Below are positions 1-64,000 of a stretch of 64,000 nt of DNA, in pieces. The notes under the pieces were generated by a model. The model searched no databases. It was not told the DNA's origin and saw only the letters and a list, made by a program, of their open reading frames with translations. Source of the DNA: Haloarcula sp. CBA1129 (GTDB lineage Archaea > Halobacteriota > Halobacteria > Halobacteriales > Haloarculaceae); assembly GCF_008729015.1 (NCBI RefSeq), contig NZ_RKSM01000001.1:1178001-1242000 (forward strand), given 5' to 3'. The first letter of the stretch is position 1. Every line of letters starts with the position of its first letter. A program made the translations under genes and the position numbers.

Positions 1-515
1 GCGAGATCATCCTGAAGCCAGTACCGGAGGACGATATCAGGAACACTTCCGTCCGGTGGGGCACCGATCTGGACCTTCCGACCATGCTCTTGTTCGAAGT
101 GCTCGAACGCGGCCGCCCCCTCCTGTTCGTAGAGATCGGCGAGTTCGGTCGTCCCCACGATCTTGAAACCATTTCTCGAGTTTGCTGCGAGGATACCGGC
201 GTCGGTGCCTTTGTCCACGAGGAGCATCGCAGGCGAGATTCCAAAGAGTGCAACGTCGACGTCCCCGTTCGCGAACGCCTTGACGACGCTGGGTCCGGAA
301 CTGAACCGATCTATTGTGACATCTGCTGGAACGTCCTCGTAGTAGCCCTCTTGTTCCATCACGTAATGTTGCATATTCGGATAAATTGGGACGTAGGCGA
401 TCGTGACGGAATCGAGCGGGTCACTTCCGCGACCGAGACAGCCAGCGATTCCCACCGCAGCAACGGTGGTTGTGCTCGCCTTCTGGAGCAGCTTTCGGCG
501 TGAGGTGTGAGTCAT
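1..515 (-). CDS. ABC transporter substrate-binding lipoprotein, N-terminal part (SsuA/NrtA/TauA-like)
   Basis: The gene starts at 515 and runs off the left edge, so only about 171 residues are visible. The N-terminus has a twin-arginine motif (SRRKLLQ, residues 5-11), a short hydrophobic stretch and a lipobox ending in IAGC (Cys26). A Tat-exported, lipid-anchored protein on the outer face of the membrane is therefore expected. The mature part begins with VTIAYVPIYPN, and then shows GDVDVALFGISPAML and IGAPPDGSVPDIVLRYW. This is the pattern of periplasmic-binding proteins of the nitrate/sulfonate/taurine/thiamine-precursor type. The ligand cannot be read from the sequence. Permease and ATPase genes, if linked, would lie left of the window. 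Confidence 0.82.
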   Translation of the reverse strand, partial: MTHTSRRKLLQKASTTTVAAVGIAGCLGRGSDPLDSVTIAYVPIYPNMQHYVMEQEGYYEDVPADVTIDRFSSGPSVVKAFANGDVDVALFGISPAMLLVDKGTDAGILAANSRNGFKIVGTTELADLYEQEGAAAFEHFEQEHGRKVQIGAPPDGSVPDIVLRYWLQDDL

Positions 516-1159
516 CTGTATTATTAACTGGCGAACTAATTCTAATAACACCTGTGATTTCTATGCTGTATGTTAATATGATATGGAGTTTATGAATGCA
601 GATGTTCCTAGAGTTAGCCTGAATGCAGCGAGGAGAGGAAACAGAATTTGGCAAACGGGCCGACGTCGTTCACAGGCAGGAAAGATTGCGAGTAAAATGA
701 ATGTAGGTCAAAATCTCATGACGGGTTTAGTCGGGTCGATGAGAACAGAAGTTACACACCGGTTCTATCCTCCGAGGTTGTGTCATCCGAACAGTGCCCA
801 GAGATATAGCGATAATTGGTTTATACAGTATTCAGCTTGAGTCCTCTATCGGTGGCAAGATGCTGGGTATCTCCCGGAAGACCCGTTCATTGATGACCTA
901 TAAGATAGTTCTCTGCTGATGACGTCTGCGATAATCCCTGTCATTCGTCGTCGCTACAGTAGCCTCGGCGATTCGATCAAGTTCACTGGGTGCGTTCCGC
1001 CGATAGTTTTCCTTACTCTCTCGCGACCTTTCTTGTCTCGGTACCAATTATTGGTTCTGAAAAGATAATAAACTGTATATAGCTAATCACCGGCGAAAAT
1101 CTATCTCATCGAAAATAACCCTATCAGACACCATAAGGCTGGATGTCCGCATCACGCAA
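516..1159. other. AT-rich intergenic stretch, no supported gene
   Basis: The base composition is visibly richer in A and T than in the flanking genes. Open frames here lack convincing start signals or domain-like sequence. One isolated match to the downstream 13-bp repeat (CTGTATTATTAAC) begins at 516, immediately beside the start codon of the lipoprotein gene, and a lone CTGTA lies at 1073. Otherwise no ordered structure was seen. Confidence 0.5.
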
Positions 1160-1211
1160 CTGTGACAAGTATCTGTAACAGATGTCTGTAACTGATAGCT
1201 GTAATATGTCA
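1160..1211 (+). repeat. 13-bp iteron block 1 (4 units)
   Basis: Four head-to-tail 13-mers begin at 1160, 1173, 1186 and 1199, each opening with CTGT(A/G). The best unit is CTGTAACAGATGT. The first five bases are the most conserved and the last eight are degenerate but often end TAT or TGT. Spacing is exactly 13 bp throughout, as expected of a protein-binding iteron array rather than a simple satellite. Confidence 0.85.
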
Positions 1212-1285
1212 AGTCACGATTCTTTAGTGCCATTCCACACAAAATTTAATAGTAAAGACCTCTAGTATATGTTTGAGATGGATAT

Positions 1286-1337
1286 CTGTGCCAGTTATCT
1301 GTATTAGGTGTCTGTAACAAATGTCTGTACAATATTT
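1286..1337 (+). repeat. 13-bp iteron block 2 (4 units)
   Basis: Units begin at 1286, 1299, 1312 and 1325 (CTGTGCCAGTTAT, CTGTATTAGGTGT, CTGTAACAAATGT, CTGTACAATATTT). The block runs into a tail (AATATTT, then TCTCCAGACA at 1353-1362) that recurs after block 3, so part of the locus is duplicated at a scale of about 150 bp. Confidence 0.85.
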
Positions 1338-1396
1338 CACACTCACAAATATTCTCCAGACAGCCATACGGGTGTTAGGTATGGGCGGTCAGCAAT

Positions 1397-1487
1397 CTGT
1401 TGCCAAAATCTGTATTATTTATCTGTAATAGATATCTGTAACGCTTATCCGTATTATGCGCCTGTAACAAGCACCTGTGTAATATTT
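1397..1487 (+). repeat. 13-bp iteron block 3 (7 units)
   Basis: This is the longest block. Units begin at 1397, 1410, 1423, 1436, 1449, 1462 and 1475 with no slip in register. Six begin CTGT and one begins CCGT. The tail AATATTT (1481) and TCTCCAGACA (1505-1514) copies the tail of block 2. Confidence 0.87.
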
Positions 1488-1548
1488 TTGCAGTTAGCAA
1501 ATCCTCTCCAGACATAATAACAGGTGATCTGAGAGGGCAGACCGCAAT

Positions 1549-1600
1549 CTGTACCCATTAGCTGTACTGGACTTCTGTAATGGATATCTGTAACAAAAGC
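1549..1600 (+). repeat. 13-bp iteron block 4 (4 units)
   Basis: Units begin at 1549, 1562, 1575 and 1588, ending with CTGTAACAAAAGC. The lead-in GCAATCTGT is shared with the start of block 3 about 151 bp earlier. The block lies 175 bp upstream of the ParA-type gene. Confidence 0.85.
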
Positions 1601-1623
1601 AGGGAACGGAATTCAATGGTGAA

Positions 1624-1650
1624 GTACCTCGGGGGCAAGCCCCGAGGCAC
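1624..1650. other. Strong hairpin, possibly a transposon-end remnant
   Basis: The arms CCTCGGGG (1627-1634) and CCCCGAGG (1640-1647) pair perfectly around the loop GCAAG, and the stem extends to GT/AC after one mismatch. It is followed by CACTCGCCTTG. From memory, similar hairpins are common at the ends of haloarchaeal IS200/IS605-derived elements and palindrome-associated MITEs. No transposase gene is present, so this may be a relic, or simply a hairpin in the control region. Confidence 0.5.
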
Positions 1651-1689
1651 TCGCCTTGCCTATCTGTAGATCAAGCTAGTGCTGATATG

Positions 1690-1736
1690 GCACACGTTAC
1701 AGATGTGTGTTACAGATACTCGTCTGTAATGTCTGA
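1690..1736. promoter_or_regulatory. Inverted and direct iterons in the ParA gene promoter
   Basis: Two inverted copies of the 13-mer lie at 1690-1702 and 1703-1715 (on the minus strand CTGTAACGTGTGC and CTGTAACACACAT). One direct copy lies at 1724-1736. The last copy ends seven bases before a TATA-like TTTATGCAT (1743-1751), which is about 27 bp from the ATG at 1775 as in leaderless haloarchaeal transcripts. A protein that binds the distal arrays should also bind here and could autoregulate the cassette. Confidence 0.7.
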
Positions 1737-1774
1737 CACAGATTTATGCATAATGCCATCTATACATTGACCGT

Positions 1775-2767
1775 ATGATAACGGCCGTAGTCTACTCAGA
1801 GTCAGGCGGGACGTATAAGACAACGATGACGGCCAACCTCGCTGTCGCGTTGGAACGAATGGGCGCACGCACACTAGTGATCGATCTTGACCCACAGGAA
1901 GGGAATCTAACGAGTCTGTTCGACGTTGGTGCAAATCGAAGCGACCCCGACGCAGACAATCTCGTCAAGCATATTCTCGATATGCCAGATGGTGAGTTCG
2001 ATGACCTGATCGAGACAACGGACGAGGGCGTCGACATCATCCCGAGTCACGATATGCTCGGGGACTTCACCTCCAACCTAGAGCAGAAAATCTCCTACGA
2101 GACGGGGATGAAAAACATGAACCGAGACGAGTACCCTCGGTTCGAACTCTTGTATGACCTGCTCTGGAACGAACACGAACTCAACCAACGGTACGATGCG
2201 ATTCTCGTTGACCCAAACGCACGCGCTGAGGATTTGCTCTATAATGCGATTTACGCGCTCCGGACGCTGATCGCCCCTGTCAAACCGGCTGGAAAGGGGA
2301 ATCTCAGCCTCGATGGTTTAGAAGAGCTTGTCGGGAACATGGAGACTCAGTTGGATATCGAAATCGGCCTCTCTTGTGTCGTTCCGTCCGGCGTCGGCCA
2401 GACCAACGCACACCAGCAGTACCAGCAACAGTTCGACGATACGGACGCATTTTCGACGCCTGTTACTATCGGCAATCGAGAGAGCCTCATGGACGCGATG
2501 TGGGAAGCACGAGGGTCCGCATTCAAGGTCGTTGAAGAGCGCTGGAAAACGTTCAAGCGTGATGATGAGATGGTCAGTGAACCAGGCCAGCGGCGTCTCC
2601 GTGATAGAGAAATAGAAACGCTTGAAAAGTTGTTCGAGTTGGCACATTTCGTCGCAACGGAAACGTTTGACGCTGACGTGGACTCGGTTCTGGAACTCGA
2701 AGTCCAAGATAACAGCAATAGACGCCTCGAGCTAACTGACGAGGAGCAAACGGAGGCAACCCCATGA
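1775..2767 (+). CDS. ParA/MinD-family partition-type ATPase, divergent Walker A
   Basis: A 330-residue P-loop ATPase. The N-terminus reads VVYSESGGTYKTTMTANLA. This is a deviant Walker A in which the usual signature lysine (KGGxxKT) is serine (ESGGTYKTT, residues 9-17). It is followed by TLVIDLDPQEGNLT, typical of ParA switch I. The Walker B region reads DAILVDPNARAEDLLYNAI in place of DxPP. The C-terminal third is acidic. Known ParA proteins move plasmids or chromosomes using a partner that binds a centromere. The iteron arrays upstream and the 4-bp ATGA overlap with the next gene fit that arrangement. No orc1/cdc6 or rep gene lies next to it. The role in segregation is inferred; the family assignment is firm. 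Confidence 0.88.
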   Translation: MITAVVYSESGGTYKTTMTANLAVALERMGARTLVIDLDPQEGNLTSLFDVGANRSDPDADNLVKHILDMPDGEFDDLIETTDEGVDIIPSHDMLGDFTSNLEQKISYETGMKNMNRDEYPRFELLYDLLWNEHELNQRYDAILVDPNARAEDLLYNAIYALRTLIAPVKPAGKGNLSLDGLEELVGNMETQLDIEIGLSCVVPSGVGQTNAHQQYQQQFDDTDAFSTPVTIGNRESLMDAMWEARGSAFKVVEERWKTFKRDDEMVSEPGQRRLRDREIETLEKLFELAHFVATETFDADVDSVLELEVQDNSNRRLELTDEEQTEATP

Positions 2768-3222
2768 ATAACTTCAAGTCCGGTTCCGGAAATCTGGATT
2801 TCGGTGCTGAGAGCGAGGAAGAAGACTCACAAGAATCTGAGGAGGTTGTGGATGAAAGTGAGTCTCGAACAGCTGAATCATCTTCAGAGCAAGTACAGTC
2901 CTCAGGTGCGACCAGCTCCCAGACCCTAGGAACCGCGGGTAGCCCTGACAGAGATACGAAACAAGAATCGAGCGACACGGCTGAGTACCCATACTTCGTC
3001 AGGCGGAACAACGTCGGCGATGAGCGAGACACCCGCTTAGAGATTCATGTTCGAGATACCGTAGCGGAGCAAGAAGGCCGCTTCCGGTCTGTGCTGGCCG
3101 ATGAATTGGATGTTAGTGAAGTCTCGAAGACTGACGCTCGGGAATTCGCGCTCCTTGCTGCATATGAGCACCCCGAGAAGGTGGCCGAATTGATGGAAGA
3201 CGAAGGATTCGGCGTTATCTGA
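2764..3222 (+). CDS. Small acidic partner of the ParA-type ATPase, unknown family
   Basis: A 152-residue protein whose start overlaps the ATPase stop (ATGA), so the two are probably translated together. Residues 1-75 are rich in Glu, Ser and Asp and look disordered. Residues 80-152 form a compact, mixed-charge segment (DTRLEIHVRDTVAEQ, then DVSEVSKTDAREFALLAAY) that is probably helical. I recognise no ParB, ParR or SegB motif. By position it is the candidate centromere-binding protein or adaptor. An acidic tail followed by a small folded domain would suit either. It could also be an unrelated plasmid-type hypothetical. Confidence 0.8.
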   Translation: MNNFKSGSGNLDFGAESEEEDSQESEEVVDESESRTAESSSEQVQSSGATSSQTLGTAGSPDRDTKQESSDTAEYPYFVRRNNVGDERDTRLEIHVRDTVAEQEGRFRSVLADELDVSEVSKTDAREFALLAAYEHPEKVAELMEDEGFGVI

Positions 3223-3302
3223 TTGAGACACGGCGGTCGGCTTGGCTAAACAACCCCCAGTTAGTATATTAGTGGACGATTCTATCTGAGTATCCTATTC
3301 TT

Positions 3303-3509
3303 TTAATACAGTTGCTGTTCGCGCTCTTCGCGTTCGTCTTCGCGTTGCTGTTCGGATTTCTCGGCGCGTCTGCCGCGCCGATACTCGACGAGACCGGGAA
3401 TGATCTTGTTCTTCAGGTCGAAGACGAACGACGCGATGCCGTACGCCCAAAAGAAAAACAGGAATAGCATCCCGCTCCAGTAAACCGTTGCCACCAAGTA
3501 CGTGCTCAT
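3303..3509 (-). CDS. Small membrane protein at the end of the sugar ABC operon
   Basis: A 68-residue protein with one strong membrane segment (about residues 5-28, YLVATVYWSGMLFLFFFWAY). A second weak hydrophobic stretch follows, then a highly charged tail (RRGRRAEKSEQQ, EDEREEREQQ). It starts 11 bp after the transporter ATPase gene, so it is very likely the last gene of that transcript. I do not know its function. An accessory subunit or stabiliser of the transporter is possible from position only. Confidence 0.72.
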   Translation of the reverse strand: MSTYLVATVYWSGMLFLFFFWAYGIASFVFDLKNKIIPGLVEYRRGRRAEKSEQQREDEREEREQQLY

Positions 3510-3520
3510 GTCGATTTTCC

Positions 3521-4717
3521 TTAGTCGTCGGATTCGGCTTCACTGCCCGCGACACTCCCACTAGTCCCGGCAGGGTCGAGTTTGTGAACGAGTGCGTCTC
3601 CCGTAGCCGTATCGAATAGATGGACGTTCCGCCGGTCGATGACGACCCCGATCTCGTCGTCTTCTTCGAGGTCCGAGTCGGGATCGATGCTCATCAGCAA
3701 CTGGTCGTTCGTCGCCAGCTCCTGAGACATCGACGTTTCGCCCTCGCCGAGCAGTAGGTAGGCGAATATCTCGTCGCCCATCGGTTCGAGAATATCGGTC
3801 GTCGCCGTAATCATTCCCGAGGGGTCGGGCACCTCCGACTTGAGTTCACCCGGGTAGATGTCCTCGGGGCGAATGCCGAGTGTCACGCTGTCACCCACTC
3901 CGACGCCCTCGATTGACGACGGATTGAACTCAAGATCGAAGTTCGGGGTTTCCAGCGCGTTCTCGGTGACGGTGCCTTCGACGAAGTTCATCGACGGCGA
4001 GCCGATGAACCCGGCGACAAAGAGGTTGTCCGGCTCGTTGTAGCAGGTCAGCGGCGGGTCGATCTGCTGGAGCTGGCCCGAGTCGAGGACGGCGATACGG
4101 TCAGACAGCGTCATCGCTTCTTCCTGATCGTGGGTCACGTAGATGATAGTCGTGTCCAGTTCCTTGTGGAGTCGCTGAAGCTCCGTCCGCATGTGGACCT
4201 TGAGCTTCGCGTCAAGGTTCGCCAGTGGCTCGTCCATCAGGAACACATCGGGCTCACGCACGATGGCGCGGGCGATAGCGACGCGTTGACGCTGTCCACC
4301 GGACATCTCTTCGGGCATCCGGTTGAGCATCCCCTCTAGCTGGACGATATCCGCGGCCCGCTCGACGCGGCGGTCTATCTCGTCCTGTGGGTAGTCCCGT
4401 AGCCGCAGCCCGAAGGAGATGTTGTCGTACACGTCCATGTGCGGGAACAGCGCGATGTTCTGGAACACCATCGCAATGCCGCGGTCTTTCGGCGGGAGGT
4501 TCGTCACCTCGCGGTCGCCGATGTAGATCTCGCCCTCCGTTGGAATGGTGAGGCCGGCGATGGTCTCCATCGTCGTCGACTTGCCACAGCCCGAGGGGCC
4601 GACGAAGCAGATGAACTCGCCGTGATCGATATCAAGGTTCATGTCGTCGACCGCGGTGACCACATCACCTTGGTCGTCGTAGCGTTTCGTCACGTGTTCG
4701 AGTCGTACTCTTGCCAT
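3521..4717 (-). CDS. Sugar ABC transporter ATP-binding protein (MalK/UgpC/MsmX type)
   Basis: A 398-residue ATPase that energises import of a sugar through the two permeases encoded just upstream. Walker A is GPSGCGKST (about residues 40-48), the signature is SGGQRQR, Walker B is VFLMDEPLANLDAKL and the switch histidine is in YVTHDQEEAM. After the ATPase domain comes a C-terminal TOBE/MalK-like regulatory domain (LGIRPEDIYP onwards), then an acidic tail. Full length and motifs are intact. The start lies 4 bp after the preceding permease stop, so the operon is tightly packed. The substrate is unknown. Confidence 0.95.
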   Translation of the reverse strand: MARVRLEHVTKRYDDQGDVVTAVDDMNLDIDHGEFICFVGPSGCGKSTTMETIAGLTIPTEGEIYIGDREVTNLPPKDRGIAMVFQNIALFPHMDVYDNISFGLRLRDYPQDEIDRRVERAADIVQLEGMLNRMPEEMSGGQRQRVAIARAIVREPDVFLMDEPLANLDAKLKVHMRTELQRLHKELDTTIIYVTHDQEEAMTLSDRIAVLDSGQLQQIDPPLTCYNEPDNLFVAGFIGSPSMNFVEGTVTENALETPNFDLEFNPSSIEGVGVGDSVTLGIRPEDIYPGELKSEVPDPSGMITATTDILEPMGDEIFAYLLLGEGETSMSQELATNDQLLMSIDPDSDLEEDDEIGVVIDRRNVHLFDTATGDALVHKLDPAGTSGSVAGSEAESDD

Positions 4718-4721
4718 TGTG

Positions 4722-5723
4722 TTACTCCTTGAGTGCGCCTGAGGTCAGTCCGCTGACGATGCGTTCCTGTGCGACGATCACGAGGATGACGACGGGGAGG
4801 ACCCCGACGATGCTCGCGGCCGCCATGAGGTTGAACTGCGTCGTGTACTGGGTCTGGTAGCTGAGAATGCCGCCGACGATGGGTGACCATTTGGCCGCCT
4901 CCGGCGAGGTCGCCATGATCGAACTGAAGAAGTACTCGTTGTAGACGGCGATAAACGTCAGCACGGCCGCGGTCGCCACGCCCGGCGCAGACAGCGGCAT
5001 GATGACCCGGAACAGCGCGCCCAGCCGTGTCGTTCCCTCGACCCGTGCGGCGTCCTCCAGTCCGTCCGGAATCTGGCCGTAGAACGTCGTCAGGATGAAG
5101 ATCGACAGCGGCATGAACAGCGCACTGAACGGCAGCACCATCGAGCCGGGCGTGTTCAGCATCCGCGGTGGGGTAAACAGCGGAATGGACGTAAACGGTA
5201 TCGTGATCGGGGCGTTGCCGGCAAAGGCCTGAAACAGCGGGATGACGAACGCGGCCGGCGGGAAGTAGCTGATCGCCAGAATCCCGAGCATCAGCAGTGC
5301 ACGGCCGGGGAACCGAAGTCGGCCGAACACGTAACCGGCGAGGCTGGCGACGAACAGGACGATGACCGTCGTCGTGACCGCCAGCGCGAAACTGTTCAGC
5401 ATGTACAGGTGGAACGGTACCTGTTCGAAGACCGTGACGAACGCGCCCGGATTGAAGCCCTTCGGAACCGGCAGCGGGAACGTTCCACTAACACCGAAGA
5501 GATTCACAGTCGGGAGAAAACTACCCGAAAGCAGGTTCCCTTCGGGGGTCACCGCCAGCACGATGAGCCAGTAGAAGGGGAACAGTGTCGTCACCAAGAA
5601 AAACACCATCGCCGCGTAGAACAGCGCCCGGTACACCTTGTCCGGGTTCTGGATGGCGCTCTGGGTCCAGCGCTGTAGCGGGCCGTCGCTCGACTGCTCC
5701 TGAGTATCGGTTGGCGTAGCCAT
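4722..5723 (-). CDS. Sugar ABC transporter permease (MalG type)
   Basis: A 333-residue inner-membrane permease with six expected helices after a cytoplasmic N-terminus. The EAA loop that docks the ATPase reads GLEDAARVEGTTRLGALFRVIMP-style and is conserved. Compared with plain MalG it carries a longer first extracellular loop (PEGNLLSGSFLPTVN region). It begins only one base from the stop of the upstream permease, consistent with translational coupling. It should form the translocation pore together with the MalF-type partner. Confidence 0.93.
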   Translation of the reverse strand: MATPTDTQEQSSDGPLQRWTQSAIQNPDKVYRALFYAAMVFFLVTTLFPFYWLIVLAVTPEGNLLSGSFLPTVNLFGVSGTFPLPVPKGFNPGAFVTVFEQVPFHLYMLNSFALAVTTTVIVLFVASLAGYVFGRLRFPGRALLMLGILAISYFPPAAFVIPLFQAFAGNAPITIPFTSIPLFTPPRMLNTPGSMVLPFSALFMPLSIFILTTFYGQIPDGLEDAARVEGTTRLGALFRVIMPLSAPGVATAAVLTFIAVYNEYFFSSIMATSPEAAKWSPIVGGILSYQTQYTTQFNLMAAASIVGVLPVVILVIVAQERIVSGLTSGALKE

Positions 5724-5724
5724 G

Positions 5725-6705
5725 TTAGATCGCGTCCTCCCCTTGCCAGACGATGAGTCCCATCACGACCGTCCCGATGATAGCGGCCGTCACAAACGCG
5801 ATAGCCGCAGACGTTCCCTCGCGGGTAGTGAACGTGGCGACGACCATGCACGACAGCGACGGCACGACGGTACAGCTCGACACCGTATCGATGATACCGT
5901 ACACCCGCATCGCCTGCACCGACCGAAACAGCACGGCAACGCCGATAGTCGGGAGGATGAGCGGGAACGTGATGAGCTTGAACTGTTGCCACTTCGTCGC
6001 GCCGGCGACCTTCGCCACGTCGTACAGGCCCCGGTCGATACTCTGGAGGCCGGCAAGGATGAGCAGGGCCATGAACGCCGATGTCTTCCAGATGTCGGCG
6101 ACGATGATAATGAACGTCGCACTCGCCGTGTCGTTCAGCGTGTTCGTCGGCGCGAGCAGTCCGAGGTCAGCCAGCGGTGGCGTCAGGAACCCGACGTTCG
6201 AGTTGAACATCAGGAAGAAGATCATCCCCTGAATGACGATGGGGACGGCCCACGGGATGATGATGGCCGCGCGAATCCACCGCCGACCGTAGAAGTCCTG
6301 ATCGAGGATGAGCGCCTGTCCGAGGCCGATGAGCGTCTCGAACAGCACGCTCACAACAGCGAAGATTATTGTGACGATCAGTGCGCTGTTCAGCAGTGCA
6401 CTTATCCCAAATCCTTCGGGAAGGAACGTTGTTCCGCCCGGAAGGTACCGGTTCTTTTCGCCGGTGAACAGCTCGACGTAGTTCCCAGCGCCGACGAAGC
6501 TAGTGCTCGAAAAGTCCGCCGAAAGCGCGAACAGCGACAGCTCGAAGGTCCGCAACAGCGGGTACAGTGCAACGATACCCAAAAGCACGAACACGGGAAC
6601 CAACAGCAGATACGCGTACTGCGTGTCGCTGAGGTTCTCCATCCAACGCATCACGCTGACGAGTGCCCCCGAGCGTCTGGATTCACGGCCGGTTTCTGTA
6701 CTCAT
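5725..6705 (-). CDS. Sugar ABC transporter permease (MalF type)
   Basis: A 326-residue permease of the MalF/UgpA class. It has an N-terminal helix (YAYLLLVPVFVLLGIVALYPLL), a long second loop, and an EAA motif (GLYDVAKVAGATKWQQFKL, ending in TFPLILPT). A clear Shine-Dalgarno sequence, GGAGGT, lies a few bases before the ATG at 6705. There is a TATA-like TTATTTAC near 6741-6748 on this strand. The permease half of the operon may therefore have its own promoter in addition to read-through from the lipoprotein gene, which lies 79 bp upstream. Confidence 0.93.
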   Translation of the reverse strand: MSTETGRESRRSGALVSVMRWMENLSDTQYAYLLLVPVFVLLGIVALYPLLRTFELSLFALSADFSSTSFVGAGNYVELFTGEKNRYLPGGTTFLPEGFGISALLNSALIVTIIFAVVSVLFETLIGLGQALILDQDFYGRRWIRAAIIIPWAVPIVIQGMIFFLMFNSNVGFLTPPLADLGLLAPTNTLNDTASATFIIIVADIWKTSAFMALLILAGLQSIDRGLYDVAKVAGATKWQQFKLITFPLILPTIGVAVLFRSVQAMRVYGIIDTVSSCTVVPSLSCMVVATFTTREGTSAAIAFVTAAIIGTVVMGLIVWQGEDAI

Positions 6706-6747
6706 TCAGTTACCTCCGTCCGTCGTTTGAATGTGTCATGGTAAATA

Positions 6748-6764
6748 ATCACAGGGGTAGTTTT
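6748..6764. promoter_or_regulatory. Weak copy of the sugar-region dyad before the permease operon
   Basis: On the minus strand it reads ACTAC-CCCT-GTGAT, a degenerate version of ACAAC-N4-GTGGT found at the lipoprotein, reductase and gfcR promoters, with the same 4-bp spacer. It abuts the TATA-like element of the MalF-type permease gene. Alone it would be unremarkable; it counts because of the shared layout. Confidence 0.45.
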
Positions 6765-6784
6765 TGTAATGCAGTCCTGTGGCG

Positions 6785-8317
6785 TCAGGTCTGCTCGGTC
6801 TCTTCCAGCGCGGACTCAAGCGTCGCCATCGCATCGGCCGAGGAGGCTTCCTGCCCGACCGCGCGGTTCGCCTGCTGTGCGATTTTGCTGGACTGGTCGC
6901 TCCAGACAGCCGTCACCGGGCGCGGCATCGTGTTGTTACCGGCGACCTGCAGCGTGTCCATGTACCGGCCAACGACGGGCACGTCTTGGGCCTCGCTGGA
7001 GTTGAACAGTTCAGGCCGCGGCGGCAGCCATCCTTGGACGGACAGCAGCGTGAGCTGGAAGTCCGGCTGCATCGCGGCACGAATGACCTGTGTCACGGCG
7101 TCTAGCTGCTCGCTGTTGGGGTTGACCGTCATGTGCCAGCCACCGAGAGCGGCCGTAGAGCCTCCCGTGCCGGGCTGTGCGGCCTCGCTCTCGGGGACGG
7201 CGTACGGAATCGGCATCGCGCCGAGGTTCTCGCCGAGTGCCGGGTCGTCGGTTTCCTCCGGATTCCGGCCGCCAAGCGCCAGCGAGTAGGGCCAGTTCCG
7301 GTGGAAGACGGCGTTGCCGTTGACGAACGGCGCGCGGGCGTCCTCCTCTTTCCAGCCGAGGATTTCGGTCGGGGTGAAGCCGCCGCCGTAGCCCTCGAAC
7401 TGGCCGCCGAAGTCCTCGTCGTGAACGAACTTCCGCATCATGTTCAACGCGTTGTGGACCTCGGAGTTGTTGACCGTGATCGGCCGCTCGCCGATCGGCC
7501 CGAAGAGGTTGTCGCGGCCGCCGAAGTACGCGCCGCCCCACGAAGACATGACTTCGTTGAGCGTACAGCAGGAGGTCCCCTCGTAGATGTCCCACTGTGT
7601 CGTGAATCCGAAATCGACATCAGCGTTGTCGTAGGTGTCTGCGGCGATGTTCGACCACTCCTCCCACGTCATCGGCTCGGTCGCCCAGTTGTTCTGTTCG
7701 GGGTTGTAGCCGGCTTCTTCGACGAGGTCCTTGCGGTACTGCATCGTCGGGAAGTCCGGGAACACCGGGACGCCGTACAGGTTCCCGTTGCCCGGGTTCC
7801 GGGCCGTGTCGGTAAAGGCCGAGAAGTAGTTGTCCGACACGTCCGAGAGGAGTTCCTCGGGCAGCGTTTCAGAGAGGTTCTGGAGCTGTCCCCGCTGGAT
7901 GAAAATGTTCGTCCAGCCGTTGTCCATCAGGAACATATCCGGGTTCGTCTCGCCGGCCGAGAGCAGTCGGTTGTAGTTCGACCGAGCCGCACCGGTATCC
8001 TGATCACGCGGGACAAACTCGATTTCGATGGAGTCCGGCAGGCCGTTGTCGTGCAGTGCCTGCTTGATTGCGTCGCCGTTGTTCTGGACGGCCACCGGGT
8101 CGAAACCCCACTGGACCGTCGTCGTCTCACCGCTGCTACCGTCGCCAGTCGAGCCACCGTCACTCCCGTCACCGCTACCGCCGTCGCCACCACCACCAAC
8201 GAAGTCCGCACAGCCCGCCAGTCCACTGACGACACCTGCTGCTCCGGCGGCACGGACAAACCGTCGCCGGGAGACGCCTGTTGAGTTCCGCTCGCCGCTT
8301 GTGCCATTGTCCGACAT
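6785..8317 (-). CDS. Sugar-binding lipoprotein of the ABC transporter (family 1 extracellular binding protein)
   Basis: A 510-residue lipoprotein with a Tat motif (SRRRFVRA, residues 16-23) and lipobox LAGC with the lipidated Cys at 36. A Gly/Ser/Asp-rich linker follows. The mature domain contains features of maltose/trehalose-type binding proteins, such as NPDMFLMDNGWTN, YGVPVFPDFPTMQYRKDL and WEEWSNIA. A C-terminal segment reads LGGWHMTVNPNS. It captures sugar outside the cell for the permease pair encoded downstream. Trehalose, maltose or glucose are all possible. A promoter with a TATA-like TTTAAGG near 8345-8351 and an upstream dyad precede it. Confidence 0.93.
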   Translation of the reverse strand: MSDNGTSGERNSTGVSRRRFVRAAGAAGVVSGLAGCADFVGGGGDGGSGDGSDGGSTGDGSSGETTTVQWGFDPVAVQNNGDAIKQALHDNGLPDSIEIEFVPRDQDTGAARSNYNRLLSAGETNPDMFLMDNGWTNIFIQRGQLQNLSETLPEELLSDVSDNYFSAFTDTARNPGNGNLYGVPVFPDFPTMQYRKDLVEEAGYNPEQNNWATEPMTWEEWSNIAADTYDNADVDFGFTTQWDIYEGTSCCTLNEVMSSWGGAYFGGRDNLFGPIGERPITVNNSEVHNALNMMRKFVHDEDFGGQFEGYGGGFTPTEILGWKEEDARAPFVNGNAVFHRNWPYSLALGGRNPEETDDPALGENLGAMPIPYAVPESEAAQPGTGGSTAALGGWHMTVNPNSEQLDAVTQVIRAAMQPDFQLTLLSVQGWLPPRPELFNSSEAQDVPVVGRYMDTLQVAGNNTMPRPVTAVWSDQSSKIAQQANRAVGQEASSADAMATLESALEETEQT

Positions 8318-8365
8318 GTCTATTCTGAGCTATCCCGGACACACCTTAAAGGTTGTCCATAATTA

Positions 8366-8382
8366 ACCACAGGTGTTGTTAA
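8366..8382. promoter_or_regulatory. Operator-like dyad upstream of the sugar transporter operon
   Basis: The plus strand reads ACCACAGGTGTTGTTAA; on the minus strand the core is ACAAC-ACCT-GTGGT, flanked by TTAAC and GTTAA half-sites. It lies about 15 bp upstream of the TATA-like element of the lipoprotein gene, a position usual for activators. It matches the site at 10688-10704 in 16 of 17 bases. Confidence 0.65.
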
Positions 8383-8550
8383 TTATCGACCGCGGGCCGA
8401 CAATAGTGATATATTATTGACTGTTCAGGACTGTATAAATCTTTCAGTATATATACGCAGGGATAGGTCAAACAGTTGTTTGCCACACGGAGGCGCTCAA
8501 ACGCGCAAACAGAGTGAAAGTTTATTCTTGCTGAAAAAGGGGCGGCTGCG

Positions 8551-9627
8551 TCACTCGTATTGGACGTTCGTAATCGTAATCTCAGTGGCTTCGATTTCCT
8601 CGATGACGGCCCCCCAGCCGCCAATTTCGTACGTCCCGTCGTCGGTGACTATTGTGGCGCTGATTCGGCCCGCCAGTTGTGCTAGCGGGACCGGGTCCGT
8701 CCGCCCGATGCTACTGCCGGTGTAGTCGACGGCGGTGATGCGCCCGGTCAGTTCAACCGACTCCTTCGTTTCCGTATCGTATCCCCTGACGACGGCTTCG
8801 ATGGTCGCCTCCTCGTTCAACAGCGGTTCGATATCGCGGACGGCGTGGCGGAGGTCGACGTACGTCGTCGGGGTTTCCGGCGTCCGTTCGGTGTACAGCG
8901 TGTCCCAGATCTCCCAGAGACAGGTCAGGAAGAACCAGTGGAAGACGTAGGTGTGGGTCCGGTCCTTGACGAGTACGCCGTACTCGTTGACGGAGTCGTG
9001 GTGGGGCGCAAAACACGTCCAAGTTCGGTCGACCAGCACAAAAAACGGGGCCGGAATGTCACGGTTCCGGGCCTCAGTGCAGGTCCCTTCGATGTCAGCC
9101 ATCGGCGGTACATCTTCGTCAGGGCCCGTGCAGATGCTGAGTTTGATGTCCACGCCGCGGTCGTGAGCGGCAATGAGTTCCTCGCGTACGGCGTAGAACT
9201 GCTCCGGGTCCACACCGACTTGGATCTGGTTTTCGGCCGCTTCGATGAGTTCCCGGGCCCGGCTGACGACCGTTTCGAACCGTTTGACGATACTGACCTC
9301 GTGGTCGGAGATTTCGGGCTGGTTCCAGCGTTCCTCGATAGTTTCGGCCGCATCGAGGTACTTGCTCGACCGGGACCGCAGGTCCTCAAGCACTACATCT
9401 GGGTTGCGGGCGCGGGCGGTCAGGCTGTCCTGCTGAAACGTCTCGATATATCCTTTCGTCTCTAAGTCCCGGAGCACGTCGTAGATCCGCGGGTCCGGAA
9501 CGTCACAGGAGTCGGCGATGTCGGTCGCCGATGCGGTCCCCAACCCCAGCAACGCCACGTAGGCCTCCGCCTGATACGGGGAGAGACCGGCATCTTCGAG
9601 GACATCGGTTAGTTCGCTGTCGTCCAT
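8551..9627 (-). CDS. trmB: TrmB-family sugar-responsive transcriptional regulator
   Basis: A 358-residue regulator. Residues 1-75 form the TrmB winged helix (GLSPYQAEAYVALLGLGTAS, DIADSCDVPDPRIYDVLRDL). A coiled segment follows, and then a long sugar-binding TrmB C-terminal domain including VGVDPEQFYAVREELIAAHDRG. Members elsewhere repress sugar transport genes and activate gluconeogenesis when sugar is scarce. It is transcribed in the same direction as, and just upstream of, the sugar transporter, which argues that it controls that operon. The gene symbol reflects family and context; orthology with a characterised protein was not tested. Confidence 0.85.
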   Translation of the reverse strand: MDDSELTDVLEDAGLSPYQAEAYVALLGLGTASATDIADSCDVPDPRIYDVLRDLETKGYIETFQQDSLTARARNPDVVLEDLRSRSSKYLDAAETIEERWNQPEISDHEVSIVKRFETVVSRARELIEAAENQIQVGVDPEQFYAVREELIAAHDRGVDIKLSICTGPDEDVPPMADIEGTCTEARNRDIPAPFFVLVDRTWTCFAPHHDSVNEYGVLVKDRTHTYVFHWFFLTCLWEIWDTLYTERTPETPTTYVDLRHAVRDIEPLLNEEATIEAVVRGYDTETKESVELTGRITAVDYTGSSIGRTDPVPLAQLAGRISATIVTDDGTYEIGGWGAVIEEIEATEITITNVQYE

Positions 9628-9687
9628 GTGTGTACAGGGAAACTGAGTACGCAGTTAACGTGCATGGTTATCTATCGAGGTCCACAG

Positions 9688-10677
9688 TCAGTCCTTGCCT
9701 TCCACCGGCCACTGTGGCTGTTTCGGGGCCTCGATCCGGGCGCACTCCTCGTCGGTCAGGTCGATGTCGAGCGCCCCGACGTTCTCTTCCAGATGAGCCA
9801 TCGTCCGTGGGCCGATGATTGGTGAGTCCACGACCTCCTGATGGCAGAGCCACGCCAAGCTGACCTGTGCCGGCGTCGCCCCCTTCGCATCGGCAATCGC
9901 TCGTACCTCGTCGAGAACCGCCCAGTTCTCGTCGCTGAACCGGTTTGCCGTGTACTCGTCCGTACTCGCCCGCCCCTCGGAGAGGTCGTCGTCGCGCTCG
10001 TACTTCCCGGCCAAGAAGCCGCCAGCCAAGGGCGACCACGGGATGACGCCGACCCCTTCCATCTCACACACTGGCAGGAGGTTCGCCTCCTCGTGGCGGT
10101 CGACGGCGTTGTACTCCGGCTGCATCGAGACGAACCGTTCGTGCCCCTCGAGGTCAGCCGTGTACAGTGCCTTCTGGAACTGCCAGTTCGCCATCGTACT
10201 CGCACCGATGTACCTGACCAGCCCCTCGTCGACGAGATACGTCAGCGCGTCCAGCGTCTCTTCGATGGGCGTGTCGTCGTCCCACCGGTGGATCTGGTAG
10301 AGGTCGAGATAGTCGACGCCGAGCCGGTCCAGCGTGGCGTGGCACTGATCGATGATGTGTTTCTTCGAGAGCCCGCCCCCGTTCGGGCCGTCGTGCATAT
10401 CGAAGTACACCTTCGAAGCCAGAACCAGTTCACCGCGGCGGGCAGAGTCGATGGCACTACCCAGAATCCGCTCGCTCTCGCCGTTCGAGTACGCGTTAGC
10501 CGTATCGAAGAAGTTGATACCCAAGTCGAGTGCCCGTTCGAGAATCCGACGGCTCTCGGCCTCGTCGTTTAGCATCCAAGGCTCCGCGCTCCCGAAGTTC
10601 ATCGTTCCGAGACAGAGTTCGGACACGTCGAGGCCTGTCGACCCGAGCGTCGTGTACGTTACCGGCGAATCACTCAT
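9688..10677 (-). CDS. Aldo-keto reductase
   Basis: A 329-residue NAD(P)H-dependent oxidoreductase with a TIM-barrel AKR fold. The catalytic tetrad is visible: Asp and Tyr in FFDTANAYSNG, Lys in VLASKVYF and His in YQIHRWDDD. The cofactor-end segment around IIGPRTMAHLEENVGA is present. The start was set at MSDSPVTYTTLGSTG rather than at an upstream in-frame ATG, because homologous AKRs begin at the equivalent of YTTLGSTGL. The gene lies between trmB and a divergent gene. Its promoter carries the same dyad as the sugar transporter, so it probably acts on a sugar or sugar-derived aldehyde. Confidence 0.92.
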   Translation of the reverse strand: MSDSPVTYTTLGSTGLDVSELCLGTMNFGSAEPWMLNDEAESRRILERALDLGINFFDTANAYSNGESERILGSAIDSARRGELVLASKVYFDMHDGPNGGGLSKKHIIDQCHATLDRLGVDYLDLYQIHRWDDDTPIEETLDALTYLVDEGLVRYIGASTMANWQFQKALYTADLEGHERFVSMQPEYNAVDRHEEANLLPVCEMEGVGVIPWSPLAGGFLAGKYERDDDLSEGRASTDEYTANRFSDENWAVLDEVRAIADAKGATPAQVSLAWLCHQEVVDSPIIGPRTMAHLEENVGALDIDLTDEECARIEAPKQPQWPVEGKD

Positions 10678-10687
10678 GCTATTTAGT

Positions 10688-10704
10688 ACCACAGCTGTTG
10701 TTAA
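10688..10704. promoter_or_regulatory. Operator-like dyad between the aldo-keto reductase and a divergent gene
   Basis: The plus strand reads ACCACAGCTGTTGTTAA, differing from the transporter site at one base. On the minus strand the core is ACAAC-AGCT-GTGGT. If the reductase mRNA is leaderless, this site overlaps its TATA region (repressing position). It also sits directly upstream of the TATA-like GAATTTTG of the divergent gene. Confidence 0.65.
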
Positions 10705-10736
10705 AGAATTTTGGGACTGCGTACCGTTGTCCGAGC

Positions 10737-11612
10737 ATGAGCAGGGAGTCCGCACTGCAGGAAGTCGATCCAATGGAACTGCTTGAGAGTCTCAGTGACG
10801 AGCCTCACACCGGAGAGAACAGATGCTGGCCGTGTACAGTGCTGAATCTGGGGCTAGTTGGGCTCGGTGCCTTCTTCTTGCGTGCACGCGGGCGCTCGCT
10901 TGCGAGCCTTCTGATCGCCGTTGTCGGTGTTGCGGTGGTCTATCTCCGAGGGTATCTGGTTCCGTACACACCCAAATTTGCCCCGCGGCTGGTGGCGGCA
11001 TCACCGGTTCCGAACGGGTGGTTCCATGGGGAGCAATCACACAAAGACACAGTCCGGGAAGACGCGACTCGCCGGGAGAGCGAATCGCTGGCCGACGACG
11101 TGGGGATAGACGGCGACACCGTCTTCCGAGAGCTATCGGCGGCTGGCGTCATCGAAGTCGAGGGCGAGCAACTGTTTCTCGCGGCGGCCGTCGACACGGC
11201 GTGGCACGAGCGAATGGACGAACTGGCCGACTACTCGCTCGATACCCTCGCAGCGACACTACAGGCGTCACTCCCGCGGATCGACTATGCAGAACCGTAC
11301 GCCGACGACGCGGACTGGGTTGCTCTCGGCTCCGACAACAAGCAGCTCCTTCCCCGTCCGGTTGTCGTTTCCGAGCTCGCGGCGTACGAGGTCCTCGGTG
11401 AGCGTCTCGACGACGAGCGGCTCAGAGTCGCTGGCGCGGAAGCCCTCCGGATGTTTCTCGACAGGTGCCCGGTCTGTGGCTCCGAGCTAGTCGAGTCGTC
11501 GTCGGTATCGTGTTGTGGCGGCCATCTGGGTCCGCGCCAGAACCCTGACGAGACGCTCGTCTGTCCGACCTGCGAGCAGCGACTCTACACCTTTGAAGTG
11601 AGCGACAACTGA
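10737..11612 (+). CDS. Haloarchaeal membrane protein with C-terminal zinc ribbon
   Basis: A 291-residue protein of unknown function. Two predicted helices follow an acidic start (WPCTVLNLGLVGLGAFFL and SLASLLIAVVGVAVVYLR). A middle domain follows, and then a cysteine-rich end: CPVCG, CCGGH and CPTCEQ, typical of a zinc ribbon. The start at 10737 is chosen because upstream codons read antisense into the reductase. It shares a 59-bp divergent promoter with the aldo-keto reductase, including the sugar-region dyad, so co-regulation is likely. Confidence 0.8.
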   Translation: MSRESALQEVDPMELLESLSDEPHTGENRCWPCTVLNLGLVGLGAFFLRARGRSLASLLIAVVGVAVVYLRGYLVPYTPKFAPRLVAASPVPNGWFHGEQSHKDTVREDATRRESESLADDVGIDGDTVFRELSAAGVIEVEGEQLFLAAAVDTAWHERMDELADYSLDTLAATLQASLPRIDYAEPYADDADWVALGSDNKQLLPRPVVVSELAAYEVLGERLDDERLRVAGAEALRMFLDRCPVCGSELVESSSVSCCGGHLGPRQNPDETLVCPTCEQRLYTFEVSDN

Positions 11613-11939
11613 AACGGGTGATACGGAGCAGTCAAACCGGTTCCCCGTCCGGTATTCGAGGCGATAACCGGATTCGAAGCGAGACGATAGACGGCGAATG
11701 GCGGGAGAGTCCCGCCTGACCGCTGGTGCATGCGGTCCCGTGTCCAACCATGCTGGGGTGACGGTTGATTCGGCCGGGTCGAAGTGGCAGGGAGCATCGG
11801 TGACCCAACGGTGGTCCCACCGGGTCCCGGACAGCAGGGGGATGAACCCAGCCGTTAGAATGGTACAACTGGTGTTGTAAATAGATTTTGGTGGGTGTAG
11901 AACACTGCCTATTAAATCCTCGCACACGGAGATGGTAGT
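11613..11939. other. Intergenic region upstream of gfcR
   Basis: No gene is supported on either strand; the long antisense frame over 11487-12452 is a shadow of the flanking genes. It holds the gfcR promoter: a TATA-like TATTAAAT at 11910-11917, about 27 bp before the ATG, and an upstream perfect dyad at 11864-11879. Confidence 0.6.
11864..11879. promoter_or_regulatory. Perfect dyad upstream of gfcR
   Basis: TACAAC-TGGT-GTTGTA is a perfect 6-bp inverted repeat with a 4-bp spacer, about 31 bp upstream of the TATA-like element. Its core ACAAC-N4-GTTGT is the most symmetrical member of the set seen at 8366, 10688 and (weakly) 6748. The location suits autoregulation by GfcR or control by TrmB. 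Confidence 0.65.
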
Positions 11940-12578
11940 ATGAAGAATATCGACGACCTCGTCGACAGCGCATCCGATCTGGCACAGCGTGGCCTCTCTA
12001 AGGGCGAGATCGCTGACGAGCTCAACGTCTCCCGCGAGACGGCGAGTTGGCTTGTCGAACGTAGCGGCACCGGCACGGAACCGGACACGAGCGACGACGG
12101 CGGTCCCCACGACATCCACGTCGACTGGTCCGCTGTCGGTCGGGACAGCAACCGGCTGTATCATACGGGAGCGGCGATGGCGGACCTGCTCTCGAAGAAA
12201 GGCGACGACGTGGACCTGACCATCGGCATCGAGAAGGCCGGCGCGCCGCTTGCAACGACCGTTGCGCGGGAACTGGAAACCGACCTCGGGACGTACGCCC
12301 CGACCAAACATCAGTGGGACGACGACGAAAGCGAGACCACTGACGGTTCGTTCTCCCGGAACTTCGCGCAGATCCGGGACCGTGACTGCTACGTCGTCGA
12401 CGACACTATCACGAGCGGCAAGACGATGGGCGAAACCATCGACGCGATCCACGAACAGGGCGGCAACCCCGTGGCCTGCGTCGTGCTGGCGGACAAACGT
12501 GGTGTCGGCGATATCCGTGGTGTCCCGGTGTACTCCCTGCTACAGGTCATCCGGGTCGGCAGCGACGGGGACTCGTAA
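11940..12578 (+). CDS. gfcR: GfcR-type sugar catabolism regulator (HTH plus phosphoribosyltransferase-like domain)
   Basis: A 212-residue protein with a helix-turn-helix at residues 1-45 (GLSKGEIADELNVSRETASWL) fused to a type I PRTase fold. The PRPP-loop-like segment YVVDDTITSGKTMGETIDAI is intact. In haloarchaea this family was first annotated as orotate phosphoribosyltransferase-like. It was later shown to activate sugar degradation genes; that is family knowledge. The probable leaderless promoter carries the perfect dyad described above. The nearby transporter, TrmB and reductase fit a sugar regulon. Confidence 0.88.
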   Translation: MKNIDDLVDSASDLAQRGLSKGEIADELNVSRETASWLVERSGTGTEPDTSDDGGPHDIHVDWSAVGRDSNRLYHTGAAMADLLSKKGDDVDLTIGIEKAGAPLATTVARELETDLGTYAPTKHQWDDDESETTDGSFSRNFAQIRDRDCYVVDDTITSGKTMGETIDAIHEQGGNPVACVVLADKRGVGDIRGVPVYSLLQVIRVGSDGDS

Positions 12579-12682
12579 CGGCCCTGCCCGACTGTTCCGA
12601 GCACGCGTTTCGCCGGGTGGGCACCGATCAGGTGGCCGCGCGAGAGACTATCCTTTTATTCGTGCCGTGCGTAATTCGCGGT

Positions 12683-12880
12683 ATGACTGTACTATCGTTC
12701 GACGAACAGGGCGTCGACGTCGTCTACGAGGGGACGGAGTTCCGCCTCGAAAAGGCCCTCATCGAGGACGCTATCCAGAAGTCGTATCCGAATGTGACCG
12801 ACCACGAGGTGCTGCAGATGGTTGAGCCGGAACCCGCGCTGTCGGGAGAGCCCCAGCGTATCGCCGAAATCGTGAGCTGA
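12683..12880 (+). CDS. Small conserved haloarchaeal protein (DUF5800-like)
   Basis: A 65-residue acidic protein starting MTVLSFDEQGVDVVYEG, without membrane segments or cysteines. It looks like a single small domain (LEKALIEDAIQKSYPNVTDHE). It is recalled as a haloarchaeal family often placed near core genes, without known function. The start at 12683 is preferred because a longer frame to 12617 adds unconserved-looking sequence and 12683 follows a promoter-like CTTTTATTCG by about 30 bp. Confidence 0.72.
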   Translation: MTVLSFDEQGVDVVYEGTEFRLEKALIEDAIQKSYPNVTDHEVLQMVEPEPALSGEPQRIAEIVS

Positions 12881-13036
12881 AGCGGAAGTAGTTCCTTTCA
12901 GGGCGATAAATCCGTCGTGGGCAAGAAATCCGACAGAGAACCCAGATGCCGTTTCTGGGCGTTTATGTCGGCGAATATGCGCTAATTAAGCATCCGAGCA
13001 GTAGGCATTTAAGCCGTCAGCGCACACTGAGAGATA

Positions 13037-14206
13037 ATGTCAGACCCACGTATCGCCGGGGCCGGCGTGACACATTTCGGGAAACACCCCGAGCGAACCG
13101 GCCGCGACCTGTTCGCTGAGGCCGGGCTGAAAGCGCTGGCTAGCGCTGGAATCGACCCGGACGACGCTGAAGCACTTTACTACGGCAATTTCATGGGAGA
13201 GCTCGCGGAACATCAGGGCCATCAGGGCCCGCTGATGGCCGAGGCCATCGGGCTGGACGTGCCGGCGACCCGCGTCGAAGCGGCCTGTGCATCTGCCGGC
13301 ACAGCCGTTCGTGAAGCCGTCAAAACGATTCGGAACGGCGAAGCCGAGGTCGTCGTCGTCGGCGGTGCGGAACGAATGACCAACATCGGGACGGCGGCGG
13401 CGACGGACGCGCTCGCTATCGCCGCTGACGACCTCTACGAGGTCCGCGCCGGAATGACCTTCCCCGGGGCGTACGCCTTGATGGCCCGGTCGTATTTCGA
13501 CCAGTACGGCGGCTCCCACGAGGACCTCGCCCATATCGCCGTCAAGAACCACGAACACGCGCTGGTCAACGAACACGCCCAGATTCAAAAGGAGATCACG
13601 GTCGAGGACGCGATAGAGGCCCCGACGATTGCGGACCCGCTGGGCCTGTATGACTCCTGTCCGATCACCGATGGAGCCGCGGCTGCTGTTCTGACGACGG
13701 AGTCCTACGCCGAGGAACACGATCTAGACGCATCGGTCGCTATCACTGGGACCGGCCAAGGTGGCGACAATCTCGCACTGCAAGACCGCCCACATCTGGC
13801 ACAGACGCCAGCCGCCGACAAGGCCGCCGAAGAGGCCTACGGGGACGCCGGCGTCGGTCCCGACGACGTCGACTTCGCCGAGGTCCACGACTGTTTCACT
13901 ATCGCCGAAGTGTTCGCAATCGAATCGCTTGGCTTCTACGAGCGCGGCGAGGGCATCGCCGCCGCGCGCAACGGCGAGACGACCCGCGACGGCAACCTCC
14001 CGGTTAACCTCTCGGGCGGGCTGAAAGCCAAAGGTCACCCGGTCGGTGCGACCGGCGTCGCCCAGCTGGCAACGGTCGCCTGGCTTCTGGACGGGTCGCA
14101 TCCGCGGGCCGATGCTGTCCCGGACAGCACCGTCGGCGTCGCACACAACGCGGGCGGGACAGTCGCGTCTACGACTGTCCACGTGATGGAGGTGAAGAAT
14201 GACTGA
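13037..14206 (+). CDS. Thiolase-family protein (acetyl-CoA acetyltransferase-like)
   Basis: A 389-residue thiolase of the SCP2-like archaeal class. The nucleophilic Cys is at about 84 (VEAACASAGTA). A VVVGGAERMTN segment follows, and the C-terminal catalytic His is in GGLKAKGHPVGATG. As in this class, the bacterial CxGGG end is replaced by AHNAGGTVAST. It would condense or cleave acyl-CoA (acetoacetyl-CoA is the usual product). The DUF35 gene overlaps its end by 8 bp, as in known archaeal thiolase/DUF35 complexes that feed mevalonate synthesis. A TATA-like CATTTAAG lies about 30 bp before the ATG. Confidence 0.92.
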   Translation: MSDPRIAGAGVTHFGKHPERTGRDLFAEAGLKALASAGIDPDDAEALYYGNFMGELAEHQGHQGPLMAEAIGLDVPATRVEAACASAGTAVREAVKTIRNGEAEVVVVGGAERMTNIGTAAATDALAIAADDLYEVRAGMTFPGAYALMARSYFDQYGGSHEDLAHIAVKNHEHALVNEHAQIQKEITVEDAIEAPTIADPLGLYDSCPITDGAAAAVLTTESYAEEHDLDASVAITGTGQGGDNLALQDRPHLAQTPAADKAAEEAYGDAGVGPDDVDFAEVHDCFTIAEVFAIESLGFYERGEGIAAARNGETTRDGNLPVNLSGGLKAKGHPVGATGVAQLATVAWLLDGSHPRADAVPDSTVGVAHNAGGTVASTTVHVMEVKND

Positions 14207-14585
14207 ATCCGCACAGGACGGCGAGTACGACGCGTGGCTCGACAGCATCGAATCTGACGAGGGCTACTTCCTCGAATGTTCGAACGGCCACGGCTGGCTC
14301 CCGCCCCGGCGGGTGTGTCCACGCTGTCACGATCAGGACCTCTCGCAGATCGACCTGCCAGAGTCCGGCGAAATCGCGAGCCACACGACGATTACGGTCC
14401 CGACGCCGCAGTTCGAGGACGACGCGCCCTACGTCACCGCTATCGTCGACTTCGGACCGGTGTCGGTTACGGGGCTCGTCCGTGACGTGGACCCGGATGA
14501 CGTTGCCATCGGCGACGTGGTCGGTATCGACGTCGGCGAGCGCGTGACAACCGGCGAGAGAGCCGTCGTGTTCCGACCGCGCTAA
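14199..14585 (+). CDS. DUF35 zinc-ribbon/OB-fold partner of the thiolase
   Basis: A 128-residue protein with a rubredoxin-like zinc ribbon (CSNGHGW, then CPRCHDQDL) and a C-terminal OB-fold (SHTTITVPTPQFEDDAPYV, VSVTGLVRDVDPDD). In characterised archaeal systems such proteins bridge thiolase and HMG-CoA synthase. It overlaps the thiolase gene by 8 bp, so co-translation is likely. The first ribbon cysteine pair appears reduced to one Cys plus His, a common variation. Confidence 0.9.
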   Translation: MTESAQDGEYDAWLDSIESDEGYFLECSNGHGWLPPRRVCPRCHDQDLSQIDLPESGEIASHTTITVPTPQFEDDAPYVTAIVDFGPVSVTGLVRDVDPDDVAIGDVVGIDVGERVTTGERAVVFRPR

Positions 14586-14588
14586 CGC

Positions 14589-15530
14589 TCAGTTCTCGAC
14601 TGTTACCGAGGTCACTCTGTCACGGACCACGTCGATGAACTCACCGGGGTGTTCGACGTGGGGCAGGAGCAGTGAGTCACCGAACACGACGAGCATCGCG
14701 TCCGCTCGCTCGGCTAGTTCGCGGCCCTTCGACAGCGGCGTGATGTCGGCGTCCTCACCCCACACCAGCGTCACAGGGACGTCGAGGCTAGCCAGTGTTT
14801 CGCCGAGGTCGTCCTCGGGGTCGAGGAAGCCGGAGACGAACGACGCCGGCGCGAAACGCGCGCCGGGCTGGTGGCCGCTCTGCCACTCGTAATCGACGAT
14901 CTCCTCGGTGAGATTGCCCATGTCGTAGTAGCCGTGGTCATCGTGGAAGTGGCGGATGGAGGCTTTCGAGACGGTGAGGTTGTAGATGGCCTCGCCGACG
15001 ACGGGCGCGCGGAGCAGTGAGCGGAGCCAGACCGTTCGATTACCCATCGAACTGTCCGTCGGGCAGATGAGGACGAGTTCTTCAACGTCGACCTCCTGTG
15101 CCGCGTTGGCGGCGTAGGCCCCAGTTAACGACGACGCGACGACTGTCGCATCGGTCGTGACGTCCTCGATGAAGTCACGGACGAACGCCGTGTACAGCGA
15201 CGCCGAGTACAGCAGCGGCGGCCGGTCCGTGTGCCCGAAGCCCGGCAGGTCCGGCGCGATGACGTGGTAGTCCTCGGCCAACGTGTCGAACACCGTGTGG
15301 AACTCGTGACTGCTGGCAGCGGCGTTGATGCCGTGGAACAGCACGAGGTCCGGGTCCGAGGGGTCGCCGGCCTCAGTGTACGCGATATCGAACCCTCGCC
15401 AGCGGTACGTCCCCTGTTCTCCGTCGAGTATCGGCTCGAACGCGCCGGCCCGTGACTGCAGTACGCGGTTGGCAGCTGCTGTCGCGCCGACCGCACCAAC
15501 GACCGCACCGAGCGCCTTGCGGAGTTTCAT
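14589..15530 (-). CDS. Alpha/beta hydrolase
   Basis: A 313-residue hydrolase. The HG oxyanion segment is LVLFHGINAAASSHEF and the nucleophile lies in VVASSLTGAYAAN (an A-S-S-L-T elbow instead of GxSxG). The acid is probably Asp in LVWGEDADITP and the catalytic His is in LLPHVEHPGEF. The N-terminus has a hydrophobic, Ala-rich segment (LGAVVGAVGATAAANRVL) that may anchor it to the membrane. It runs convergent to the thiolase pair with a 3-bp gap. Substrate unknown; an esterase or epoxide-hydrolase-like role is possible. Confidence 0.85.
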   Translation of the reverse strand: MKLRKALGAVVGAVGATAAANRVLQSRAGAFEPILDGEQGTYRWRGFDIAYTEAGDPSDPDLVLFHGINAAASSHEFHTVFDTLAEDYHVIAPDLPGFGHTDRPPLLYSASLYTAFVRDFIEDVTTDATVVASSLTGAYAANAAQEVDVEELVLICPTDSSMGNRTVWLRSLLRAPVVGEAIYNLTVSKASIRHFHDDHGYYDMGNLTEEIVDYEWQSGHQPGARFAPASFVSGFLDPEDDLGETLASLDVPVTLVWGEDADITPLSKGRELAERADAMLVVFGDSLLLPHVEHPGEFIDVVRDRVTSVTVEN

Positions 15531-15636
15531 ACTGTTGTCTTGGGGCCCGGAGTATGTTATACATGCTGGAAGATTGTTAGATGGCTGTCGCTATCGACCC
15601 GGCAGACGTAGTTCCGCGGACGCGACAGTTCCGAAC

Positions 15637-16695
15637 TCAGCTCTCGTCACGCTGCTCGTCGACACACTCACGGAGCGGCGTGAGGACTTCATCGACGACA
15701 GTGTACGGGTCGGTGTGGCGCTCGATGACGGCGTCGACGTACTGTTCGATGCCGCCGCGGCGGTCGAGTTCGTCGACCAGTAGCTCGTTGGCGTCTTCCC
15801 GGAGGAGGGTTCGAATCTCGGCGGCGAATCGCTCCCGTGCCTGCCCCTCTCGGCGGCCAGTCCGGTCCAGATATTCCCCGTGGTCGGCTAAAACGTCGAG
15901 GAAGTCTTCGACGCCCTCGCCCCGGTTGGCGACCGTCTCCACGATTGGCGGGTCCCACGTCTCCGGCTCGTCGTCCCCGTCATCGGAATCGCCGGCGTGC
16001 GCGTCACCGTGGTCGCCGCCGAGCTCGGTCGCGCCGTGATGCCCGGAGTCCGGTCGCCCACTCCGCCCCTGTAGCATCTCCCGGAGCTGCTGGACCGTCC
16101 GGTCGGCTCCATCAAGGTCGGCTTTGTTGACCACGAACACGTCCCCGATTTCGAGGATGCCGGCTTTGAGCATCTGCACGTCGTCACCGCTACCCGGCGG
16201 GACGAGTACGGCGACGGTGTCGGCAGTCCGGACGATATCCACCTCGTTTTGGCCCGCGCCGACTGTCTCGACGATGATCTTGTCCTTGCCGAAGGCGTCC
16301 AGTGCGGTCACGGCGTCGGTCGTCGCCGTCGACAGCCCGCCCAGCGAGCCACGGGCGGACATCGACCGGAAGAACATGTCCATGTCGCCCGCGTTCGACG
16401 CCATCCGTATCCGGTCGCCGAGCACCGCACCGCCCGAAAACGGCGAAGACGGGTCGATAGCGATGACGCCGACGGTCAGGCCCTGCTCTCGGTAGGTCGC
16501 CGCTACCTTGTCGACCAGCGTGGACTTCCCTGCGCCGGGACTCCCGGTAACGCCGATAACGTCGGCCGTCCCGGTGTGCTGGTGGAGGTCGGAGATCACC
16601 TCGCGATACCCCGGCGAGCGGTTCTCTATCTGTGTGATGACTCTGGCGAGGGCGCTGTGCTTGCCCGCGAGCAGGTCAGCGACGAGATCGCTCAT
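15637..16695 (-). CDS. meaB: MeaB-type GTPase (methylmalonyl-CoA mutase chaperone)
   Basis: A 352-residue G3E-family GTPase. The P-loop is GSPGAGKSTLVDK, the switch region is VIAIDPSSPFSGGAVLGDRIRM and the NKxD motif is VNKADLDGAD. Such proteins protect and reload the B12 cofactor of methylmalonyl-CoA mutase. It overlaps the gene for the B12-binding mutase subunit by 4 bp, which supports this role. An insertion rich in Asp, Gly and His (residues about 222-255, HHGATELGGDHGDAHAG) interrupts the domain after NKxD and is not part of the usual family. Confidence 0.92.
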   Translation of the reverse strand: MSDLVADLLAGKHSALARVITQIENRSPGYREVISDLHQHTGTADVIGVTGSPGAGKSTLVDKVAATYREQGLTVGVIAIDPSSPFSGGAVLGDRIRMASNAGDMDMFFRSMSARGSLGGLSTATTDAVTALDAFGKDKIIVETVGAGQNEVDIVRTADTVAVLVPPGSGDDVQMLKAGILEIGDVFVVNKADLDGADRTVQQLREMLQGRSGRPDSGHHGATELGGDHGDAHAGDSDDGDDEPETWDPPIVETVANRGEGVEDFLDVLADHGEYLDRTGRREGQARERFAAEIRTLLREDANELLVDELDRRGGIEQYVDAVIERHTDPYTVVDEVLTPLRECVDEQRDES

Positions 16696-17114
16696 CGCTC
16701 AGGTGCGTTCTCGTGGATGTAGTCGATCATCTCCTCCATCGACGCGCCCGGGCCGAATATCTCGTCGACGCCCTGTCCGCGGAGTTCGTCCTGATCGTCG
16801 TCCGGGACGATACCACCGACGAGGATGAGCCGGTCGTCGAACGCGTCGTACTCCTTTAGCCCGTCGAGGATCTTCGGGACGAGCGTGTTGTGTGCCCCTG
16901 AGAGGATGGAGATACCGACGACATCCACGTCCTCCTGCACGGCGGCCTGCACGACTTCGTCGGGCGCTCGATGGAGCCCTGAGTAAATCACTTCAAAGCC
17001 GGCGTCACGGAGCGCCCGTGCGATAACGTGTGCGCCCCGGTCGTGACCGTCGAGTCCAACTTTCGCCACCAGACACCTGATGGTCCGTTCCGTCTGCTCC
17101 TGCTCGACACTCAT
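16692..17114 (-). CDS. B12-binding subunit of methylmalonyl-CoA mutase
   Basis: A 140-residue cobalamin-binding protein with the DxHxxG motif (GLDGHDRGAHVI), SxL (GISILSGAHN) and a GG motif (LILVGGIVPDDD). It represents the small subunit of a split mutase; the catalytic subunit is not in this window. The start at 17114 (MSVEQEQTERTIR) is preferred to an upstream ATG because the extra residues are Arg-rich and unlike the family. The mutase makes succinyl-CoA from methylmalonyl-CoA, a step of propionate use and of the methylaspartate cycle. Confidence 0.9.
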   Translation of the reverse strand: MSVEQEQTERTIRCLVAKVGLDGHDRGAHVIARALRDAGFEVIYSGLHRAPDEVVQAAVQEDVDVVGISILSGAHNTLVPKILDGLKEYDAFDDRLILVGGIVPDDDQDELRGQGVDEIFGPGASMEEMIDYIHENAPER

Positions 17115-17385
17115 GCCACTACGTACCGCGCGGTGTGTTTTCATTCTTGCCCTATTCATCATGACCTATGTCGATTACGAGCGACCCTCGGGAAGCGGTG
17201 GTTGTCAGTACTCATTTCACCCCGCCGCTGAGAAGCAAGGGTCCCGACCGTTGGATTTTCCATCGGCTGTAACTCACAGCGGTCGGTTTAGTGTGAGCTG
17301 CGGGGCCAGACGCAGGGTGTCAGATCCAGTAGTACTGTTCCAGAGAACGACAATTACAAGTTCGCTGCTAGCGGCGTTTCCACCA

Positions 17386-18060
17386 GTGCGAACAGTCGCC
17401 GTCATCCCCGCGTACAACGAGTCGAGCACCATCGGATCGGTGGTCGACGGGACGAGCCGCTATGTCGACGAAGTCGTCGTCGTCGATGACGGGTCGTCGG
17501 ACGATACCGCGGCTATTGCCCGGGAGCACGGCGCACACGTTGTTACACACGTCTTTAACACCGGTGTCGGCGGGGCCGTCAGGACGGGCTACCAGTACGC
17601 CATCCGCCACGACTACGACTTCGTCGTGCAGGTCGACGCCGACGGCCAGCACGACCCGGAGAAAATTCCGACGCTGCTCGACCACGCCGAGGACGCGGAC
17701 ATGGTCATCGGCAGTCGCTACCTGAACGAGAGTATCGACGACTACCCGCTCATCAGGCGACTCGGCATCACCTTCTTCACCACCGTCGTGCGCAAACTCG
17801 GCGGTATCGATATCACCGACGTGACCAGCGGCTTCCGCGTCTACCGCGTGTCGGCGCTGCAGGACATCCTCCACCGCTCGGACAATCACTGGGCGGTCGA
17901 ACAGACGCTCGATGCGGCCCAGCGCGGCCAGCGCATCGAAGAGGTATCAGTAGAGATGCCGATCCGGGACGAGGGCGAGTCGCAATTCAGCCTCGACACG
18001 CTCGTACTGTACCCGCTACGCATGACTGACACGGTGTTTCGCGTCCTCCTCTTTCGCTAA
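17386..18060 (+). CDS. Family 2 glycosyltransferase (dolichol-phosphate-mannose-synthase-like)
   Basis: A 224-residue enzyme using a GTG start at 17386 (VRTVAVIPAYNE). An AATTAC-rich TATA-like stretch lies about 30 bp upstream. The GT-A fold motifs are IPAYNESSTIG, VVVVDDGSSDDT and VQVDADGQHDPEKI (metal-binding DAD). The segment TSGFRVYRVSALQ is typical of polyprenyl-phosphate glycosyltransferases. It would transfer a sugar from a nucleotide donor to a lipid phosphate on the cytoplasmic side. It leads a four-gene run with a DUF2304 protein, a deacetylase and a flippase-like protein. Confidence 0.9.
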   Translation: MRTVAVIPAYNESSTIGSVVDGTSRYVDEVVVVDDGSSDDTAAIAREHGAHVVTHVFNTGVGGAVRTGYQYAIRHDYDFVVQVDADGQHDPEKIPTLLDHAEDADMVIGSRYLNESIDDYPLIRRLGITFFTTVVRKLGGIDITDVTSGFRVYRVSALQDILHRSDNHWAVEQTLDAAQRGQRIEEVSVEMPIRDEGESQFSLDTLVLYPLRMTDTVFRVLLFR

Positions 18061-18062
18061 TC

Positions 18063-18449
18063 ATGGTCTTTGGATTCGACTACTCGCTGGTGAATCTCCT
18101 GTCGCTGGCTGTTGGGCTGGCCTTCCTCGCGAACGGCTACATCATCGTCAAAAGCGAACGCGAATCGCTGGAGTTGTTCGTGATGTCGCTGCTGCTCGGC
18201 ATGGGGCTCATCGTCGTCGCCATCGTCCCCAACGTGTTCGAACTCGTGGCACGGCTGTTGGGCTTAGAATGGAAGGCCCGGGCCATCCTCGTCATTTCGA
18301 ACCTGACGCTGTTCGTGGCGGTGACGTACCTGCTCAACCGCATCGGCCACATGTACGACCGGCTGTCGCGGCTGAACGAAGAGCTGAGCCTCCTCCGGAG
18401 CGAACTGGAGGAACACCAGCTACAGACCGAGGACCAGCAGGATGAGTAA
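18063..18449 (+). CDS. DUF2304 membrane protein
   Basis: A 128-residue protein with three predicted helices (SLVNLLSLAVGLAFLANGYI, FVMSLLLGMGLIVVAIVP, AILVISNLTLFVAVTYL). It ends in a coiled-coil-like charged tail (NEELSLLRSELEEHQLQT). DUF2304 proteins are usually next to family 2 glycosyltransferases, as here (2-bp gap). They may help move or present the lipid-linked sugar. The role is inferred. Confidence 0.85.
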   Translation: MVFGFDYSLVNLLSLAVGLAFLANGYIIVKSERESLELFVMSLLLGMGLIVVAIVPNVFELVARLLGLEWKARAILVISNLTLFVAVTYLLNRIGHMYDRLSRLNEELSLLRSELEEHQLQTEDQQDE

Positions 18450-19299
18450 TCGCGCAGTGCTGTCGATAGATTTCGAGCTGTTCACCCAGACGCCGGCCTA
18501 CCGGAGCGCGTCGGGGACGACCGACCGCGACGGCGTCGGCCTCGACGGCGGCCGATTTTTCAGGGAAATACTCGCGGAGTACGACGCCACGGCGACTGCG
18601 TTCGTCGTGTCGGCGGTCGCCGAGTCTCATCCCGACGCTGTGCGGGCACTCGCCGATTCGGGACTGGAAATAGCCTCCCACACCCACACGCATCAGTTGC
18701 TCTCGGACCTCGACAGGGACGGGCGACGAGGAGAACTGACCCAGTCGAAGGACGTGCTGGAGCGGGTCACCGGCGAACGCGTGGCCGGGTTTCGCGCGCC
18801 CGCCTTCGACATCACCGACGACCACTTCGACCTGCTTGCCGATATCGGGTACACGTACGACTCCAGCGTGGTCTCCAGCCGGTCGATTCCGGGGTGGTAC
18901 GGCGGCGAGTACGACATCCATGAACCGGTTCCGGCGTCAACGGTGCACCCGAACGCGCCGGACACGATTACTGAGTTCCCGGCGAGCGTCATGCCCGGCC
19001 TGCAACTGCCCCTCACCGGGACTTGGCTCCGGTTTTTCGGCCCGCGGTACACAATTTTGGGCATGAAATTGCTGGCCCGCCGGGGTATCACGCCGATGCT
19101 GTACGTCCACCCGTGGGAACTAGTCGACCTGCCAGCCGTCGAGGGGGTGCCGACGCGGGTGTACGTCAGGACCGGCGACTGGATGCGCCGGGCCGTCGAG
19201 CGGATTCTCCAGCAGGACTTCGAGTTCACGACCGCGCAGGCGGTGCTTGAGGACGGCGAAACAGCCGCGACACAGCTACGCAGGGGCGAGACGGCGTGA
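18442..19299 (+). CDS. Polysaccharide deacetylase family protein
   Basis: A 285-residue NodB-like carbohydrate esterase. The metal site is suggested by SIDFELFTQTP (Asp), HTHTHQLLSDL (the His pair) and the RAPAFDITD segment. It overlaps the end of the DUF2304 gene by 8 bp and is itself overlapped by the next gene (4 bp, GTGA). Members remove N-acetyl groups from sugars in polymers or lipid-linked glycans. No signal peptide is seen, so a cytoplasmic or membrane-associated substrate is likely. Confidence 0.88.
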   Translation: MSNRAVLSIDFELFTQTPAYRSASGTTDRDGVGLDGGRFFREILAEYDATATAFVVSAVAESHPDAVRALADSGLEIASHTHTHQLLSDLDRDGRRGELTQSKDVLERVTGERVAGFRAPAFDITDDHFDLLADIGYTYDSSVVSSRSIPGWYGGEYDIHEPVPASTVHPNAPDTITEFPASVMPGLQLPLTGTWLRFFGPRYTILGMKLLARRGITPMLYVHPWELVDLPAVEGVPTRVYVRTGDWMRRAVERILQQDFEFTTAQAVLEDGETAATQLRRGETA

Positions 19300-20318
19300 C
19301 GAACCGCGTCCGTGACCTTGCCATCACGGTCGCCCAGTACGCTCTCGCCGTCGCGGCGGTGGCGTGGCTGCTCACGCAGTTCGATGTCAGGAGAGCAGTC
19401 GACCTGCTCGCCGGCGTCGACATCGAGACGGCGCTTGCAATCATTGCCGTGAGCACTCTCGGCATCTCTGGCCGGGTGTACTCGTGGTACGCGGTCATCA
19501 CCCCGCTTGGACCCGTCCGGTTCCGGACCGCCGCTGGGACGACGCTCATCGTGAACTTCGTCAATCAGCTGCTCCCCTCTCGACTCTCCGGGCGGCTGGC
19601 CGCACCGTTCGTTCTCCGGAGCCAGACCGGGATGGCCTACAGCGACGCCGCGGCCGCATCGGCACTACACACCAGTATCTTCGCACTCTACTACGGCGTC
19701 GCAGCCACAGCAGGTCTGCTTCTCGCTATTCCGCTCCTCCGAATCGAACTCCTCGTGCTGCTGGCGCTCGCGACGAGCCTGTACTTCGCGGCCGGCCTCG
19801 CCATCCTACTCGGGGGCCTCAATCTCTCCTATCTGGACAGCCTCATCGGCTGGCTATCCGGGCTTGCAGCCCGGGTTCCACGCATCGGCGAGGGACTCGC
19901 GACGCGTCTCGACGGCCTGCTCGAATTTACCGACAGTTCGACCACGACGTTTCGAACGCTCGTGAGCGAGCCGGCAGTGTGGCTCCGCTACGCGGTCGGT
20001 TGGACCGTCGACCTCGTCCTCGCACCCGGCGTCCGCGTCGGCCTGTTGCTGGGGAGTTTCGGCGTGGCGTTCGAGCCACTGGTCGCGTTGCCGCTGTATC
20101 TCCTCGTTGCGTACACGGTGACGCTCCTCCCGCTGACGCCCGGTGGCATCGGTGTCACCGAGGCGACGGCGACGGCGGTGTTCGTCGCGCTGGGCATCCC
20201 GGCTGCGGTCATCATCCCCATCATCTTCGTCGACCGGTTCCTCGGCATCTACCTGCCGTCGCTTGCAGGCTGGTATCCCTCGGTGCGGCTCGACCTCTCA
20301 TCGTTGACGGCGGAGTAG
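19296..20318 (+). CDS. Lysylphosphatidylglycerol-synthase-TM/flippase-like membrane protein (UPF0104)
   Basis: A 340-residue protein with about eight helices, starting with GTG at 19296 (overlap with the deacetylase stop). The family segment LLPLTPGGIGVTEAT near the C-terminus, and NFVNQLLPSRLSGRL, are typical of the AglD/UPF0104 group. It lacks the soluble synthetase domain of bacterial MprF, so it is the membrane module only. Together with the GT2 and deacetylase it probably handles a lipid-linked sugar at the membrane. Confidence 0.88.
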   Translation: MTNRVRDLAITVAQYALAVAAVAWLLTQFDVRRAVDLLAGVDIETALAIIAVSTLGISGRVYSWYAVITPLGPVRFRTAAGTTLIVNFVNQLLPSRLSGRLAAPFVLRSQTGMAYSDAAAASALHTSIFALYYGVAATAGLLLAIPLLRIELLVLLALATSLYFAAGLAILLGGLNLSYLDSLIGWLSGLAARVPRIGEGLATRLDGLLEFTDSSTTTFRTLVSEPAVWLRYAVGWTVDLVLAPGVRVGLLLGSFGVAFEPLVALPLYLLVAYTVTLLPLTPGGIGVTEATATAVFVALGIPAAVIIPIIFVDRFLGIYLPSLAGWYPSVRLDLSSLTAE

Positions 20319-20349
20319 CCGGCCGGAAAGAGCCCTACACGGGTCGGAG

Positions 20350-22137
20350 TCAGAACGGCGGGTGACGGTCCGAATCGCACTCGCCGGTGCGCTCCAGAAT
20401 GAGCGTGTACTGGTTCGCCGCGAGTTCCTGCTCGTCGGCGAACTGGTCCGTATGCGGAACGACGCCGAGCCTGAGCAGGTCGGTGAACGAGCCGGGGGTC
20501 GGTCGCTGGGGGACGAAGTTCGGCGGCCGCTCCCCGAACTCGGCGACGATCTCGTAGTTGGTCTCCTCGTTCAGAAGGCTCCGGAGGTAGGTGGCCTGTG
20601 CGTCGCCGTTCCGGTAGTAGGTGTCCTCCTTGAGATACAGGAGGTCCCGGTACCCGATCTGGATGTATCGCGGGCACGCCATCGCTTCCTCCGCCTCCGA
20701 GTCCTGTCCGGCGACGTGTCGGGCGGCCATCGAGTGCGGGATTGCAGTGTCTTGAATGTGGACGCGATACGTCTCCACCACGTCACCGTCGGCGCTGTTG
20801 TCTTCCAGCCACGCCGTCGCTTCGTCGCGGGGCATGGATGCGAACTGCGCCGTCCCGACGCCGGCGTAGACCGCCGTTGTGACCAACAGAACAGCCATTA
20901 CCGGCCGGGCAAGAGACGACGAGCGCTCGCGGAGTTGCACCAGTCGCCCCCCGACGAGCAAGGCGATGAGCGGGAACGTCGGCAGGAGGTGGTGCACGCG
21001 GAAGTCGTGCCACTGGGAGAACATCGCGATGTAGGCCGTCAGTCCCGTCAGGACGAGAACGGTGCCGTGAAACGCCGACGTTCGCTCCCGCAGCGTGGCA
21101 ACGGTCGCAACGACGCTGGCCGCGGCCGCGGCGAACAGCGGCAGGCCGAGCGCACTGAAGTACCCTCGGAGGAACCACCACCACACCGGAGCGTCGGGCC
21201 CCGTCGTATGGCTCATCCGCGAGGCCGAGCCGCCGAACACCCGATCGACGAACGGTTCCGCGCCCGCCACGAGCGCGGTCGGGAAGCCGATCACGATCAT
21301 AACGAACCCGAGTAACGCGCCACTTAGCAGGAGTTTCGGCCGGTACAACGTCTCCGGCAGCGGTGCATCGACGGCGTGAGCGCGGAGCAGGAATGCGACG
21401 CCGATAAGCAGGATGACCGGCGCGGCCGTCAGTTTGAACGCGATAGCGACGCCGCCAGCGGCGCTGGCCGCCAGAAACAGCGTCCCGTCGTCGGTCTGAA
21501 TATACCGGACCAGCAAGTACAGCGCGAGGAGAACGAATACCAGCGCCGGCATATCCTCGCCGGCCTCCTTCGAGATGGTGAGGAAACCGAAGGTCAGCGA
21601 GAGCACGGCGGCCGAGAGCCGGCCGGCGTTGCGCCCCTCTATCGCGACGCCGAGGCGGTACGTGAGGTAGACGGCACAGAGTGCGGCGACGACGTTCGTC
21701 AGGCGGATAGCGACGAGGCTCCATGTCCAGATCCACTCTGGCGTGGCGGCCCAGACCTCGTAGTGGCCGAACTCCCAGCCCGGAAATGCCAGTGACGTGA
21801 ACGCGCCTCCGTCCCCAGTGATGACGGCGACGAGGACGACGGGAAGGATGGCCAGCGCATAGAGGTACAGCGTCGCGCCGAAGGGGGCTCGGCCCCACTC
21901 CACACCGGCTTTGAGACCTTCGAAACTCGGGTCTTCGAGGACAGCGCCGTAGGTGACCATCGCGTCTAGCAAGCGGCTGTACTCGTCGCGGGTCGCGAAG
22001 TTCGGAACCCGGTGCCAAAACCAGAATCCGACCATGACCGTCGATACAAGCAGAATATACCGGAGGTACGGGTCCTCTCGAAGGTCAGCCCGCACCTGTT
22101 CGACAGCACGTCGGGGCAGTGACCGCCAGCCACTCAT
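20350..22137 (-). CDS. GT-C membrane glycosyltransferase (ArnT/PMT-like)
   Basis: A 595-residue protein with about 10-12 helices and an early extracytoplasmic loop containing the GT-C acidic motif (NFATRDEYSRLLDA). The soluble C-terminal part contains GQDSEAEEAMACPRYI and a Cys. Family members transfer a sugar from polyprenyl-phosphate to a protein or lipid outside the cell. It converges on the flippase-like gene. Together with the GT2 genes on either side it fits a pathway that makes a polyprenyl-sugar inside and uses it outside. Confidence 0.85.
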   Translation of the reverse strand: MSGWRSLPRRAVEQVRADLREDPYLRYILLVSTVMVGFWFWHRVPNFATRDEYSRLLDAMVTYGAVLEDPSFEGLKAGVEWGRAPFGATLYLYALAILPVVLVAVITGDGGAFTSLAFPGWEFGHYEVWAATPEWIWTWSLVAIRLTNVVAALCAVYLTYRLGVAIEGRNAGRLSAAVLSLTFGFLTISKEAGEDMPALVFVLLALYLLVRYIQTDDGTLFLAASAAGGVAIAFKLTAAPVILLIGVAFLLRAHAVDAPLPETLYRPKLLLSGALLGFVMIVIGFPTALVAGAEPFVDRVFGGSASRMSHTTGPDAPVWWWFLRGYFSALGLPLFAAAAASVVATVATLRERTSAFHGTVLVLTGLTAYIAMFSQWHDFRVHHLLPTFPLIALLVGGRLVQLRERSSSLARPVMAVLLVTTAVYAGVGTAQFASMPRDEATAWLEDNSADGDVVETYRVHIQDTAIPHSMAARHVAGQDSEAEEAMACPRYIQIGYRDLLYLKEDTYYRNGDAQATYLRSLLNEETNYEIVAEFGERPPNFVPQRPTPGSFTDLLRLGVVPHTDQFADEQELAANQYTLILERTGECDSDRHPPF

Positions 22138-22179
22138 CGTGTCACCGCTCCGGGGTGTGCGTTGAAAAGGTTGCCCTTC

Positions 22180-22866
22180 TCAGAAGTAGTCAGCATCGAA
22201 CTCTCGGCGGAGGATGTAGTGGTTCGCGTATCCGCGGACGTACTTCGCGAACAGCGATAGATATCCCTCGTCGGCCTCTCTGCGGGCAGACGTATCGACA
22301 CAGGAATCGGCGTCGTAGACGATTCGGCCGTAGTCTTTCATCCGCAGGGAGAGTTCCGTGTCCTCCATGAACGGGATGTCCTCGTCGAAGCCGCCCGCGG
22401 CCTCGAAGGCGTCGGCCCGGAAGCTACAGTTGAAGCCCGGTTGCTGGACGAAACCAAGCGGCCATGACACCCGATACCAGTAGTCAGACAGTAGTTTGAA
22501 CAGCACGCGGTGTTTGAGACTGTCTTCGAGCGGGCGTGCGGGGCCACCGACCCCCACGACATCGTCGTCGGTGTAGTGCCTGAGATGCAGGCGAACCCAG
22601 TCGTCGGGAACGACGGTGTCGGCGTCGGTAAACAGGAGAATCGGCGCCGTCGCGGCCGCTGCTCCGCGGTTCCTTGCAATCCCTGCCCCGCCCTCGTCAC
22701 ACCGAACGACGGTGTCGACGAAGGACGTGTCGCGGGCCACCTGTTCCGTGCCGTCGTCGCCGCCGACCACGACGACAAGTTCGACGGGCTGTGACTCGAA
22801 GGGAGCCAGACAGCGGGCCAGCGACTCCGCCTCGTTGTAGGCCGGGACGATGACTGCGGCGTCCAT
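22180..22866 (-). CDS. Family 2 glycosyltransferase
   Basis: A 228-residue GT-A enzyme: VIVPAYNEAESL at the start, a DxD-type site in LLFTDADTVVPDDW, acceptor-domain segment GFNCSFRADAFEAAGGFDED and ED-type base region FMEDTELSLRM. The start at 22866 (MDAAVIVPAYNE) is chosen because upstream in-frame sequence is Arg-rich. It lies 42 bp downstream of the GT-C gene in the same direction, and probably belongs to the same transcript. Donor and acceptor are unknown. Confidence 0.9.
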   Translation of the reverse strand: MDAAVIVPAYNEAESLARCLAPFESQPVELVVVVGGDDGTEQVARDTSFVDTVVRCDEGGAGIARNRGAAAATAPILLFTDADTVVPDDWVRLHLRHYTDDDVVGVGGPARPLEDSLKHRVLFKLLSDYWYRVSWPLGFVQQPGFNCSFRADAFEAAGGFDEDIPFMEDTELSLRMKDYGRIVYDADSCVDTSARREADEGYLSLFAKYVRGYANHYILRREFDADYF

Positions 22867-22936
22867 CTGAGAGTCAGGTACACCGCACAGACAGAAATAG
22901 CAAGCGATGCGGCGGCCTGTCCCCAACTCCGTGCAA

Positions 22937-24286
22937 TCACGAACGCCGCGCGAGGACAGTCCCCGCAAGGACGGCGACGAGTGCGATACCAGCGAGCGTT
23001 CCGAACAGCGCCGTCGCGTTCGCAAAGGCCAGAATCGACCCCGCAAGACCACCGCCAAGCGCACCCACGCCGAACACACCCAGATACGTGTAGCCGTACG
23101 ACAGGCCGCGCGTTCCGGCGGGCGTGTACTCCGCGACTGCGGCCTGATACATCGGCTGGACGACGAAAAGGGCGATGCCCAGCAGCGCGCCCAGCACCGC
23201 CAGCGGACCGAGTCCCATGCCCGACACCGGAACGAACAGGACGGCGAGCGTGGCGAGCACCAGAAACGACCCGGCGATGCCGTACTCGACTGGAATCCGG
23301 TCGCTCAGTTTGCCGCCGGCATACTGGCCGAGAACGCCGATGAGCAACAGGCCGGCGTAGAAGTAGTCCTGCGGCTTGAGCGTCTGCCCCGTCCCAGCCT
23401 CGATACCCAGCACAGACAGGACACTGGAGGGCAACAGCGTCTCTATCGGAATGGGCTCAAAGCCCGGCAGGTCCCGCAGGAGTTCCGGGAGAAAGGTGAG
23501 GATGCCGCGGTAGTACAGTCCCGAGCACATGACGACGACGAACACGAGCAGGAAGGTCCCGGTCAGCAAGTGCTTGCTCTCCGTGAGAAACTCCCCGAGC
23601 GAGTCGATACCGCTGCTGGCTTTTGACCCGCCGTCCGTCGCGGCCGTCACCGCCGCCGTCTCGTCGAAGCTCGCTCGCGAAGCGTAGACGGCGGCAAGCA
23701 ACGCAGGAACCCCGAGGACGAGCGCGACCGTCCGCCACTCGGCGACCAGCAGGAGAACCGCGGCGACAAGCGGGCCGAGGCCGATGCCGAGGTTGCCGGC
23801 GACACCGTGGTAGGCCAGCCCGGTCCCGCGCTGTTCGACGCCCTTGCTGATGAGCGAGAGCCCGGCCGGATGATACACGCTGGCCGAGAGCCCCCAGAGG
23901 ACCAGCGCCAGTGCGATGACGACCATACTCGGGGCCAGTCCCAGCAGGATGTACGACCCGCCCATGCCGAGCAGACAGCCCGTGATGAGCCGCCGGGAGC
24001 CGATACGGTCGACGACGATACCGCCCGGAAGCGCGCCGGCCCCGAACAGGCCATAGCCCAGCGTCACGATGACACCGACGGTCGCCGTCGTCACGTCGAA
24101 CTGGGCGATACCGAGGTTGATGAGGTCGAACTCGGTGAGCCAGATGACGACGAAGATCGGGACCGCCATCTCGTAGGTGTGGACCAGCCCGTGTGCGAGC
24201 ATGACCAGTGCGGTGATCGCTCGGTCGTTCGCGTTCACACTGTGGTTCGTGTCGGCCGCCGGCAAGTGTATGACGGTTCCGCACAT
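22937..24286 (-). CDS. Major facilitator superfamily transporter
   Basis: A protein of about 449 residues with 12 predicted helices. The first helix pair includes ITALVMLAHGLVHTYEMA. A cytoplasmic loop carries the MFS motif GALPGGIVVDRIGSRRLITG. A central soluble loop (SFDETAAVTAATDGG) separates the two halves. It most resembles sugar/drug antiporter-type MFS; the substrate is unknown. The start is uncertain: ATG at 24286 is used, but a GTG at 24240 (VNANDRAI) is closer to helix 1. A TATA-like TTAAAAA lies at about 24301-24307. Confidence 0.85.
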   Translation of the reverse strand: MCGTVIHLPAADTNHSVNANDRAITALVMLAHGLVHTYEMAVPIFVVIWLTEFDLINLGIAQFDVTTATVGVIVTLGYGLFGAGALPGGIVVDRIGSRRLITGCLLGMGGSYILLGLAPSMVVIALALVLWGLSASVYHPAGLSLISKGVEQRGTGLAYHGVAGNLGIGLGPLVAAVLLLVAEWRTVALVLGVPALLAAVYASRASFDETAAVTAATDGGSKASSGIDSLGEFLTESKHLLTGTFLLVFVVVMCSGLYYRGILTFLPELLRDLPGFEPIPIETLLPSSVLSVLGIEAGTGQTLKPQDYFYAGLLLIGVLGQYAGGKLSDRIPVEYGIAGSFLVLATLAVLFVPVSGMGLGPLAVLGALLGIALFVVQPMYQAAVAEYTPAGTRGLSYGYTYLGVFGVGALGGGLAGSILAFANATALFGTLAGIALVAVLAGTVLARRS

Positions 24287-24360
24287 CCACGCGGACGCCT
24301 TTTTAACCGCTCTCAAAAGCAGGGGTGGGTTTTTATGTCCGAACAGTATAGGCCGCAAGT

Positions 24361-24588
24361 GTGAGCAAGATCAAGGTGTCACTTCCGGACCAGGTCGACT
24401 CGGACATCCAGCGACTCGTCGAGCAAGGCGAGTTCCTCAACCGTGATCAGGCCGTCGAAGACCTCCTGAAGCGAGGGATTTCGGCCTACAACACCACGAC
24501 GGAAGAGACCGAGACGCTTGATGAAGAGATTTTCGACCAGACGGCCTCCGAACAGCAGGACCCAGCGATGCAGGACGACTTCCTCTAA
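24361..24588 (+). CDS. Small ribbon-helix-helix (CopG-like) protein
   Basis: A 75-residue protein with a GTG start. Residues 1-42 (KIKVSLPDQVDSDIQRL, then FLNRDQAVEDLLKRGI) give the strand-helix-helix pattern of RHH DNA-binding proteins. The acidic tail (EETETLDEEIFDQ) is typical of haloarchaeal members. It diverges from the MFS gene with a short shared promoter, so it may regulate that gene; this is inferred from position. Confidence 0.8.
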   Translation: MSKIKVSLPDQVDSDIQRLVEQGEFLNRDQAVEDLLKRGISAYNTTTEETETLDEEIFDQTASEQQDPAMQDDFL

Positions 24589-24905
24589 TCGCGGTTCTGC
24601 GAGAGTCTGCCGTCGTCGTCGGATGCCCGCTGTCCGGAGCCGTCGTTTTTCTGCCGGCGCTGTTTCGTTCGCGCGCCGGGTTTCGGTCCCCTATCGAACG
24701 ACTCGTACGGCGTCTCTGCGATGCTCTCCGGGATGATATACCACGCAAGCGCACCGCCGGCAACGGTTCCGCCAACGAAAATTCCGAGTACGGTCAGCAG
24801 TCCGGCACCGCCGTACAGCGTCACCAGCCCCATCGAGACGCCGATGAGAAGCGCGAACCCGACCTGCGTGTATCGAAGAAAGCGTTGCCGATCGGCATCC
24901 GTCAT
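24585..24905 (-). CDS. Small haloarchaeal membrane protein
   Basis: A 106-residue protein with two predicted helices (YTQVGFALLIGVSMGLVTLY and LLTVLGIFVGGTVAGGALAW). The basic, Gln- and Asp-rich cytoplasmic tail is RGPKPGARTKQRRQKN. The start MTDADRQRFLRY at 24905 looks natural. Its stop overlaps the stop of the RHH gene by 4 bp in convergent orientation. No function recognised. Confidence 0.75.
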   Translation of the reverse strand: MTDADRQRFLRYTQVGFALLIGVSMGLVTLYGGAGLLTVLGIFVGGTVAGGALAWYIIPESIAETPYESFDRGPKPGARTKQRRQKNDGSGQRASDDDGRLSQNRD

Positions 24906-24960
24906 CGATGGGCCGACCATCAGCGACCCCCGGAACAGATAAGGCGTGACCGTTCGGGCA

Positions 24961-25506
24961 TCAGTAGAAGCCCCGTTCTACGTCTTCCTCGATAACGTCC
25001 TCGAACTCCGCGTCGAGTAGCTCCTCCGCCTCCTCGAACGTCTCCGTGAGGTCGCTCATCTGGTCGGGCCGGTCGTGGTGATCGAACTCCATCGGGCCGT
25101 AGGCCGGGGAGTCCATCGCGTCCATCATGTCCTCTAGCAGCGCTTGCGGCGACGTGGGTACGTCCGCATGGGTCTCAAGCACCGTTTCGAGGTTCTTTGC
25201 CTTTTCCTTGGCGTCGTCCTCGTCCTCTGGTCCCTGCTGGACGCCGAAGATGCCCGAGCCGTCGTTTGGAAACAGTGGGTCGATGTCCTCGTCGATGCGG
25301 CGGGCCACCTGAGATCCGACGCCCTGTACCTCGAAGGGGTTCTTGGCGTAGGTCTTGAGCTGATAGACGCCAGCGTCAGGGTGACCGAAGTAGATATCCT
25401 CGCCGATACCGTTCGCGCGGTCGCCCCCGACGGCACGCCAGTCCCCCGGATTGGCGTTGCTCTCCATCACGTCTTCGAGAATGTCCTGCCAGTCACGAAC
25501 GCGCAT
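24961..25506 (-). CDS. Conserved haloarchaeal hypothetical protein
   Basis: A 181-residue very acidic soluble protein beginning MRVRDWQDILEDVME. A central segment (GIGEDIYFGHPDAGVYQLKTYAK) looks like a folded domain that could bind a small molecule or protein. The last 50 residues are Asp/Glu-rich (TFEEAEELLDAEFEDVIEED). I recognise no motif that gives a function. Confidence 0.75.
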   Translation of the reverse strand: MRVRDWQDILEDVMESNANPGDWRAVGGDRANGIGEDIYFGHPDAGVYQLKTYAKNPFEVQGVGSQVARRIDEDIDPLFPNDGSGIFGVQQGPEDEDDAKEKAKNLETVLETHADVPTSPQALLEDMMDAMDSPAYGPMEFDHHDRPDQMSDLTETFEEAEELLDAEFEDVIEEDVERGFY

Positions 25507-25647
25507 TGTCAGTCTCCCGTTCGGTCTGGGTCAGAATGAACCCATCGGTCCTGAGTGGCACAGTCGCAGCTGATGAGAGCGGCGTGACAGCCGGGAAACG
25601 AGCAGCATAGGCGAACGCCTTTACTCTACGGAACAGCCAGACGTGGT

Positions 25648-26043
25648 ATGGAAAGCGAACGCAACGTCCTCGGCGAGGAGCTGGCCCTCTGTTCGATGGA
25701 CCCGGAAACGGGGTTCATGCGCGACGGCTACTGTTACCCGCTCCAGCGCGACCCGGGGCGGCACGAAATCTGTGCGGTGATGACGGCGGAGTTTCTGGAG
25801 TACAGCAAGGCACAGGGTAACGACCTCGTGACGCCGCGGCCGGAGCTGAACTTTCCGGGCCTCGACCCCGGTGACAACTGGTGTGTCTGTGTCCCGCGCT
25901 GGATAGAGGCCCACGAGGCAGGCAAAGCGCCGCCGGTGAACCTCGAAGCGACGAGCGAGGACGTACTCGAAGACGTATCACTGGAAACACTGGAAGAATA
26001 CGCCGCTGACACGGAGTCCGATGCCGACACAAACAGCGAATGA
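25648..26043 (+). CDS. DUF2237 family protein
   Basis: A 131-residue protein. The segments NVLGEELALCSMDPETGFMR, RHEICAVMTAEFLEYSKAQGN and GDNWCVCVPRW are hallmarks of DUF2237, a widespread small family with conserved Cys residues and unknown role. The Asp/Glu-rich tail is a haloarchaeal addition. A TATA-like GCCTTTACTC lies about 30 bp before the ATG. Confidence 0.88.
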   Translation: MESERNVLGEELALCSMDPETGFMRDGYCYPLQRDPGRHEICAVMTAEFLEYSKAQGNDLVTPRPELNFPGLDPGDNWCVCVPRWIEAHEAGKAPPVNLEATSEDVLEDVSLETLEEYAADTESDADTNSE

Positions 26044-26112
26044 GCCGCGGCACGAACGACTTTTGAGGGGCCGTCCCGTGGCTTTTGCCGTGCAACAGGG
26101 GAGGGCCAAACG

Positions 26113-28800
26113 ATGAGCGCCGACCGCGTTCGCGGCGTCGTCGTCGACGTCGAGGAGCCGAAGACGGTGAACACACAGTACGGCGAGAGCGACCTCTGTG
26201 AGGTGACGATACGCCCCGACCGCGGGGCTGGCGAGCCGACGACGGTCACGCTCTGGGGCAAATGGAGCGAGAACGCCGAAGTCATCGAGACAGGGATGGA
26301 AATTGCCGTCTACAACCCCGACGAGCGCGAGTACCAGGGCGAACAGCAGTACTCCGTCGGCGGCGACGCCACGCTCGTCGTCCAGCCGGACTTTCTCGTC
26401 GACGTGACCGACATCCGGGCGTGGGTGCAGTGCCCGCGGATGTACTACCTCCGGAAACTCGACGGCGCGGACCACGCCTACCCGCTGGTGAAAGGGACCG
26501 TCGTCCACGAAGTGTTCGGGGACCTACTTCGTGGGCGTGACCTCGACACCGCTATCGAGGAACAGGTCGACGCCGCCGGCCTCGACATCGGGCTGCTTGG
26601 CCGCGAGGCCGACGAGGTCGCCGGCGACGTGCGCGACCACGCGTCGGCTATTCAGGGGTGGCTGCAGCAGGGAACACTCACTGAAACAGACGAGTGGCGC
26701 TCAGAGATGACGCTCATCTCCGAGCGGTTCGGGATGAAAGGGCGGGCCGACGCCGTCCGGCGCGGGATGCCCGTCGAACTCAAGACGGGGAAAAACACCA
26801 AGCGGGAGCCGCGGTTCCAAGACAAGATTCAGGCTACCGCCTACGCGCTGATGCTGGGTGAACGCGCCGCGGGTGTTGGCAGCGCCGTCGACGCAGCCCC
26901 GGACACCGGCACGCTCCTCTACACGAAGAACGCGGCTGTGGACCGCACCGAGGAGAGCGGCGATCTCTCGCCGGCCAAGGAGTTCTCCATCGGCAGTGGG
27001 CTGTTGAACTACGTCGTCCGGACCCGCAACGAAATCGCGGCCATGGAGTACGACTCGGGCGTGCCGACGGGCTACGAGGCCAACGCGAAATGCGAGTACT
27101 GCTTCGAACAGGACACCTGTATGGCCGTCTCCGGTCGGCTCAATCAGGAATCCAAGGCCGGAACGGTCGGCCGAGCGGTACCCGACGAGGAACTGGACTA
27201 CTTCGAGCGATTCTACACGGCCATCGAGGCTGAGCGCCGAGCCGTCCACCGCGAGTACGCGAAGCTCTGGGAGCAGACGCCCGAGGAACGCGCCGACAAC
27301 GACCGTGCACTCATCGGCCTCGAACCGACTGGCCGCACGGAACTCGACGGCGGCCGCTGGGAACTCCGCGCGACAGGGACCGGGGCCGTCTCGAAGATTC
27401 GCGAGGGGAGCCTCGTGCTCGCCAGCGACGGTGACCCGGTGACCGGTAATGCCGAACTGGCCCGCGTGGAACGTCTCGGCGACGAAATCGTCGTCACGGC
27501 CGACGAACCGCTCGACCTCCGCCGGCTCGACGTCTACCCCTCCGAGCTGACGACCGACCGGCTCCAGAACGCGCTGCACGACGCCGTGCTCCTCCAGTCA
27601 CCCGAACAGAAAGACGTGCTGTTTGGGCGACGCGAACCGGAGTTCAATCCGGTCGAGGAGACGTTCATCGACAACAACGACGCCCAGAACGAAGCGGTCC
27701 AGTTGGCTGTCGGCGCGGAAGAGTTCGCGCTCGTCCACGGCCCGCCGGGGACGGGCAAGACCTACACGCTGGCGCGGATGGTCCGGGCTTTGGTAGACCG
27801 AGGTGACCGGGTCCTGCTCTCGGCCTTTACCAACCGCGCCGTCGACAATCTGCTGGAGGCGCTGGAAGAGCAGGGGTACACTGACATCGTCCGCGTCGGC
27901 ACGGAGAGCGGCGTCCGCGAGGATATGCAGACCTACCGGCTGGAGACCAGCGGCGACCCCGGTGAATGTGCAAACCGACTCCAGAACGCGCAGGTCGTCG
28001 CGGCGACGACGGCCACCTGCGGCGGGAGCACGCTCCAGACACAGGAGTTCGATGTCGCGGTCGTCGACGAGGCCGGCCAGCTCACCGAACCGGGGACGCT
28101 GGCGGCGACGACGCTCGCCGACCGGTTCGTGCTCGTCGGCGACCACCAGCAGTTGCCGCCCGTGGTCCAGTCCGAGGACGAGACGCTGTCGGCCTCGCTG
28201 TTCGAGCGGCTCATCGACGCCCACCCAGACGCGGGTGTGATGCTGGACCGCCAGTACCGGATGGCCCAGCACATCCAAGCCTTCGCCTCACGGGAGTTCT
28301 ACGACGGACAACTGCGGCCCGCGACCGGCGAAGTGGCCGCTCAGCGGCTCGATGACCTCGACGGCGTCTCGACAGCGAGCTTGCCCGAGGGACTCCGGGA
28401 CCGCGTGGCGTTCGTCGACCCCGGCGGAAGTCAGGTCGGTAACACGAACCCCGTCGAGGCCGACCGCATCGCCGAGATAGTGGCGTCGTACCGCTCCGCA
28501 GGGGTTCCGGCCGACGATATCGGCGTCATCGCGCCGTACCGCGCGCAGGTCGCGGAGATCTCGAAGCGCCTGCCCGACGTGACCGTCGACACGGTCGACC
28601 GGTTCCAAGGGTCGAGCAAGGAGGTCATCGTCATCTCCTTTGTCGCCACTGGGACGCTCGACAGCCCGATCTTCGAGGATTACCGGCGCATCAACGTCGC
28701 CCTCACCCGAGCGAAGAAGGCGCTCGTCCTCGTCGGCGACGACGACGCGCTGGCGACGGACGAGGTGTACGGCCGGATGGTCGAGTGGGCACGGGGTTAA
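26113..28800 (+). CDS. Dna2-like nuclease-helicase (Cas4/RecB nuclease fused to SF1 helicase)
   Basis: An 895-residue fusion. After an N-terminal OB-like segment, a RecB/Cas4 nuclease domain carries WVQCPRMYYLRK (first cluster Cys), VVHEVFGDLL, the metal ligands in GRADAV and VELKTGKN, and CEYCFEQDTC (remaining cluster cysteines). An SF1 helicase follows with Walker A GPPGTGKTYTLARM (about residue 543), DEAG in VVDEAGQLTEP, LVGDHQQLPPVV, and the C-terminal motifs DTVDRFQGSSKEVI and NVALTRAKKALV. It should process 5-prime flaps or DNA ends in replication and repair. All core motifs are intact. Its stop codon overlaps the convergent bPH2 gene stop. Confidence 0.92.
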   Translation: MSADRVRGVVVDVEEPKTVNTQYGESDLCEVTIRPDRGAGEPTTVTLWGKWSENAEVIETGMEIAVYNPDEREYQGEQQYSVGGDATLVVQPDFLVDVTDIRAWVQCPRMYYLRKLDGADHAYPLVKGTVVHEVFGDLLRGRDLDTAIEEQVDAAGLDIGLLGREADEVAGDVRDHASAIQGWLQQGTLTETDEWRSEMTLISERFGMKGRADAVRRGMPVELKTGKNTKREPRFQDKIQATAYALMLGERAAGVGSAVDAAPDTGTLLYTKNAAVDRTEESGDLSPAKEFSIGSGLLNYVVRTRNEIAAMEYDSGVPTGYEANAKCEYCFEQDTCMAVSGRLNQESKAGTVGRAVPDEELDYFERFYTAIEAERRAVHREYAKLWEQTPEERADNDRALIGLEPTGRTELDGGRWELRATGTGAVSKIREGSLVLASDGDPVTGNAELARVERLGDEIVVTADEPLDLRRLDVYPSELTTDRLQNALHDAVLLQSPEQKDVLFGRREPEFNPVEETFIDNNDAQNEAVQLAVGAEEFALVHGPPGTGKTYTLARMVRALVDRGDRVLLSAFTNRAVDNLLEALEEQGYTDIVRVGTESGVREDMQTYRLETSGDPGECANRLQNAQVVAATTATCGGSTLQTQEFDVAVVDEAGQLTEPGTLAATTLADRFVLVGDHQQLPPVVQSEDETLSASLFERLIDAHPDAGVMLDRQYRMAQHIQAFASREFYDGQLRPATGEVAAQRLDDLDGVSTASLPEGLRDRVAFVDPGGSQVGNTNPVEADRIAEIVASYRSAGVPADDIGVIAPYRAQVAEISKRLPDVTVDTVDRFQGSSKEVIVISFVATGTLDSPIFEDYRRINVALTRAKKALVLVGDDDALATDEVYGRMVEWARG

Positions 28801-30497
28801 CTCCCCTCGCCGCTCGCCGTTTCGTCAGCCGCTGACTCCCCGCGCCGCCGCGAAGCGATGTGTGCGGTGAGGCGTTCTCGCAGCGTGTCTCTGAGTTCTG
28901 TTGCGGTGTCCTCGTCGATGTCGTACACCCGAGCGACGCCGCCGAGCAGGCTCGACGAACTCGCCGTGTCGGCTCCGACGGTCGCCAAGTCGCGGCGGCG
29001 CTGGAACGGCGAGCGGGTGACGAACACGGTCTGGAGCCGGTAATACGGGACGACACGCGTCGTCCGCCGCCAGAAGCCGCTTCGGGTCGCCAGCACCGAC
29101 TCGCCTAGGTCGAACCCGCGGTGTCGCCAGCGGAGGTGGGCCGCCGGCACAACGGTGAGGAAAAGGAGGGCCACAAGCCACCAGTAGCCAGTCTCAAGCA
29201 CTAGCGAGTCGACGGCGTAGGCGACCGCGGTGAGGCCGGTCGCCGCCAGCGAGAAACGGGCGAGATACCGTCGGCGGGCGCGTTTCGGTGACCGGTCGAA
29301 GTCGAGGTCGCCGAACGGCTCGATGTCGCGGGCCAGTTCGTACACCTCCTCACGGGGGGCGAGAGGCACGGCGACACCCTGCGTTGACTGTTGATTGCCG
29401 CCGCTGTAGCCGGCCGTCTCGACGGCCAGCGTCGCGTAGCCGAACTGCCGCATCAGGACGTTCTCGCGGATAGTGACTGTCTGGACCTTCTCCAGCGGGA
29501 TGTTACCGCTATAGCGGCGCAACAGCCCCCGCTCGTACCGGAGGTCGCCGTCAGCCTGCGTGAGTTGGAAGCCGTAGTACTCGATGACTGTCAGGGCCAC
29601 GCTGACGACCAGTGCGAGCAGGAGGAACTGGACGAGAGAGAGTGCAGCAAAGACAGCGAGCCGTGAGGTTTCGGGCGACCCAAGTAGCCACCGTATCACC
29701 GGGCCATTCAGCGACGCCCCGACGAGACCGGCGTTGAACCGCAGCACAGTCCAGACGATGTCCATCCCCAGCGGGAGCGACGCGAGCGTCAGAACCGGGG
29801 CGGCCGGCCGGACAGAGACGAGTGCGTACGTCAGAAGTTCACGCTGGTCGAACGCGAACAACAGCGACCCGTCCGGCTGGTCGCGCTCCACTGTGTCCGA
29901 GGTCGAAGCCGAGTCACCGAAGTCACCCGCCGTCTGTGCGTCGCCGGTGTGTGTCGGTGTGGGACCGGTCACGCCGGGAAGGTCGGCATGGGCCGAGTGG
30001 CCAGATGTCGCAGTCTCAGACACTGCATCGGAGGTGGCCGCCTGCGTCTCGGCGGCCTCGTCTCGGTCGTGGGTCCGCACGTAGTTCCGCAGGCGTTTGA
30101 CTTCGGCCTCGTCGACTGCGTCCAGCGTGGCTTCCGTCGCGCTGCCACCGGCCGTCTCGAAGCGGACGATTGCGAGTCCGAGCAGGCGGTTGAGGATATT
30201 CTGCTCGATGTCAAGGTTCTGGACGCGGCCCAGCGGAATCTGGCGGGACTGTCTGGCGAAGACGCCGGATTCGACAGTGAGCGTGTCGCCAGCAAGTTCG
30301 TAGCGAAAACGAAGGTAGCGCGCCAGCGCGTAGCCGCTAAAGGTCAGTGCGCCGAGCAGGCCAAGCAGCGGAACCGCGAACGCCGGCAGTCCGAACATTC
30401 CGGTCCCGAGTGAGCCCCCGAAAAATCCGAAGAAGCCGCCTTGCAGCGCTGCTCTGGCGACTCGCAGGACCGCACTTCGCGGGTGGAGCCGGTTCAT
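28797..30497 (-). CDS. bPH2-domain membrane protein (YdbT-like)
   Basis: A 566-residue protein with repeated bacterial PH-like domains (DUF304/bPH2), each following a membrane-helix pair. The recurring signatures are ESGVFARQSRQIPLGRVQNLDI, RYSGNIPLEKVQTVTIRE and RTTRVVPYYRLQTVFVTR. A long Thr/Ser/Asp-rich insertion (residues about 155-215) separates domain 1. The partner gene overlaps its start by 4 bp, the same pairing as bacterial ydbS-ydbT. Function in membrane homeostasis is suspected, not known. Confidence 0.88.
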   Translation of the reverse strand: MNRLHPRSAVLRVARAALQGGFFGFFGGSLGTGMFGLPAFAVPLLGLLGALTFSGYALARYLRFRYELAGDTLTVESGVFARQSRQIPLGRVQNLDIEQNILNRLLGLAIVRFETAGGSATEATLDAVDEAEVKRLRNYVRTHDRDEAAETQAATSDAVSETATSGHSAHADLPGVTGPTPTHTGDAQTAGDFGDSASTSDTVERDQPDGSLLFAFDQRELLTYALVSVRPAAPVLTLASLPLGMDIVWTVLRFNAGLVGASLNGPVIRWLLGSPETSRLAVFAALSLVQFLLLALVVSVALTVIEYYGFQLTQADGDLRYERGLLRRYSGNIPLEKVQTVTIRENVLMRQFGYATLAVETAGYSGGNQQSTQGVAVPLAPREEVYELARDIEPFGDLDFDRSPKRARRRYLARFSLAATGLTAVAYAVDSLVLETGYWWLVALLFLTVVPAAHLRWRHRGFDLGESVLATRSGFWRRTTRVVPYYRLQTVFVTRSPFQRRRDLATVGADTASSSSLLGGVARVYDIDEDTATELRDTLRERLTAHIASRRRGESAADETASGEGS

Positions 30498-30955
30498 ACC
30501 GCGTCCGTGGCCTCGCTCTCGTTCGCGAGGTCACGGAGCTGTTCGCGCAGTTCGGTGGCCCGCTCAGGGCGCAGTCCGGGAATCGTGATGTCCGCGCCGC
30601 GGGTCCCAGCGGTGTAGACGACGACGCTCGCCAGCCCGACAGCGCGCTCTACTGGGCCGCGCGTCGTGTCGACGTGCTGGACGCGGACGTACGGGACGGA
30701 CGTGTCGGTCCGGGTCACGACGCCACGGAGGAGAAAGAGTGCGTCGTCCTGCAGGTCAAAGCGCCAGATTCGGTGGGCGGCGATAGCGTGAGCGACGCCG
30801 AGTAACACCAGCACAAGCCAGCCGCCGACGATGACCGTCTGTGGCAGTGCGACCGCAAAGCGGTCGACGAGGTAGGCGATGACCCCAAGCACCGATGCCT
30901 GGATGACCGTCGACAGGACCCACAGCAGCCTCACTCGCGGGTGGAGCGACTCCAT
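30494..30955 (-). CDS. bPH2-domain membrane protein (YdbS-like)
   Basis: A 153-residue protein: two helices (LWVLSTVIQASVLGVIAYL and TVIVGGWLVLVLLGVAHAI) and one bPH2 domain (LLRGVVTRTDTSVPYVRVQH, VVYTAGTRGADITIPGL). The start MESLHPRVRLLW at 30955 is chosen over an upstream ATG whose extra residues look non-coding. It is translationally coupled to the larger bPH2 gene. Confidence 0.87.
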   Translation of the reverse strand: MESLHPRVRLLWVLSTVIQASVLGVIAYLVDRFAVALPQTVIVGGWLVLVLLGVAHAIAAHRIWRFDLQDDALFLLRGVVTRTDTSVPYVRVQHVDTTRGPVERAVGLASVVVYTAGTRGADITIPGLRPERATELREQLRDLANESEATDAV

Positions 30956-31100
30956 ATATCCCAATTCAGGGGCCGGCCGCGGATTAACGGTTTGGCTGCG
31001 GGGCGAAATTGGAACAGTCCCGGTCCGCACGGGGAGCGGATTGTGGTCCGAGTGGCCCTGCCGTTCACCCTCCGAACAGTGAGCGCGGTTTCGGCGACGC

Positions 31101-33851
31101 TCAGTCGTCGGTGGCAACGGCGCTGTCCTCGGCGTCGCCGTCTGAAATCTCGTCCAGCACGCGCTGGTGGAACTCCTGCAGGACAGCCGACTCGTCCTCG
31201 GCGAGCACTACGTCGCTGGCCATCAGCGTCGCGAGTCCGAAGGCGCGCGGTGACGGCGAGTCGACGCGGGTCCGGACCACGTCCACGTCGCCGTCCTGCA
31301 TCGCACGCAGGACGGACTCGATGCCGGCAACGTTGAGCTTGTCCTCCAGAATCTCGCGATAGGTCTCCTCGACAACGGCGAAGTCGCCGAGGTCCTCGGC
31401 GAACCCGAGCAACATCTCCGAGGAGACCTGCTGTTCGCTGGCTGACTTCTCGTAGCCCTTGTAGCGTTTGAGGATCATCAGCGAGCGCGTGGCGTTGATG
31501 CGGAAGTACCGCTGGAGGAGGTCGGTCCCGTTGAGGCTGGCCTGCAGGTCCTCGCGGGCCGTTTCGGGGTCGATATCACGGACAATCCGCGCGATGTCGA
31601 CCTTGCGGTTCAGCGGCATCGAGAGCGTGAAGCCGTTGTCGGCGACGGCGACCTGCACGTTGGCGCTGGCCGCCCGGGCGATGTGGTACGCCAGTAGCCG
31701 CGAGAAGCCGTCGTTGAACCGCCGACCGTAGTTCGAGTGGACGTGGTAGTGGCGCTCGTACTCGTCGTGGTCCAGCGTCTCCTCGATGACGAGGCGGTCG
31801 GTCGTCGCCACGCTGTCCGGGCCGGCGTAGGCCACCTGCTCGCGGAACATCCGCGCGATGGCCCGGACGCTGTTCTCGTCGACGGGGAACTCTCGGAGCC
31901 AGTTCCGAACTTCCGACATCCCCCCATCGGCCAGCCGGTCCAGTAGCTGTCCCTGAAAGTCCAGAATTTCCCGGCCGAGGTCATAGGAGAGGGGGAGGCG
32001 TTCGGAGAACCACGACGGGACCGTCGGGCGGGCGGCGGTCCGGTCGACGTACACCTTCGACCCGCGGCGGTAGCGGTACTCGAAGTTGTCCCCGCCGAGT
32101 ACGAACACGTCCCCTTTCTCCAGCGTGTCGAGATAGGATTCGTCGAGCTGGCCGACCCAGCTGTCGTCGCTGCGGGTCACGACATCACACGTGAAAGAGT
32201 CCGGAATCGTCCCAATGTTCGTCATGTAGATGACCCGTGCGAGCCGGCCGCGCTTGCCGATGAGCGGCTGACCCACATCGAAATCCTCGTAGTGGTGCTC
32301 CCCGTCAGGCGCGTCGTTCGTGTCACGCCAGATTTTCGCGTAGACGTTCTTGTCCTCCATCCCCGGGTAGTCGGCAGTCATATACCGCATCAGTTGCTCC
32401 CAGTCCTCGTCGCCGTAGTTCCGGTACGGGTAGGCCCGCCGAAGGACGCCGTTGAACGTTTCCTCAGGCCGAACGTCGTTGATAGCCATACCGTAGATTT
32501 GCTGGGTTGCCACGTCCTGTGCGTTCTCGGGGATGAACACGCGGTCGACGAAGCCCCGCTCGGCCTTTTCGAGCATCACCGCGCACTCGACCAGTTCGTC
32601 GCGGTCCAGCGCGATGACGCGACCCTCGACGGTCTCGCCGAGCTGGTGGCCGGCGCGGCCGATGCGCTGGAGCAACGCGGCGACGGATTTCGGCGACCCG
32701 ACTTGCACCACGAGGTCGATGTGGGGCATGTCGATGCCCAGTTCCAGACTGGTCGAGGTCGTCACCACATCGAGCGTGCCGGCCTTCAGCGACTCCTCGA
32801 TGTCGCGGCGCTTCTCCTTCGAGAGCGACCCGTGATGACAGCCGGAGTTTGACTCGTCGTAGTCGTCGAACTTCTCGCGGAGGTTATGCAGGACGCGCTC
32901 GGCCCCCGAGCGGGTGTTCGTGAACACGAGCGTGTTCGTATGGGACTGGACGTGCTCGTGGAGCTGTTTGTAGAACCGCTCGGTGACGATGTCCCGCGGC
33001 GTGTTGATGAGGTCGTCGGCCGGACAGGACAGCTCCATGTCGAAGTCGCGGGCGAAGCGCGTGTCCACGATCTCGTAGTCGCGGGGGTCGCCGCCGGGTT
33101 CCTCGCGGCCGACCAGAAACTCCGCGACGGTGTCCAGTGGCTCGACGGTCGCCGAACAGCCGATTCGTGTGGGCGATTCCTCGACCATCTCTTCCAGCCG
33201 TTCCAGCGACACGGAGAGGTGGGTCCCGCGCTTGTTCTCGGCGAGGCTGTGGATCTCGTCGACGATGACGTACTCGATGGTTTCGAGCTTTTTCTTGAAT
33301 TTCGGGGAGTTCAGCAGAATCGCCAGCGTTTCCGGCGTCGTGTTGAGGATGTGGGGCGTCGTCTCAAGCATCGCCTGTCGCTCGCTGTCGCTAGTGTCGC
33401 CGTGCCGGATTGCGTGCCTGATTTCCACGTCCTCGCCGCGCTCGTCGAGTTTCGCCGTGATACCGTCCAGTGGCTGTCCGAGGTTCCGGTGGATGTCGTT
33501 GGCGAGCGATTTCAGCGGCGAGACGTACAGGCAGTAGACGGAGTTCTCCAGTTCGTCATCGCGGGCCTTGCCGAACAGTTCGTTGATGATGCCGGTAAAG
33601 GAGGCCAGCGTCTTACCGCTCCCCGTCGGCGCGCAGATGAGGGCGTTCTCGCCTTCGTGGATGAGCGGGATAGCTTCCTTCTGTGGCGGTGTGAAGAAGC
33701 CGCCGTTGCCGGGGACGAACTCGCCGAACTGCTCGACCCACCACTCCTGAACGACGGGTGCGAGACGGGAAAGCACCTCCTCGTCGTCGATGTCGACCGC
33801 TTCCGGGTCGAAACTCGGGTCGGTGGCTGCGAGACGCTCGCGTCCTCCCAT
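31101..33851 (-). CDS. Lhr-type ATP-dependent DNA helicase
   Basis: A 916-residue SF2 helicase. The Q-motif region is followed by Walker A CAPTGSGKTLASF. The DEIH box is YVIVDEIHSLAENKRGTHLS, and motif VI is LLQRIGRAGHQLGETVEG. After the RecA domains come the winged-helix and Lhr-core segments (LARVIYMTNIGTIPDSFTCD, VHSNYGRRFNDGFSRLLAY). Such helicases unwind forked and hybrid DNA in repair. Full length for the Lhr core, without the long bacterial C-terminal extension. Confidence 0.92.
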   Translation of the reverse strand: MGGRERLAATDPSFDPEAVDIDDEEVLSRLAPVVQEWWVEQFGEFVPGNGGFFTPPQKEAIPLIHEGENALICAPTGSGKTLASFTGIINELFGKARDDELENSVYCLYVSPLKSLANDIHRNLGQPLDGITAKLDERGEDVEIRHAIRHGDTSDSERQAMLETTPHILNTTPETLAILLNSPKFKKKLETIEYVIVDEIHSLAENKRGTHLSVSLERLEEMVEESPTRIGCSATVEPLDTVAEFLVGREEPGGDPRDYEIVDTRFARDFDMELSCPADDLINTPRDIVTERFYKQLHEHVQSHTNTLVFTNTRSGAERVLHNLREKFDDYDESNSGCHHGSLSKEKRRDIEESLKAGTLDVVTTSTSLELGIDMPHIDLVVQVGSPKSVAALLQRIGRAGHQLGETVEGRVIALDRDELVECAVMLEKAERGFVDRVFIPENAQDVATQQIYGMAINDVRPEETFNGVLRRAYPYRNYGDEDWEQLMRYMTADYPGMEDKNVYAKIWRDTNDAPDGEHHYEDFDVGQPLIGKRGRLARVIYMTNIGTIPDSFTCDVVTRSDDSWVGQLDESYLDTLEKGDVFVLGGDNFEYRYRRGSKVYVDRTAARPTVPSWFSERLPLSYDLGREILDFQGQLLDRLADGGMSEVRNWLREFPVDENSVRAIARMFREQVAYAGPDSVATTDRLVIEETLDHDEYERHYHVHSNYGRRFNDGFSRLLAYHIARAASANVQVAVADNGFTLSMPLNRKVDIARIVRDIDPETAREDLQASLNGTDLLQRYFRINATRSLMILKRYKGYEKSASEQQVSSEMLLGFAEDLGDFAVVEETYREILEDKLNVAGIESVLRAMQDGDVDVVRTRVDSPSPRAFGLATLMASDVVLAEDESAVLQEFHQRVLDEISDGDAEDSAVATDD

Positions 33852-34129
33852 TGTCGGCTCTTACCGACCAGTAGGACCGCCGCGGCAAGTGGGTTCCGCC
33901 ATCCCGACGCGGAGCAGACCGACGCGACCGCCTCACGACCCCCGTTCTCACCGGCTGCGGTGGCGTCCGTGACTGGAACGGGAGACAAGCGAGCCGATCT
34001 TGTCCCAAGTGTCGCCCTGTCGTGGCCGGGGGCATCTCGTTCATCGAACCTCGGAGCGGGCGTAGAGACACAAATGGATCTATGTGGTTCCACGAGATTC
34101 ATTACGCTGGGCGGCAGTGAACCGAACAT

Positions 34130-34975
34130 ATGTCGTTGCTGCCCTCCCGCGGTCCCGACACGAGCACCTCACAGGACGGGGAGCTACAGGTCGTCGGGGT
34201 CGACGAAGACGTCTCAGCCGTACTCGACGCCCTCTCTTCGGAAACGGCCAGAGAGATACTCAACACGGTGTACGAGGAACCGGGGACGCCCTCCGAACTG
34301 GCCGACCGACTCGATATGTCGATACAGAAGGTCTCGTATCATCTGGAGAAACTGGAAGACGAGGAGCTCATCGCCGTCGCTGGGGTCCAGTACTCCGAGA
34401 AAGGTCAAGAGATGAAGGTGTACGAGCCCCCAGAGGACCCGCTGGTGTTGTTCGTCGGGACTCAGGAGCGCAAGCGGTCGCTGCGCTCGCTCGTCCGCCG
34501 CGTCCTGCCCGTCGTCGGTATTCTGACCGCCGCCAGCGTCATGCTCCAACTCCTGCTCGGACAGTTCCCGATCCAATTCGGGAGTTCGGGAGCCGGTAGC
34601 GGCGCGGGAACCGCCGGTGACGGTGGACAGGGCAGCAGAGACGCAGAGAGCCTAGACGCAGCGAATCAAACAGCCGCGACGGCCGACCCCACGCCAACCC
34701 CGACAGCGTCGGACGACAGCGGGTTCCAGATAGCCGAGGTGACGGAGACGCCAGAGACCACGCCGGCCCCGGAAGCCACACCGGTCCCGGAGGCTACACC
34801 GGCCTCGAAAGCCGATACGCCGGCCGAAATGATGACCGAACAGGCGCGGCAACTGACGACCGACGCCGCGGCCAGCGGCGGTTTCGAGCTTGCGCCCGGC
34901 GTCGCCTTCTTCCTCGGTGGACTGCTGGTCCTGACCCTGTACGTCTCGGTTTGGGCGTACAGAAACTACCGCTGA
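34130..34975 (+). CDS. Membrane-bound winged-helix regulator
   Basis: A 281-residue protein. Residues 25-100 form an ArsR-like winged helix (DALSSETAREILNTVYEEPGTPSELADRL, interrupted here only for length, then IQKVSYHLEKLEDEELI). A helix (VVGILTAASVMLQLLLG) leads to an extracellular Gly/Ser- then Pro/Thr/Ala-rich stalk with near repeats of PEATPVPEATPA. A second helix (FFLGGLLVLTLYVSVWAY) ends the protein. DNA-binding domain inside and a glycosylatable stalk outside suggest a one-component sensor that stays in the membrane. The target is unknown. Confidence 0.83.
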   Translation: MSLLPSRGPDTSTSQDGELQVVGVDEDVSAVLDALSSETAREILNTVYEEPGTPSELADRLDMSIQKVSYHLEKLEDEELIAVAGVQYSEKGQEMKVYEPPEDPLVLFVGTQERKRSLRSLVRRVLPVVGILTAASVMLQLLLGQFPIQFGSSGAGSGAGTAGDGGQGSRDAESLDAANQTAATADPTPTPTASDDSGFQIAEVTETPETTPAPEATPVPEATPASKADTPAEMMTEQARQLTTDAAASGGFELAPGVAFFLGGLLVLTLYVSVWAYRNYR

Positions 34976-34998
34976 GCCGGCTTCGCAGTCCGGCCGCG

Positions 34999-35613
34999 TC
35001 AGTCGGCGTCGACCTGTTCGGCGACCAGCACGCCCGCCTGTTCTGTGACCATCTCGACGGCTGTCAGCGCGTAGCCGGCGTCGGTGAAGGCGTCGGCAAG
35101 GACGCCGACTGTCGCTGGGTCGTCGACTTCTGGGCTGTAAAACGGTGCGTCAGGGTCGTCGTCGCCGAACAGCATCACGTCACCGAGGACGATGCGGCGC
35201 GGCCCGAGGGCGGCGATGGTGTCGATAGCCTCGCGCTTCTCGTCGTCGCCGAGGTGGTGCATCGCGAAGTTCGACGTAACGATATCCACCGCGCGGTCGA
35301 CGTTCGGAGCGCGGAAGCGGCCGTCGCCGAAAGCAACGTTCTCGACGCCCTGCTCGTCGGCCTTCTCCCGGGCTTTGTCCAGCATCCCGTCACTGATGTC
35401 GCGGCCGACAACCTCCCGCGCGTCGGGCGCGAGCGCGAACGCAATCGCGCCGGTCCCCGTGCCGAGGTCGAGCACTACGTCGTCGGGTTCGGGGGCCGTG
35501 TGCTCGACAACGAAGTCGACGCAGGCGCGATACGCCGCCGAATCTTGGTCCTCGTCGTACGCGTCAGCGTGTTCGGAGAACCGCTCGGCGTGTTCGTCAA
35601 GTGATTTCTTCAT
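34999..35613 (-). CDS. Class I SAM-dependent methyltransferase
   Basis: A 204-residue protein with motif I VLDLGTGTGAIAFALAP, acidic motif II VVGRDISDGML and motif IV VTSNFAMHHLGDDEK, i.e. a methyltransferase 11/25-type Rossmann fold. The start at 35613 (MKKSLDEHAERFSEHAD) is preferred because it gives the usual N-terminal helix. The substrate is unknown; small-molecule methylation is more likely than RNA. Confidence 0.86.
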   Translation of the reverse strand: MKKSLDEHAERFSEHADAYDEDQDSAAYRACVDFVVEHTAPEPDDVVLDLGTGTGAIAFALAPDAREVVGRDISDGMLDKAREKADEQGVENVAFGDGRFRAPNVDRAVDIVTSNFAMHHLGDDEKREAIDTIAALGPRRIVLGDVMLFGDDDPDAPFYSPEVDDPATVGVLADAFTDAGYALTAVEMVTEQAGVLVAEQVDAD

Positions 35614-35897
35614 ACTCGCTTCTCGTCGCGCTCGCACAAGTGTCTCCCGCTCCGTTTCGCGGTTTTGTCGCAGGCGTGGTTCGGTTAAAACGGTTTTTGA
35701 GCCACGGGTGAATTTTTGCTATCCCCGTCCAAAGCATGAACTGCGCCGTCGACGGGTGACCTCCCCTGTGGGACGCCGCCCTGGTCCCGTCCCCGCCGAC
35801 GGCCACCGCCCTCACTCCGCTGACGCTCCCTGGTGGTCTCCCCGCCAGTGTTCCCCCAGACGCCAACCCTTTGTCCGTGCGCTCGCTGTCGTCCGGT

Positions 35898-36650
35898 ATG
35901 CGTCTCACGTTTCTCGGTACCGGCAGCGCCATGCCGACCGGCTCTCGAATGCAGTCCGGCTATCTGCTAGAGCGTGACGGAAGCCGGTTGCTCGTCGACT
36001 GTGGCAGCGGCGTGTTACATTCGCTGGCCCAGACAGAGACGGGTTATGAGGGGGTCGACACCGTGTTGCTGACCCACCATCATCTGGACCACGTTTCGGA
36101 CCTCGATGTGCTGCTGAAGGCCCGCTGGCTGGCCGGCGAAACAGAACTCACAATCGCGGGCCCACCGGGAACGAGCGACCTGATTCAGAGCCTGCTCGAA
36201 ACACACGACTATATGCAGGACCGTCTGGACCTGACGCTCAGGGACCTCGATGGCGGGCCGTTCGAGTTGGCTGGATTCAGCGGCGACACCTGCGAGACGC
36301 GCCACTCGATGCAGTGTTTCGCTTACCGGCTCTCCGTCGATGACGGTCCGGTGATCACGCTCGGTGCTGACTCTGAGGCGTTCACGGACCTCGTCGAATT
36401 CGCCGACGGGTCGGCCGTACTCGTCCACGACTGCTCGTTCCCGGACGACGTGGACGTTTCGAACCACCCGACGCCGAAGACACTCGGCGAGACGCTCCGG
36501 GATGCCGACGCCGAGGTCGGCCGCGTGTACCTCACGCACCTATACCCTCACACCGAGGGGCGACACGAGGAGATGCTCGACTCGATAGCCGACAGCTACG
36601 ACGGTGACGTGCAGTTCGCTGAGGACGGCCTGACGATAACTGTCAGCTAG
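35898..36650 (+). CDS. MBL-fold metallo-hydrolase (RNase Z/AtsA-like)
   Basis: A 250-residue metallo-beta-lactamase-fold protein: MRLTFLGTGSAMPTG, LLVDCGSG and the metal motif LLTHHHLDHVSDLD. Further ligands are seen in LVHDCSFPD and VYLTHLYPH. The layout is that of arylsulfatase-like and RNase Z-like enzymes, but the tRNA-binding arm of RNase Z is not evident. The start at 35898 coincides with the conserved N-terminus. Its stop overlaps the convergent histidine kinase gene by 4 bp. Confidence 0.86.
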   Translation: MRLTFLGTGSAMPTGSRMQSGYLLERDGSRLLVDCGSGVLHSLAQTETGYEGVDTVLLTHHHLDHVSDLDVLLKARWLAGETELTIAGPPGTSDLIQSLLETHDYMQDRLDLTLRDLDGGPFELAGFSGDTCETRHSMQCFAYRLSVDDGPVITLGADSEAFTDLVEFADGSAVLVHDCSFPDDVDVSNHPTPKTLGETLRDADAEVGRVYLTHLYPHTEGRHEEMLDSIADSYDGDVQFAEDGLTITVS

Positions 36651-37813
36651 ACGCGTTCGAGCGTGACGCGGAACTCGGCCCCGCCTGCGTCGCTCTCGGC
36701 CACGCTGACGCTACCGCCGTAGGATTCGGTTAGTGCGCGAACGAACCCGAGACCGAAGCCGGTCCCCGGACTCTCCTGTCCCTTGACTCCCATCTCGAAG
36801 ATATCTTCACGCAGGTCCGGAGAGACACCGGCTCCGTCGTCGGCGAAACAGACGGTAACCTCGGCGGGGCTGACGTCGGCCGGCGACACCTGCATATTGA
36901 CTTTGCCCTCGTTGTGGACCGCTGCGTTAGACATGATGTTCGTGAACACCGAGTCAAGCAGGTCGCCGCCGTACACCTGATACTCGAAGTCTGATGGCTC
37001 GAAGGCAATGGTCAGTGGCTCGTAGTTGGCTCTGACATCCCGAACTGTGTCCCCGAGGACCGTCGCAAGGTCCTGTGGCTCCGGGTTGTCCTGTGCTTCC
37101 AGCGTCGAGACGAGGTCGCCGACGCGCTGGATGAGGTCGGCAGCGCTCTCGGCCGCGCGCTGGATCTTGCCGGCGTACTCCTCGGTCTGGCCGTCGACCT
37201 GTCCTGCGACGACATCGGCGAACCCGGCGATGACCTGCAGATCGTTACCCAGATCGTGGCGGAGGAGTCGGTCGTACATCTCGATCATCTCCTTTCGCCG
37301 TTCTAGATCGCGGTGTGCCCGTTCTAGCCGTTCGCGGGATCGGATATTGGAGATGGCCGTTGCGGCGTGCGTTGCGAGAATTTCCATCGGTCTGACGTAC
37401 TCGTCCCCGAACTCCGTGACGGTCTGGGACCGTGTGACTAGCACCGCAGTCACCTCATCGCCCATCCGGGCCGGGACAGCCAGCGCACCCGTCACGTCCG
37501 AGTCGGCCGTGACAGCGGCTTCAGCGCCCTGTTCGACGAGCGTCTCGCCGGCCTCCTGAGCCCGTCGAGCCAAGTCACTCGGTGGCTCTCCCTGCACGAG
37601 ATTCGGGTTCGTGCTGTGGACGACGCGGAGATCGTCGTCGCGGACCTCGACGAACGTAGAGTAGGAGAACTCGAACAGCAGCGACATCGCTTCGAGTGTG
37701 AGCGAGACGACTTCATCGACGGACTCGCACCGATTGAGCGCCTGACCGTACTTGTTCAGGTCGGCGACCTGTCTGGCAAAGTCTTGTTGCTCTTCGAACG
37801 ACATATCAGCCAC
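36647..37813 (-). CDS. GAF-domain sensor histidine kinase
   Basis: A 388-residue soluble kinase. A GAF domain (residues about 30-165, SLLFEFSYSTFVEV, IRPMEILATHAATAIS-like) leads via a coiled coil to a HisKA-like helix with the phosphoacceptor in YDRLLRHDLGNDLQVIAGF. The HATPase_c domain shows the N box NIMSNAAVHNEGK and glycine boxes DDGAGVSP and GTGFGLGFV. No membrane segment, so it senses a cytoplasmic signal. No response regulator gene is adjacent. ATG at 37804 is an alternative start. Confidence 0.9.
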   Translation of the reverse strand: MADMSFEEQQDFARQVADLNKYGQALNRCESVDEVVSLTLEAMSLLFEFSYSTFVEVRDDDLRVVHSTNPNLVQGEPPSDLARRAQEAGETLVEQGAEAAVTADSDVTGALAVPARMGDEVTAVLVTRSQTVTEFGDEYVRPMEILATHAATAISNIRSRERLERAHRDLERRKEMIEMYDRLLRHDLGNDLQVIAGFADVVAGQVDGQTEEYAGKIQRAAESAADLIQRVGDLVSTLEAQDNPEPQDLATVLGDTVRDVRANYEPLTIAFEPSDFEYQVYGGDLLDSVFTNIMSNAAVHNEGKVNMQVSPADVSPAEVTVCFADDGAGVSPDLREDIFEMGVKGQESPGTGFGLGFVRALTESYGGSVSVAESDAGGAEFRVTLERV

Positions 37814-37911
37814 TCCTCGCAGACATTGGAACTACATAGCAATAGAGAGCAAGCGAAAAAACGGTTTCGGGAGTTTCACCGAGAGCAGACACACATCGTG
37901 GACACGCGGCC

Positions 37912-38979
37912 TCAGTCTAATCGGTAGCGCAGCAGCGCCGCAACACCGCCGAGGTTCGAAAGCTGCTGTCCGGGCGCGAACTCCGCCGAAAAGACAGTCA
38001 CATCGCCGCCCTTCTGCTCTGTTGTCTCGATGATCTGGTCGACGTCGATGTCCCAGTCGCCTTCGCCGGCCCGCTCCAGTCGGAGCCGCTCGTCGAGCAC
38101 GAGCAGCGTTTCGATAGCACCGTAGTCGGCTGCCTTGGCGACTTCCTCTGGGCCGTAGGCGACTTCGGAGCCAGAGCCGATGCGCTCCATCAGCTCGTCG
38201 ATGTAGTCCGCCTCCTCGGCGATGCGGGTCTGCTGTTGGACGTCTTCGACAGCGCCGCGTTTGAGCACTTCGTGGACGCCTCGGTCGCCGACAGCAGACG
38301 TGTCCACGACGGTAATCTGTTCGGCTATCTCGGGAATCTCGTCCTGAAAGTGGTCGAGCGCGTCCTGCTTGGTAAAGCCCGGGCCGGCGAGGATGTAGGC
38401 GTCTACGTCTTGGCGTTTGAGGACGGACGCCAGTTCGTCGAACAGTTCCTTCCGGGGGCGGGCGTACTCGCCCTTGCCGGTCGTCGAGGTGATGGTCGCC
38501 CGTTCCTCGGTGCCGTACTGGGCGACGGTGTGGACGTGGGCCTCGCCCTCTTCGACAGTGGCGATGGCCACGTCGGGGTTCTCCGTCGCTTCGACAGCCT
38601 CCTCCAGACGGTCGGCCTGATCGGGCTTGAGGTGTTTCTCGACGGTGAGTTCGGTGTGTTCCTCGACGTTGAGCGTGTGGTGAAAGCCCAGTTGGTCCTC
38701 CCGTGAGCAGTCGACGATTTCGCCGCCGACACGGAGGCGGTTGGCGAACTTCGCGAACTCCACGTCGGTGACCTCGATCTGAATCCACATCGGCTCGCGC
38801 TCGCCGCCTTTGTCCCGGAGATTGTCGTCGTTGCGCTGGATGCGCCGCGTCGTATCGCCGGAGACGAGGTCCCCCGGCTCGATGACGTACGAGAGATGCC
38901 AGAGGTCGTCCAGCGTCTCGGGGACCACCTCGATGCGTTCTGCCCCTTCGGCGGTGGTCTCCTGACTCTGTATTTGCAT
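37912..38979 (-). CDS. pelA: Pelota (mRNA surveillance and ribosome rescue)
   Basis: A 355-residue archaeal Pelota with three domains: an Sm-like N-terminal domain ([17 protein letters not shown]), the eRF1 domain 2-like middle ([23 protein letters not shown]) and an eRF1 domain 3-like end ([30 protein letters not shown]). It recognises empty A-sites on stalled ribosomes and, with aEF1A and ABCE1, splits them. Full length, no anomaly. It lies only about 2 kb from rqcH. Confidence 0.95.
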
Positions 38980-39069
38980 ACTTGAGCGTCCGCTTCAGGG
39001 ACACAAGTGTTCTGCCATTCTGCGCGCAGGTAGAACGAGAGAGGTTATCGGCTCGGTGCAACGGGTCGG

Positions 39070-39771
39070 TCAGGCAGCCGAGCCTGCGGTGGGCGTTTCA
39101 GACTCGGGTCCGACGGCCGGCACGTCTCTGACGGCTGTCCCGATGGCGTAGGTGCCCGCGACGTAGGCGTAAAACACCACGAACGGAGCCAAGATTGCCC
39201 CCACGACAGTAGCGTTGAGGACGCCCACGACGATGCCTGCGATCAGGCTGATGGCAAACCCGACCAGCCAGCCGGTGGCGTAGGTGCGACTGAACAGAAG
39301 CGGCCGGAGTTCGTTCGGTGCGAACGCTGCGCTGACACTGTCAGTGCGGACGTACGCGACGATAGCCGCCGGCACCGCGTACACCGCTGCCAGAGACAGA
39401 GCGAGTGTTCCGAGCGCGACCACCGCAAATACTAGGCCCGCGACCAGACCGCTGAAGATCGTGTCGCTGCCGGACCCGAATGTGAACACGGAGATGAACA
39501 GGACCGCCGCGACAATCGTCGACGGGAGCAGTGAGTACACCAGCACGATGGCGAGGGCCTTCAGACCGTCCATCCCCAGATCCTCCCACGCATCGAACGT
39601 CGGCGGCGTCGTGTCGCCGTCCATGACCCCCCGCAGTGCTCGGACGATGTAGCCGAACACGAAAACCGCCGGGATCACCAGTACACTCAGGAACAGCAAC
39701 ACGCCCCCGACTGCGATGGTTTTCACTGCGTTATCGCCTTCCCGCGGATAGTTTACTGCGTCTTGAAACAT
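39070..39771 (-). CDS. DUF4013 membrane protein
   Basis: A 233-residue protein with about six helices. The N-terminus (MFQDAVNYPREGDNAVKTIAVG) and the segment FGYIVRALRGVMDGDTTPP are DUF4013 hallmarks, and WEDLGMDGLKALAIVLVYSL follows. The family is common in archaea, with unknown function. It ends in a polar tail (VPAVGPESETPTAGSAA). Confidence 0.88.
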   Translation of the reverse strand: MFQDAVNYPREGDNAVKTIAVGGVLLFLSVLVIPAVFVFGYIVRALRGVMDGDTTPPTFDAWEDLGMDGLKALAIVLVYSLLPSTIVAAVLFISVFTFGSGSDTIFSGLVAGLVFAVVALGTLALSLAAVYAVPAAIVAYVRTDSVSAAFAPNELRPLLFSRTYATGWLVGFAISLIAGIVVGVLNATVVGAILAPFVVFYAYVAGTYAIGTAVRDVPAVGPESETPTAGSAA

Positions 39772-39921
39772 AATGGGCTCCGTGACATCGGCCAGTCTCC
39801 CGTGGCCGCTGCCACGTCAACCACAACTACATGTCACTTCAACAAGTAGTACGGCGGACAGGTATATATACCAGTCAGTTCGGTGTGCTATCGGTTTCTG
39901 GTGTGGGCAGTGGACAGCGAA

Positions 39922-40959
39922 TCACTTCACAGCGGACTCCTCGTTCGCGTCCGCGGCCGCCTGTAGCCGCGCGAACGCCTCCCACGAGGGGTCTGCGCCG
40001 GGATGTGATTGCCGCGTGCCGTCGACGTACAGTCCCTCTCCGTCAGTCACCTCGCCGACGACGGCTGCCGGCGTCCCGCGGTCCCGGAGCGCGTCGACGA
40101 CGGCGTCGGCATTAGTGGGAGCAACAGCCGCCAGCAGTGTCCCGCAACTGCTGACGTGCCACGGATCGATGTCCAGCGCGTCACAGAGCTCGTCGACACC
40201 CTCGGCGACCGGTACGGCCTCGCTGTCGACGTCGAACCGGGCGTTCGCGCCGTCAGCCATCTCGATGAACGCGCCGGTGATACCGCCTTCCGTGGCGTCG
40301 TGCATCGCCGTCACAGCGCCGGCGTTCGCCGCGGCCATCGCGTCCTCGACGAGAGCGGTGTCGGCCAGTCGCTCCTGTGCGGTGGCGGTTCGGTCGGGCG
40401 ACAGGCCGATCTGCTCTGGGAAGAGATGGGCAAACAGGCCCGTGACTTCGGCCCCCGGACCGGTCCCGACGACCAGTTTGTCGCCCGGCCGTGCGCCGTC
40501 CGGCCGCACAATTTCATCGTGAGAACCGACGCCCAGCACCGTCGCACCACCGACCCAAGAGTAATCGACGCCCGAGTACCGAGCGGTGTGGCCGGTGACG
40601 ACGCTCACGTCGGCTTCCTCGGCACGCCCGGCAAAGCCGTGCCACATCGCCGCCAGTTCGTCGTCGGTCATCTCGGGCGGGAGCGTGAACGTCACGGAGA
40701 GATGGGACGGGGGGACGCCCGAGACGGCCACGTCGGCAAGCACCACGTCCAGCGCGAACCGGCCAGCCCGCTCGAAGCCGAGGTCAGGCAGGACCGACAG
40801 CGGGTCGGTGGCCGTGACGAGGGCCTCCCCGCCAACGTCGATGACGCCGAAGTCGACACCGTGGGTCGGTCCGAGCGCCACGTCCTCGCGGTCCGCGCCG
40901 AGTTCCGGGTAGATGACGCTGTCGAACAGTTCGCGGTCGATTTTCCCGAGGTCACTCAT
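39922..40959 (-). CDS. AIR-synthase-related protein (HypE/ThiL-like fold)
   Basis: A 345-residue protein with the PurM-like fold. The segments VDFGVIDVGGEALVTATDPL, VLADVAVSGVPPSHLSVTF and AVTAMHDATEGGITGAFIEMA resemble HypE and the archaeal AIR-synthase-like group. No hydrogenase genes are nearby, so a HypE role is doubtful; its ATP-dependent substrate is unknown. The start MSDLGKIDRELF (40959) is chosen; an ATG 18 bp upstream is possible. Confidence 0.85.
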   Translation of the reverse strand: MSDLGKIDRELFDSVIYPELGADREDVALGPTHGVDFGVIDVGGEALVTATDPLSVLPDLGFERAGRFALDVVLADVAVSGVPPSHLSVTFTLPPEMTDDELAAMWHGFAGRAEEADVSVVTGHTARYSGVDYSWVGGATVLGVGSHDEIVRPDGARPGDKLVVGTGPGAEVTGLFAHLFPEQIGLSPDRTATAQERLADTALVEDAMAAANAGAVTAMHDATEGGITGAFIEMADGANARFDVDSEAVPVAEGVDELCDALDIDPWHVSSCGTLLAAVAPTNADAVVDALRDRGTPAAVVGEVTDGEGLYVDGTRQSHPGADPSWEAFARLQAAADANEESAVK

Positions 40960-41004
40960 CGCCTGAGTCACCTCCAACGGTGTGTTCTCGCCGTCCCGGC
41001 ATCG

Positions 41005-43158
41005 TCACTCCTCGGTCATTCGGCTGCCGCCCGGCGGCAGGAACTCCTGTATCTGGTCCGGGCTGGCGACTTTGCGGACGAACGACTCGTCGGCGAAGCG
41101 CGAGCGGAACTCCCGATACAGGCGCTTGGCGATGTCGTTCTGCGCGTACTGGCCGGGCTCGACGGTGATACTCGTCGCGGCCTGCCCCTCGACGGCCGAC
41201 GGCGGGCCGCCGATGACCCGCGTCTCGTCGTCGCAGGTGATGCCGACGGCGACGCCGACCGGCGTGGACTCGAAGTAGGCCCGGTCGCCGCGGATGGCGA
41301 ACCCGCCCTTCTCTAAGTACTCGCCGCTTTCGGGCGTTTTCGACACCTGATCGGGGTCGACCATGTACACGTCGCCGGCGAACTTCCCGTCCTTCCAGAC
41401 CGATGAGTAGGAAACCGCGAACTGCGCGGCCTGATCCAGCGACGATTGCGGGAACTCCACCTCCTTTGACGGCTCGCTGGGGCCAGTGGCCTTGAGCACC
41501 GTTACCGGGCCGCCGTGAGCCTGTGCGTGGAAGAACTTGTCACCGCCCTCCAGATACTTCTGGACGAGTTCCTCGTTGTCGTCGGCGTCGCGGCCACCGA
41601 TGACGAGGAAGCCATCCGAGGTGTGGAACCAGCGGAACTGCTCGTACCAGCGCTCTGTCGACCGGGTGGGAACAGACTGCATCGAGAGCCAGTCGGTCGG
41701 TTCGTCGTCGCCGTCGGTATCGTCGGCTTCGTCCTCGCCGTCGTCGGCCTCCCACTCCTCGCGCCGTTCCTTGACCGCTTCGAGGTCTTCGCGGGTGTTC
41801 TCGATAGCCGCCAGCGCGCCCTCCTTCTTCTCTTCGATACGTTTGGCCTCCTTGTACAGCTCGTCAGCGTTCTTCTCGACGCCAGTGAACGCGTCGACGG
41901 TGACACGCGTCCCGTCGATGTCCAGCGTCACCGTCCCCTCGCTCCCATCGAGTGAGACGACCGCTTCGGCAGCTTCGATGCCGCGGTCGGCTCCCTCGTC
42001 GAACTTCGCCTCGATGTCGTCCCACGCCACGTCGTCCTCGCGGGCGGCCTGCACCGTCGAGAGTACGTCGTCGACGAGGTCGTAGTTGGCATACAGCAGT
42101 TCGGCCTTCTCTCGCTCGGCCTCGGCGTCGGCCTCGAAATCCTCGATAGCCTGCTCTTGCTGCTGGATTATGCGCTGTTGTTTCTCGATTTCGGCCTCGA
42201 AGTCCGGGCGCTGTGTCTCGCCACCCTCGACTTCCTCCTCCCGCTGGAAGTTGAAGAAGTAGTCATCCAGAGCAGAATTGAACTCCGTGAAGGACTCGCT
42301 GTAGAGCTCTTCGTATTCCGCCAGCGGAATCGGAGTTACGTCGACGCGCCGGCGGTCCGGGTCATCGTCGCTCTCCGCACCGCCATCGCCGTTGTCCTCA
42401 TCAAGCGTCTCGTAGTACACCCGCGGGTCGACGTTCCCTTCACGAAGCCGAGTTCCAAGTTCGTCGATGAGTTCGTACAGCCGCTCGAAATCAGACTCGT
42501 CGAGGTCGTCGACGGCGACGTTGTAGTCGATGCCGGCGCGGGTACACAGCTCCTCGCCATACAAGCCGCCGAAGTTCAGTTGCGTCGCCAGCGTCCGGAC
42601 GAGGTCGGCGTCGGACTCCTCGATTCGGGCGACAAAGCCGTCGTAATCGACGGTCATTGGGTTGAACCGCGCCGACGGGAACTCGTAGGGTGTCCCGGGC
42701 GCGACGGTTCGGGATTTGAGCCGCACCGTCTCCAGACAGTCGATGACCTCGCCGTGCTCGTCCAGCACCGCGACGTTGCCGTCGCCGAACAACTCCGCGA
42801 CGATGGTGGTCGAGGCGTCCTCGCGGTCGAACTCCAGTTCGATGATGCGGTCGAACTCGAACTGTTCGACGCGGACGAGGTCAGCGCCCGACAGTCGGTT
42901 CCGGAGCATCATCGCGAAGTCCGGCGGGCGGCCCGGTGCGTCGGGGACGTGGCTCTGGTCGGCAACGTGGGCGCGCTTGACATCACCGACCTCAATGAGG
43001 AACTCGACGCGCCCGCGGTCGAAGTCCCGGAGCTTCAGTCTGACGAGGTCGTCCTCGGGGTAGAGGTACGCCTTGTCGAGCTTCGCGCCCTCGTAGCCGG
43101 CGAGTTCGCCCTCCAGAGCGGCGAGATCGACGCTCGTCAGTTCCCGCTTGTGGTCCAT
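41005..43158 (-). CDS. rqcH: RqcH/NEMF ribosome quality-control protein
   Basis: A 717-residue NFACT protein. The N-terminal NFACT-N module begins SVDLAALEGELAGYEGAKLDKAY-like (split here), with MMLRNRLSGADLVRVEQF. A helix-hairpin region is followed by long coiled coils (QRIIQQQEQAIEDFEADAEAE, shortened). The NFACT-R end has WYEQFRWFHTSDGFLVIGGR and FFHAQAHGGPVTVLKA. RqcH binds obstructed 50S subunits and can add C-terminal tails to stalled chains. Asp-rich insertions are normal for haloarchaea. Context with pelA supports a ribosome-rescue neighbourhood. Confidence 0.95.
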   Translation of the reverse strand: MDHKRELTSVDLAALEGELAGYEGAKLDKAYLYPEDDLVRLKLRDFDRGRVEFLIEVGDVKRAHVADQSHVPDAPGRPPDFAMMLRNRLSGADLVRVEQFEFDRIIELEFDREDASTTIVAELFGDGNVAVLDEHGEVIDCLETVRLKSRTVAPGTPYEFPSARFNPMTVDYDGFVARIEESDADLVRTLATQLNFGGLYGEELCTRAGIDYNVAVDDLDESDFERLYELIDELGTRLREGNVDPRVYYETLDEDNGDGGAESDDDPDRRRVDVTPIPLAEYEELYSESFTEFNSALDDYFFNFQREEEVEGGETQRPDFEAEIEKQQRIIQQQEQAIEDFEADAEAEREKAELLYANYDLVDDVLSTVQAAREDDVAWDDIEAKFDEGADRGIEAAEAVVSLDGSEGTVTLDIDGTRVTVDAFTGVEKNADELYKEAKRIEEKKEGALAAIENTREDLEAVKERREEWEADDGEDEADDTDGDDEPTDWLSMQSVPTRSTERWYEQFRWFHTSDGFLVIGGRDADDNEELVQKYLEGGDKFFHAQAHGGPVTVLKATGPSEPSKEVEFPQSSLDQAAQFAVSYSSVWKDGKFAGDVYMVDPDQVSKTPESGEYLEKGGFAIRGDRAYFESTPVGVAVGITCDDETRVIGGPPSAVEGQAATSITVEPGQYAQNDIAKRLYREFRSRFADESFVRKVASPDQIQEFLPPGGSRMTEE

Positions 43159-43194
43159 GTCGGTGGCTGTCGGCGGGCACCCAAAGGCGTTCCG

Positions 43195-44229
43195 TTACCC
43201 GCTGTCGGCGATTGCCTCGCCCGTCTCCAGTCCGTTGCGGAGCGCTGCGTGCAGTCGCCCCTCGCCGGCGACCCAGTCGCCGGCAAAGTACAGGTCATGC
43301 TCAGCCGCACACGACAGGAGGTCGTGGTCGACGTCGCCTTCGGGCTGGGAGTAGCGCCAGTGCTGGTGATCGGTCCAGTCCGGGTCGGACAGTCGGTCGT
43401 CGTCCAGCAGTCGCGCCGTCCGCGTTGCGATGTCTTCGATGAGCGTGTCGGGGTGCTCGTCGTAGTTCGCCACCGACCACGGTTCGTTCATTTGTACCAG
43501 CAGCAGCGACTCACCGTCAGGGACGTGGCCGTCCTTGCACTCCTCGCGGCCGATCCAGCCGATGTCGTGGTTCTTGTCGGCGTTGACCGCGGCGTACCAC
43601 GGCACGTCGAGTTCGAAGGGGTAGTGCAACACTCCCGCGATGACTGTCCGATAGGGGACCGACGCGATTTCCTGTCGTAGCTCCCGGCAGTCGTCGTGGT
43701 CCCACCGCGACTGCCCCAATAGGTCAGCCGTCTGTGGGGCCGGCGGTGTCAGCAGCGCGGCGTCGAAGTGCCCCAAGTCCGTTCCGTCGCCGTCTTCGAG
43801 CCGCCAGCCGTCGCGCTGTCGCTCCAGACGCTCGACCCGGACGCCGTTCTCCACGTCGGCGTTTGTTTCGTCGAACAGGCGCTTTGCGAGCTGTGTGATG
43901 CCCGCCTCGTACGTCCATTTGTGTTCGTCAGCATCCCGACCGGCGTCGATTTCACCGGTCCTGTCGAACGCGTACACTGGCTCCTCGATGTCGACGAGCC
44001 CCTCGGACGGGAGCGTCTCCGTGACCAGTTCCGTCACGCGGCCGTCGTCGGCCTTGAGATAGTTCGCGCCGTACTCGTACGTGCAGTCGCCGTGCCGCCG
44101 GGTCGCGGCGCGCCCGCAGACGCCGCGGCTCTTCTCGAACACCGTTACATCGACTTCCGCGTCGTGGAGCGCGTACGTTGCCGCCGCACCGGCACCACCG
44201 GCACCGACGACTGCGAGGTCACGAGCCAT
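43195..44229 (-). CDS. FAD-dependent amine-oxidase-like oxidoreductase
   Basis: A 344-residue protein with the dinucleotide motif LAVVGAGGAGAAATYAL and FEKSRGVCGRAATRR. YEYGANYLK follows, and the C-terminal FAD segment is LYFAGDWVAGEGRLHAALRNG. This is the layout of renalase-like NAD(P)/FAD oxidoreductases (often annotated as deoxyribodipyrimidine photolyase-related). The start at 44229 puts the nucleotide-binding strand at the N-terminus. Substrate unknown. Confidence 0.88.
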   Translation of the reverse strand: MARDLAVVGAGGAGAAATYALHDAEVDVTVFEKSRGVCGRAATRRHGDCTYEYGANYLKADDGRVTELVTETLPSEGLVDIEEPVYAFDRTGEIDAGRDADEHKWTYEAGITQLAKRLFDETNADVENGVRVERLERQRDGWRLEDGDGTDLGHFDAALLTPPAPQTADLLGQSRWDHDDCRELRQEIASVPYRTVIAGVLHYPFELDVPWYAAVNADKNHDIGWIGREECKDGHVPDGESLLLVQMNEPWSVANYDEHPDTLIEDIATRTARLLDDDRLSDPDWTDHQHWRYSQPEGDVDHDLLSCAAEHDLYFAGDWVAGEGRLHAALRNGLETGEAIADSG

Positions 44230-44427
44230 ACTTGCCAGTCGGACGGTATGAGTAAAAATCCACCACACAACCAGTTCGGACCGCCTTCCGAGAGTCCGAC
44301 TCAGCGGCCACTGGCGTCAGAGGTACCCACACTGCCGACAGCGAACGCGAACGCAGCACTGCCGAAAACGACAACAATAGCAACCGAGAGTAGTCTGCCC
44401 TCGCTCAGACAGGGTGGTCCGTGATCT

Positions 44428-47400
44428 CTACACTTTCTGACGAACTCGGACGAGGCCAGCAATCAGCGCCAGCACAAGTGCGACCAGTTGGACGGTGAAT
44501 CCGGGGCCGGACGCTGCGACCGTTTCCGCGGCTGGCTCCGCGCCGCCACCGCTTTTACCCGTTTTGTCAGTCCCGGATTCGGTTGCGCTCTGGGCTTGAT
44601 TCGAGCCGACACGCAGGTCACCGGCACTGACGCCGTTGACCGCGACGACGCCGTCGGCAGCCTCGAACTCCATCGTCACCGTACTCTCTTCGCCGGCGTT
44701 GAGCCGGACAGTCCGAGCGGCTACCGGATCGCCGTCAACGGTGACCGTCAGCGTCTGCTCGACAGTCTCCTCGGTCGGATTCCCGACTGTCGCTCGCACC
44801 GACGTGTTGAAGCCGGCCCGGACCCAGTCGGCCGTCACGGACGCATCGGTAATGGTGAGTTCTGCGGGCGTCGAGGTCGTCATATTCGTGTTCGAGGAGC
44901 CAACTGTCGTCTGAGTAGACGCATTAGCGACCGGGGAAACGACAGCGATGGTTGAGAGGGTGGGCGATGTCGCCTGAATAGAGCCGTTCGTCGCAGTAGC
45001 GGTGCTGGATAGCTGACGCCATGATTCGTTGTGGTACTGGAACACCCGGACGGCGTCCATCGAGCCGTTGGCTGGAAGCGCTGATTCGTTGAGCCGCAGG
45101 GTGTATTTCGCCCGGCTGATGACCGACGCGTTTGCGCCGGAGGTGATGGTTACGTACCCGCGCACACCGTCTTCCTGAACCGCGGCCATGCCGTTCGGTG
45201 TGGCGTGCGGGCCGAGCATTGTCGCGTTGAACCCCTCGCTTTCGTTGGTGACGTTGAGCGAGAGTTTCGAGAGCGTGAATGCCGGTGCGGTCTCGGACGG
45301 ACCGGAGCGGTTCAGCGACTGGGAGACCGTCGAGTTCGCAGCGTCGGCAGTCACCCGGACAGAGACCCCGTTGTCGAGCTGTGACTGTGATATAGCAGGG
45401 GCCTCTGCGCCGCCGCCGTCGTCGGTGTCGTCCGATTCGTCATCGAGACTGAACCCGCCGCCACCGCCGCCACCGCCACCACCGCCGTCGCTGCTGCTTT
45501 CAGCTTCAACGGCGAGCGTCTCGGTGGTGGCGTTGCCAATAGAAAGCGACCGGTTGCCCTCGTTGTCGAAGGAGATACTGAAGGTGACAGTTGCTGTCTC
45601 ACCGCCAGCGATGGGCCCGATAGTTTTGGATTTGAGCGTCTGGTTGTTCTCTGTGAGCGCCGCAGTGTAGTTCCCGCTCTCCGTGCCAATGTTTGCGACA
45701 GTGCCTGTCACGTCGACGGACTCACCGGTTTCGGCGGACGAATTACTCAGCCGTGCGTCGCGAACCTCGAACGTCGCCGGCTGGGTCACTGAAACGTTTC
45801 CGCCGGAGTTACCGTTGACTGCCACGTCGTACACACCCCCACTCTCGAAGACGTAGATGAAGGTGACCTCGGTCTGTTGACCGCCCGGGAGTGTGACGTT
45901 CGTCGTGTCCACGATATCGTCGTTGGTCTGCAGGCGCACCGGAGAGGTCCCTGTCTCGTCGCCGTCGTTGACGACCGTGGCAGTCACTTCGGTAGGCTCA
46001 CCTGTCCGAACACTCGTCCGGTTCAGTTCGACGGCAGCCGTGTCGAACGCAGCCGGCTCCCTGACTGTGACCGTCTGCGTCTCGTTACCGACCGTAAACT
46101 GGGACGTCCCGGACTCCTCGAACGTGTGCACGTACGTATCCGTCCCAGATTCATCCGGTGCAAGGTCGAACGAGACGGCGTCGACGGCTTTGTTCTCCGT
46201 TTCGATCCAGAACTCCTGCCCTGCGGTCACAGTCCCGTCGTTCCTAGCCGTCACCGTCAGCTCTGCTGCGCCGCCCCGGGTGACCGCTGTTCTGTTCCAC
46301 CTTGCGTCGGTGATCTGGATATCAGGCTGGCCGACGGTCAGGGTGCCAGCGGTGACGCCACCGACCGTGACCTCGTGGTCGCCCTCGTCAACAGCCCCTT
46401 CGAGTCGATAGAGGAGTGTCTCGTTGACTGTCTCACCGGCCGGGACCGCTACCGACCGCCCTCCGACCCGCGTGCCGCCGACTTCGATAGGAAGCGTGAT
46501 CGTCCCGTCCTGTCCGCCAGTGTTCTCCACCGTCACCCACAGTTCCGGCTCGCGGGTCCCGTAGCCACCCGTGTCCGTGTCAGTGTTGACCTGAGTGTCG
46601 AAGAGCCGGGCGTCCCGGATCTGGATCGATCCCTCGTCCGCAACTTCGACGGTCCCGACCGGCGCACCGTTTATCATCAGATCGTACGTGCCCTCGCTGT
46701 CGAAGGTCGGTGAGAACTCCAGTGTCTCCGTATCGCCGTTCTCGATTTCGACGGTTCGGGTGGCGATTTCGGAGCCATCAGCCTGCAGTATGACATCCTC
46801 TGTCGCCGTTCCGTCCCCGCTTCTGGGGTTTGCCATCCGAACCGTCAGTTCGACTGACTCACCCGTTACCGTTGATTCATCACTTAGCTGCGAGTAATCG
46901 ACGGTGAACCGCGTCGACTCCTCAATGGTGATAGTCGGGTTCGAACTCCCTCCGGGTCGCAGTTCGTACTCCCCAGCAGGTAGTTCGTCGAGGGCCCCAG
47001 TGTCCAGCGTCCACGAACTTGTTTCCGTCTCGCCGGCACCGACCTCAATGACGAGTTCGTTGACCATCTGCGACGTCTCAGTATCCGTGTTCTCAAGTAT
47101 CGGCGTGACGGTCAGGTCGCCGTTTTTTCCCCCGGTGTTTTCGAGCGTGTGAGTCACTTCGATGGATTCACCACGCGTGACGGTAGCCCGGTCGACTGTT
47201 GTCTCGGTGACCGTAATGTTTGCCGGTTCGACGACGGTCACCGTCCCAGCCGAGACACCGTCGACGGCGATGTCGTACTTGCCCGTGTCATCGAGCGCGA
47301 CAGGAACGGTCTCCGACGTCTGCTGATTACCGTCGACTGTAACGTCAATCTGGCTCACTTGCTCGCCGTTCGCTGTGACGGCGACCTGTTCCGTACCATT

Positions 47401-47643
47401 ACGGCTTCCAGTGTTTTCAGCCGTGAACTCTACTTGGAACTCAACGCCGGAGACGACCGAAAACGGCGCAGCGTACGTACCAGAGCTGTTGGTCTTTGTC
47501 GTCGAAGCGTCGGTCACCTCGATAGTCGCTGTCCCGTGATTGGACGCAGCCGCGATACCCGGCCCAAACGCCGGGGCCGTCGACACCGCAACCACGGCTA
47601 GTAGCGTCATCGCGGTTAGCCACAGGCCCGTAATCTTACCCAT
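44428..47643 (-). CDS. Large CARDB-repeat surface protein with PGF-CTERM-type anchor
   Basis: A 1071-residue secreted protein. A signal peptide (ITGLWLTAMTLLAVVAVSTA) leads to seven CARDB-like immunoglobulin modules of about 90 residues. These begin with ITDARWNRTAVTRG-type strands and include ENTGGKNGD or ENTGGQDGT loops. A run of nine glycines near residue 720 opens a PGF-pre-PGF domain (LDNGVSVRVTADAANST, YTLRLNESALPANG), and an eighth CARDB module follows. The end, PGFTVQLVALVLALIAG then RVRQ, is a PGF-CTERM-type sorting signal for archaeosortase A. Many NxS/T sites predict glycosylation. It is a probable adhesin or cell-wall protein. Confidence 0.88.
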   Translation of the reverse strand: MGKITGLWLTAMTLLAVVAVSTAPAFGPGIAAASNHGTATIEVTDASTTKTNSSGTYAAPFSVVSGVEFQVEFTAENTGSRNGTEQVAVTANGEQVSQIDVTVDGNQQTSETVPVALDDTGKYDIAVDGVSAGTVTVVEPANITVTETTVDRATVTRGESIEVTHTLENTGGKNGDLTVTPILENTDTETSQMVNELVIEVGAGETETSSWTLDTGALDELPAGEYELRPGGSSNPTITIEESTRFTVDYSQLSDESTVTGESVELTVRMANPRSGDGTATEDVILQADGSEIATRTVEIENGDTETLEFSPTFDSEGTYDLMINGAPVGTVEVADEGSIQIRDARLFDTQVNTDTDTGGYGTREPELWVTVENTGGQDGTITLPIEVGGTRVGGRSVAVPAGETVNETLLYRLEGAVDEGDHEVTVGGVTAGTLTVGQPDIQITDARWNRTAVTRGGAAELTVTARNDGTVTAGQEFWIETENKAVDAVSFDLAPDESGTDTYVHTFEESGTSQFTVGNETQTVTVREPAAFDTAAVELNRTSVRTGEPTEVTATVVNDGDETGTSPVRLQTNDDIVDTTNVTLPGGQQTEVTFIYVFESGGVYDVAVNGNSGGNVSVTQPATFEVRDARLSNSSAETGESVDVTGTVANIGTESGNYTAALTENNQTLKSKTIGPIAGGETATVTFSISFDNEGNRSLSIGNATTETLAVEAESSSDGGGGGGGGGGGFSLDDESDDTDDGGGAEAPAISQSQLDNGVSVRVTADAANSTVSQSLNRSGPSETAPAFTLSKLSLNVTNESEGFNATMLGPHATPNGMAAVQEDGVRGYVTITSGANASVISRAKYTLRLNESALPANGSMDAVRVFQYHNESWRQLSSTATATNGSIQATSPTLSTIAVVSPVANASTQTTVGSSNTNMTTSTPAELTITDASVTADWVRAGFNTSVRATVGNPTEETVEQTLTVTVDGDPVAARTVRLNAGEESTVTMEFEAADGVVAVNGVSAGDLRVGSNQAQSATESGTDKTGKSGGGAEPAAETVAASGPGFTVQLVALVLALIAGLVRVRQKV

Positions 47644-47993
47644 GGGTTGCCGGATGACAGTATGGTAATTAGTTAGCAGGAACGAATCGCAAAGTAAGGT
47701 GTTATTATCGCGTTTCCCGTCCGTTACCGCCGGTCTAGTCTAATAAGGGCGAAAGTGTGGCCTTACTGGTAAGGCCCTGTTCGGCCAACTCGGCCTGCGC
47801 GGTTGGTGTGTCGGTATACATATAGTACCTCAAATGAGTGTCATTGTTTCAATCTTCGGCCGTCATCCGTGGCGCGATAAAGAGAACCCCTGCTGAGCGG
47901 ACACACAACAGCGCGGTTCTGGAGAAAGGACCTCTCGACAAAACTTCAGTCACGCACCTGCGGAGCTGAGCGGAAAATCAGGTCGGAAGCCTC
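47644..47993. other. Intergenic region between the surface protein and elp3
   Basis: AT-rich for its first 60 bp, where the surface-protein promoter must lie. It holds one strong dyad (47759-47776) and a TATA-like TATACATATAG near 47816 on the plus strand. That element is followed by a 20-codon ORF (47834-47896), which I do not accept as a gene on present evidence. Confidence 0.5.
47759..47776. promoter_or_regulatory. Perfect dyad GGCCTTAC-TG-GTAAGGCC
   Basis: Eight-base arms separated by two bases, about 116 bp upstream of the surface-protein start. The tight spacer favours an operator for a dimeric regulator over a transcript hairpin. No matching site was found elsewhere by eye. Confidence 0.5.
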
Positions 47994-49649
47994 TCAGAGG
48001 CGTTTGCTCACGTATGGACCGTCCTGCTTGTAGCCCAACTTCTCTCGGTAGTACTGTCGGACACCGATACCGGAAATAACAGCCAGCTTCGGGAAACCGG
48101 CATCTCTGGCCATCTCCTCTGCTTTTTCCAGCAATTTCTTCCCATAGCCCTTGTGCTGGTGGTCCTCGTCGGCCCCCTCCTGTCCGACACCGACGGCGTT
48201 GCCGTAAACGTGGAGTTCGCGCACGATTGCGGCGTCCTGTAGCTCCCGGCGCACCGGGTCGTTGGGGAACCGAAGCCGACAGAAGCCGACGAGTACGTCG
48301 TTGTCGAAGTCCTCGAAGGAGATGAAATGCTCCGTGCCGCCACAGGCTTCGTAGGTCATGACGTCGAGTTCGATATTCTCGGCGGCGTCGTCGCTGTGGC
48401 CAGCCTCCCGACAGCGGATACAGTCACACGACCAGCCGTGTTCTTCCATCCGCTTCCAAGCGAGTTGCCGGAGGTTCGACTTCCAGACCCCGCCTTCGAT
48501 GAAATCGGCCGGGATGTCCCGTTGGACGCGCTGGAGGCGGGTGTAACGGGGAATCATATCCTTGATTTCGGCGACCAGTTCGGCGGCCTCATCGTTGTCT
48601 AGCGGGTCGAATTCGTCCTTGCGATACCAGTCGTAAGTGACAGTCCCCTCGACGATCAGCGTCGGGTAGATTTTGAGATAGTCGGGCCGCCAGTCGGTCT
48701 CGTCGAAAATGCGCCGGAAGTCCTCCAGACACATCTCCTTGGACATCCCGGGCTGGCCCGGCATCATGTGGAAGCCGACCTTGAATCCCGAGTCACGCAG
48801 TCGGCGGTTCGCGTCGATGGAGGCTTGGACGCCGTGTCCGCGGTGCATCTCGCGATTGATGCGCTCGAACGTCGTCTGGACGCCCACTTCGACTTTCGTG
48901 CCGCCGAGGTCGAGCATCCGGTCGATCTGTTCTGGGTCACACCAGTCGGGCTTGGTCTCGAACGTCGTCGCGACGTTACGCACGTCGGCGGTCTCGTTCT
49001 CCGCGATGACGTCCTCCAGATAGCGGAACTCGTAGTCGTCTTCGGCGAAGCTCACGTCCTCGGCAGGCGTCGGCTCTCCGTCCACGTCGAAGTCGTTCAT
49101 CGCCTCCAAGGCTCGCTTGACGAACCACTCTTGGTAGTCGTGGCTTCGGGCGGTCATCGTCCCGCCCATCACGATGAGTTCGGCCTTGTCGACGGGATGG
49201 CCAATCTCTCGGAGTTGGTTGAGCCGGAGGGTGACCTGCCCGTAGGGGTCGTAGTCGTTCTGCTCACCGCGTGCAGCCGCGGGCTCGTGGCCAGTGTAGG
49301 ACTGGGCGGACGAAAACTCGGAATCCGGGCCGCCGGGACAGTACAGACACTTCCCGTGGGGACACCGCTCGGGCGAGGTCATAATCGCAATCGGGGACAC
49401 ACCCGAGGCAGTCCGCACCGGCTTGCGCTGGAGAACCTCCTCCAGTACTTCGCGGTGCTCCTGTGGCGCGTAATCGAGCAGTTCGGAGTTTTTCGGCACT
49501 TTCGGCGCGGAGTACTCCCGACACACGTCGATCTTGGCCGATTCGACGTCGTCGCGCTCGACCTCGCCTGCGAGAATCCGGTCGACCAGCTCCGCACACA
49601 CCTGCTGGAAGGTCTCTGTCTCGTCTGGGTCCGGCGTCTCCGTGCTCAT
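47994..49649 (-). CDS. elp3: Elp3 tRNA-modifying radical SAM/acetyltransferase
   Basis: A 551-residue enzyme that starts xcm5 modification of U34 in tRNA. The radical SAM cluster motif is CPHGKCLYCPGGP (Cx4Cx2C). A TRHGYQ-like region (MTARSHDYQEWFVKRAL) and KVEVGVQTTFERINREMHRG follow. A C-terminal GNAT domain has EHFISFEDFDNDVLVGF and HQHKGYGKKLLEKAEEMA. Full length, all key residues visible. It diverges from a tiny 44-codon gene across a 107-bp gap. Confidence 0.95.
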   Translation of the reverse strand: MSTETPDPDETETFQQVCAELVDRILAGEVERDDVESAKIDVCREYSAPKVPKNSELLDYAPQEHREVLEEVLQRKPVRTASGVSPIAIMTSPERCPHGKCLYCPGGPDSEFSSAQSYTGHEPAAARGEQNDYDPYGQVTLRLNQLREIGHPVDKAELIVMGGTMTARSHDYQEWFVKRALEAMNDFDVDGEPTPAEDVSFAEDDYEFRYLEDVIAENETADVRNVATTFETKPDWCDPEQIDRMLDLGGTKVEVGVQTTFERINREMHRGHGVQASIDANRRLRDSGFKVGFHMMPGQPGMSKEMCLEDFRRIFDETDWRPDYLKIYPTLIVEGTVTYDWYRKDEFDPLDNDEAAELVAEIKDMIPRYTRLQRVQRDIPADFIEGGVWKSNLRQLAWKRMEEHGWSCDCIRCREAGHSDDAAENIELDVMTYEACGGTEHFISFEDFDNDVLVGFCRLRFPNDPVRRELQDAAIVRELHVYGNAVGVGQEGADEDHQHKGYGKKLLEKAEEMARDAGFPKLAVISGIGVRQYYREKLGYKQDGPYVSKRL

Positions 49650-49756
49650 CGGCGTTGTGCGAAATCGGCGTTTCGCCCGAATAAGCGTGTCGCTCGGGTA
49701 TCGTCAGCGACGGGGGTGGCCGTGGGGTTCATTATGCTGTCACACCAACCGAAAGT

Positions 49757-49891
49757 ATGGATAGCGAAACGGACGACACCGAGAGTCCCGACCGGCCGAC
49801 CTTCCGCGGCTGCGTGTTCTGTTACAGCGCTGAGTGGGCGTATTACGGTGCGAAGAAGGCAGCCCGGTCCGTCTCAGCCACTGAGACGTAG
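49757..49891 (+). CDS. Tiny CxxC protein, divergent from elp3
   Basis: A 44-residue ORF with an acidic start (MDSETDDTESPDRP), a single CxxC in FRGCVFCYSAEWAYYGA and a basic-polar end. Codon use is GC-rich at third positions as in neighbouring genes, and the ATG lies 107 bp from the elp3 start. I recall similar small CxxC proteins in haloarchaea but cannot name a family. A single CxxC suggests dimeric zinc binding or a redox function. Confidence 0.6.
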   Translation: MDSETDDTESPDRPTFRGCVFCYSAEWAYYGAKKAARSVSATET

Positions 49892-50256
49892 CGTAACTGG
49901 AGTCGCGGTTGGGAGCTAGCGGGCAGCTGAAGACAGCCCTAGACCGTCAGACAGTGCCTCGATATGCTGACCCCGTTATTTCAACTGATACTGCCGGGCG
50001 AGTATTCTGTGTTTGAACGCAGCGTGTGAGTGCCCGTTGAGGCGGCGGTGCTGGGCTGAGATCACTATCGGCGGTCCGCTGGGTCGTGAACGCTCCGTCG
50101 TGCTGCGACCACCAACGAGCGGAATCGGCAGACAGTGTCCGTTCTGAGAGCGACGATAGGTTCCTTCGATGTGTTGAGCCCGTAGTGATACCGTACTTCA
50201 GGGACTGATAATCTGCGCGAAAGGGTTAATTTGTGGTACTCAAACCATGTGTACGT
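49892..50256. other. Intergenic region before the transducer gene
   Basis: No supported gene on either strand; the 66-codon minus frame at 50065-50265 reads against the transducer promoter and has no domain-like sequence. A TATA-like TTAATTTG at about 50226 lies 30 bp before the transducer ATG, consistent with a leaderless transcript. Confidence 0.5.
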
Positions 50257-52149
50257 ATGGCGCAATCAACGGGAGATGTCGGTCACACAACAAACAGCGA
50301 CCCAAGCGTAGCTAAGCGGTTGAAAAGCTTCGTCTCGTATATCCCGAACGGCTCGACAATCCCGGACAAACAGTGGCGCAACCGACACCGGAGCGTAGTG
50401 CTCGTCACACTGCTCCATATCCCGTTCCTGTTCGGGCTGGGCATCTACACTGGGGCGACTCCGATAGCGGAAGCGCAAATCCCTGCGACCGCGCTACCTC
50501 GGGTACTGCTACTCTGTGGGGTTATATTCGCCCTGTCTGCAGGGAGCCTCATCACTCGGTTCAGGCGGCGTGTCAGGACAATCCTCTCAGTCACGGCGGT
50601 GTTCGTGTCGTCACTGGCGCTTGTTCAATTCTCCGGCGGCTATATCGAAGCCCATTTCCACTTCTTCGTCGGGATGGCGATAGTTGCCGTGTACGAGGAC
50701 TGGGTCCCGTTCTTGTGGGGGCTGGGCTATGTCGTTCTCACCCACGGATACTTCGGGACCATTGACCCGAGTCGCGTCTACAATCACACAGCAGCGGTCA
50801 ACAACCCATGGGCATGGGGGTTTATTCACGGTGGGTTCGTGCTGATGCTGTGCGTTGCCCTCGTCAACAACTGGGTGTCAACCGAGCGATCACGCGAGAA
50901 ATCCCAAGCACGTTTTGAGGAAGCCGAGCAGCGTGCCTCAGAGATCGATGACCTCCAAGCCAAGCAAGAGGAGATAGAGCGGAAACGCGCCGAGGCGAAA
51001 GAGGCTCGTGAGAAGGCGGAGGAGAAAATGCAGGCAGTCGAGCGGCAAAACACTGAACTTCAGGACACGGCCGGCAGATTCAGTGAGGCCATGGCGGCCG
51101 CTGCCGACGGTGACCTGACGGTTCGTGTTGACCCTGACGTGGCCGACAACGAAGCGATGGCACAGATCGCCGAGTCGTTCAACAAGATGATGACGGAGAC
51201 GGAGTCGGCGATAGAGGACATACAAACGTTCTCCCAAGAGGTTACGTCGACAAGCGATCAGGTCTCGGCCGGTGCTAACGAGGCGACGGGGGCCAGCGAA
51301 GACATGAGCGAATCGATTCAGGGCATCGCTAGCGGGGCGGCCGACCAGCGGGAAATGCTCGAAACGGTCTCGGGCGAGATGACCGACCTGTCGGCGACCG
51401 TCGAAGAGGTCGCCGCGTCCGCCGAAACCGTCGCTGAACGGTCCCGTGAGACGGCCGAAATCGCGGACGCCGGCGAAGAGACGGCAGAAGAAGCTATCGA
51501 GGGCTCTCGTGAGGTCCAAGCCGCTATCGACTCGACGGTCGAGAACGTGGAGCGACTGGACGAGAAGATGGCCGAAATCGGCGAGATCGTGGATCTCATC
51601 GGCGACATCGCCGAGCAGACAAATATGCTGGCCCTGAACGCCAACATCGAGGCAGCACGGGCTGGCAACGGGTCGGGCGGCGACGGGTTCGCCGTCGTCG
51701 CGGACGAGGTCAAACAGCTAGCCGAGGAGACACAGGCCTCGGCGACCGAGATCGAACAGCTCATCGCGGAGACTCAGGCCCAGACCGAAACCACGGTCAC
51801 AGAGGCACGGGAGGCCAAACAGGATATGCAAGAGAGTACCGAAGCTGTCGAGGACGTCGTCGACACGTTCACGCAAGTGGCCGAGAACGCCGAGGCGACC
51901 GACAACGGCATTCAGGAGATCAGCGACACGACCGACGATCAGGCGGCCACAACAGAGGAGGTGGTGTCGATGGTCGAGGAAGCCGTGGACATCAGCGAGG
52001 CGACCGCTGCCGAGACCGAAACCGCGTCCGCGACCGCTCAGGAACAGGCCGCGTCTATGTCGCAGGTCAGCGCCAGCATCGAGTCGCTCGCCAAGCAGTC
52101 CGAGCGGCTCCAGACGCTGCTGTCGGAGTTCGACGTCGGTAGCCGGTAA
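50257..52149 (+). CDS. Methyl-accepting chemotaxis-type transducer with multi-helix membrane sensor
   Basis: A 630-residue protein. Residues 40-205 form about six membrane helices and include the motif [21 protein letters not shown]. It resembles an input module seen in bacterial chemoreceptors and kinases whose ligand is unknown. A coiled coil and HAMP region follow ([20 protein letters not shown]). The signalling hairpin tip, which binds CheA and CheW, is near [18 protein letters not shown]. It lacks a large extracellular ligand domain, so sensing should occur in or near the membrane. No che genes are in the window. Start at MAQSTGDVG. Confidence 0.9.
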
Positions 52150-52151
52150 GC

Positions 52152-52640
52152 TCACTCGTCCCAGTACTCTTTTTCGGCGTTGCTATCAAGATACGTCGAC
52201 AGCGTCCGGTCCGCTTTCTCGCCGCCCGGCGGTGAGCCCGCGTACAGCCCGACCATCTCCCGGTCGGGATAGACGGTGATATCCGGCTCCTCCATCGTCG
52301 AGACCATCAGCAGCCTGAGTTCGGACTCGCCGGCTTCGATCTCGTGTGCGCTCTCCTCGCCGGCCGGCAGCGCGACATAATCGCCCGGTTCGAGGTCGTG
52401 CTCGTCGGCGTCAGGACCGAGCCGGAGCGTTCCCGTTCCTCCGCGGACGAATATCGCTTCCTCGTTGCCCTCGTGGTAGTGGCGCACCCAGAGCCGCTTG
52501 CCCGGCGGGACGGCGTAGAGGCTCGCGCCGAGTTTCTCGCCACCTGCGGCGGCACCGAGCTGCTTTCGCCTGAACGTCCGGTCGCCGTGGTCGTGGTCGG
52601 TCCAGTCGAGGTCGGCTTCGTTGACGGGGCCGTCGCTCAT
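52152..52640 (-). CDS. Cupin-domain protein
   Basis: A 162-residue single-domain cupin. Motif 1 is RHYHEGNEEAIFVRGGTGTLRLG (His, His, Glu; shortened to HYHEGNEEAIFV) and motif 2 is LPAGEESAHEIEAG with its His. It probably binds a divalent metal. It converges on the transducer gene, with a 2-bp gap between stops. Enzymatic or sensory role unknown. Confidence 0.87.
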   Translation of the reverse strand: MSDGPVNEADLDWTDHDHGDRTFRRKQLGAAAGGEKLGASLYAVPPGKRLWVRHYHEGNEEAIFVRGGTGTLRLGPDADEHDLEPGDYVALPAGEESAHEIEAGESELRLLMVSTMEEPDITVYPDREMVGLYAGSPPGGEKADRTLSTYLDSNAEKEYWDE

Positions 52641-52680
52641 ACCCGAGCAGATAGCCGGCGGGGAGAAAAAATTGCCTGCG

Positions 52681-54882
52681 TTACAGCTCTTCGGACAGCA
52701 CGTCGAGCGTGGCGTCGAGGACGGCCGGTCGCTCGCCGGCCAGATAGCGGATGGTTCCCTCGCGGACGCTCCGTGTCGCGACGCCGCCTTCGGGGACTCG
52801 CTCGCTGACTTCGCTGACTAGCTCGTGTAGGTCCAGATCGCCATCGGCACGGACGTACATCGTGTCCGTCGAGATGCCGAGCACAGCGTCGCTCTCGCCA
52901 CGGACGTCCCGGTGGAGTTCATCGAGCAGGAGCGACTCCGGCGGGAACTCGTACTGGTGGGTAAAGGCGTCCGTGTCGAGGACGGCGATGTCAACGTCAC
53001 CGACGGTCCGGTGGTCGAGGTTGGCCCGGGCAGTGGACACCTCTTCGTCGACCTTCTCGCGGAACTGCTCGGCGATGTGGCCGGCCAGACCGCCCACGTC
53101 TTCCTCGTCGTCGCCGAACACGAGGTCGGTGATGAGTTCGCGCTTGTCCTCGTAGGACTGGTAGTGGGCCTCAAGCGCGACGGCTTCGCGGAGCTCCGAC
53201 ACGGCGGTCTCGTTGTAGCCGGCCTCGCTGGCGGCGGCCACGTACGGCTCGGGGATGTCCTCCCAGAAGCTCACGGCCGGGAGGTGCCCTAGGTCGTCGC
53301 GAACGTCTTCGTTGACGTGTGCAGCGACGTTGGCTGCAAGCGCCGTCGAGGTGGTCTCGGAAACGGTGTCTGCCGAGGGCGAAACCACGGCGTCGACCGT
53401 GTCGACGACCGCGCCGTCGACGTCGATGTCGTCGATGACGACGCTCGGCGCGCCGTAGACGTTCAGCAGGTCGAAGCCGTCGAGGCTCTCGCGCGTGCCG
53501 CCGGCGGCGACGAAGACGAACAGCGGGAGCTTCTCCTCGTGACGCTCCCGGTTGTCGAGCATCGTCGTCGTGTCCTTCGTCGCGTCGTCCATGTCGTAGA
53601 CGCCGCCCTCGATCGGTCGCCGGTCGAAGTAGTGGTACTTGGCGTCGGCCCGGCGGTGCTGCTCGGTGACCAGCGGGAGGGCCGCCCGTTCGAGCGCGCT
53701 GCCGGCGAGGTAGCCGTCCGCGGTGTTGGCGTGGCGGACGATGACCGGTCGGTCCGTCAGCACTGCTTTGCGGATCTGGGTCGCCGCTTCGACGAGTTCG
53801 TCAGAGAGGGCCGCGACCGCTGTATCGTCGGCGAGCGGTTCGGCCGTGTCAGGTCGGGCCTCGTCGTCAAGCGCATCGGCGAGTCGCTGTTCGACTTCCT
53901 CGCGCTCCTCGGCTTCGAGAACGTGGAGTTCCTCGGTCTCGACCTGCAGTTCGCCGCGACGCTCGCGGACTTCGCCTTCTAGTCGGACGTAGTCGTCTTC
54001 CTCGACCTCGGGGTAGGCACGGACGCCTGCTTCGACGAAGGCCGCACAGTCGACGGTGCCGGTCTCGTCCTGCAGTTCGAACACTGTCGGCCCGGAGGTC
54101 TGCCGGATGCCGACGACTTCGCCTTCCAGTCGGACATCCGCACCGACGTGGTCGTCGAGGTCGCCGATAGCTGCGGCGACCGGTTCAGCAGTGGTCGCCT
54201 CGTCCGTCTGGCTTCCGTCGCTCTCTGTAGCGGTTTCGTCTTCAGACTCGGTGACAGCAGCGGTGTTCGACCCGCCGCCGTTGCCGCCGACGGCCGCGGT
54301 GCCTTCGACGCGGTCGTCATCGCTGGCCCGACTGACTGCGCCGGCGTTCGTGGCGCTGCTGTCGTCAGCTTCGGTGCCTTCGTCCGCGCTCGATTCGTCG
54401 TCGTTCTGTCCCGCGGACTCGTCAGTTGAGGGCTGGGATGCCGTCTCGTCCGAGTCGTCGGACTGTGGCTCATCCTCGTCGTCCTCGTCGTCCTCGTTCT
54501 CAAGCAGGACCGAGTGGCCGATTTCCGGGTCGTCGACGAGGACGCCGCGGAACTCGCGCTCGGACTGGCGGATCGACCAGCCGAGGTCGACGTTGCCGTT
54601 GTCCCGTACGTTTTTGACCTGAACGTAGACAGTGTCGCCCGAGTCCCAGTCGAGGGAATCGAGCCGCTGGTCCAGTTCGCTCCGGTGGAGCAGCCCCGTT
54701 ACGCTGTCGCCGATGTCGACGAAGACGCCGAACTCGGCGAAGCCGTCGACACTGCCGCGGTAGTAGCGGTCGACCGATAGCTGGTCGGCACGCGAGCCAC
54801 GGAACTCGAACAGGGCGTCCTCCTCGTGGAGGTCACAGATGCGTCCTTCGACAGATTTGCCGCAGATGATACACGAACCCAT
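52681..54882 (-). CDS. S1/OB-fold and DHH-like (RecJ-related) nucleic-acid-binding protein
   Basis: A 733-residue protein. It starts with a small zinc knuckle (CIICGKSVEGRICDLH), then an S1 domain (YRGSVDGFAEFGVFVDIGD). A long Asp/Ser/Glu-rich linker follows (about residues 130-240), then an OB-fold (VRLEGEVVGIRQTSGPTVF) and a RecJ/DHH-like part. In that part the expected Asp-His motifs are poor (HANTADGYLAGSA, VVIDDIDVDGAVVD), so catalysis is doubtful. This suggests a Cdc45/RecJ-like scaffold or an altered nuclease. The start at 54882 places the zinc knuckle at the N-terminus. Confidence 0.82.
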   Translation of the reverse strand: MGSCIICGKSVEGRICDLHEEDALFEFRGSRADQLSVDRYYRGSVDGFAEFGVFVDIGDSVTGLLHRSELDQRLDSLDWDSGDTVYVQVKNVRDNGNVDLGWSIRQSEREFRGVLVDDPEIGHSVLLENEDDEDDEDEPQSDDSDETASQPSTDESAGQNDDESSADEGTEADDSSATNAGAVSRASDDDRVEGTAAVGGNGGGSNTAAVTESEDETATESDGSQTDEATTAEPVAAAIGDLDDHVGADVRLEGEVVGIRQTSGPTVFELQDETGTVDCAAFVEAGVRAYPEVEEDDYVRLEGEVRERRGELQVETEELHVLEAEEREEVEQRLADALDDEARPDTAEPLADDTAVAALSDELVEAATQIRKAVLTDRPVIVRHANTADGYLAGSALERAALPLVTEQHRRADAKYHYFDRRPIEGGVYDMDDATKDTTTMLDNRERHEEKLPLFVFVAAGGTRESLDGFDLLNVYGAPSVVIDDIDVDGAVVDTVDAVVSPSADTVSETTSTALAANVAAHVNEDVRDDLGHLPAVSFWEDIPEPYVAAASEAGYNETAVSELREAVALEAHYQSYEDKRELITDLVFGDDEEDVGGLAGHIAEQFREKVDEEVSTARANLDHRTVGDVDIAVLDTDAFTHQYEFPPESLLLDELHRDVRGESDAVLGISTDTMYVRADGDLDLHELVSEVSERVPEGGVATRSVREGTIRYLAGERPAVLDATLDVLSEEL

Positions 54883-54946
54883 TACACGGTGCAAGCATGT
54901 CGGGCCTAAAACGGTTGTCGAATTCCGGACGAACTGAACCGGTCCG

Positions 54947-55210
54947 CTATTCGAACATCTCGCTCTCTTCCTCAAGCAGTTCGAGCCCTGAAGCGACGGC
55001 TTTCGCCTGTTCCGGGAACAGAGCGACCTCGATTTCGCTCCCCTGCTCGTCTTCGAAGGCAATCTTCACGCGCTTGTCGCCGTACTCGCGAACGTCGACG
55101 CCCTCCACGTCGTACATCTTGATGGTCGCGTCCTTGTTCGACGGCCCGACGCTCTTGAACGCTCCGTCCTTGAGTTCCAGCATGAACTGGTCGATGTCGA
55201 TACTGAGCAT
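54947..55210 (-). CDS. Small conserved haloarchaeal protein
   Basis: An 87-residue acidic soluble protein starting MLSIDIDQFMLELKDGAF. The pattern of alternating strands (TIKMYDVEGVDVREYGDKR, VKIAFEDEQGSEIEVALF) ends in a helix (AKAVASGLELLEEE). No function recognised. The ORF extends upstream without conserved-looking sequence, so the start at 55210 is preferred. Confidence 0.75.
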   Translation of the reverse strand: MLSIDIDQFMLELKDGAFKSVGPSNKDATIKMYDVEGVDVREYGDKRVKIAFEDEQGSEIEVALFPEQAKAVASGLELLEEESEMFE

Positions 55211-55236
55211 CGCGTGGAAACGCGCACTGGCGGACC

Positions 55237-55869
55237 CTAAAACCCGTAGTCGGCGACCAGCACCGAGAGGGCCTGAAAGCCACGGAAGCCGTAGCCGAAG
55301 ATGATCGCCGCGGGAACAGCCCCGACGACTGCGGCGACCGGGAGCCTGACATTGTGGACGACAGCAGTACCAATCAAGTACAGGCCCGCGCCCCAAGCGG
55401 TGACGAGCACCCGGACTTCTGCGCTGGGCAGACCCGCCAGCAGACAGGGGGCCATCGCGTAGCACATCACCTGCACCGTCTCACTGACGCCGCCACGGTC
55501 CGACGCGACGGGAAGCAACAGCAGCGTCTGCAACGCTGCCGTCAGATGTACTGTCGCCGGCGTGACGAACACGAGGATAGCAAACAACGCCAGTACCGCG
55601 ACGCCGGGCGAGAAGCCACCGATAGCGGGGTAATCGAACGGCCCCGTTGACAGGAGTCCCCGTTCGGCGAGGTGGACGACGGCGTAGCGGCTCACCTCCT
55701 CGAAGAGGACTACCGTCGCCGCGAACACCAGTCCCGGAGCCTGATCACCCGGCGCGACGCCGGTGCGGAAGAACCGACGCGGACGACTGAGTATTTCCAC
55801 CCACGCGCGCACTAGCGCCGTTGGCCCGCGGTCCCGGCCACCGGTCGGATTCTCGACCCACTGAGTCAC
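55237..55869 (-). CDS. YIP1-family membrane protein
   Basis: A 210-residue protein with a GTG start (VTQWVENPTGG, 55869). The segment WVEILSRPRRFFRTGVAPGDQ before the first helix is typical of haloarchaeal YIP1 proteins. Five helices follow (LALFAILVFVTPATVHL, YLIGTAVVHNVRLPVAAVVG). It is probably a membrane-organising protein; precise role unknown. Confidence 0.87.
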   Translation of the reverse strand: MTQWVENPTGGRDRGPTALVRAWVEILSRPRRFFRTGVAPGDQAPGLVFAATVVLFEEVSRYAVVHLAERGLLSTGPFDYPAIGGFSPGVAVLALFAILVFVTPATVHLTAALQTLLLLPVASDRGGVSETVQVMCYAMAPCLLAGLPSAEVRVLVTAWGAGLYLIGTAVVHNVRLPVAAVVGAVPAAIIFGYGFRGFQALSVLVADYGF

Positions 55870-55958
55870 ACCGAAAATTTGGGCGCGCGGCGGTTTGACC
55901 GTTTCCTTCTCTCGTTCAGCAGCCCCTACTGCTGGGACACGCGCGGCGCTCCTCGTGG

Positions 55959-56537
55959 TTAATCGTCTGCCCCGACGTTCTCCGTACTCTCGAAACACGC
56001 CGGGTCCGGCTCGATGTTCGCGTACTGGACCGCTTCCTCGCCAAGTGTCGTCACGCGTTTCTCAATGTCGGCGTCGACTATCTGACCGTCAGCGACGTGA
56101 TTGCGCGCGTTCGGAAGTGCGGCCTGATGGGGGATGACCCAGCAGTTCAGCGCCCGACAGACCGAGCGGAGGTGTTCGAGCGCAGTGATCGGAAAGCTCC
56201 CGCCGGCGACCGCCAGCAACCCCACGGTCTTGTGTTCGAACTCGTCGAAGCTGCAGTAGTCGAGTGCGTTCTTCAACACGCCGGAATAGGACCCGTGATA
56301 CACCGGAGTCCCGAGTAGAATGGAATCAGCCGCGTGGACGCTGTCTGTAAACTCGACGGCGTCGCCTGCCTCGCGGTGGTCGGCGTCGAACATCGGGAGG
56401 TCGAACTCTTGGAGGTCTAGCAGTTCCGTTGTTGCCCCCATATCCTCGGCGGCGGCGAGCGCGCGCTCGATTCCAGTCCGTGTGTAGCTCTGCTCTCTGA
56501 GGCTTCCGACGACACCGACGACGTGTGGTTCGGTCAT
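55959..56537 (-). CDS. NADPH-dependent FMN reductase family protein
   Basis: A 192-residue flavodoxin-fold protein: phosphate loop GVVGSLREQSYTRTGIE, ILLGTPVYHGSYSGVLKNALDY and LLAVAGGSFPITALEHLR. It would reduce FMN or quinones using NAD(P)H. Asp-rich C-terminus. It is a single gene upstream of YIP1 in the same direction. Confidence 0.9.
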   Translation of the reverse strand: MTEPHVVGVVGSLREQSYTRTGIERALAAAEDMGATTELLDLQEFDLPMFDADHREAGDAVEFTDSVHAADSILLGTPVYHGSYSGVLKNALDYCSFDEFEHKTVGLLAVAGGSFPITALEHLRSVCRALNCWVIPHQAALPNARNHVADGQIVDADIEKRVTTLGEEAVQYANIEPDPACFESTENVGADD

Positions 56538-56647
56538 GCCGGCTCTATGGAGTGGGGTCGGTATATTGGTGGGGGAGACGAGACGCTTCAGTGGTCTCGG
56601 TTCCGTTGCCAGTTTGTCACGACCATGGAGGGCGCTCTGGCCGACGC

Positions 56648-56818
56648 TCAGTTGTCGTGGTACACGTAGAGGAGGTTCGGATACGGGATGTATGCGACCC
56701 GTTCCAGTCCGCCGCTGCCGACCTCCTTTTTCAGGTGGACGCCGTTTGATCCTTCGACCACGTCGTGGATGTTCTTGATTTCGGTGCCGTCACTCAGCTC
56801 AGCTGTCATATGAGACAT
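56648..56818 (-). CDS. Small haloarchaeal protein of 56 residues
   Basis: An ORF with two in-frame starts (56818, MSHMTAELSDG; or 56809, MTAELSDG). It reads ELSDGTEIKNIHDVVEGSN, then LKKEVGSGGLERVAYIPYP and ends NLLYVYHDN. Alternating polar/hydrophobic residues suggest a small beta-rich domain. Third-position GC and a position between two genes of the same strand support it. Function unknown. Confidence 0.65.
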   Translation of the reverse strand: MSHMTAELSDGTEIKNIHDVVEGSNGVHLKKEVGSGGLERVAYIPYPNLLYVYHDN

Positions 56819-56942
56819 TGTGAATCATACACGCTCTGGTCGTAAAGCACCCCGGGCTGCCTATGGTCGACGACAGCAATAGCTGAACGTATGCCGGAGT
56901 ATGCATTTTCCACTGGCACTAGCGGCTGAAAAAGGTCCGCGC

Positions 56943-57389
56943 TCAGGAGCCGAGCTGGATTTTCTCGGACGACGCTTCCTCGCGGGAGCGGTGACCGAGG
57001 TCGGCTTTCAGCGCCTCAATAGCCTCCTCCGGATCGGTTTCGGAGTTAAAGACTCGGTCGAACCCGAGCGCCTTGAACGTCTCGCGCGTCTCCTCGAAGG
57101 AGTCCTGTCCGACGGCGAGGTTGCCGCCGATGTACGTCGTCACGTCCAGTCCTGCCTCGTTGATCTGCTGCTGGAACCCTTGGCAGTCCTGCTCGGCGTG
57201 GCCGTACAGCGACGAAACGAGTATCGCCTCGGCGTCGTGTTCATCCGCGGCGTCGATGAACTCCGACTGGGACGACTGGACACCGAGGTTGACTACGCTG
57301 AACCCCGCCGCTTCGAACGCTCGTTCCAGAATGGTAATCCCAACGACGTGCGCGTCGGAGCCGATGACACCGAGGATGACTGTCCTCAT
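56943..57389 (-). CDS. mamA: Methylaspartate (glutamate) mutase small subunit, apparently orphan
   Basis: A 148-residue B12-binding protein with the DxHxxG motif (GVIGSDAHVVGITILERAF), GVQSSQSEFI, LVSSLYGHAEQD and YIGGNLAVGQ. This is the pattern of glutamate mutase GlmS. It pairs with a large subunit to interconvert glutamate and 3-methylaspartate, a key step of the methylaspartate cycle known in Haloarcula. The large subunit and methylaspartate ammonia-lyase would be expected next to it, but the next genes in its direction are the 56-residue ORF and the FMN reductase. The tail EEASSEKIQLGS is unusual. Confidence 0.85.
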   Translation of the reverse strand: MRTVILGVIGSDAHVVGITILERAFEAAGFSVVNLGVQSSQSEFIDAADEHDAEAILVSSLYGHAEQDCQGFQQQINEAGLDVTTYIGGNLAVGQDSFEETRETFKALGFDRVFNSETDPEEAIEALKADLGHRSREEASSEKIQLGS

Positions 57390-57643
57390 ACAAGACCACC
57401 AATGGGTGTCAACTACATAAACCTAATGATAAACCATGATAGATTATGGGAAGCGTTCACACACACACAGCAGGGAGAGGATATTAGCCGTGATAGCACA
57501 AACGAACCGATAGACACAGCATCTATGGTACGGGACACGCCTCAGCGTTCGACCGAGCCACTGGGACGACGCCGTCTGTCACGCCGGTCCACCCAGTGTG
57601 GCACCCGCCCGGAACAATCTATCTGTCCAGCGTTGGGATACGC

Positions 57644-58177
57644 ATGACGACCATCCGCCGAGCCTTCGATGCGGACGCCGACGGCATCCGTCGGGTCGCA
57701 CGAGCGGCGTGGCATCACGCCTACGACTCGCTGGATTCCGACGTCATCGACGAGACGATAGCCGACTGGTACGCCGACCCGCTGGGTAGCGCGCTCCACG
57801 GGTGGGCCGGCGGCGTCCCCGCCAACGACCTCGACGACATCGAGGCGACGCTACTGGTCGCCGAACAGGACGGCGAAATCATCGGCTTCACCCAAGGAAT
57901 CACCATGCACACGATGGGGACGATGCTGCGGCTGTACGTCCATCCAGATCATCATGGAGAAGGGATCGGGACAGCGCTGTACGACCGACTCGAAGGCGTC
58001 TTTCTAGAACACGGCGTCGAGCAGTTCAGGGCGCTTGACCTCGCCTCGAACGACCGGAGCCGGGAGTTCTTCGAGAACCTCGGCTTCGAGCGAGCAAAGA
58101 CTCGTACACTCACCATCGGCGGCGACCCCTACGACGAGGCGGTTTACGCCCGCACGCTATCGACCGACAACGAATAG
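57644..58177 (+). CDS. GNAT-family acetyltransferase
   Basis: A 177-residue N-acetyltransferase with the acetyl-CoA loop in VHPDHHGEGIGTALYDRLE and the segment LRLYVHPD before it; the C-terminal FFENLGFERAKTRT is typical. The start at 57644 (MTTIRRAFDADADGI) is preferred over an upstream ATG. Substrate unknown. Confidence 0.88.
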   Translation: MTTIRRAFDADADGIRRVARAAWHHAYDSLDSDVIDETIADWYADPLGSALHGWAGGVPANDLDDIEATLLVAEQDGEIIGFTQGITMHTMGTMLRLYVHPDHHGEGIGTALYDRLEGVFLEHGVEQFRALDLASNDRSREFFENLGFERAKTRTLTIGGDPYDEAVYARTLSTDNE

Positions 58178-58281
58178 CACGCACTGACTGCCGGATGACC
58201 CAGCCCGACCGCTCACAGGCATCACTGCCGCGGTCCGGAGCTTGCACTGGCAACCCACCGGAGACAGCAACGCGGCCCGTC

Positions 58282-59307
58282 TCAGATACCCCGAACCGTT
58301 TCAATGAGCCCGACAGATTCCAGTGCCATCCAACAGACGAACACCACGTACAGGCCAAGCAGCGTGTACGCTTCGCGGTCTGAGAGTTCGAGTTCCGTCC
58401 GGATGAACACGAGGAACACAAGCGTCGCGAACCCCAGAAATCCCATCGTTGGAATCGCCACCAAGAAGTCGATTGTCGCCCGGCCTGCCAGAAGAACACC
58501 GACGGGAATCGCCACCAGAAGGTTGAACGTGTTGCTTCCCAGCACGTTCGTCAGGCTCGTGACGCTGTCGTCGTTTTTCGCCGCCCGGACGCTGACGAAG
58601 GCATCAGGGAGACTCGTGCCGGCGGCGATGACGGTCAACCCCCAGAGGAACGTCGGCGTGTCGAAGATGACACCGAGAGAGAGCGCGCCCTGTACCATCG
58701 CCTCGACGCCGACGGTGATGATGACGAGTCCGACTCCGAGAAGCCCCCACTCTCGGCCCGGACGGACGCTATGAGTTTCGTCCGCGACGTGCTCGCTGGC
58801 GTCCTGCTGGTGTAAGAAGACATAGATACCGTAGGTCACGAGCGGAACGGCTGCGAGCGTGGGGGTCAGTACAGCCGCCTGATTGGTTCCGCCCGGGACG
58901 TACGTCGCCCCGAGCGCGAACACAATGAACAGGATGAGGACACTGATGACGTAGAACTGGGCGTCTTTGTGGACGATGTCGCGCGTCGACCTGAGTTCCT
59001 CGCTCGACAGCGCCGCGAGGGCCGGAATCACGAGCAGATTAAATATCGCGCTCCCGACGATGGCACCGACGCCCAGCGAGAACTCGTCGTGGACGAGGGT
59101 GCTGATGACGACCGAACTTATTTCCGGAAAGCTCGATCCGACGGCGACGACGATTGCGCCGTGGACCGCCACTGGCAGCCCGTAGTACCTGCTCAACTGC
59201 TCTGCGGCCCGTTCGAAGTACGCGCTTCCCTTCCAGATGACACCGGTTGCGACGACGATGAGGACGACCGAACCCAGCAAGCCAGCCATTGTGGACGTAT
59301 TGACCAC
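58282..59307 (-). CDS. Sodium/calcium (CaCA-family) exchanger
   Basis: A 341-residue protein with about ten helices and the two alpha repeats: VAVGSSFPEISSVVISTLV and, in the second half, AAGTSLPDAFVSVRAAKND with GSNTFNLLVAI. A central loop carries Asp, Glu and His (QQDASEHVADETHS). It exports a divalent or monovalent cation in exchange for sodium or protons. ATG at 59289 is an alternative start. Confidence 0.9.
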   Translation of the reverse strand: MVNTSTMAGLLGSVVLIVVATGVIWKGSAYFERAAEQLSRYYGLPVAVHGAIVVAVGSSFPEISSVVISTLVHDEFSLGVGAIVGSAIFNLLVIPALAALSSEELRSTRDIVHKDAQFYVISVLILFIVFALGATYVPGGTNQAAVLTPTLAAVPLVTYGIYVFLHQQDASEHVADETHSVRPGREWGLLGVGLVIITVGVEAMVQGALSLGVIFDTPTFLWGLTVIAAGTSLPDAFVSVRAAKNDDSVTSLTNVLGSNTFNLLVAIPVGVLLAGRATIDFLVAIPTMGFLGFATLVFLVFIRTELELSDREAYTLLGLYVVFVCWMALESVGLIETVRGI

Positions 59308-59336
59308 AGGGGTTCAAGGGTGTATGCCACTGGCGG

Positions 59337-60272
59337 TCAGCGCCGGAGGCGCGCGACGGTATCACCGTCGCTGTCCTCGACAGCGACTAATCCGTCGTCC
59401 GCGAGGTCCGACAGCAGTCCGCGAAGCCACTCCCGGCCGTACTCCCCGTCCGGCGCGTAGTCGACGCGCACACGCGGGCCGAGTTCGTCCAGCCGCAGTT
59501 CGTCGTACTCCTTGAGCGCGGAGATGACCCGGCCCCGCATCTGTCGACGGCTTCCCTCGAACTCGGGCTGGGTCGGGACGTCCGGTGCGGTGAAATCGCC
59601 CGTCTCGTAGGCTGAACACCACTCGCGCCACGGACACTGTGCGCCGTCACAATCCGGCGTCTTTTCGCAGGCGACACCGCCCAGTTCCATGATGGCGTTG
59701 TTCCAGACCCGCGACTGACCCGCTGGCATGAGCGTGTTCGCGGCCGCTGCAAACTCTGAATCGTCGTCTGGCACACCGAATGCGCGGTACAGGACGCGCT
59801 TGACGTTCGTATCGACGACGGCGTTCCCGTTGTTGAACGCGAAGGAGGCGACGGCGTTGGCGGTGTAGGGACCGACGCCCATCAGGTCGCTGAGGCCGTC
59901 CGGGTCGCGGGGCCATTCGCCGTCATAGTCCTCGATAATCTGGCCTGCGGCCTCGTGCAGGTACTTCGCGCGGTTGTTGTATCCCAGTGAGTGACTGGTC
60001 CAGAAGCCCACCACAGCAGAACGGTCGGCCTCCGCCAGCGCCGCCGCAGTCGGCCAGCGGTTCAGGAAATCCTCCCAAGCGTCGATGACTCGGTCGAGTT
60101 GGGTCTGCTGGCTCATTATCTCGGAGACGAGGATTTCGTAGGGATCGGTCGTCTCCCGCCACGGGTACGAGCGGTGGTCCGCCTCGTACCACTCCACGAG
60201 CGCGTCCCGGACAGCCGACGGGTCCGTGGGCACGCCTCCCGAGCGGTCCGTCGCTGTCGGCTGGTCAGTCAT
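59337..60272 (-). CDS. mutY: A/G-specific adenine DNA glycosylase MutY
   Basis: A 311-residue HhH-GPD glycosylase that removes adenine opposite 8-oxoguanine. The catalytic Glu is in SEIMSQQTQLDRV. The helix-hairpin-helix is LMGVGPYTANAVASFAF, followed by the active Asp in VVDTNVKRVL. The Fe-S ligands read C-x5-C-x4-C-x5-C (CEKTPDCDGAQCPWREWC), a shift from the bacterial C-x6-C-x2-C-x5-C. The C-terminal part is a short winged-helix-like segment rather than the bacterial NUDIX-like domain. The start MTDQPTATDRSG fits the family. Confidence 0.92.
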   Translation of the reverse strand: MTDQPTATDRSGGVPTDPSAVRDALVEWYEADHRSYPWRETTDPYEILVSEIMSQQTQLDRVIDAWEDFLNRWPTAAALAEADRSAVVGFWTSHSLGYNNRAKYLHEAAGQIIEDYDGEWPRDPDGLSDLMGVGPYTANAVASFAFNNGNAVVDTNVKRVLYRAFGVPDDDSEFAAAANTLMPAGQSRVWNNAIMELGGVACEKTPDCDGAQCPWREWCSAYETGDFTAPDVPTQPEFEGSRRQMRGRVISALKEYDELRLDELGPRVRVDYAPDGEYGREWLRGLLSDLADDGLVAVEDSDGDTVARLRR

Positions 60273-60381
60273 ACCTCCGTTTAGCCCTGTCCTGATTTGT
60301 GCGTGGCGGTCGTTGCCGCTCGTCCGAAAACCGCGTCTGGAAAGCATCGCGACCATCTCACAATAGGTACAGCCGACAGTA

Positions 60382-62247
60382 TCAGTCGTCGGCTTCGGAC
60401 CGTCCCCACTCGAATTCGGTCCCGTACCAGTCCGGTTCGTCCTCGCTGAACACGTCGGCGAACACGAACATCGCGCCGTCGGGGTAGGTCGTATCGATGT
60501 ACAGCCGCCAGCCGTGGGCCTCCGCGATTGTCTTGACGATAGAGAGGCCGAGCCCGGTCCCCTCCTCGCTCGTCGTGTGACCGTACTCGAAAATATTGTC
60601 GACCGCGTCGGTCGGAATCCCCGGCCCGTCATCGGCGACATAGAACCCATGTTCCGTCAGTCCGACCGTGACAGTCACTTCCGGGCCGACGTGGTCGATT
60701 GCGTTGCGAAACAGGTTCTCGAGAGCTCGCAGGAGCCGCGTCCGGTCGGCGTCGATGGTTCGACTGCCCGCGACTTCGATGCTGGCGTTTTTGTTGTCGA
60801 TGTTGTCCCACGCCTCGGTGACGACGCCCTCCAGCGGAACCGGGGCCGTCTCCTCGACACTTGCGCCCTTTCTTGTGAGCGTCAACACGTCGTCGATTAT
60901 CGACTCGATACGGTCGTGTGCGCCTTCGAGTTTCTCGATATGGGACTGGAGGTCGGCCGAATCCGTCTCCGGGTCTGACAGCCGCGTCGCAAGCAGTTCG
61001 ACGTGGCCCCGAGCCACGGTAAGCGGGTTTCGGAGATCGTGGCTCAGTGTCGATGCGAACTCGTCTAGCCGCTCGTTTTGGCGTTCGAGTTCGTGACTCG
61101 ACCGCTCAGCCTTCTTCCGGGCCGTCTGTGCCTGTCGGATCTGGCTCCGGAGCGTGTCCCGCATGTTTCCGAAAGCGTCGTACAGCCGCCCGATCTCATC
61201 CTGTCGAGTCGTCGATACGTCAACACCGAGATCGCCCTGTTCCATCGCCTGCGTCCGGTTACGGAGCTGTCTCAGGGGCCGAATCGTATGCCGTCCGAAG
61301 AGGTATCCCGCGACGCCCAGAGAGACGACTGCCGTCCCGACGACAGCGAGGTATCCCCAGCGGACGAGCCGGCTCGTTCCGTACAGTGACTCTCGCGTTG
61401 CGCTCGTCATGACCACCCACGACGTGCCGTTGACGGGCGTGTACGTTGCGACATGGTCCTCCGTTTCGATAGTCGTCGTTCGGCCCGCTGTCGCGTCCCG
61501 GAGGCCGTCCTGACTAATTCGCGCGGAACCGCCCGAACCGCCGATAACCGGCTCTCCGTCTCCGGTGAGCAAGTGCGTCTCGAACCCATCGCGCTCGCCG
61601 TGAACCTGCTCGGCTGGGACTCTCGAAACGAGAACCAGCGCCCCATCGCCATCAGACACGGGGGCTACGAACGCCATCGAGTGGCCGTCACCGTCCGCGT
61701 ATGCTGTCGACCGCACGACTCTCCCAGCATCGGTGGTGTCGTTCATCGTCGCCATCACGGGCGCCTCCCACGCAGGTTCGACCGCCCACGGAGATCGGCC
61801 TTCTGTGTTCGTCCCAGTACTAGCGACGACTATCTGAGAGTCGGCGATGGTGGAGATGTAGTGGAGCGAACGAATCTGTGACGACTCTGCCGTGGCTATC
61901 GTGGTGAGGTACTGTCTGATGTCTGCGGGCGTCCCAGTGTCATATACCCCTGCGGCCGTGATAGCGACGGCTTCCGTCTCGGTGGTTGTCCGCCACTGCT
62001 CGATACTCTCGGCGCGATACGTGGCCGACGTTTCGAGGTCCGCCGCCGCGCCGCTGACGACCCGTTCTTGGATCTGCAGGTAGCTGCCGAAGCCGACGGC
62101 TGTGAGTACGACAACGATTACCGCCAGCGCGACAGCGAACTTCGCCGCGTAGTTACGCACGGACGCGTCCGGGAGGATTGCGTGAAGCTGCTCTATCAGC
62201 CCATCGGGCTGACTGGACGCTGCTGTCTCATCCCCACCACCTGTCAT
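60382..62247 (-). CDS. Membrane sensor histidine kinase (extracellular sensor, HAMP, HisKA, HATPase)
   Basis: A 621-residue kinase. Helix 1 (AVALAVIVVVLTAVGFGSYL) leads to an extracellular dCache-like domain (AESIEQWRTTTETEAVAITA, VPAEQVHGERDGFETHLL). Helix 2 (YLAVVGTAVVSLGVAGYLFG) is followed by HAMP (TIRPLRQLRNRTQAMEQGDL). HisKA has the phosphoacceptor in STLSHDLRNPLTVARGH. HATPase_c follows with ENLFRNAIDHVGP, ADDGPGIPTDAVDNIF and GTGLGLSIVKTI. It should report a small extracellular ligand. No response regulator is adjacent. Confidence 0.92.
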   Translation of the reverse strand: MTGGGDETAASSQPDGLIEQLHAILPDASVRNYAAKFAVALAVIVVVLTAVGFGSYLQIQERVVSGAAADLETSATYRAESIEQWRTTTETEAVAITAAGVYDTGTPADIRQYLTTIATAESSQIRSLHYISTIADSQIVVASTGTNTEGRSPWAVEPAWEAPVMATMNDTTDAGRVVRSTAYADGDGHSMAFVAPVSDGDGALVLVSRVPAEQVHGERDGFETHLLTGDGEPVIGGSGGSARISQDGLRDATAGRTTTIETEDHVATYTPVNGTSWVVMTSATRESLYGTSRLVRWGYLAVVGTAVVSLGVAGYLFGRHTIRPLRQLRNRTQAMEQGDLGVDVSTTRQDEIGRLYDAFGNMRDTLRSQIRQAQTARKKAERSSHELERQNERLDEFASTLSHDLRNPLTVARGHVELLATRLSDPETDSADLQSHIEKLEGAHDRIESIIDDVLTLTRKGASVEETAPVPLEGVVTEAWDNIDNKNASIEVAGSRTIDADRTRLLRALENLFRNAIDHVGPEVTVTVGLTEHGFYVADDGPGIPTDAVDNIFEYGHTTSEEGTGLGLSIVKTIAEAHGWRLYIDTTYPDGAMFVFADVFSEDEPDWYGTEFEWGRSEADD

Positions 62248-62301
62248 TATCTAATCTGATCCTTCGGTAATCGACCGCTACCCATCGTTATGTTCAGCCC
62301 A

Positions 62302-62316
62302 TGATATAATTTATCA
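62302..62316. promoter_or_regulatory. AT-rich dyad TGATA-TAATT-TATCA
   Basis: A perfect 5-bp inverted repeat in the 157-bp divergent region between the sensor kinase gene (start 62247) and the gene at 62405. The stretch is so A/T-rich that chance palindromes are likely, but it overlaps where both promoters should lie. Confidence 0.4.
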
Positions 62317-62404
62317 TATGTTATAATCGTAGGCATCTGTGTTTCGAGAGAGCGGCCCCAGACGAGTCGTAAGGGGTTTCCTCGCGCTCATCGTCTCCTT
62401 TCGT

Positions 62405-62731
62405 ATGAGCCTCGACGACCTACAGGACGATATTGAAGCGGCGTACGGCGACTTCGACGACGAATTCGAGCTATCGATCGACCGCGAGACGCGCAACGAA
62501 CTCGCGATGTTGTCTGTTGCACTCGACCCGGACGACCCGGAAGAACTCGTCAGGCGCGCGGTTCACATGCTGTTTCAGTCGACCGTCGACCGAGGGACGC
62601 TGGATTTCAATCTCCGGTCGAGCTACGATTGCACGTACGATGAGTACCTCTCGGGGATGACCTTCGACCAGATGACCGGGAACGACTTCCCCCAGCAACA
62701 GGAGAAGGACGACCGGCGCTACCAGTTTTAA
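62405..62731 (+). CDS. Small conserved haloarchaeal protein, possibly DNA-binding
   Basis: A 108-residue protein starting MSLDDLQDDIEAAYGDFD. A helical segment reads DRETRNELAMLSVALDPDDPEELVRRAVHM (given shortened in places) and resembles the second half of an RHH-like or helical regulator. The tail is Asp/Gln-rich (NDFPQQQEKDDRRYQF). Function unknown. It diverges from the sensor kinase gene. Confidence 0.75.
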   Translation: MSLDDLQDDIEAAYGDFDDEFELSIDRETRNELAMLSVALDPDDPEELVRRAVHMLFQSTVDRGTLDFNLRSSYDCTYDEYLSGMTFDQMTGNDFPQQQEKDDRRYQF

Positions 62732-62844
62732 ATCAAGAGAGCCAGCGCCAGCACCGATGCGACACACAGGACGACTGAACAGTGGAGTTCCCGTTTGAGC
62801 ACCAGCAGCAGTGACGAGAAGGCGACAACCGAAACACCTTCCAA
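62728..62844 (-). CDS. Candidate 38-residue two-helix membrane protein
   Basis: An ORF with a TTG start directly after an in-frame stop: MEGVSVVAFSSLLLVL, KRELHCS, then VVLCVASVLALALLI. Two short hydrophobic helices around a small charged turn are typical of haloarchaeal micro-proteins. Its stop overlaps the stop of the convergent 62405 gene. It lies 65 bp after padR in the same direction. The weak start codon keeps confidence low. Confidence 0.35.
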   Translation of the reverse strand: MEGVSVVAFSSLLLVLKRELHCSVVLCVASVLALALLI

Positions 62845-62909
62845 TTACTGATTAAGAGACGCGAGACTGCGGGCGAAACAACGACCTCAGCACAAGCGTC
62901 GCGACGCTG

Positions 62910-63185
62910 TTACAGGTCGACGTACTGGTCTTCCCACTCGCGGCGGGCGTCGATCTCGCGTCGGCCACGACGTGTGAGCGTATAGAAGTTGGTCCGGCGG
63001 TCGCGCTGCCCTTTCTCGACCAGTCCCTTGTCAACTAGGGTGTCGAGGTTCGGGTACAGGCGACCGTGATGGATCTCCTTCTCGTAGTACGCTTCGAGTT
63101 CCTCCTTGATAGCTAAGCCGTGGGGTTCCTCCCTGCCAGCGATCACGTAGAGAAGGTCACGCTGGAATCCTGTCAAGTCGTGCAT
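62910..63185 (-). CDS. PadR-family transcriptional regulator
   Basis: A 91-residue winged-helix protein: LTGFQRDLLYVIAGREEPHGL, the recognition region HHGRLYPNLDTLVDKGLVEKG and wing FYTLTRRGRREIDAR. PadR proteins repress their own gene and a nearby export or membrane gene. A dyad at 63208-63219 lies between a TATA-like ATATTTAAC and the start codon. Residue composition and length are normal. Confidence 0.9.
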   Translation of the reverse strand: MHDLTGFQRDLLYVIAGREEPHGLAIKEELEAYYEKEIHHGRLYPNLDTLVDKGLVEKGQRDRRTNFYTLTRRGRREIDARREWEDQYVDL

Positions 63186-63207
63186 CGATTCACCTATGTA
63201 ATGATTT

Positions 63208-63219
63208 AGTATCTATACT
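63208..63219. promoter_or_regulatory. Candidate PadR operator AGTAT-CT-ATACT
   Basis: A perfect 5-bp inverted repeat with a 2-bp spacer, 23-34 bp upstream of the padR ATG and directly downstream of a TATA-like ATATTTAAC (63222-63230 on the minus strand). A dimer bound here would block transcription, as expected for autorepression. Confidence 0.6.
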
Positions 63220-63675
63220 GTTAAATATATCGGCCCAGAGAATTTGACGTGGTTTCGGTAGTTCTGGGTGTCGAATTTTCTGTATGTAGACCCTCAGCAA
63301 TCCATTTATCTATATGGTAACTACAGTCAGAATGTAATCATTCCTCGGAAACTGATGGCAACAGTAGCATTTGTCAGCGGAGAATACAGATGGCATAGTA
63401 CAGCGCCCTGTTCGAAAACGATGATCTACCAGCACGCCCAGCGCGGAGGGACAGAAGGCCACGTTCGCGCCGCCGTCGCAAGCGGAGTTTAAGATGAGAG
63501 GCGAGCGCGGGGGCCTGAAGGACGACGACGGCGATCAGCATCGAAGTCGAACGGGAGTGCCCCGAGAACGCGACAGGCACAGAACAGTCTATCGAGTAAG
63601 TCGTATCGTCCAGCAGTCGCTTTTCCGATGTACAGATTCCACTCGTGTTAGGTCGTTTGCAGCGAAGTAAGTGGA

Positions 63676-63702
63676 AAGCGGTCGCGAAAAACGCGACCGC
63701 TT
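63676..63702. terminator. Perfect 11-bp hairpin with AAAAA loop
   Basis: AAGCGGTCGCG pairs exactly with CGCGACCGCTT around five adenines. Its position about 145 bp after the stop of the gene at 63848 (minus strand) would suit a terminator for that transcript, but it could also be part of a structured RNA or element end. No T-run follows. Confidence 0.4.
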
Positions 63703-63724
63703 GCCGCCCTGAATTGGTCCCCGC

Positions 63725-63754
63725 TGACGCTTCGGCCCTCCAAGCGAAGCGTCA
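63725..63754. terminator. Perfect 10-bp hairpin with 10-base loop
   Basis: TGACGCTTCG pairs exactly with CGAAGCGTCA; the loop is GCCCTCCAAG. It lies 22 bp from the previous hairpin. Same alternatives: terminator, structured RNA, or remnant of a palindrome-ended mobile element. Confidence 0.4.
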
Positions 63755-63847
63755 CTTGGTCGAATGGGGCAGAATAACTTAAAAGTACCGGCCCCGTCCA
63801 GCAGATGTTAGTTATCGAATTAAAATCGAATGTAAGCTATAACTAAT

Positions 63848-63994
63848 CTAGATGTGTTCCTCCTCAAGCACCCACCCAAGGGCTCGCTTGTAGTGGGTGA
63901 ACATCATTCGGACCCGCTCGTGGTCCATCTCCTCGTCGGCTAACTGTTCAGCAAGGAACTCGTACTGCTCGCGAATCTCGTCTTCCGAGCGCAT
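63848..63994 (-). CDS. Small conserved haloarchaeal protein (48 residues)
   Basis: MRSEDEIREQYEFLAEQLA, then DEEMDHERVRMMFTHYKRA and a Trp-containing end LGWVLEEEHI. Helical, with alternating acidic and hydrophobic residues. I recall similar complete small proteins in haloarchaea, so the ATG at 63994 is probably the true start. An extension past the right edge cannot be excluded. Function unknown. Confidence 0.65.
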   Translation of the reverse strand: MRSEDEIREQYEFLAEQLADEEMDHERVRMMFTHYKRALGWVLEEEHI

Positions 63995-64000
63995 GCGTGG

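Follow-up and report, generated by a model that had tools for sequence, protein, structure and literature searches.

The stand-alone mamA gene of the window (the 64-kb stretch analysed here, bases 1178001-1242000 of contig C1 in a 4.05-Mb genome) probably encodes a second cobalamin-carrying S-subunit isoform, MamA2, which would serve the single MamB of this genome and be co-regulated with mamAB. This reading draws on the protein family, an intact B12 motif, purifying selection, co-occurrence with mamB, and a promoter element common with mamAB. Because this element is the same as that of the usual partner genes, a spare or extra subunit of the acetate-assimilation enzyme is most likely, not a new sensor.

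Table 1. Window positions of the solo mamA gene, its promoter elements, and further features
Feature	Position	Strand	Basis or remark
Second, stand-alone mamA (methylaspartate/glutamate mutase S subunit)	56943..57389	(-)	148 aa ORF; family profile scores and B12 motif
TATA-box-like TTTATG	57416..57421	(-)	27-32 bp before the start codon of window mamA
Operator-like ATCATGGTTTATCATTA, near-palindrome ATG-N6-CAT	57424..57440	(-)	common to the canonical mamAB promoter
56-aa ORF	56648-56818	(-)	between the FMN reductase gene and solo mamA
Methylmalonyl-CoA mutase small chain overlapping meaB	15637-17162	(-)	profile matches

In profile searches, the window MamA reaches 216.4 bits on NF002612 (cut-off 110) and 182.3 bits on TIGR01501 (cut-off 135.8), both of which are models of "methylaspartate mutase subunit S". 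The B12 motif, which an earlier note on this DNA had described as intact, is indeed complete (D12-x-H14-x-x-G17, DxHxxG), as are S59-S-L61-Y62 and G88-G-N90. D12, H14, and G17 of the base-off/His-on DxHxxG, together with SxL and GGN, presumably are the B12 contacts. D12, H14, G17, S59, L61, and G88-G89-N90 do not vary among the distinct solo proteins compared, 13 from Haloarcula and 25 from elsewhere (without L103). The B12-binding domain (residues 3-123 of 148) is the sole domain above the Pfam cut-off, and the same profile search revealed no extra output or DNA-binding domain above that threshold. Scores for the methylmalonyl-CoA mutase small chain (TIGR00640, 34.1 bits against a cut-off of 57.45) and for methyltransferase corrinoid proteins (TIGR02370, 37.8 against 215.3 bits) stay below the limits of these models. 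The alignment with clostridial GlmS (PDB 1CCW/1CB7) covers residues 2-132 (E 1.5e-37), with DxHxxG, SSLYG, and GGN conserved in both proteins. MamA2 would accordingly be expected to bind coenzyme B12 through DxHxxG, like its paralogue.

The genome contains three PF02310 B12-binding matches at E <= 0.001, namely the methylmalonyl-CoA mutase small chain, the window MamA, and a MamA at C1:581.7 kb. The latter heads the methylaspartate-cycle cluster, in which a divergent Mct is followed by MamA, MamB, Mal, Mch, and Mcl, all six above NCBIfam cut-offs; 653 kb separate it from the window mamA on one contig. The large subunit MamB/GlmE is present once (a single PF06368 match in a genome rated 99.99% complete) and adjoins the canonical mamA. 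This cluster elsewhere on the contig includes both a mamA and the only mamB found, which makes the window gene a second mamA, its product 70-72% identical to the first MamA. The earlier note had thus correctly considered a second copy. A search for another mamA/mamB pair yielded the canonical one and no mamB beyond it; of the alternative that the window gene is the only copy with mamB located elsewhere, the second half applies to the single mamB, while the first does not. The other partner envisaged for the gene finds no support, as there is one MamB-type protein, the B12-motif residues are unchanged, and the promoter element is common with mamAB; with one mamB found, a separate partner was discarded. 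MamA2 would instead dock on MamB, the only large subunit found in the genome, encoded about 653 kb away.

Two S-subunit homologues in some haloarchaea are already on record: a figure legend in PMC3404096 describes species with two, of which only one lies at the methylaspartate cycle locus. The canonical haloarchaeal MamA of this cycle (PMC5592240, PMC3404096) has its family and B12 motifs in common with the window MamA, and the two also have the promoter element in common. The canonical gene heads mamA-mamB-mal-mch-mcl, whereas the window mamA stands alone. Its neighbours on one side encode an FMN reductase and a Yip1-domain protein, those on the opposite side a GNAT acetyltransferase and a Na/Ca exchanger. 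In tblastn searches of the 64-kb window with the genome's own proteins, MamB gave nothing significant (one 33-residue stretch at E 0.34) and Mal gave zero matches, which confirms the reported lack of large subunit and ammonia-lyase genes beside it. Adjacency to mamB/glmE, usual but not defining for S subunits, is therefore missing here.

The window has a second B12 protein (16692-17162; TIGR00640, 166 bits), the methylmalonyl-CoA mutase small chain. It has the B12-binding domain in common with the window MamA, belongs to a different subfamily, and adjoins meaB. The two B12 modules pointed out previously are both real, and such a pair in one window is ordinary. Two methylmalonyl-CoA mutase large chains are encoded at C1:538.8 kb and C1:1477.8 kb, with one small chain for both.

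The solo and canonical mamA genes are preceded by a 25-bp element at equal distance from the ATG (solo, TATCATGGTTTATCATTAGGTTTAT; canonical, TATCATGAAAGACCATTAGGTTTAT), with 20/25 positions identical. Compared with 124 regions upstream of other mechanical ORFs of the genome, either element matches at <=16 positions, and 3000 shuffled pairs give <=19. A near-palindrome ATG-N6-CAT abuts the TATA box on its upstream side. The exact pattern ATMATG-N6-CATTA occurs at two sites in the 4.05-Mb genome, upstream of solo and canonical mamA; as the pattern was derived from these two promoters, finding both is by construction, and the informative part is that no other exact match occurs. One mismatch yields 24 sites in the genome versus 36 for the reversed control, and TTTAT two bases beyond the pattern is found at 0/22 of the other sites. 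A genome-wide regulon was hence discarded, with no further member found.

The element is present in all 16 solo-carrying genomes of the genus, with small differences; in two of them (G021 and G016), the solo core GTCTTT is the reverse complement of the canonical AAAGAC. Within 110 fetched loci, to which the scan was limited and which include some genomes twice and some loci without mamA, CATTA-N2-TTTAT closely precedes mamA in 100 and is absent from the rest of their 1.45 Mb on both strands. Counted over distinct rows, CATTA-N2-TTTA precedes 13/13 Haloarcula solo, 24/26 other solo, 20/20 Haloarcula paired, 57/69 other paired, and 0/4 bacterial genes, and ATN-ATG-N6-CATTA precedes 12/13, 0/26, 17/20, 59/69, and 0/4, respectively. 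Solos outside Haloarcula thus commonly have the TATA-proximal half alone (AYCATTA-N2-TTTA in 24/26, the full form in 0/26). A divergent mamA-mamB lineage (L196 of G245, L101, L102) has upstream regions without the element. On the mct side of the mct-mamA intergenic region, a second site, TGATAAATCATTATA, is seen in L079, L081, L083, and L093; it is degenerate in the window's own genome.

The element sits about where PMC10817205 places the BRE, and an activating or a repressing role is alike conceivable. According to the same paper, methylaspartate operon expression is elevated in a trmB deletion when glucose is absent, and TrmB is suggested to act indirectly. In the literature searched (titles and abstract openings), no paper dealt with a dedicated regulator of the methylaspartate cycle, or with the function or promoter of a second mamA copy; the 25-bp element common to the solo and mamAB promoters is what is new here. 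This common promoter DNA could be a relic of duplication. Under the favoured reading, MamA2 would be transcribed from its own promoter carrying the operator-like element of the mct/mamAB promoter, so that both S subunits would be made when the methylaspartate cycle is on, and MamA2 would serve MamB together with MamA1.

A column comparison of distinct proteins (solo, 13 from Haloarcula and 25 from elsewhere; paired, 20 from Haloarcula and 69 from elsewhere) shows little or no variation in blocks 7-17, 57-64, and 85-95, in solo as in haloarchaeal paired MamA. The B12 loop GVIGSDAHVVG and the SSLYGHA and YIGGNLAVG blocks are the same or nearly the same across the two classes; differences fall mostly in the remaining segments and the C-terminal tail. 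Over 14 genomes, dN/dS (mean dN over mean dS) is 0.033 for solo mamA, 0.059 for paired mamA, and 0.022 for mamB. Solo mamA is under purifying selection.

Within the genus, 16/32 genomes have a solo mamA, each along with one canonical mamA and one mamB; mamB occurs in 27/32, and 11 of these 27 do without the solo gene. The gap between solo mamA and the FMN reductase gene is <0.5 kb in 14/16 genomes and about 2.5 kb in G021, while in G016 the two genes lie on separate contigs. In an order-level sample of 392 genomes (MamA counted at E <= 1e-30, MamB at E <= 1e-50, tallied by reading rows), MamA-like proteins occur in 150 and MamB in 151. MamA exceeds MamB in 62/392 genomes (62 of the 150 MamA carriers), 16 of them Haloarcula and 46 from one other family (f7). 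All 62 have MamB, a co-occurrence that is inflated by shared ancestry. Two MamA and two MamB each are found in G006, G114, and G313; G006, a genome of the genus, has two mamA-mamB pairs with equal scores (L063 and L064). In G203 (L197, L199) and G362 (L200, L202), one paired copy is accompanied by two further MamA genes whose fetched stretches contain no mamB.

For the trees, as for the column comparison and row counts, identical proteins were collapsed. L103 (G101, 72% complete), labelled solo because its stretch had no mamB, was included in the trees and promoter class counts and left out of the column comparison and the test holding all solos together. Placing the window MamA by identity fails, as the Natrialbaceae solos (73-82%) overlap with paired MamA of other genera (69-81%; best 80 of 117 loci). 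In a first tree, 31/33 solo rows shared one fork with 3 paired rows (SH-aLRT 94), which was lost in the larger tree. There, with few columns and an unresolved backbone, the Haloarcula solos form one clade (99/84) separate from Haloarcula paired MamA. A tree with all solos held together scores above the free tree (lnL +8.9, AU p 0.689), and a single origin of all solo genes is neither shown nor rejected.

These data bear on the possibility that MamA2 is a redundant duplicate without a distinct role. Duplication inside the genus is not rejected (lnL -21.8, AU p 0.194), and 11 of the mamB-bearing genus genomes lack the gene. However, the low dN/dS, the separate Haloarcula solo clade, and the promoter element kept in all 16 genomes make mere redundancy rather unlikely.

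We also consider it unlikely that MamA2 acts as a free cobalamin-binding regulator or B12 store, signalling or buffering B12 without MamB. The missing mamB neighbour would fit this view, as would the Natrialbaceae solos. Among MamA loci in named genomes (best 80 of 117), mamB is absent from the fetched flank in 26, 7 of them from Haloarcula and 19 from Natrialbaceae. In 18/19 of the latter, the upstream gene comes from one BLAST cluster, represented in L111 by a PRTase-domain protein (NF006328, PF00156); another cluster, represented in L111 by thrS, is present in 17/19. Yet gene neighbours differ between Haloarcula and Natrialbaceae. Besides MamA, only two clusters occur in >=3 loci of both groups (best 80 of 117 loci), and we see no shared partner gene, because these clusters consist at least partly of frames that overlap mamA and the PRTase gene or lie opposite them. 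The bare single domain of 148 residues, the MamB found in every genome of the order sample with surplus MamA, and the common promoter element further argue against such a regulator, which the earlier note had suggested as a free sensor. Finally, partnership with another B12 mutase large chain, such as one of the two methylmalonyl-CoA mutase large chains that have one small chain of their type among the three PF02310 proteins, is highly improbable given the low score on the small-chain model and the B12-motif blocks, which keep the residues of haloarchaeal paired MamA.

As to why an S subunit for MamB should exist twice, more S subunit (dosage), easier cofactor renewal, or condition-tuned isoforms can be guessed at. 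The subunits of clostridial glutamate mutase bind each other weakly, and in vitro an excess of S is required, so that extra S would be useful. In three bacterial records, glmE is close to glmS, with a glmL-type gene between them in two and none in one; the window mamA has no mamB beside it. GlmL (PF13941) is found above cut-off in 0/195 sampled haloarchaeal genomes, with weak, partial matches in 15. It is conceivable, though improbable, that the haloarchaeal solo S subunit is a co-regulated, exchangeable B12 cartridge, bringing fresh coenzyme to MamB and carrying damaged cofactor away, and so replaces a reactivase. The lack of GlmL matches is the starting point of this idea; the bacterial pair without intervening glmL and the many mamB-bearing haloarchaea of the order sample without surplus MamA speak against it.

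The question is thereby raised how glutamate mutase stays active where GlmL was not found. With MamA2 as a probable second S subunit for MamB, an apparent orphan takes a testable place in the methylaspartate cycle, and the element upstream of both mamA genes is a candidate operator for a regulator of this cycle.
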